Virus record (IMG/VR): IMGVR_UViG_3300005581_000157
Location: 1-21,924 of that record
DNA from: a virus
Length of the DNA stretch: 21,924 bases
Direction: 5' to 3' (one strand)
The notes below the pieces were generated by a model, which was given only the letters and a program-made list of their open reading frames with translations, had not been told where the DNA came from and did no database searches. Positions 1 through 21,924 of the stretch are shown here, in pieces. How positions within the stretch are numbered: position 1 is the first letter of the stretch; every line of letters begins with the position of its first letter. The translations under genes were made by a program, and so were the position numbers.

Positions 1-3000
1 TCTTTAACTAGCTTGTAGGTGTCACCAATGGTTCGTAAACCCGATGGGCCACCATAGTCACCGCCTGGCTTGCCCGTTGCGGCATTCACTAATCCACCAA
101 ACTCTCGAACACCAAACAACAAGTTGGTCATGAAAGAAATGTTTTCTTTTATTAAATGTCCAAGAATCGATAGCGGGTCTTCCCAATCCCAATCGCCGGA
201 GTCCCCTGGCGTTAATGCGTCCTTCATTGCTTTAACTAAGATGACGGGAACGGTGTAGAGCAACAGGTAGTCAGCGGCTAATTCAGCGCGTGAGACGTCT
301 CTAGCTTTTCGGGTCATGGTTTTTTCAACACCCACATTTAATGCGGCATTAAAAAAACTATAAAACGTCGTGAACAGTTTTAACGCTGGACCACCCCGCT
401 CAATGGCCGCTAAATCCTTACCGGTGCCAGAGCCTTGTGCGTCAATCACCGCCTGGTCAGCTAGTGCAACCGATCGCTCTTGGTCGCTGCCTGAAGCGAT
501 CGCTTTTTCATACGCTCCCCACCAAGTAGGAATGTCGACCAATTGTTGCGCTCGAAGCATTAAGGCATAGGCACCTGCATCGATGTTTCTACGCAGATCA
601 CTTTGTCCTTTAACGACTGAGCGCAATTCAGCCAATTCGCGCATGCGTGTTAAAAACCGGTTTTCCATAAACGACGACATGGCTGCAATTTCACCGGCTG
701 TCTCGATGGGATGGGCCATAAACTTTTGTAAGCCGCGAACAATCCACGGAGCACCGACACGAACGACGGATTGCGTAATTCCAAAAGGCTGCGTTAAGGC
801 TGACATCACATTAAAACCGAGACCAGCAACAGAGACGCCTTGCCGAATCCAGCCTAGACTTTTCTCTGCCGCGTTAGCTGCACCGCGGTCGCCTTCAGCC
901 GTGTCTTTTAACCAGGACTTAAATTGCTGATGAACTTGTGCTCCGTATTTCTCGCGCATTACTTCAGCAATTTTTGAATCTTTAATTAATCGATTGGTAT
1001 CAATTAACCATTCATGCCAGGCCAAGTCGTGAATAACTTCATTGACGCCTTGGTAAATGCCATCCAATGAATACAACAGTGGTCTATTTTTTACGGCATC
1101 AGCGCGGGTCTTCGTAAACGATCTGCGTGTTGTCGCAGAGGTATAGGCACTTTGTAATTGTTTCTTAGCCTCTTCAGCTTCTAATTGCGTCTCAGCTCGC
1201 TCACTTGCCATGGGGTCATACTTGATGGGGTAATAACCACCGCGAAGGTTTAAATCTTGACCGTCTCTGGTTTGAACTTGTAATGCTCTGACCTCAATCC
1301 AAGTAGGCTCTTTACCCATGACGCGCTTTTCTTTAGCGGCAATCAATGGACGATACGATTCAAAGTGATCCCACACACTTTGCACGAACTGCCAATCCGC
1401 CGCGGTCAAGGTATCTAAGACCGGTTTAATTTGAGACAGGGTCCAACCTTCACCATCCAGCAAACGCTGCTGGTTACCCTCGTTGCCCATATTTAAAGCA
1501 ACAGCCAATACCGCTTCATGGTTTAGGCTTCGATTGATGCTTGGAAAAAACTGACCCTTACCGCCCAACTTTCCTTGGGCCAATACCGGTTTGATTAATT
1601 CAGTTAATGCTTGTGTTGCTTCCTTACGCATTTGAATTTCTTGATCCCCTGCCACATTGGCAGGTCGGATGATGTATTCCCAAAGGAAACCACCATCGAA
1701 ACCACCGTCCATAATGCGCGCCCAGGTGGCTGCTTTAATATGAGCAGCCCAAAACTTCTTAACTGAATCCAACGCTTGGCCAGATAACGTGTTCGATGTT
1801 CTGTTGTTGGCTTGCCTGTCACCAGCATAATTAGTAATACTGGCCACGATATCGTTGCGAATAGCTGCAAATTCACGCGCATCTTTGGCTGTCAATAACT
1901 TATTTTTAAGTCGACCCAAATGTTCAATTTGCTCAATCGTGTCGCGCAATCCTCGAATTTCTTCGACCGTCATATTTTTATAATTCTGACGATAAAGCTC
2001 GTTCTCTAATGATGGCGGTATGTTGGGCTCAATACCTGCGTCGCGTTGAGACTCAATCCATGTTGCTAGACTGGTTTGCTTATCAATAGACTTTAAGCTG
2101 GCGCTTGGCACAAAACTAAAGCGCTCCAGCATTTGTGCGATCTGATCGTAATACTCAGGGTCGAGCGTTTTGCTACGCTTATCAAAGCGCTTGAAATACG
2201 CCACCGCTTTTAAGACTTCAACTTGCGCAGCCATAGCTTCTTTGGCAGCGGTCGCATTGATGATTTGATTGCGCTTTTCTTCTGCTGCTTTGGCCACATC
2301 ATTTTTAATGAATGCGTCCTGTGCTGCTTTGGCTGCTCGCACTTCGGCTGCGGTATATTGCGATGGCTTTAAATCGCGGATACGCGTGCGCGCAATGAGC
2401 CTGGCAGCAAACTCTCTAGCCGCCTTGGGTATTAATGGCGCGGTAATTTTAGAGCCCTTGCTATTTGTTCTACCCGTATCTTCACGAACATTTAGCGCAG
2501 TCTCTAGTGCTTTGGCTTCTGTATAAAGCGCCTTTAAACGCATGTCATTGTGAATGGCTGCGTCTGCTGCACGTTGGATAGCTTCGGGTGTGGCCAGCTC
2601 ACCATGGCGCTCGAGCATGTATTTATCAGCCAGCAACGAAATCGCGTCCGCCGGTTTAGGCGAGGCTGCAATAGTACGGACCAGCTCATCGCCTGAAGTC
2701 AGACCAAACAACTCCGCTACCAGATCAGGCGCTATCCCTTCTTTGGCAATCATTTTTAAATCAGTCAAACGCGCAACAACGGCGTCATCCAACCCCATGG
2801 AATTGACAACAGCCGCTGACAACCTACCTGATGCAAGCCCTTCCAAGTTTAAACTTGACCCTGGTAGCTCGTCGGTAAAAATGGTGGGGTCCACAAAGCT
2901 TGAATACTGCGTGCGACCTGATAGCTCTTCTTGGAACCTTTCTTCAAACTCAGTCAGATCGTGGCGACCATCTTCGTCTTTGGTCAGGTAGCCATCTTCA

Positions 3001-6000
3001 GCTAACGATGCACCCATCTCATCAATGCTTAAACCACCTTCAGCACGGACGACCGGTTTACCAAATAAGGGGAACGGTATTTTTTCATCCAAGCCCCACT
3101 GGCTAGAGACTTCTTCACGACGCAATCCACCCAGCTTGGCCATGGCCACAAAGAGTGAATCAATTTGTGGGTCAACCATGCCAGGCATCGATTTGCGTGG
3201 CTCGGTCGTTTTTAGTTTGTCGTCCGCCGATATCTTAGCTGTTAAGAATTGCCAAGCTCGGTAGATGGGCTGCGACATAATTTCGCGACGGGCATCCATC
3301 ACCGCTTCGTTGCGCAATCCTTTGGCTGTCGCTTGCAGCTCTTTTAATACTTTGCTGCGTGCGTTACCCAGCCACTTCATGTCAGCCAAGCCACGCACTT
3401 GCAACTCATCAATGGCTTGTTGAGTCGCCGCTACTCCGAGATCGTGGTACGCCTTAAAGTCAGCAATTAAGCCAGCACTGTTTTCTGGGGTGAACAATGG
3501 GCCCATCGCCCTGGCTGATTCAGCCGCTTTGATTTGCTCTGTGGTTGCCAGCATGCGATCAAACACACCACGCACTTCGTCGCTTAGTTCGACATTGAGA
3601 TTTTTGAGCTCTTTGTAAATGTTTAGCAACCAAGACCGAAACTTTTGGAATACCGATTGCAGCTCGAGTGTTGGAGCATTACCTTCAAAGGCATACGCTT
3701 CAAAGCCGCGTGCAAATGTCTCATGGTATTGCCGCTGCTCTTCTAGCGGCATCGACGTCCAAATCGAAATAGCGGACCGCTCTGGCGTGGCTTTAATGCC
3801 GAGCCAATCGAGCACAATATTCATGTCGTTAACTATGGACATCTCAGCGTCAGATGCGCCAAGCGCTTTGGACATGCCTTCAATACGCGCAGCTAGATCG
3901 GCCTGAACTTGTAAAAAGAAGTGGCCTGATTCATGGAGGAACGTGGATAAGTCAGCGTTTTTAAGTAACGCAATAATTGATGGTACGCGGGTGATATCGT
4001 CGCCAAAAGATATGGCGCCGCGAGCTTGCTGGTTTAGTTCTCCGGCTTTGTCGGAAGATTGCGCATCCCCGCTGAGTACATCTCCACCGGATTGTCTGCT
4101 CGTGGTTTCTCGTACCTGGCGATCTGCGCTTTCAATCCCAGAACGAATGGATTGTCCGGCGAATAATCCGGCAACGCTTCCAGCCGAGCCAGGGATTTCT
4201 TCAGATGATCCAGTTGTGATGCCATCGAGTTTCTCCTGATATTCGTGACTAAACGCCACTTGAGTATCGTACCAAAACTGACCTGCGAACGACACACCTT
4301 CTACCGAAGCAGCAACACGGAATGCGAGTTCTTCTAGCTCGTCAGCTTTCCGTTCCATTGTAATTGAGATTTCCTCATCACTCAACTCATTAAAATCGCT
4401 CATCCCGTAGCGCTGCTCAAACTCCGGCACATATTGGATACGCACACCCACTGCTGCCGGCATGCCCCCGGCAGATGCTTCGCTCATACGCCGACCGTCA
4501 ACAATAACGGTCAGAAATTCCACGCCTTCTTTGGCAAGTTCAGCCAGCATTTGCTCAAGCTTTTCTTGGGCAGCCGCCTCGCGGAAATAAATCTCCACGC
4601 CAGGACGATGGCGTAAGGGGTCATACTTCTCGTTGGCACGCAAGACACGCGACAAGAAGGTGCTGTCTTGCTGCGCTGCTTGTGCCTGGCGCAGCATCTC
4701 CGCCCACAGCGTGTTGGCGTTGTAGCCCTCACGGGTGACAACCTCCAAATCTAGCGAGCGCTCGACGCCGCCGTAGCGACCCTCGGTGGACAGTGCTTTA
4801 GAAGCCAGCACCATGTTGCCTTCGTCAGCTTCGTAGATGGCAATGCGTATCTCGTTGGCCAAGCGCGCCATGTCGGCGTCGGTTGGCACAAAATCCACGC
4901 CTTGGGTGTCTGCCGACATTTGCGTCGATAGGCCGCCAACAAAACGGTCAACCTCACGCTCTAGCGCAGCAAGCTCGGAACGGGCAGCAACCTTCCTAGC
5001 AGCAACATCTTGAAGGCGCTGGTTGGCGCGCTCGACGTTGGCCAGCAGCCTGGTAGCTTCTGCGGGTGGGCGTACAATCTTTTGCAGTTCGGCGATGCGC
5101 TTTTTTGATCCCTTGTACGGTTCAATCTCACCGGACTGAAGGCGGCGCAGCTCGTCTATTTCGGCTGCATGCATTTGCTCATGCGCCTCGATTGCTTTGA
5201 CGGCTTTTGCTGTGTCCTCGCTGGCTGTAGCCACGTCTTTGCTTGGAGGCGAGGCATCGATAATCGAGCGCAACTCTTTCACGCGTGCTTGCTGTGACGT
5301 GCCAGTCAGGCTTGCCTCAAGCTCAAAGGAGCCCCCCTCGCCGGCTGCGTTGGTCCAGTTATTGATGGTCCAGACTTCTTTTTCAACAAACCACACCACG
5401 GCTTGCAGATCGTCGTCGTTGATGTTGGCCAGCGTGTTATTCGTAGCTAGTTGCGCGTCGTCGCGAATAGCTGTAGCTGCTGCGGTAAACACATCCTGAC
5501 CAAAGCCAAATTGCAGCGTCGTTGTAGCATCTTCACGCATGTCGCCTGAGACGCCAGTTTCAGCCATGCTTGGAATGCGTCGGCCACCAGACAAGCGCTG
5601 CAACATGCGCGCTGCCCATACGTCGATGGTTGCTCGTTCGCGAAATCCAATCAGGTTGCCAGAGAAGTTCAGCGCTTTGGGTGCAGTGCCGCCACGGGCA
5701 ATGTCCGGATCAGCGTTCTTAACCACACGCCACAAGTCCACCATGGCGCGGATGACATTCTTGCCGTTGAACCCGTACTTTGCGCCGCTCTCTTTTGTTG
5801 GCAGTAACGCGTCAGGAATCTCGCGTGCGGAGCGAACCGCTTGCAGTTTCTGCTGGTACTCCGGCAGCGCCTTAATAGCTTTCTTGCTCAAGCCTTCTGC
5901 CATGCGATCGTTGAACCAGGCGCGCAGGTCGATCTCGAGATCATCTAAGTTACTTGCCCATTGCTCCCACTGCGGCATTAGCTCATCAAAGTCACCGCGC

Positions 6001-8954
6001 ATGGCTCGACGCATCGCGTCAACCGCGTTGTACCAATTGTCGCGTACTGGCGTGTTAGGGCTAGTTGCGCCCAGCAAGTCGGCAAACAGATCACCCAGTC
6101 CGCCAAACTCCTGACGTAAGCGCGAGCGCATAGCCTTGTACCAACCAGCCTGGGCCAGGATATTTTGCGCATTCTTGTCGCCGGTTTGCGCACGCACGAA
6201 GATGTTTCGCACTTCCTCGAGCATGCCACGCGCAATCGCGTTGACACGGCGCGTGTAGTTTGCAGTGTTAGGCACCAGCGCATTACCATCAGCACCTGCG
6301 CTGAAATCGTAAGGCGTGTTCTGGTATTCGTGCAGGACCTTTCCGTCCTTTATTTGGCTACGCACATAAATAAGCGGAGCCCACCCTTGCGACGTGGGGT
6401 GCGCCAGTTTATGGCCACGCACAACTTGCGTCAGTTGTGCCACCGTCATGCCAATAGCAATCGCGCTGGCTTCAATTGAAGTGCGCTCCTCTGGACTAAT
6501 GTTTGCCCGTGTACCGGTAGCACGCTGGCCGCGCTCTGCCACCATTTGCAGATTGTCTACCTTGGAATCGTTGGTTCCTGACTGATTGAGAATATTTGTA
6601 GCTACATTTTTTCCATCAATCTCAGAAAGATATTGTTTTGCAAATGCTGGATTAAGAACAATTTCGCCCTCACCAACATTACCCAACACTGCGTTACCTT
6701 CTTTAATAGCTTGCAATAAATCTTTGATCGGAATGCGAAATGTGCCAGTTACCCTATTTGCGCGAGTTACACCAAATTGTTTTGTCCAATTTGCCATACC
6801 AGAAGTTGGCAAACCTCGGCCACCACCATTAGTAAGCGAAGTTGCAAGCATTTCATCACGATTAACAGATTCCCATTTTTTGGAAAGATGATTTTCGTGA
6901 TCAGCAACGCGAGTCAATACAACATTGCCATTTTCATCTACATTAAGATTACCGTTTCCAGCAAACGTGCCATTGGCTAAAGAAACTTCTGGAACTCCAG
7001 GATGATTTCCACCAAATGCTTCATTTGATAAACGTCCAATTTCTTGTAATACGCTTTGAGCATTTAAATTGTTTGGGTTATTTACCGCCATCTGATCCAA
7101 CGCCGGACCCGTCACGCTTTCAGCTTGCGTTTTTAATTGGTATCGTTGGACCAGCTCTTCCGTTGTAATTCCTAGTTTGGCTGCTTGAACTGCATAAAAG
7201 CTTGCCAGCAAATCGGCATAGGCGGCATTGGTCTCTGTCGTAAACCTGCCCGTTGCGTTTAATTCGTTTAGGAATTGATCGCGAACTTTTCCTTTTGACT
7301 CGTTAAACACCTCATCATTTTTTGTCTCAATCAGTATCTTTTCTAACTGAGCATTCATTTCCTGATTAAAGGTTTTAGCGTATTGCTCGCTCTCTTTAAA
7401 CGTATAGCCATTGGGGTCTAGCTGAATGTTATCGATGAGCTTTTGGTTTAAGTCCGTGCCAGAAATATTGGCGACATACTCGGCTGTGGGTATCCGAATA
7501 AAACCATTGCTTTGTACGGCGTCGTTTAATTGTTCTGCAACGCTTGGCAATACTTTGGCAACTTCTTCTGCAACACCCGATTGCATCAAGGTCTGAGCGG
7601 AAATATAAATATCTTGCGCTGGTGTGCCGTCGGTTGTGGCTGATACAAAGCTTTGAAATGTTTCTGTGTCGCGTGCGCGAAGCTTGGACTCTTCTGTGGC
7701 TGCGGTAATGGTTTCAATGAACTGCTTGGTGCGCGTTGACTGCTGGGTCTTTTGTTCGTGGCTTTGTAAATCAGTGACCACGGACTGCATCAGTTTGCCA
7801 ACAGCGACATTGCCGCCTGAACCAATGATGGTGGCAATAACAGTTTGTGCAACCGCTGCGGGTTGCTCCCGCAAGAACGACTCAAAACTTCGATCGGGAT
7901 GCAGGGTTGCATACGTGTCGAGATTTTGCAGTAGTGTTGTGGAAACCTCACCAGGTATCTCAAGCGCAAGATTGTTTAAGAACATGCGAGAAAGGGACGA
8001 CCCGATTTTTACGTCTTTGACTAATTTTAAAATCGGTGCAATTTCAAACGCTGCTTCTAGTCCACCCTGGCGTAATCCATAACCTAATGCTGCTCCTGGC
8101 TCAAGTCCTTCTTTTCTGGCTTCGTTGTACGCAGTGCCCCCTGCTGATGTGGCCAATAATGACAGTGAAGCATAGGGTCCCACAATAGGAATGAAGGCTG
8201 TTGGTACGATCAGCATGTTTTGCACAAACGACTGAACGCCTGATTGCACGCCACCACCACCAATGGATTGATCGGGCGGACTTATTCTCTCTGCTGTCGC
8301 TTTTGCTAATTCTGCTTCGTTTTTCCAATAGTTACCAAAAGCGCGCAAGGAATCGCGCAACGGGCTGTTGGCATCATTTACTTTTTTAATTCTGGCGGCC
8401 ATCGATTCTGGCAGCAGCGATAAACCTAGATTGCTGTTGGCATCAATTAGATTAGCAAAGTTTTCGCTACCTGCACGCCATGCTCCAGCGAAGCCAGAAC
8501 TTAGACTATATGTTGCAGCGCCAACTTCATTGACTAGACCACTATCGCCTTTTGAAAAAATATAATTTAACGATCGCTCGATAATGGAGAGTGACTGTGA
8601 ATCGTCATGCGCTAACTTTGCAAAATCAGCATTAGTATATTTTTGACGCAGTACAGGCGCTTTAGCCGTATTGTCGTCGAGTGCTTTTAATTGAACTTGT
8701 CGAGCACTGTCTTGTGGCAGGGTTTGCACCACCGCCGTTGGGACGTTAAGCACCGCGGCGTCTTGCTTTTGTTTTGCGTAGACATCGGGGTTGGTTGACA
8801 AGGCTGGGACGGTTGTAGCTTTATATAACTGTCGTTGCCGTGCACGCTCTTCTTCTGCAAATTGAACCATTGGGTCAACACTGTCGACACCTGGGCTAGT
8901 TTGTTGACGCATGCGCGCACCATTACGGAGAACATCGATGTAATCGTTATCCAT
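1..8954 (-). CDS. Giant polyvalent-type virion/ejection protein (3' end beyond window)
   Basis: From ATG 8954 the frame stays open for at least 2984 codons and leaves the left edge without a stop. Regions by residue: 140-400 helical with hydrophobic spans (FIPIVGPYASLSLLATSAGG near 257; TVIATIIGSGGNVAVG near 375); 430-620 helical, ending LGITTEELVQRYQL; 660-790 ADP-ribosyltransferase-like (R682, S706, E762/E764); 820-1215 possible HhH-glycosylase-like (D1111, R1116); 1262-1340 coiled coil; 1345-1590 a conserved block with RPGVEIYF and TVIVDGRR; 1674-1678 HESGH zincin motif with E1752; about 1974 GGLSIDEMGASL; 2645-2914 a helical module resembling the C-terminal LPD38-type domain of large polyvalent proteins. 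Its place equals T7 gp16, so it is probably packaged and ejected. Domain names are motif-based. GAGG lies 12 bases before the ATG. Confidence 0.88.
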   Translation of the reverse strand, partial: MDNDYIDVLRNGARMRQQTSPGVDSVDPMVQFAEEERARQRQLYKATTVPALSTNPDVYAKQKQDAAVLNVPTAVVQTLPQDSARQVQLKALDDNTAKAPVLRQKYTNADFAKLAHDDSQSLSIIERSLNYIFSKGDSGLVNEVGAATYSLSSGFAGAWRAGSENFANLIDANSNLGLSLLPESMAARIKKVNDANSPLRDSLRAFGNYWKNEAELAKATAERISPPDQSIGGGGVQSGVQSFVQNMLIVPTAFIPIVGPYASLSLLATSAGGTAYNEARKEGLEPGAALGYGLRQGGLEAAFEIAPILKLVKDVKIGSSLSRMFLNNLALEIPGEVSTTLLQNLDTYATLHPDRSFESFLREQPAAVAQTVIATIIGSGGNVAVGKLMQSVVTDLQSHEQKTQQSTRTKQFIETITAATEESKLRARDTETFQSFVSATTDGTPAQDIYISAQTLMQSGVAEEVAKVLPSVAEQLNDAVQSNGFIRIPTAEYVANISGTDLNQKLIDNIQLDPNGYTFKESEQYAKTFNQEMNAQLEKILIETKNDEVFNESKGKVRDQFLNELNATGRFTTETNAAYADLLASFYAVQAAKLGITTEELVQRYQLKTQAESVTGPALDQMAVNNPNNLNAQSVLQEIGRLSNEAFGGNHPGVPEVSLANGTFAGNGNLNVDENGNVVLTRVADHENHLSKKWESVNRDEMLATSLTNGGGRGLPTSGMANWTKQFGVTRANRVTGTFRIPIKDLLQAIKEGNAVLGNVGEGEIVLNPAFAKQYLSEIDGKNVATNILNQSGTNDSKVDNLQMVAERGQRATGTRANISPEERTSIEASAIAIGMTVAQLTQVVRGHKLAHPTSQGWAPLIYVRSQIKDGKVLHEYQNTPYDFSAGADGNALVPNTANYTRRVNAIARGMLEEVRNIFVRAQTGDKNAQNILAQAGWYKAMRSRLRQEFGGLGDLFADLLGATSPNTPVRDNWYNAVDAMRRAMRGDFDELMPQWEQWASNLDDLEIDLRAWFNDRMAEGLSKKAIKALPEYQQKLQAVRSAREIPDALLPTKESGAKYGFNGKNVIRAMVDLWRVVKNADPDIARGGTAPKALNFSGNLIGFRERATIDVWAARMLQRLSGGRRIPSMAETGVSGDMREDATTTLQFGFGQDVFTAAATAIRDDAQLATNNTLANINDDDLQAVVWFVEKEVWTINNWTNAAGEGGSFELEASLTGTSQQARVKELRSIIDASPPSKDVATASEDTAKAVKAIEAHEQMHAAEIDELRRLQSGEIEPYKGSKKRIAELQKIVRPPAEATRLLANVERANQRLQDVAARKVAARSELAALEREVDRFVGGLSTQMSADTQGVDFVPTDADMARLANEIRIAIYEADEGNMVLASKALSTEGRYGGVERSLDLEVVTREGYNANTLWAEMLRQAQAAQQDSTFLSRVLRANEKYDPLRHRPGVEIYFREAAAQEKLEQMLAELAKEGVEFLTVIVDGRRMSEASAGGMPAAVGVRIQYVPEFEQRYGMSDFNELSDEEISITMERKADELEELAFRVAASVEGVSFAGQFWYDTQVAFSHEYQEKLDGITTGSSEEIPGSAGSVAGLFAGQSIRSGIESADRQVRETTSRQSGGDVLSGDAQSSDKAGELNQQARGAISFGDDITRVPSIIALLKNADLSTFLHESGHFFLQVQADLAARIEGMSKALGASDAEMSIVNDMNIVLDWLGIKATPERSAISIWTSMPLEEQRQYHETFARGFEAYAFEGNAPTLELQSVFQKFRSWLLNIYKELKNLNVELSDEVRGVFDRMLATTEQIKAAESARAMGPLFTPENSAGLIADFKAYHDLGVAATQQAIDELQVRGLADMKWLGNARSKVLKELQATAKGLRNEAVMDARREIMSQPIYRAWQFLTAKISADDKLKTTEPRKSMPGMVDPQIDSLFVAMAKLGGLRREEVSSQWGLDEKIPFPLFGKPVVRAEGGLSIDEMGASLAEDGYLTKDEDGRHDLTEFEERFQEELSGRTQYSSFVDPTIFTDELPGSSLNLEGLASGRLSAAVVNSMGLDDAVVARLTDLKMIAKEGIAPDLVAELFGLTSGDELVRTIAASPKPADAISLLADKYMLERHGELATPEAIQRAADAAIHNDMRLKALYTEAKALETALNVREDTGRTNSKGSKITAPLIPKAAREFAARLIARTRIRDLKPSQYTAAEVRAAKAAQDAFIKNDVAKAAEEKRNQIINATAAKEAMAAQVEVLKAVAYFKRFDKRSKTLDPEYYDQIAQMLERFSFVPSASLKSIDKQTSLATWIESQRDAGIEPNIPPSLENELYRQNYKNMTVEEIRGLRDTIEQIEHLGRLKNKLLTAKDAREFAAIRNDIVASITNYAGDRQANNRTSNTLSGQALDSVKKFWAAHIKAATWARIMDGGFDGGFLWEYIIRPANVAGDQEIQMRKEATQALTELIKPVLAQGKLGGKGQFFPSINRSLNHEAVLAVALNMGNEGNQQRLLDGEGWTLSQIKPVLDTLTAADWQFVQSVWDHFESYRPLIAAKEKRVMGKEPTWIEVRALQVQTRDGQDLNLRGGYYPIKYDPMASERAETQLEAEEAKKQLQSAYTSATTRRSFTKTRADAVKNRPLLYSLDGIYQGVNEVIHDLAWHEWLIDTNRLIKDSKIAEVMREKYGAQVHQQFKSWLKDTAEGDRGAANAAEKSLGWIRQGVSVAGLGFNVMSALTQPFGITQSVVRVGAPWIVRGLQKFMAHPIETAGEIAAMSSFMENRFLTRMRELAELRSVVKGQSDLRRNIDAGAYALMLRAQQLVDIPTWWGAYEKAIASGSDQERSVALADQAVIDAQGSGTGKDLAAIERGGPALKLFTTFYSFFNAALNVGVEKTMTRKARDVSRAELAADYLLLYTVPVILVKAMKDALTPGDSGDWDWEDPLSILGHLIKENISFMTNLLFGVREFGGLVNAATGKPGGDYGGPSGLRTIGDTYKLVK
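3690..3945 (-). other. Zincin metallopeptidase motif region in the giant protein
   Basis: Residues 1668-1681 include STFLHESGHFFL, a full HExxH motif: two zinc-binding histidines (H1674, H1678) and the catalytic glutamate (E1675). E1752 in ARGFEAYAF, 74 residues after the second histidine, is a good third zinc ligand. The same pairing of HESGHFF with a later GFEAY helix occurs in polyvalent phage proteins. All key residues are present, so activity is plausible. The substrate could be a host protein or the virion protein itself. Confidence 0.7.
6545..7085 (-). other. AT-rich island in the giant gene encoding an ADP-ribosyltransferase-like domain
   Basis: By hand count, G+C is 18/60 at 7021-7080 and 19/60 at 6601-6660, against 31/60 at 7081-7140 and 39/60 at 6481-6540. 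The island codes for residues about 624-804. It contains VVLTRVAD (R682), MLATSLTNG (S706) and VGEGEIVLNP (E762, E764), the order and spacing of the R-S-ExE class of ADP-ribosyltransferases. The match is by eye; the first Ser of the usual STS is Ala. The borders look like domain replacement within the giant gene. Confidence 0.5.
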
Positions 8955-8957
8955 TAT

Positions 8958-11108
8958 TTAGCGTAGCCTCAAAGTATAATTGTAGAAAAACTTTTTTACA
9001 TTAATTTCGGTCGGCGCATAATCCTTATTGTCTGGAAATTCTAAATACAATGAACTCATTGTTTTTATAATCTCACTTCGACGATCGGGTGGCACAACAA
9101 TCTTTTGAACATCTTGTGGTGATAAGGTTGCCGCTGGCACCGTAGTGGTTCCCCACAAGAATCCTTCTGTCGTAATGGTGCGCGCCATAATGTCACGCAT
9201 AACGATTGTTTTTTGCTCCACAGAAATTTTGTCGCGAGACGTTTTTGCTAATGCATCTAATGCATCATCGACTCGCGACTTAACAAGTCCGAGTTTAATT
9301 TTTTCTTGTTCTGTTTTATTTTCTTTGTAAGGTCGCAAATCAAATTCTTGAGCCACTTGATTAAACGTATTGACATCGATGTGAGCTGTGCGTTTACCTT
9401 CGGCATTTTGTAACGAATCCCAGCGCTGAACTAATGTTGCCGTATGTTGGTCACCCAATTTTGGCAACAACGCTTGCACCTCTTGTCGCGACATTTTTTC
9501 TAATACATCAGGATCGCTATAGGTCAAATACTCTGGGAAAGTTTTCTTAGCCATTTGCTGCTGGCGTTGGTTTTCTTCTAGGAGGGTGCGCGACTTCATC
9601 GCATACGCACGGTCTTGCAAATGCTCGGTAATGGATCGTTGCGAGGTGGCATCTAAGTTCAACCAGGCGGAAGATTTATGATAGTTTTGATTTTTAGAAA
9701 TCATCTCCATAACGGCATTTGTATTTCCTGCTTTCATCTCACCTTGCGATGCATCCCACGCCGTTTTTCTGTTGCGTAACTGATTAATGGTTTCTGTGAC
9801 TAACTCGGGATTGTCTTTAAATTTTTCGCGAACTGCTGCTTCCATTTTAAAAAGATCAACAGCTTTGTTGTAATTGTTAGATGCTCCAACATTGGTTGTC
9901 CAAACATTGTCAGCTTCAGTGCTGGCTAGTTGTGTTGTGTTTAATTTCTTAACTTGCGCATACAGTTTTTGATAGTCGTTTTGATCAATTTGCGTACTGA
10001 CGCTTGCTAAAAAATCAGCCGCTTCACCTGTTTTATTTTGAGTCAGCATTTGGTTGACTACTTGACCTGCCAAGTTGGTGTTTGCTTTTTTAACTAAATC
10101 TTTGGCGTAGTCCGAGTCTTTTCCAAACCCATTAATCGCTGCTAGGTTTTCTACTGTCTCAATCATTTTTTTCTTGTTTTCAGCATAAGCACTTGTTGGT
10201 TCACGCCATCCTGTTGAGACACTTAATGCACTATCGGAAAATAAGCTGACTTTTGCTGTTGTGTCCTTCACAGAAAACATATGCAGTTGTTGATCCAAAA
10301 TTGCTTTAGTTGGCGGATCAATTTGCTTACTGTAGCGATCAACATACTTTTGTGCTTGTTCAAACGTGCCAGTGGTCACAATAGAATTGAAAACCCCTTG
10401 GTGTAATTTACTTAATGTGTCGGCGACTAATTGTTGAGTGGTTGATGATTTTTCATCAAAGCCCCGTGCAGCCGCTGCTTTAATAACACCGCCTTTAACC
10501 AAATTAACTTGATCTGCAAATACACCCGTTGAATTTTCAAAATCCATCCAGTTATGGGTTGCCGTAGTAACGGCTAATTTAATCTGATTATCGAGCGTAT
10601 TAAGTTTATAGTTTTCATATTCACGCGCACTGTGCTGGTTGACACCAGCCACAAATTGATTATGCAGTGTGTTGGCCGCTTGGCTAAAGCGCAAACGCTG
10701 CGCATCATTGCCTAGGGTTTTACTAAGTGAATCAATTTTGTCTTTAAATTTTTGCGAATAATAGTCAGTAACGGATTCCGTTGAACTGTCACCCTTAGTA
10801 TTTTTAAGTGCATCCTGCCCTTTTAAATAGCTATAACCAACGGTGGTTCCATCTGGATTTTTTCCATACGTTAATAATTCTTTTTCTAGGGTTAAGTTAT
10901 TAACGGCATCAATGACACGCGTCTGATTTACGTCTTGCGTGATAGCGTCTTGAATGGCACCTAAACTGGCCGCACCACGCATCATCCCTTCACCAAATTT
11001 TTGTTGGGTGTTACCTACTGAACTTGATGGAAATTCAGGCGCGGAGACGCGAGCCTGGGGTTGAGCCTGGTCAGAGACTGCGGTTTCGTAAACGGGAACG
11101 CGAGGCAT
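8958..11108 (-). CDS. Internal virion (ejection) protein, T7 gp15-like position
   Basis: This 716-residue protein begins MPRVPVYETAVSDQAQPQ, an opening common to large podophage internal virion proteins. It is almost entirely helical, rich in Gln, Asn, Lys and Thr, with no transmembrane span, signal peptide or catalytic motif that I can see. LAAINGFGKDSDYAKDLVK and LVTETINQLRNRKTAWDAS are representative helical repeats. In T7 the equivalent gp15 builds the periplasmic tube with gp16. The gene lies between the gp14-like gene and the giant gene, whose ATG starts three bases after its TAA. It is AT-richer than the head genes (for example 22/60 G+C at 10081-10140). No clear Shine-Dalgarno site precedes ATG 11108. 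Confidence 0.8.
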   Translation of the reverse strand: MPRVPVYETAVSDQAQPQARVSAPEFPSSSVGNTQQKFGEGMMRGAASLGAIQDAITQDVNQTRVIDAVNNLTLEKELLTYGKNPDGTTVGYSYLKGQDALKNTKGDSSTESVTDYYSQKFKDKIDSLSKTLGNDAQRLRFSQAANTLHNQFVAGVNQHSAREYENYKLNTLDNQIKLAVTTATHNWMDFENSTGVFADQVNLVKGGVIKAAAARGFDEKSSTTQQLVADTLSKLHQGVFNSIVTTGTFEQAQKYVDRYSKQIDPPTKAILDQQLHMFSVKDTTAKVSLFSDSALSVSTGWREPTSAYAENKKKMIETVENLAAINGFGKDSDYAKDLVKKANTNLAGQVVNQMLTQNKTGEAADFLASVSTQIDQNDYQKLYAQVKKLNTTQLASTEADNVWTTNVGASNNYNKAVDLFKMEAAVREKFKDNPELVTETINQLRNRKTAWDASQGEMKAGNTNAVMEMISKNQNYHKSSAWLNLDATSQRSITEHLQDRAYAMKSRTLLEENQRQQQMAKKTFPEYLTYSDPDVLEKMSRQEVQALLPKLGDQHTATLVQRWDSLQNAEGKRTAHIDVNTFNQVAQEFDLRPYKENKTEQEKIKLGLVKSRVDDALDALAKTSRDKISVEQKTIVMRDIMARTITTEGFLWGTTTVPAATLSPQDVQKIVVPPDRRSEIIKTMSSLYLEFPDNKDYAPTEINVKKFFYNYTLRLR

Positions 11109-11129
11109 AAATTTTTATTGACCTAGTGT

Positions 11130-11663
11130 TTATAATGTTGATTGCGATCGTTGGCTGTATTTGTACCAAGACTCAGCCACGGACCCGCCTGACGACAACA
11201 AGCTTCCAGCCGCATTACCCAACGGGCTCATGCTGTTGGATACCGCGCTATAGATGTTGGAGGCGTTTTTGTCTGACACAGCTTGTGTACGATAGCCAAA
11301 CGCTGCCTTTAACGCGTTCGATTGCACGGTCAATGCATCGGCTTCACTTAATTGATCGGTGCTATTTAAGACGTTTTGAGCCGTGGCGCTTTGCAGATCA
11401 ATTCCGTTGGCCGCCATTGATACGCGTTGTGCGCTTTTAATTCTAGCGGCGCGCAATCGCACGTTTTGTTCTGCGCGCTGACCGGCAAGCAACATTGCTT
11501 GCGCATTGGTTTCATTAATTTGCGCATTGATGTTGGCCATCTGCGACTGAAACTTGTAATTCTGAATCGTTGCTTGTGTTTGGTAATAACTACCGATGGC
11601 CGAATTAATCGCGCCAAACGTCATCATCACGGGAGATATTCCTGCTACTGCTTCAAATGCCAT
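11130..11663 (-). CDS. Internal virion protein, T7 gp14-like
   Basis: The protein has 177 residues. The N-terminus is hydrophobic and small-residue rich (ISPVMMTFGAINSAIGSYYQ). A long helix rich in Gln, Asn and Ala follows (QSQMANINAQINETNAQAM, GQRAEQNVRLRAARIKS), and then a Gly/Ser-rich C-terminus. MAANGIDLQSATAQNVL is typical of the gp14-like internal virion proteins of podophages, which form a channel through the outer membrane after ejection. The gene is first in the ejection cassette and has AGGAG (11670-11674) before ATG 11663. Role and size fit, but gp14 proteins are poorly conserved, so the call rests partly on position. Confidence 0.78.
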   Translation of the reverse strand: MAFEAVAGISPVMMTFGAINSAIGSYYQTQATIQNYKFQSQMANINAQINETNAQAMLLAGQRAEQNVRLRAARIKSAQRVSMAANGIDLQSATAQNVLNSTDQLSEADALTVQSNALKAAFGYRTQAVSDKNASNIYSAVSNSMSPLGNAAGSLLSSGGSVAESWYKYSQRSQSTL

Positions 11664-11701
11664 GGTGCTCTCCTAACTCTGTAGCACGTACCTTACCTAG
11701 G

Positions 11702-11718
11702 TGCGTCTGTATGACGCA
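11702..11718 (-). other. Short hairpin between nozzle and ejection genes
   Basis: TGCGTC (11702-11707) and GACGCA (11713-11718) form a perfect 6-bp stem with a five-base loop in the 65-base gap after the nozzle gene. No T-tract follows on the minus strand, so it does not look like an intrinsic terminator. It could mark an RNA-processing site or be chance. Confidence 0.35.
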
Positions 11719-11728
11719 TACGAATGAG

Positions 11729-14035
11729 TTACGCGCCGATGGCCACTTCCAGCGTCATCGATACCAAGGTCAATGGCAGCGGGTCTGATTGCCGCACAAA
11801 CACTTGTCCAGAATCCGACCAGGATGGGTCAATCATTAATGGAATTTCTTCGCTTTTTAATGCCGGTGGTAGGCCGTAGTTTTCGGTGGTACGTTGTTTG
11901 GCTTCGGTCAATAACGTCGCCGATGGTCCTGCAAAAATACCGCTGGAGCGATACACCCGCAGCCATACTTTATTGACGTTTTTCATGCGGCCTTGTCCGT
12001 AGGCGGCATCTAACTGTGCATTCCACGGTAAGGTTTGTACGTCCGCAATAATGGGGAGTCCGACCTGCACTTTGGAAGATGCCTGGTCTAGTGTGATCGT
12101 GCCGCTGGTGACTACGCGTTGCGGGTGAACGGCACCGTCAGCTAAGATATTGACGGTTTTGCCTTCTAACCAGGTAAGCCCAGAGACAGCATCACGCGCA
12201 AAACTAAACGCAGTCGTCGCTGTGTTTCTGAAAGCTGCCGGCAATGTCTTGTCCACCCGAGCCGTTGCCACCGTCGTTGATGTGGTGCTAATGATCGTTA
12301 GCCGATACGTTGTGCCATCACTTGCGGTAAACACTATGGCGTCATTGGCGTCTGTTTGCGCAGAATAGGCAAACAATGCCGCGCTCGCGGTAATCGTTAA
12401 TACTTCCGTTGAGTCCCACACCGTGCCACCGGAGACAGTCACGGTGGTCGCTGTCGTGTTGGTGGTATCTAATGTGGCACCACAGTCGACAAAAAATGCG
12501 TCCGCTTGCGTGGCAAATAGTCGAGTGGCCATACGTTCGACATAGCGTTTAGTCACTCCACCGATGGTGCGTTTAACGATTACATACAGCCTGTCGTCAT
12601 TACCTTCTGCGACTACGCAACAACTCTCGAAGGTTCCGTCCGTGTCATGCTGATGCCAGGCACCAACTTGCTGCTCGGGCACATAGGTGAGTCCCAACAA
12701 CTTGCCGGTCGAGCTCACTGACCAAACAATCGGTTGCGGCGCTTTAGCAAAGGCCATATCGACCACGCTGAAATTATCAAACAAGTGTGGTGCGCGAAGC
12801 GACAAGTCACCTGTTACGTATCCGTTGGCTTGCCATGAGTAAGCAAGTTCCCTCATATGACCACCGCGAGCTGCGGCATAAATCAAGTTGTTGTTAACGA
12901 TTACGGGCTGAACATTATTTGCACCAATATAGCTTTGCGGTTTAACGGAGACTGACGTCGGTGTTAATGCGTCACTATTAATACTGGTAATTCGCCATTC
13001 AGCCGAGCTAGTTAACAACACCAGGTTCGTTAGTGGGACGATATGACGAATCGTGTTGGCTTCACGCGCTGCGACCCGAAAGTTAATTGCATCATCGTCT
13101 CGCGTGGGAAGCGAGTACGTCATGTTTGACTCGGTCCCGGTGCGGGTTAAATAAATGTTTTGTGGTTTGTTGGTCGTTCCTGCAAACGTGCGACGTTGCT
13201 CAAAGTACGACACTGCCCCTGGAAAGTCACCTGCGCTAGGAAAGGGATTGTAGACAATGGGCGGTGTTTTACTAATGTCAGCCGTTATGTTGTCGTCTTT
13301 AAAGCTGGTGCCATCGCTCTGCCCGATGTAGCCATACAAGGCACCGTTCGCTTGCTTATAAATGTTGTAGCGTACAGCGTTGGTTGCGGCTGACCAGGTA
13401 ACGGTGTTGTACGCAGCAGTGGCCAACAAGTTACCGTTAACCGACGCAGCCGAGGACGCAGGAGACTCATCTAATCCACCGTCACCCACAGTGGTGACCT
13501 TGTAGTTGTAGGTGGTGCCTGTACCACCAGAAGCAGCTGCACTCACCCCTGTGGGGGCAGATAAGCCTGATACAAAACTAATCGTCGTCAAGGTCCAACT
13601 AGTGGCCCCACCGCGACGCAGCTCACGCGGTGCGTAGTTCGGATGAACAATCGTTAATACATCAGCGGACTGCACATAATGCAGATCGAATAAATCGGCT
13701 GCAACGTAAGGGGTTGCTACTTCGTAGGGATTACCACCCGACAAGAGGGTCGCTCCTTGCGTATGAAACCGGATATATAAGTCACCAAATTCCAGCACCA
13801 TCGTTTGCGTAGTGGAATAACTAAACGGAATTAAGCGCGTCGCATTGGCTGACGTTTTAACTTCACGAACATAGGCCGTGCCGGGACGGTTAGCTGCGGG
13901 TCCGTGAGGCAGCGTTATAAAGTTTAAGCATTTAGCTAAACCGGATTGATACTTCGCATCATCAATGCGGCCAAAAAACTCAGGTGTTAATTCACCGGCA
14001 CCAAAAGAGCGTAGTAGCGTTCGTACATTGGCCAT
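11729..14035 (-). CDS. Tail nozzle / stabilization protein (T7 gp12-like role)
   Basis: This 768-residue protein opens with SFGAGELTPEFFGRIDDAKYQ and CLNFITLPHGPAANRPGT (10-52), the signature of the podophage 'stabilization' or nozzle protein that forms the distal tube of the short tail. WSVSSTGKLLGLTYVPEQQ and GAWHQHDTDGTFESCCVV in the centre are also typical of this family. Residues about 159-258 (SAPTGVSAAASG, YNYKVTTVG, VRYNIYKQ) look like an inserted fibronectin III/Ig-like domain. A Thr/Ala/Val-rich stretch further on (about 505-640) may be a second inserted beta domain. GAGGA lies about nine bases before the ATG. The gene overlaps the previous stop by one base. Confidence 0.88.
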   Translation of the reverse strand: MANVRTLLRSFGAGELTPEFFGRIDDAKYQSGLAKCLNFITLPHGPAANRPGTAYVREVKTSANATRLIPFSYSTTQTMVLEFGDLYIRFHTQGATLLSGGNPYEVATPYVAADLFDLHYVQSADVLTIVHPNYAPRELRRGGATSWTLTTISFVSGLSAPTGVSAAASGGTGTTYNYKVTTVGDGGLDESPASSAASVNGNLLATAAYNTVTWSAATNAVRYNIYKQANGALYGYIGQSDGTSFKDDNITADISKTPPIVYNPFPSAGDFPGAVSYFEQRRTFAGTTNKPQNIYLTRTGTESNMTYSLPTRDDDAINFRVAAREANTIRHIVPLTNLVLLTSSAEWRITSINSDALTPTSVSVKPQSYIGANNVQPVIVNNNLIYAAARGGHMRELAYSWQANGYVTGDLSLRAPHLFDNFSVVDMAFAKAPQPIVWSVSSTGKLLGLTYVPEQQVGAWHQHDTDGTFESCCVVAEGNDDRLYVIVKRTIGGVTKRYVERMATRLFATQADAFFVDCGATLDTTNTTATTVTVSGGTVWDSTEVLTITASAALFAYSAQTDANDAIVFTASDGTTYRLTIISTTSTTVATARVDKTLPAAFRNTATTAFSFARDAVSGLTWLEGKTVNILADGAVHPQRVVTSGTITLDQASSKVQVGLPIIADVQTLPWNAQLDAAYGQGRMKNVNKVWLRVYRSSGIFAGPSATLLTEAKQRTTENYGLPPALKSEEIPLMIDPSWSDSGQVFVRQSDPLPLTLVSMTLEVAIGA

Positions 14036-14397
14036 TACTTGGCATCCTCTTTGTCGTCAAAGAATACGCTCTTGCCTTCTTTCATTCGTTTTTCAGCATG
14101 TTTGATGGCTTTGTCTTGGATTGCTTTGGGCATATTTTTCATAAACGTCGGCGAATCCATATCGGTTTTAATCAAGTAATCGATTTCTTTTTTAGTCAGT
14201 CCTGGCACCATTAAGGGAATATCGGTTTCTTTTCCATTGATCTCGAACCCAGCCGATATTTCTGTCGAGATTTTTCCATCGGGTCGGGTAACGGCCCCCA
14301 AGAATCCCTTCATGCTTTTAGTGGTGCCATCGGGACGCTTCATGTCGTCGCCCTGGTTGGGGTACAAAATGTCGGCAAGCGATGCGTTTTGATCCAT
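14035..14397 (-). CDS. Conserved phage protein of the tail region, function unknown
   Basis: I start this at ATG 14397 (120 residues), which gives a TAATG junction with the adaptor gene. A TTG six codons upstream is open but has no ribosome site. The pattern MKRPDGTTKSMKGFLG, VTRPDGKISTE, FEINGKETDIPLMVPGL, then a Lys-rich helical end with AIKHAEKRMKEGKS, recurs in marine and other podophages as I recall it. Two RPDG motifs about 17 residues apart suggest a small internal repeat. No enzymatic motif is visible. It sits between adaptor and nozzle genes, so an assembly or minor virion role is plausible. Its stop again overlaps the next ATG by one base. Confidence 0.72.
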   Translation of the reverse strand: MDQNASLADILYPNQGDDMKRPDGTTKSMKGFLGAVTRPDGKISTEISAGFEINGKETDIPLMVPGLTKKEIDYLIKTDMDSPTFMKNMPKAIQDKAIKHAEKRMKEGKSVFFDDKEDAK

Positions 14398-15065
14398 TAC
14401 CGTGCTGCTATCCAAGGCGTGCTTTGTTTAACGATCACGCGACGGTCATTAGCGTCTGACGACGTAGCACGCGCATAGATCGTCTGAAAAATGGCGTATT
14501 GCCCTTTGGATTCTTGTCGACCGACATCGCCTTTAATGACGGGCCCCGCAAGATAGCTTGCCAATAGATGACTTAATGCATCAATAAATAACGCACTAAA
14601 GGTCGTGGGGTCGGCAACGCTGACGGTGTATCTCAGCAATGCATTTTCTTGATTGGTGTAGATGACTTGTGTGCCGTCTTGCAGCGATTCGACTTCAAAG
14701 GGCTGCGGTGTATACATGCCTAGTCCCGTATTAACGACACCGAGCTGAGTGTAGGCAATCGGGAAATTCACCGAATAATCGTCCGCGGCTGCTGGGTCTA
14801 AAATTGCCAGGTAATTGAGTACATCGTTAGGTGCTTGATAGACATAAGCCCACTGCGAAACAGTGGTTGCCAGTAACGGCAGCGCAACACGTTTAGTAGA
14901 AAACCCCCACGGATGCATTTCAAGCAGCGAGTCGCGAGCAATCGGGTAGAGTCGCTGACAGTGTTCTGCTTGGGGTGAGCCTTCGGGCGGATTAATACTG
15001 GAGACCGTTGCTGTGTCTCCAAGATGGGCGAGCGCCAAATTACAGATATCGACTTCACTGGCCAC
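14397..15065 (-). CDS. Tail adaptor, T7 gp11 (tail tubular protein A)-like
   Basis: The 222-residue protein begins MASEVDICNLALAHLGDTA, the standard opening of gp11-like adaptors that form the ring between portal and tail nozzle. Further family signs are YPIARDSLLEMHPWGFSTK, followed by WAYVYQAPNDVLNYLAI, and a C-terminal helix LFIDALSHLLASYLAGPV. The start is GTG (15065-15063) with GAGG five bases upstream, directly after the terminator's T-tract. Its TAA shares a base with the next ATG (TAATG). Confidence is high in the tail-adaptor role and lower in exact family naming. Confidence 0.87.
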   Translation of the reverse strand: MASEVDICNLALAHLGDTATVSSINPPEGSPQAEHCQRLYPIARDSLLEMHPWGFSTKRVALPLLATTVSQWAYVYQAPNDVLNYLAILDPAAADDYSVNFPIAYTQLGVVNTGLGMYTPQPFEVESLQDGTQVIYTNQENALLRYTVSVADPTTFSALFIDALSHLLASYLAGPVIKGDVGRQESKGQYAIFQTIYARATSSDANDRRVIVKQSTPWIAAR

Positions 15066-15078
15066 ACGGCACCTCGCT

Positions 15079-15107
15079 TATTAAAACGGGGGGCACTGAG
15101 CCCCCCG
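15079..15107 (-). terminator. Intrinsic terminator between capsid and tail genes
   Basis: CGGGGGGC (15087-15094) and GCCCCCCG (15100-15107) form a perfect 8-bp, almost all G-C stem with a five-base loop. On the minus strand it is followed by TTTTAATAA (from 15086 downward), the layout of a Rho-independent terminator for the capsid transcript. The plus strand has no T-tract, so direction is clear. The tail genes start only 14 bases past the T-tract, so they need read-through or antitermination. This would keep capsid transcripts more abundant than tail ones. Confidence 0.8.
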
Positions 15108-15125
15108 GACATCACATTACTTAAC

Positions 15126-15317
15126 CTACTTGGACCAAACAGAATCCTCGCCCGGCGTGTCATTGTTTTGCTGGTCAACGCTTTTAGCTTTTGACTTGGA
15201 GCGATCAACAATTAGTTCCAGATTTGATCCAGCGACGCCGTCGTACTCGATGATGGCGTCCTCTTCATGGACTGAATTATTGATAAATGATTTTTGCAAA
15301 ACTTTGTAGTGCGGCAT
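15126..15317 (-). CDS. Small conserved phage protein of the capsid region
   Basis: This 63-residue protein begins MPHYKVLQKSFINN and continues IIEYDGVAGSNLELI. The pattern KSFINN...E...YDG..GSNL recurs in short proteins located between capsid and tail-adaptor genes of podophages. The C-terminal third is polar and probably flexible (SKAKSVDQQNNDTPG). Function is unknown; a small virion or decoration component is possible. A good Shine-Dalgarno site (AGGAG about nine bases before ATG 15317) supports the start. It is the last gene before a strong terminator. Confidence 0.7.
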   Translation of the reverse strand: MPHYKVLQKSFINNSVHEEDAIIEYDGVAGSNLELIVDRSKSKAKSVDQQNNDTPGEDSVWSK

Positions 15318-15332
15318 ACGAGGCTCCTGTTA

Positions 15333-15761
15333 TTAAGTAACGCTAAAACCAGATGCGTAGGTTTTAAAGTCAGCAATATCTGTGACGATGTCGCAGGTCA
15401 CCGTGCCGGAACTGTAGGTGCCGGAAATAGTGTACTGCGCGCCGAGATAACGCTGGCCTGTTGCAAACACAGATGGGTTAATGCGAATGGCTGTTTTGTA
15501 GCCAGCCACCAGGGAGGCGGTGACGACAGCAGCCGTGCTACCCACCACCGTTGGTGACGTTAGTGCAGCAGCCGCAGACGTGATCGCCTGGAATGTCACA
15601 CTAGTGCCACCGGCCAAAGCAGTGGGTACAGTGAAATACATATAAAGGTCTTCACCGGCACCCATGTCACGGGCGACGCCCAAATCAATGGTGTTGGTGG
15701 AGACAGCGGTCGTGGTCAACGCTTGTGCGTCAGAGACACGTAGAAATGCATCGGTAATCAT
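15333..15761 (-). CDS. Capsid cement (decoration) protein, Bbp16 family
   Basis: The protein has 142 residues, is rich in Thr/Ala/Val and predicted to be nearly all beta. MITDAFLRVSDAQALTTTA and VSTNTIDLGVARDMGAGE are characteristic of the Bbp16 family, whose BPP-1 member forms jelly-roll dimers that cement the capsid surface. Central strands (LYMYFTVPTAL, TSVTFQAIT) and the C-terminal YLGAQYTISGTYSSGTVTCD are consistent. It lies immediately downstream of the major capsid gene, as expected for a stoichiometric partner. AAAGGAA precedes the ATG by about ten bases. Confidence 0.88.
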   Translation of the reverse strand: MITDAFLRVSDAQALTTTAVSTNTIDLGVARDMGAGEDLYMYFTVPTALAGGTSVTFQAITSAAAALTSPTVVGSTAAVVTASLVAGYKTAIRINPSVFATGQRYLGAQYTISGTYSSGTVTCDIVTDIADFKTYASGFSVT

Positions 15762-15799
15762 AATGAGGTTTCCTTTACTTAATGTGGTTATCGCATCAC

Positions 15800-16819
15800 T
15801 TAGGACACAACAGATTCAGTGTTTAGAATCTGATCAACACGACGCAGAGGAACACCCAAAAAGCTCAAATAGCTCTGTGGAGTACCGAACTGCGACAAGC
15901 TTTCGTTGATCTTCAACACGTACTGCGATTTGTCCATAGCAGCCAGAGCAAGACCGGAGTGTGTGGTGCGGTTCATGTAGAACGCAGCACGACCCATGGC
16001 CATGTTTGGAATACGATACAACGCACGGGCCATCAATTTAATGATCGCTGTTGAAGCGGACGCCGCTTGAGTCGTGGCTTGAGCAATCAAGTCAGAGACG
16101 TCGATGTTACAAATACGCACGACATAACGCCAATCTTTAACGACCAGGCCGTTTTTCCACTGGTAGTGAGTACGGTACGCTTGGTAACGTGCACCGTTGG
16201 AATCCCACACTGTATTTAAACCTAAGTCGTCATGAATTAGACCGGCTTTCGATCCTTTCGGGAATGGACAAAACACGGTGTTGTCGCCCCACACTACGAG
16301 GTAGATCGACGTATTGTCGGAGCCTGAACCACCGGCTGACAAAATGTTTTGTGCGTTACCTGCGGAGAGCGACGAGTAACGTGTAGCCAAGCCAAGATAC
16401 TGCTTTGGATCGGTGCCAGGGTTACCGTAAAAAAGCGTTTGCGCTTGGGTTTGGTTCATGGATTCCAAGAACGCTTTATCTTCCGACAAACGAAACTGCG
16501 ATGTGTTGCCGTTCAGTTCAGCCAAGTCTTTATCGACTTCAGAATACGCTTCCAGCATGCCGCACGATTCATCGACTTGTGCCGTCGTTGACTTCGATGT
16601 TGGGATACCTTGGTTGATGGCGCGCCAGTAAACGGTCGGCAAGCCGGTACGAATAACGGAGCGGTGACCTGTTGGCAAGTTGCCTTCCATGAACATACAG
16701 TCTTCGAGGATTTCATTCGATTGCGACAGCAGTTCAGCAATGGTCGGAACCTTGCCATCGGGGTCAAGTCGTTTGGCCCAATCGGCCAGGGTTAATGCGG
16801 TGGTAGCTAGAGTTGCCAT
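15800..16819 (-). CDS. Major capsid protein (BPP-1 Bbp17-like)
   Basis: This 339-residue protein forms the icosahedral shell. The family is recognised from the N-terminal LTLADWAKRLDPDGKVPTIA, NEILEDCMFMEGNLPTGHR, VYWRAINQGIPTSKSTTAQ, the LFYGNPGTDPKQYLGLATRY segment, and VFCPFPKGSKAGL. The C-terminal half carries LMARALYRIPNM and SYLSFLGVPLRRVDQIL. It belongs to the HK97-fold capsids of BPP-1-type podophages. Order (scaffold, capsid, cement) matches BPP-1. AAAGGA lies about nine bases before the ATG, a good site for a highly expressed gene. No N-terminal prosequence is apparent, in line with separate scaffold use. Confidence 0.92.
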   Translation of the reverse strand: MATLATTALTLADWAKRLDPDGKVPTIAELLSQSNEILEDCMFMEGNLPTGHRSVIRTGLPTVYWRAINQGIPTSKSTTAQVDESCGMLEAYSEVDKDLAELNGNTSQFRLSEDKAFLESMNQTQAQTLFYGNPGTDPKQYLGLATRYSSLSAGNAQNILSAGGSGSDNTSIYLVVWGDNTVFCPFPKGSKAGLIHDDLGLNTVWDSNGARYQAYRTHYQWKNGLVVKDWRYVVRICNIDVSDLIAQATTQAASASTAIIKLMARALYRIPNMAMGRAAFYMNRTTHSGLALAAMDKSQYVLKINESLSQFGTPQSYLSFLGVPLRRVDQILNTESVVS

Positions 16820-16889
16820 GGTAAATATCCTTTAAAAATGTGATGAGGATCACTCACTTAATTGAGTTAATCTCAACACTCAGAACCAA

Positions 16890-17564
16890 TTAATGTTTCT
16901 GATTGGGGTACAAATGCGACGCATAATCGCGATTAGGTTGAGCACTGTTCATTGATCCTTTAACGAACTTGTCCTCACTGATAGCTTTGCCAGCTCGGTA
17001 AAACGCTCTCACCATTTCCGGGTGATTCGCCAAGCCTGTTTCTTTCAGCAAGCTCACCAACTCAGGTGTGCCAAACTGGTCTAGCGCTTTGTTGGCGATG
17101 ACCAAGTTGTCTTTTAACTGCGCGCCGCCAAACTCTTTATCCGTTTTGGACTGATCAGCCCACATGGTTTGCACTTGTGCAATCGCGTCGGCTTGACGCT
17201 TCTCCATTGCTGGAGCCATGGCGTTAATCAAATTTTGCGCTGCCTCTTGCGATAAGTTTTGGCTTTTCGCAAATTCAGCAAAAGCAGTTTTTCCTGATTC
17301 ATCCCACTCCACTTGACTTGGTATTTCAAATTCTGCATACGATTCTGGAGCGCCTTCGGCCTTTACGTCATTGGCGTCCTTGGGCGCTTCATCAGCTTTC
17401 GCTGTCTCAGCAGATTTGTCTACACCTGGTGAAGCATCCTGGGGTGCAGGTGATGCTGAAGTCTGTGCAACGGGTGCGCTAGTGGTTTCACTAGACGTAC
17501 TCACTGCGGATGTCGGTGCGCCTTCAGTGTTAGGTGCGGCTGCGTCGGTCATCTGGTCGGACAT
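16890..17564 (-). CDS. Capsid scaffolding protein
   Basis: The protein has 224 residues. The first 80 are low-complexity Ala/Ser/Thr/Pro with acidic residues. A helical middle follows (FAEFAKSQNLSQEAAQNLI and EKRQADAIAQVQTMWADQ), and the C-terminus ends in ASHLYPNQKH. This disordered N-terminus, helical core and conserved LYPN end are typical of podophage scaffolds that template the procapsid and then leave. Its position immediately upstream of the major capsid gene supports the call. The start ATG at 17564 has AAAGGAG ten bases upstream. An ATG at residue 5 is a possible alternative. I see no protease motif, so self-cleavage is not indicated. Confidence 0.85.
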   Translation of the reverse strand: MSDQMTDAAAPNTEGAPTSAVSTSSETTSAPVAQTSASPAPQDASPGVDKSAETAKADEAPKDANDVKAEGAPESYAEFEIPSQVEWDESGKTAFAEFAKSQNLSQEAAQNLINAMAPAMEKRQADAIAQVQTMWADQSKTDKEFGGAQLKDNLVIANKALDQFGTPELVSLLKETGLANHPEMVRAFYRAGKAISEDKFVKGSMNSAQPNRDYASHLYPNQKH

Positions 17565-17868
17565 TCTCTTGGTGCTCCTTTAGCATTACGGCATATTGTT
17601 CAACCGCGACTTCGTTTATCTGTGCCATTAGCATCAGTCCGACATTTCGTTGACCTTCTCTAAAAAAGGTTTCCGAGTTGCCGGTAAAACTAGACCGGTA
17701 AACACCCGTTCGTTCAAGCCAACGCCAAATAATTCGGCGTCCGCGTTTACTACTCATTAACCACTTAAAATCGTCTAACTCATTTTGTTGAGCTAACCGG
17801 TTTTGTTCATCTGTTTGCTCGCGATTGACATCGTGAGCACGCAAATCTAATGGATCGAAACTACTCAT
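17530..17868 (-). CDS. Bbp19-like phage protein
   Basis: I start this at ATG 17868 (112 residues). A TTG two codons earlier is open but has no supporting ribosome site. The protein matches the small Bbp19 family of BPP-1-like podophages. Its core is DFKWLMSSKRGRRIIWRWL, then RTGVYRSSFTGNSETFFREG and QRNVGLMLMAQINE. It is charged, probably helical and cytoplasmic. Its role is not established, though it always sits between portal and scaffold in such phages, suggesting head assembly. Its 3' end overlaps the scaffold gene by 35 bases in another frame. No strong Shine-Dalgarno sequence is seen, so translation may depend on upstream reading. Confidence 0.8.
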   Translation of the reverse strand: MSSFDPLDLRAHDVNREQTDEQNRLAQQNELDDFKWLMSSKRGRRIIWRWLERTGVYRSSFTGNSETFFREGQRNVGLMLMAQINEVAVEQYAVMLKEHQENVRPDDRRSRT

Positions 17869-17895
17869 GGGCAAAATGTAATAGCGCCACTCGCG

Positions 17896-17991
17896 TTAAT
17901 GCGTACCAGCATTAGTCACTGTCTCCGCCGTACAGCATCGGGGCTCACTCAGTTTGTTTTCGTCCGCTATCTTCATACTTATCAATGACAT
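17896..17991 (-). CDS. Possible 31-codon small ORF directly after the portal gene
   Basis: The portal stop TAA (17994-17992) is followed at once by ATG (17991-17989), with GGAGG eight bases upstream inside the portal's last codons. The frame runs 31 codons (MSLISMKIADENK..., ending NAGTH) to TAA at 17898-17896. The start signal is better than that of the next recognised gene, which begins 27 bases later with no clear Shine-Dalgarno site. The product resembles nothing I know. It might be a genuine microprotein, or a leader ORF that carries ribosomes toward the Bbp19-like gene. No conservation evidence is available here. Confidence 0.38.
   Translation of the reverse strand: MSLISMKIADENKLSEPRCCTAETVTNAGTH
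17897..17914 (-). other. Short hairpin between the portal and the Bbp19-like gene
   Basis: TAATGC (17897-17902) and GCATTA (17909-17914) form a perfect 6-bp stem with a six-base loop. It covers the stop of the 31-codon ORF and lies about 30 bases before the next start. No T-tract follows on the minus strand, so it is not a terminator. A weak role in translation or message stability is possible. Confidence 0.3.
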
Positions 17992-19716
17992 TTAAACCTC
18001 CACGGCACTCGGTGAGCCGTATCCACTGAACATATTCATCACATCCGTTAACGCTGTTTTGTTGTCTGGGCTAGTCGGTGTATTGGCCATTTGCTGCTGA
18101 ACCGCCGCACCCTGCTGCATCGCTTGCGCAGCCGCTTGGGCCTGTTGCGCTTTGGCTCTGGATTCACGCAGTAGTGCCACTTTGTCGTTAGCCACAATCA
18201 AATGCGGGTCCACTCCCAACATGTCGGAGTACGCATCAGCCCAGGCGTCAGAATCAAACTTGTCTAGTACATCGGGTTTAAATTGTGCGACCTGCCCCAA
18301 GTTACCCACGAACCTATCAATACCGTTCGTTGCAATCGCACGTTGGGCTTGGGCTAAGATCGAGACAAACTCCACACTGATATCCATGCCTGATAGTTCA
18401 GGCGGTGGTGGTGGAATGACACCGGCTTCGACCATGCGTTGAAACGTCATATCAATTAATGGGTCCAGCAATTCGTTATGCAGTCGCTCAATGACAGGAC
18501 CCAACATCAACAGTTTTTCTTCATGACGTTCGGCCACTTCCGTGGCTGTCATGTTGGAACTAGTGCTGTTGGCCAGCATTAAAAACAAGTCCGCATAGAA
18601 GGACCCTTTAATACGTTCGCGCACATCTTGAATGTCCGCCAATAAGTGATTCAAATCCAAGTTGACTTCAAAGGCCGAACGAATACCACCACCGGGAGAG
18701 GTTGAGTCGTAGTAGCTAATGCCCCCTGGCATTCTGTCCACATCACGATTTTTTAATGCCGTGGGCACTTGTAGTGGCGGCATGGTTTTGTAATCAATGC
18801 CCTGCGCTTTACGAAGTTGTTCATGCTGGAGTTGTTTGACGTCCCCCAACGCTTCCATGCCAGGAGAGTTACCGTAGATGTCACCACCTGCTACCGCCCA
18901 CCGAGGTGCAACCGCTGGGAAATACTTAAACCCTGACTCACTTAAATACCTGCCAGGCTCCGCATTGATCTCGAAGTAGCAGGACTTAAACGGCATGTTC
19001 TTGCTGTCTTTCTTGCTGGGGTCACGGTCTTCGCGTGGCTCAATGGCATGAATGATCGTGATCCACTGATCGAGACTGCCACTATCAAAAAGATTCTTGG
19101 TGCTGGTGGTGCACTTGTCATACCCAAACTCACCCACAATTTCAGCGACGGTCTTTTGAAACTCACGATAGAGCGTGTTCACATTGCCGCGATAATCCGT
19201 CGCAATGCAATACTCACCGCAGGTTAGCGTTTGGTGATGAATGATGTTTTGATAGTCGGGCATGATGACTGCCGCTCCAGTGCCAAACACACCCAGCTCT
19301 TCATACATTGAATGCAATGACCGATATGTATTTGACTTTTGAAACACCGCCAACATCAATGTCGTCACATCGTTTAACCACAACTTAACCGGTCCATACT
19401 TGGCCAGCTCCGGGTCAGCAATGCTTAACCTAAACCAGGGACGCGCAGGAGAAGTGGCACCACTCATCATGCCGGCACCTAAAATGCGTAGTGCTCGGGT
19501 CCCCGTATTGTCGTAAATGTTGTTGTTGCGCTTCCAGCCCTTGTCGCGATCTTGCACAAAGAATCGGCCAGAGCGTGGCAGCATATAGTCAGACAACTCC
19601 TTCCAATGACTCCACCAGGACGCACGCTCAGACTTCAGCATGCCCCATCGTGTAAACAACTTGTCTTTGGTAGGTGATTTAGCGTTTGACTGCGCGTCAC
19701 TGGTGTACTCACTCAT
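17992..19716 (-). CDS. Portal protein (podovirus head-to-tail connector)
   Basis: This 574-residue protein matches the podophage 'head to tail connecting protein' family, the dodecameric portal at one capsid vertex through which DNA is packaged and ejected. Recognisable family features are the N-terminal WWSHWKELSDYMLPRSGRF (34-52), DNTGTRALRILGAGMMSG (69-86) followed by the SPARPWFRL stretch, LGVFGTGAAVI (141-151), the late NMTATEVAERHEEKLLMLGP segment, and a proline run before ELSGMDISVEFVS. The C-terminus is Gln/Ala-rich (AQQAQAAAQAMQQ) and probably helical and exposed in the capsid interior. Length is usual for the family. The gene is one base downstream of the 108-residue gene, and GGAGG within its last codons could serve the small ORF that follows. 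Confidence 0.93.
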   Translation of the reverse strand: MSEYTSDAQSNAKSPTKDKLFTRWGMLKSERASWWSHWKELSDYMLPRSGRFFVQDRDKGWKRNNNIYDNTGTRALRILGAGMMSGATSPARPWFRLSIADPELAKYGPVKLWLNDVTTLMLAVFQKSNTYRSLHSMYEELGVFGTGAAVIMPDYQNIIHHQTLTCGEYCIATDYRGNVNTLYREFQKTVAEIVGEFGYDKCTTSTKNLFDSGSLDQWITIIHAIEPREDRDPSKKDSKNMPFKSCYFEINAEPGRYLSESGFKYFPAVAPRWAVAGGDIYGNSPGMEALGDVKQLQHEQLRKAQGIDYKTMPPLQVPTALKNRDVDRMPGGISYYDSTSPGGGIRSAFEVNLDLNHLLADIQDVRERIKGSFYADLFLMLANSTSSNMTATEVAERHEEKLLMLGPVIERLHNELLDPLIDMTFQRMVEAGVIPPPPPELSGMDISVEFVSILAQAQRAIATNGIDRFVGNLGQVAQFKPDVLDKFDSDAWADAYSDMLGVDPHLIVANDKVALLRESRAKAQQAQAAAQAMQQGAAVQQQMANTPTSPDNKTALTDVMNMFSGYGSPSAVEV

Positions 19717-19717
19717 T

Positions 19718-20044
19718 TTATGATCCCAGCAATTGGGTTTTACTTAATGTCAATTCATCGTCTTTCACACCAGCGGGACCCGTTAACATGGTTGAGCCCA
19801 CACCGGACTTCTCAGCACGTTGGTTTTGCGCTTGGATTTGACCCGTGTCCGGCGTCTTAGCGTTTTGTTTGTTGACAGCTTCGGTAGCTATTACTTGTTG
19901 TTTCTCTGCTGCAGCGACGGCATTTGTATTTGCTGTCTTTTGCACATCCAATGCTTTCTTTGAGTTTTCATAGGATTTATATGTTGAGTAAGCCGCAACC
20001 ACTGAAGCTGCTGCCATTACTTGCATCGCTGTTATTCCAAACAT
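19718..20044 (-). CDS. Small phage protein with N-terminal hydrophobic helix and C-terminal TMLTG...LLG motif
   Basis: The protein has 108 residues and an unknown function. Residues 1-22 (from MFGITAMQVMAAASVVAAYS) form a hydrophobic helix that could be a membrane anchor or a buried virion helix. An Ala/Gln/Lys-rich segment that could be coiled coil follows (about 25-65). The C-terminal part has PDTGQIQAQ, then STMLTGPAGV and LTLSKTQLLGS, clearly related to the end of the protein encoded at 20501-20875. GAGGA lies about nine bases before the ATG. The portal gene starts one base after this stop. Pairing of two proteins with the same tail beside the portal suggests both dock on the same partner, which is an inference. 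Confidence 0.75.
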   Translation of the reverse strand: MFGITAMQVMAAASVVAAYSTYKSYENSKKALDVQKTANTNAVAAAEKQQVIATEAVNKQNAKTPDTGQIQAQNQRAEKSGVGSTMLTGPAGVKDDELTLSKTQLLGS

Positions 20045-20045
20045 A

Positions 20046-20501
20046 TTAATTTTCCTCGTATGTAATAGCGCGACGCGTCATCAAGCCAGCACTCTCATTG
20101 GTCATCTGATCTTCGATCGCATCAATGTCGGTGTGCTCAGTAACGATTAACGTCGTCCACCAGGTGTCAGCATGCGCAACACCAACACGCTTAAACCCGG
20201 CATTGGCAGGTAGTACGTGATAGCCCGTTAGTCGTTGGGGGCCATCGTCAGTGGTAACCGTGATGTCGCCATTAATTACACAGATGTTGTCGCAGTTCGT
20301 TAACGCACCGGTCAACATGGTGCCGGCAGGAATTAGTCCTGTTCTGGCACACATGCCACCATGCACAACGTGGGTGATCGATAAATTAATTTGTGGCAGA
20401 TCACGCGTATAAGACTCCAACTCGCGCACCGTCTCAGGGTCAGGCATGCCCGACAAAATATTGACAGCGACCGTGGCTTCCATGGCGTCTGTTGCGTTCA
20501 T
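20046..20501 (-). CDS. Cupin-like phage protein
   Basis: This 151-residue protein has the outline of a single-domain cupin (small beta barrel). HVVHGGMCAR (44-53) leads into IPAGTMLTGAL (57-67), then NICVINGDITV and TDDGPQRL, a strand-rich pattern matching cupin motif 1, and a later HADTWWTTLIVTEHTD segment. The usual metal-binding HxH of motif 1 is replaced by TNCDN, so a metal-dependent enzyme is unlikely. A structural or ligand-binding role fits better. Cupin-like proteins of this kind sit near the portal in other podophages, but their function is not known to me. The start ATG at 20501 overlaps the previous stop (TGATG), and the next gene begins one base after its TAA. Confidence 0.68.
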   Translation of the reverse strand: MNATDAMEATVAVNILSGMPDPETVRELESYTRDLPQINLSITHVVHGGMCARTGLIPAGTMLTGALTNCDNICVINGDITVTTDDGPQRLTGYHVLPANAGFKRVGVAHADTWWTTLIVTEHTDIDAIEDQMTNESAGLMTRRAITYEEN

Positions 20502-20875
20502 CAGCCACCCAACAAGGTATTTTTACCCAAGGTCAAGGACGCTGGGTCCACACCCACCGTGCCTGTCAACATCGTGTCAGACGGCCCACCCGCTTGTGCT
20601 GTTTGTTTAGTCGTTGATTGCAATACGCCGGTGTCTGCGACTTTGGCTGGATTGTCTAGCAATGGAACTGGGGCTGGAGCGGGTGCAGGAGCTGGGGCAG
20701 GTGAACTATTTCCGCCGCCTCCACCTCCACCTCCGCCCGTATCTTGATTCGTTTGTTGCGCAACGGGAGCAGGTGCAGGAGCCTGTGCTTTAGGCGCCTT
20801 GGGCTTATCAACTAATCCTAAATCTTGTCCGACAGCCGCTATAACACCCACTATCGATTTAAAAGTCTTACCCAT
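20501..20875 (-). CDS. Small phage protein with Pro-Ala and Gly tracts and C-terminal TMLTG...LLG motif
   Basis: The protein has 124 residues and no family I can name. The first 20 residues (MGKTFKSIVGVIAAVGQDLG) are mildly hydrophobic. A disordered middle follows, with Ala-Pro repeats, nine consecutive glycines and a second Pro-Ala repeat. The C-terminus, SDTMLTGTVGV then LTLGKNTLLGG, is shared with the 108-residue protein two genes downstream; together with the preceding xDTGxxQ it suggests a common 40-residue tail. The start is ATG at 20875 with AAGGAG closely upstream. It overlaps the acetyltransferase stop by one base (TAATG) and the next gene by one base (TGATG). The setting suggests a minor virion or assembly factor, but that is inference. 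Confidence 0.75.
   Translation of the reverse strand: MGKTFKSIVGVIAAVGQDLGLVDKPKAPKAQAPAPAPVAQQTNQDTGGGGGGGGGNSSPAPAPAPAPAPVPLLDNPAKVADTGVLQSTTKQTAQAGGPSDTMLTGTVGVDPASLTLGKNTLLGG
20663..20737 (-). repeat. Simple-sequence tract encoding Pro-Ala repeats and nine glycines
   Basis: Bases 20711-20737 are a run of GGN codons on the minus strand (nine glycines). Bases 20664-20702 encode alternating Pro and Ala. A short NSSP linker lies between them. This is an in-frame low-complexity linker rather than a mobile repeat. Its purine/pyrimidine asymmetry makes it prone to slippage, so length could vary between related phages. Confidence 0.8.
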
Positions 20876-21375
20876 TACAACTCCTTGCTATAAATGACGT
20901 TTTGCATGTTGTAACCTCGGCACTCTAAAATCTTGCTCATCACAGTCGCTGGCCTGGCTGGCCACACCATGACGGCGGCACCGCGTTGTTTGGCTGCTTC
21001 TTCTGTGGCTTTCATTAAGCGCAGTCCTATTGTTGAATTACGCCATGCACGATCAACGAACAACGAATCATTAATGACTGACGTTGTGTCCTTAGAATGC
21101 AAGTCAACATTGATTGCATTTGATGAGTAACCAATCAATGTGCCGTCCTGGTAGGCGGCCAAAATAAAAAATACGCCAGCCTTTTCTAACTGGTTGTACA
21201 ACTCGTCATGCAATGCAAACGGTGCGTCAGTGACATCACCACACACTTCGTCGTAATGAGCACGGGCCATTGGCCTGGCTTGCTCCATCAACGTGGAATA
21301 CGTGACTTCGACGATGGTAGTAGCGCCGCTTTTGTTAATGCGTACTGCTTGTCTGTCATCAGTGCATGTGTTCAT
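20875..21375 (-). CDS. GNAT-family N-acetyltransferase
   Basis: This 166-residue protein looks like a GCN5-related N-acetyltransferase, which transfers an acetyl group from acetyl-CoA to an amine. Strand 4 is suggested by the stretch around VINDSLFVDRAWR (residues 100-112), followed by the acetyl-CoA-binding helix STIGLRLMKATEEAAKQRGA (about 114-133). The R112 to G117 stretch stands in for the usual Q/RxxGxG/A loop, with its first glycine lost. The C-terminal LECRGYNMQNVIYSK is a typical closing strand. The substrate cannot be deduced. The gene starts inside the terminase gene (17-base overlap), and its TAA stop shares a base with the next ATG (TAATG), so it is co-translated with packaging genes. 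Such acetyltransferases recur near the portal in podophages, and their role there is unknown to me. Confidence 0.82.
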   Translation of the reverse strand: MNTCTDDRQAVRINKSGATTIVEVTYSTLMEQARPMARAHYDEVCGDVTDAPFALHDELYNQLEKAGVFFILAAYQDGTLIGYSSNAINVDLHSKDTTSVINDSLFVDRAWRNSTIGLRLMKATEEAAKQRGAAVMVWPARPATVMSKILECRGYNMQNVIYSKEL

Positions 21376-21924
21376 AGGGGTCGTAATGAGTTTTGTTGTC
21401 GCGAATCTTTTCTCGTAAACCCGGTGCTATCTCATCAATCGGATGCTTGGGTGCGACCGGATGGGCAAAGGTCAAACACAACGCGTCCGCCAAGTCAGGG
21501 GACGGCAAGCCACGCTTTTTAATGTTGTCTTTGGATTCAAGCTGAATGCGGTGAGCTGCGTCGTACCAGTACACAGGTGCTGCTAAGTCCTGTTTCAAGT
21601 CGACGCGATTAGGAATCGCTCCACCGATCTTTAACCAATCGCGCACACCGAACCACATCTCAGAGCGTTTGTTTAAATACTCTGAGCTAGAAGGTTTGCC
21701 ACCAAACGGGACCTCGATCGGATCAAACCCCAGCATGCGCAGTCGATCAATCACACCCGCTCCACCACCGGCATCAATGAACACCGCGTCAGGTCGCCAC
21801 TCCACTATCTTTGCAGCGACCTTGTTAGCTAACTCCATATTGTCGAGCCCCGTGTAGACCAGTGGCTCAAAAGCCACCAAGCCTTGCCTCGGAAAGATCA
21901 CACTTCGGTCGTCACCAAACCTAG
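21359..21924 (-). CDS. Terminase large subunit, C-terminal nuclease part (5' end cut by window edge)
   Basis: The frame is open to the window edge and ends at TGA 21361-21359, so only about the last 188 residues are seen. They fit the RNase H-like nuclease half of a large terminase, which cuts concatemeric phage DNA during packaging. Visible acidic motifs, in order, are FGDDRSVI just inside the edge (first Asp), AVFIDAGGGAGVIDRL (second Asp), and SPDLADALCLTFA (late Asp pair). The N-terminal ATPase half must lie to the right of the window. A GTG codon at 21901 lies inside the conserved first motif, so it is an internal valine and not the start. The 3' end overlaps the acetyltransferase start by 17 bases. 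Its place upstream of the portal is the usual packaging order. Confidence 0.88.
   Translation of the reverse strand, partial: RFGDDRSVIFPRQGLVAFEPLVYTGLDNMELANKVAAKIVEWRPDAVFIDAGGGAGVIDRLRMLGFDPIEVPFGGKPSSSEYLNKRSEMWFGVRDWLKIGGAIPNRVDLKQDLAAPVYWYDAAHRIQLESKDNIKKRGLPSPDLADALCLTFAHPVAPKHPIDEIAPGLREKIRDNKTHYDPYEHMH

Follow-up and report, generated by a model that had tools for sequence, protein, structure and literature searches.

The window analysed here is the entire IMG/VR record IMGVR_UViG_3300005581_000157, a viral fragment of 21,924 bp. It carries a giant open reading frame (ORF) on the minus strand (3..8954), which begins with an ATG at position 8954, 3 bases past the stop of the upstream gene, and continues for 2984 codons with zero internal stops. 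The frame is still open at the window edge, its 3′ end being lost with the end of the record, and the continuity originally predicted for it is confirmed. Because residue 2984 aligns with residue 2475 of the L012 ORF (2534 aa), and residue 2982 with residue 1991 of Bbp10 (2052 aa) of Bordetella phage BPP-1, the giant ends ~60 residues short of both relatives, which suggests that ~60 further residues follow beyond the edge and that the full-length protein has roughly 3,045 aa. A chance ORF was rejected, since collinear counterparts of the frame are annotated as genes of 1,902-3,125 aa in a dozen phages, cultured or complete, and recur as ORFs of 2,500-4,100 aa across many viral contigs. One contig (L014) matches residues 1-348 at 98.6% identity.

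A tblastn search with the giant matched 43 phage records, headed by BPP-1-type Bordetella phages, Caulobacter phages and a Manatee Spring podovirus. Compared with Bbp10 (NP_958679), its N-terminal module is 34.9% identical over 593 aligned positions, its zincin module 51.8% over 247 and its C-terminal module 57.5% over 918, and on the basis of these alignments it is a homologue of Bbp10 within the Bbp10/LPD22 giant family. Limnohabitans phage DC33 (PQ492659.1) is filed under Inoviridae, yet its genome of 39 kb encodes a giant of the Bbp10 type (LPD22, ART-PolyVal), and this classification looks wrong.

Upstream of the giant, likewise on the minus strand, are genes for a 716-aa protein in the gp15 slot (8958..11108), a gp14-like internal virion protein of 177 aa (11130..11663; phrog_418, E 2e-25; Pfam T7_gp14, E 5e-5, below the gathering score), a major capsid protein of the epsilon15/BPP-1 type (GP7; 15800..16819; PF20911, E 9e-137) and the head-tail connector, or portal (17992..19716; PF12236, E 2e-184). 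The window order of tail protein, gp14-like protein, gp15-slot protein and giant is that of BPP-1, where bbp10 is preceded by bbp12 (internal virion protein) and bbp11 (transglycosylase annotation), with the tail fibre genes next. In BPP-1, UFJF_PfDIW6, Pseudomonas phage AF and others, a tail protein, internal virion protein(s), a lysozyme or gp15-slot protein, the giant and a tail fibre or spike follow one another, and in other complete phages the labels 'internal virion protein' and 'structural lysozyme' stand immediately ahead of the giant. The gene order in the window and BPP-1 matches gp14-gp15-gp16 of T7, an operon described with gp16-like proteins of 609-1337 aa (PMC8954989), so the Bbp10-type giants are unusually long. 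As third gene behind the gp14-like and gp15-slot genes, the giant does lie in the ejection-protein slot to which it was originally assigned. As one part of the overall interpretation proposed below, and with the same fairly good probability, we take the source phage to be a BPP-1/epsilon15-type podovirus in which the giant occupies the gp16 position.

The gp15-slot protein of the window is homologous to Bbp11 over the first 302 residues of the latter only, and Pfam detects no known domain in it, including no lytic transglycosylase, though Bbp11 is annotated with one. The part of Bbp11 beyond residue 302, in which a transglycosylase motif is visible by eye, has no counterpart in the window protein. 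Further along the window, a small protein with glycine runs and alternating alanine-proline (20501-20875) lies between two virion-region genes, and an acetyltransferase-like protein (20875-21375; phrog_1249) adjoins the terminase (cf. bbp24 in BPP-1).

Module map of the giant protein

The N-terminal module (residues 1-621; 7092..8954, minus strand, as for all features of the giant) is 25-41% identical to its relatives and has hydrophobic stretches at residues 240-271 and 367-385, in keeping with the hydrophobic N-terminal part noted originally. It includes an LPD22 domain (residues 49-130; 8565..8810; PF18834, E 3e-11) that exceeds the Pfam gathering score, so profile searches recover a polyvalent-protein family, and the original designation of the giant as a polyvalent protein gains further from the ART-PolyVal, PBECR and GNAT domains that relatives carry in one and the same slot.

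A zincin-like metallopeptidase domain (residues 1636-1830; 3465..4049) contains HESGH at residue 1674 and a distal ETFARGFEAY at residue 1745, and in an alignment of 14 sequences H43, E44 and H47 together with the distal E114, A117 and E121 (HExxH plus distal glutamate motif) are invariant, which upholds the zincin recognised in the original prediction. Residues 700-1000 of Bbp10 were used as a seed of the CLCA_X zincin family (PMC3650047), and the window domain is by similarity a homologue of these zincins and a predicted metallopeptidase. It is followed by a middle module common to some relatives (residues 1831-2067; 2754..3464) and by the C-terminal core module (residues 2068-2984; 3..2753), which has a hydrophobic stretch at 2892-2910 and matches phrog_9880 (E = 0), as expected from the proposal that other giant phage proteins share it. 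Sequence searches of solved structures with the giant, the cassette described below, the zincin and a zincin-plus-C-terminal alignment returned zero relatives, Foldseek gave no significant match for a model of the zincin plus C-terminal module, and a Pfam scan of the giant found no SLT or lytic transglycosylase domain.

Between the N-terminal module and the zincin lie two segments of different character. Residues 622-798 (6561..7091) constitute a window-specific cargo domain with no relative in Pfam or viral contigs. Possible R-S-ExE motifs of ADP-ribosyltransferases (ARTs) can be seen in it, with VVLTR at residue 678 and GEGEIVL at residue 761, and it holds the same position as the ART-PolyVal domain of 16 relatives. 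By motif and position, this domain may be an ADP-ribosyltransferase; the ART-like label given originally thus keeps its motif pattern and its place in the protein, but finds no detectable relative.

The second segment (residues 799-1631; 833 residues; 4062..6560) is an exchangeable cassette of two domains. Domain 1 (residues 799-1240; 5235..6560) aligns with the DUF7178 alignment in hhalign (92% probability, E 6e-7, 180 columns), several relatives show weak Pfam matches to this family, and the direct Pfam match of the window domain (E 0.0026) is below the gathering score. Enzyme-like residues are invariant in this DUF7178-like domain. Its relationship to DUF7178 is significant by profile comparison, and any activity is a prediction. 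Matches to HhH-GPD glycosylases are not significant for either cassette domain 1 (E 0.14) or DUF7178 (E 0.21), and the original glycosylase-like assignment is better phrased as DUF7178-like, with glycosylase activity as a candidate function. Our literature search found no paper on DUF7178. Domain 2 (residues 1325-1631; 4062..4982) is without a named family and, in an AF2 model of the cassette (pLDDT 88.2, pTM 0.84), is predicted to fold as a tandem ferredoxin-like domain. Foldseek found nothing in the PDB at E <= 0.001 for the cassette model, and VIA-align listed AcrB-type porter domains alone for the ferredoxin-like part, at Z about 8, a common arrangement. Matches of the cassette in BFVD are unnamed or polyvalent proteins from uncultured phages, and no Pfam LPD or effector family matched it above its cut-off.

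Both cassette domains occur together in every such ORF found in viral contigs that is not cut or frameshifted ahead of domain 2, and two divergent loci in metagenome-assembled genomes (MAGs) have domain 1 alone (L123 and L124). A pattern scan for domain 1 recovered 425 related viral stretches versus only 6 in 84,980 cellular genomes, and tblastn with the window cassette gave zero matches among 50,697 phage records. The pair is also present in giants without the other Bbp10-family modules, alongside SLT or glucosaminidase, InPase, ART-PolyVal and NUDIX domains, which is typical company for polyvalent proteins. Going by these searches, the cassette is previously undescribed and, though widespread among uncultivated phages, lacks a match in the searched phage records. 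In one contig (L013, 1-8541) the giant is broken into two overlapping frames within cassette domain 2, through a frameshift or an assembly error. A Burkholderiales MAG (L138, 1-3234) has a 2986-codon giant with a Bbp10-family zincin and a region that passes the Pfam cut-off for DUF7178 without matching the cassette profile, a second DUF7178 version within the Bbp10-type family. Two large Caballeronia plasmids (NZ_AP024325.1 and NZ_CP084275.1) contain remote matches to cassette domain 2 at 27-29% identity, one of them inside a hypothetical protein.

Exchange of modules in the middle of the giant

The segment from the N-terminal module to the next recognised module ranges from 128 to 1,193 aa across 37 proteins. 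Scans of this cargo slot in 36 proteins, including that of the window, identified ART-PolyVal in 16/36, PBECR1 in 1/36 (BPP-1) and GNAT in 1/36, and additional cultured phages have PBECR5, GNAT and LPD23 there. Closely related giants differ in this segment. Between L006 and L008, identity is 98% in the N-terminal module, likewise 98% in the cassette and 88% in the C-terminal module, but their cargo is unrelated (31%, background); between L019 and L020 it is 91% in the N-terminal module and 98% in the cassette, with cargo at 27%. Conversely, cargo, cassette and zincin are 97-99% identical between L049 and L051, with the N-terminal module at 60% and the C-terminal module at 56%. In the 1,902-aa giant of Vibrio phage MZH0603 the segment is empty, whereas Vibrio phage 1.185.O, 73% identical on both flanks, has 442 residues there, including a GNAT domain. 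Because a filled and an empty form are found in this Vibrio pair, and cargo is swapped between near-identical giants, the sequence comparisons indicate that the middle of the giant is a cargo bay that can be empty and whose content is exchanged among related phages. This exchange was missed in the original prediction, as was the fact that the family is known, through Bbp10 and through a zincin published as CLCA_X.

The cassette follows a history of its own. The C-terminal module of the window is 63% identical to that of L012 and 58% to that of BPP-1, both of which are without the cassette, whereas in several cassette carriers the C-terminal module is 25-32% identical to that of the window, yet the cassettes are 54-77% identical. 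On the C-terminal data, a tree in which the window's cassette neighbours are forced together is 952 log-likelihood units worse (p-AU 8e-74); on the cassette data, constraining the window giant to group with L041, L046 and L056 loses 306 units (p-AU 4e-78). AU tests reject congruence of cassette and C-terminal module in both directions at p < 1e-70, p-values that are optimistic since the clades were picked once the trees had been seen, with very large margins. Given these conflicting identities and trees, the cassette appears as a unit that moves independently of the C-terminal module. In L011 and L013, the zincin lies ahead of the cassette, the reverse of the window order.

Base composition changes along the giant as well, with GC3 at 0.42 in the N-terminal module, 0.23 in residues 622-798, 0.58 in the cassette and 0.45 in the C-terminal module. 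In a homology-blind segmentation by GC3, the composition shifts at codons 629, 794 and 1520, compared with homology borders at 622, 799 and 1631. The first two shifts are 7 and 5 codons off, and the third precedes the end of the cassette by ~110 codons. The motif [AVILMF][LMFYIV]xQ (e.g. VLNQ, LLAQ) is frequent at module borders (59 in border windows versus 20.3 +/- 4.9 in shuffled sequences), and because it was first noticed in the same data as this count, eight previously unused phages were tested, which gave 7 motifs versus 2.6-2.8 expected (p about 0.014-0.025). The window giant has ALDQ at residue 618 (7092..7103), at the border of N-terminal module and cargo, ILNQ at residue 788 (6582..6593), at the border of cargo and cassette, and a looser ELNQ ahead of the zincin. 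On one reading the junction motif would be a zincin processing site, and on another a recombination linker.

Proposed packaging, ejection and cargo delivery

Judging from its gene order and neighbourhood, the giant is probably carried inside the virus head and enters the bacterium by injection. Hydrophobic stretches lie close to both of its ends. We found no virion proteomics or mass spectrometry showing a Bbp10-family giant, published gel work on BPP-1 identified only two abundant capsid bands, and a literature search joining 'polyvalent protein' and 'ejection protein' found no paper. Residues 2404-2699 or thereabouts, in a C-terminal model of modest confidence (pLDDT 70.7, pTM 0.47), resemble the podovirus ejection-core proteins of phages PhiM1 and E1004 (8vb2_A, Z 7.8, 213 aligned, rmsd 4.3; 9vvp_L, Z 7.0, 213 aligned, rmsd 6.1), at scores short of what counts as reliable for helical models, where Z 7-8 may reflect a common helical arrangement. 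The giant showed no significant hhalign similarity to the gp16-type proteins of T7, phiKMV and PhiM1; the best local match, also not significant, has a comparable position towards the C-terminal end in both T7 gp16 and PhiM1, and single-sequence comparisons with gp16 were no better than reversed decoys. The claim that this gene replaces T7 gp16 draws its support from its position in the gene order, the sequence comparisons being not significant. The dual role proposed for the protein, as both conduit and effector carrier, is likely.

Based on the observed family membership, gene order, module map and exchange in the middle, we consider it quite probable that this is a giant polyvalent protein of the Bbp10 family in the gp16 slot, ejected into the host, with fixed ends and an effector cargo bay. 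Its packaging, injection, processing and activities we infer as follows. The giant would be packaged alongside the gp14-like and gp15-slot proteins and then enter the cell by ejection. Assembly and membrane or delivery work would fall to the conserved N- and C-terminal modules, and the bay between them would carry effectors that act on the new host. In the window, this bay would hold a possible ADP-ribosyltransferase and the DUF7178-like/ferredoxin-like cassette, the latter probably nucleic-acid-directed, and the zincin may cut the chain at junctions enriched in [aliphatic][aliphatic]xQ, so that the effectors are released. A bolder generalisation, that ejection proteins of BPP-1-like podoviruses are modular vehicles with fixed ends, a bay with an [aliphatic][aliphatic]xQ processing junction and traded effectors, and that the cassette represents a new widespread class of nucleic-acid-directed effectors, is offered tentatively, and we would sooner expect it to fail in some part than to hold in full.

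A variant that is compatible with this interpretation, and that comes fairly near to an even chance, is that the zincin acts as an effector on host proteins instead of processing its own chain, the giant working uncut. The virion RNA polymerase of phage N4 contains a metallopeptidase domain and is packaged in uncut form according to PMC5512222, but DdrB of phage P1 is processed according to the same paper, and the enrichment of the junction motif near module borders also favours cleavage. It is improbable, though less so than the readings that follow, that the giant is a purely structural or ejection protein whose additional modules serve for length or packing in an internal core and have no enzymatic role in the host. 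The gene position, the conserved ends and the short cargo-free form of Vibrio phage MZH0603 would suit such a protein; however, enzyme families recur in one slot (ART-PolyVal, PBECR, GNAT), enzyme-like residues are invariant in the DUF7178-like domain and the zincin, and cargo is exchanged, not just lengthened. A late-expressed lysis or peptidoglycan enzyme, as the labels 'lysis protein', 'lysin' and 'crystallin beta/gamma motif' of relatives in Caulobacter phages and in PMC9239159 would have it, was rejected as very improbable, since Pfam scans of the window giant and Bbp10 detect no peptidoglycan hydrolase domain and the same genomes hold separate endolysin genes. Least credible is an assembly chimera fusing two phages inside the ORF, which we rejected despite the composition steps at module borders and the absence of the junction 26-mers from any second viral contig (near-identical records may fall outside this search), since the reading frame is preserved over all junctions, the order N-cargo-cassette-zincin-C recurs in many independent contigs and an in-frame 530-bp low-GC segment amid two others would need several joins.

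The giant bears on the question of what phages inject besides DNA and how they adapt it. If the model of a cargo bay between fixed ends is true, near-identical phages that differ in cargo alone, or are free of cargo, are ready natural experiments on the effect of each injected domain on the host or its defences, and the stretch between the two conserved borders is a hunting ground for new anti-host enzymes.

Among known systems, T7 gp16, phiKMV gp37 and the PhiM1 core protein share with the window giant the third place in the ejection operon and hydrophobic stretches, and its C-terminal region has a weak structural match, below the reliability limit, to 8vb2_A and 9vvp_L, whereas the giant is over twice as long, lacks an N-terminal transglycosylase and has no significant sequence similarity to them. 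An N-terminal lytic transglycosylase is not universal in gp16-type proteins, those of P22-like phages being without one. DUF7178 (PF23802) phage proteins, some of which are annotated 'glycosylase', have the same pattern of WY, LSP..N, K...F..N..G....ID..A and QA..W as cassette domain 1; however, they are stand-alone proteins of about 200 aa, and the window domain is double that size and has elaborations, and nearly all occurrences are fusions with the ferredoxin-like domain. With the polyvalent proteins, as presented by Iyer et al. 2017 (PMC5512222), the giant has in common its great length, a zincin, an LPD domain, the virion-gene neighbourhood and the ART, PBECR and GNAT domains of its relatives, and the defining combination of several disparate domains with a zincin or LPD domain is represented by predicted LPD22, zincin and DUF7178-like domains. 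It differs from them in a cassette for which Pfam has no LPD or effector family that scores above the cut-off; the word 'glycosylase' is absent from PMC5512222, and the passages of it that were consulted do not describe the exchange of a defined cargo bay between near-identical proteins. The zincin shows no difference of kind from the CLCA_X zincins (PMC3650047). The closest counterpart is BPP-1 Bbp10, which has the same N-terminal LPD22 module, zincin, C-terminal module (58%) and genomic position, but a cargo slot of ~180 aa with a PBECR1 nuclease in place of the ~1,010 aa of the window with another domain and the cassette. The family itself is a known polyvalent one, and what is new here is the exchangeable bay and the undescribed cassette.
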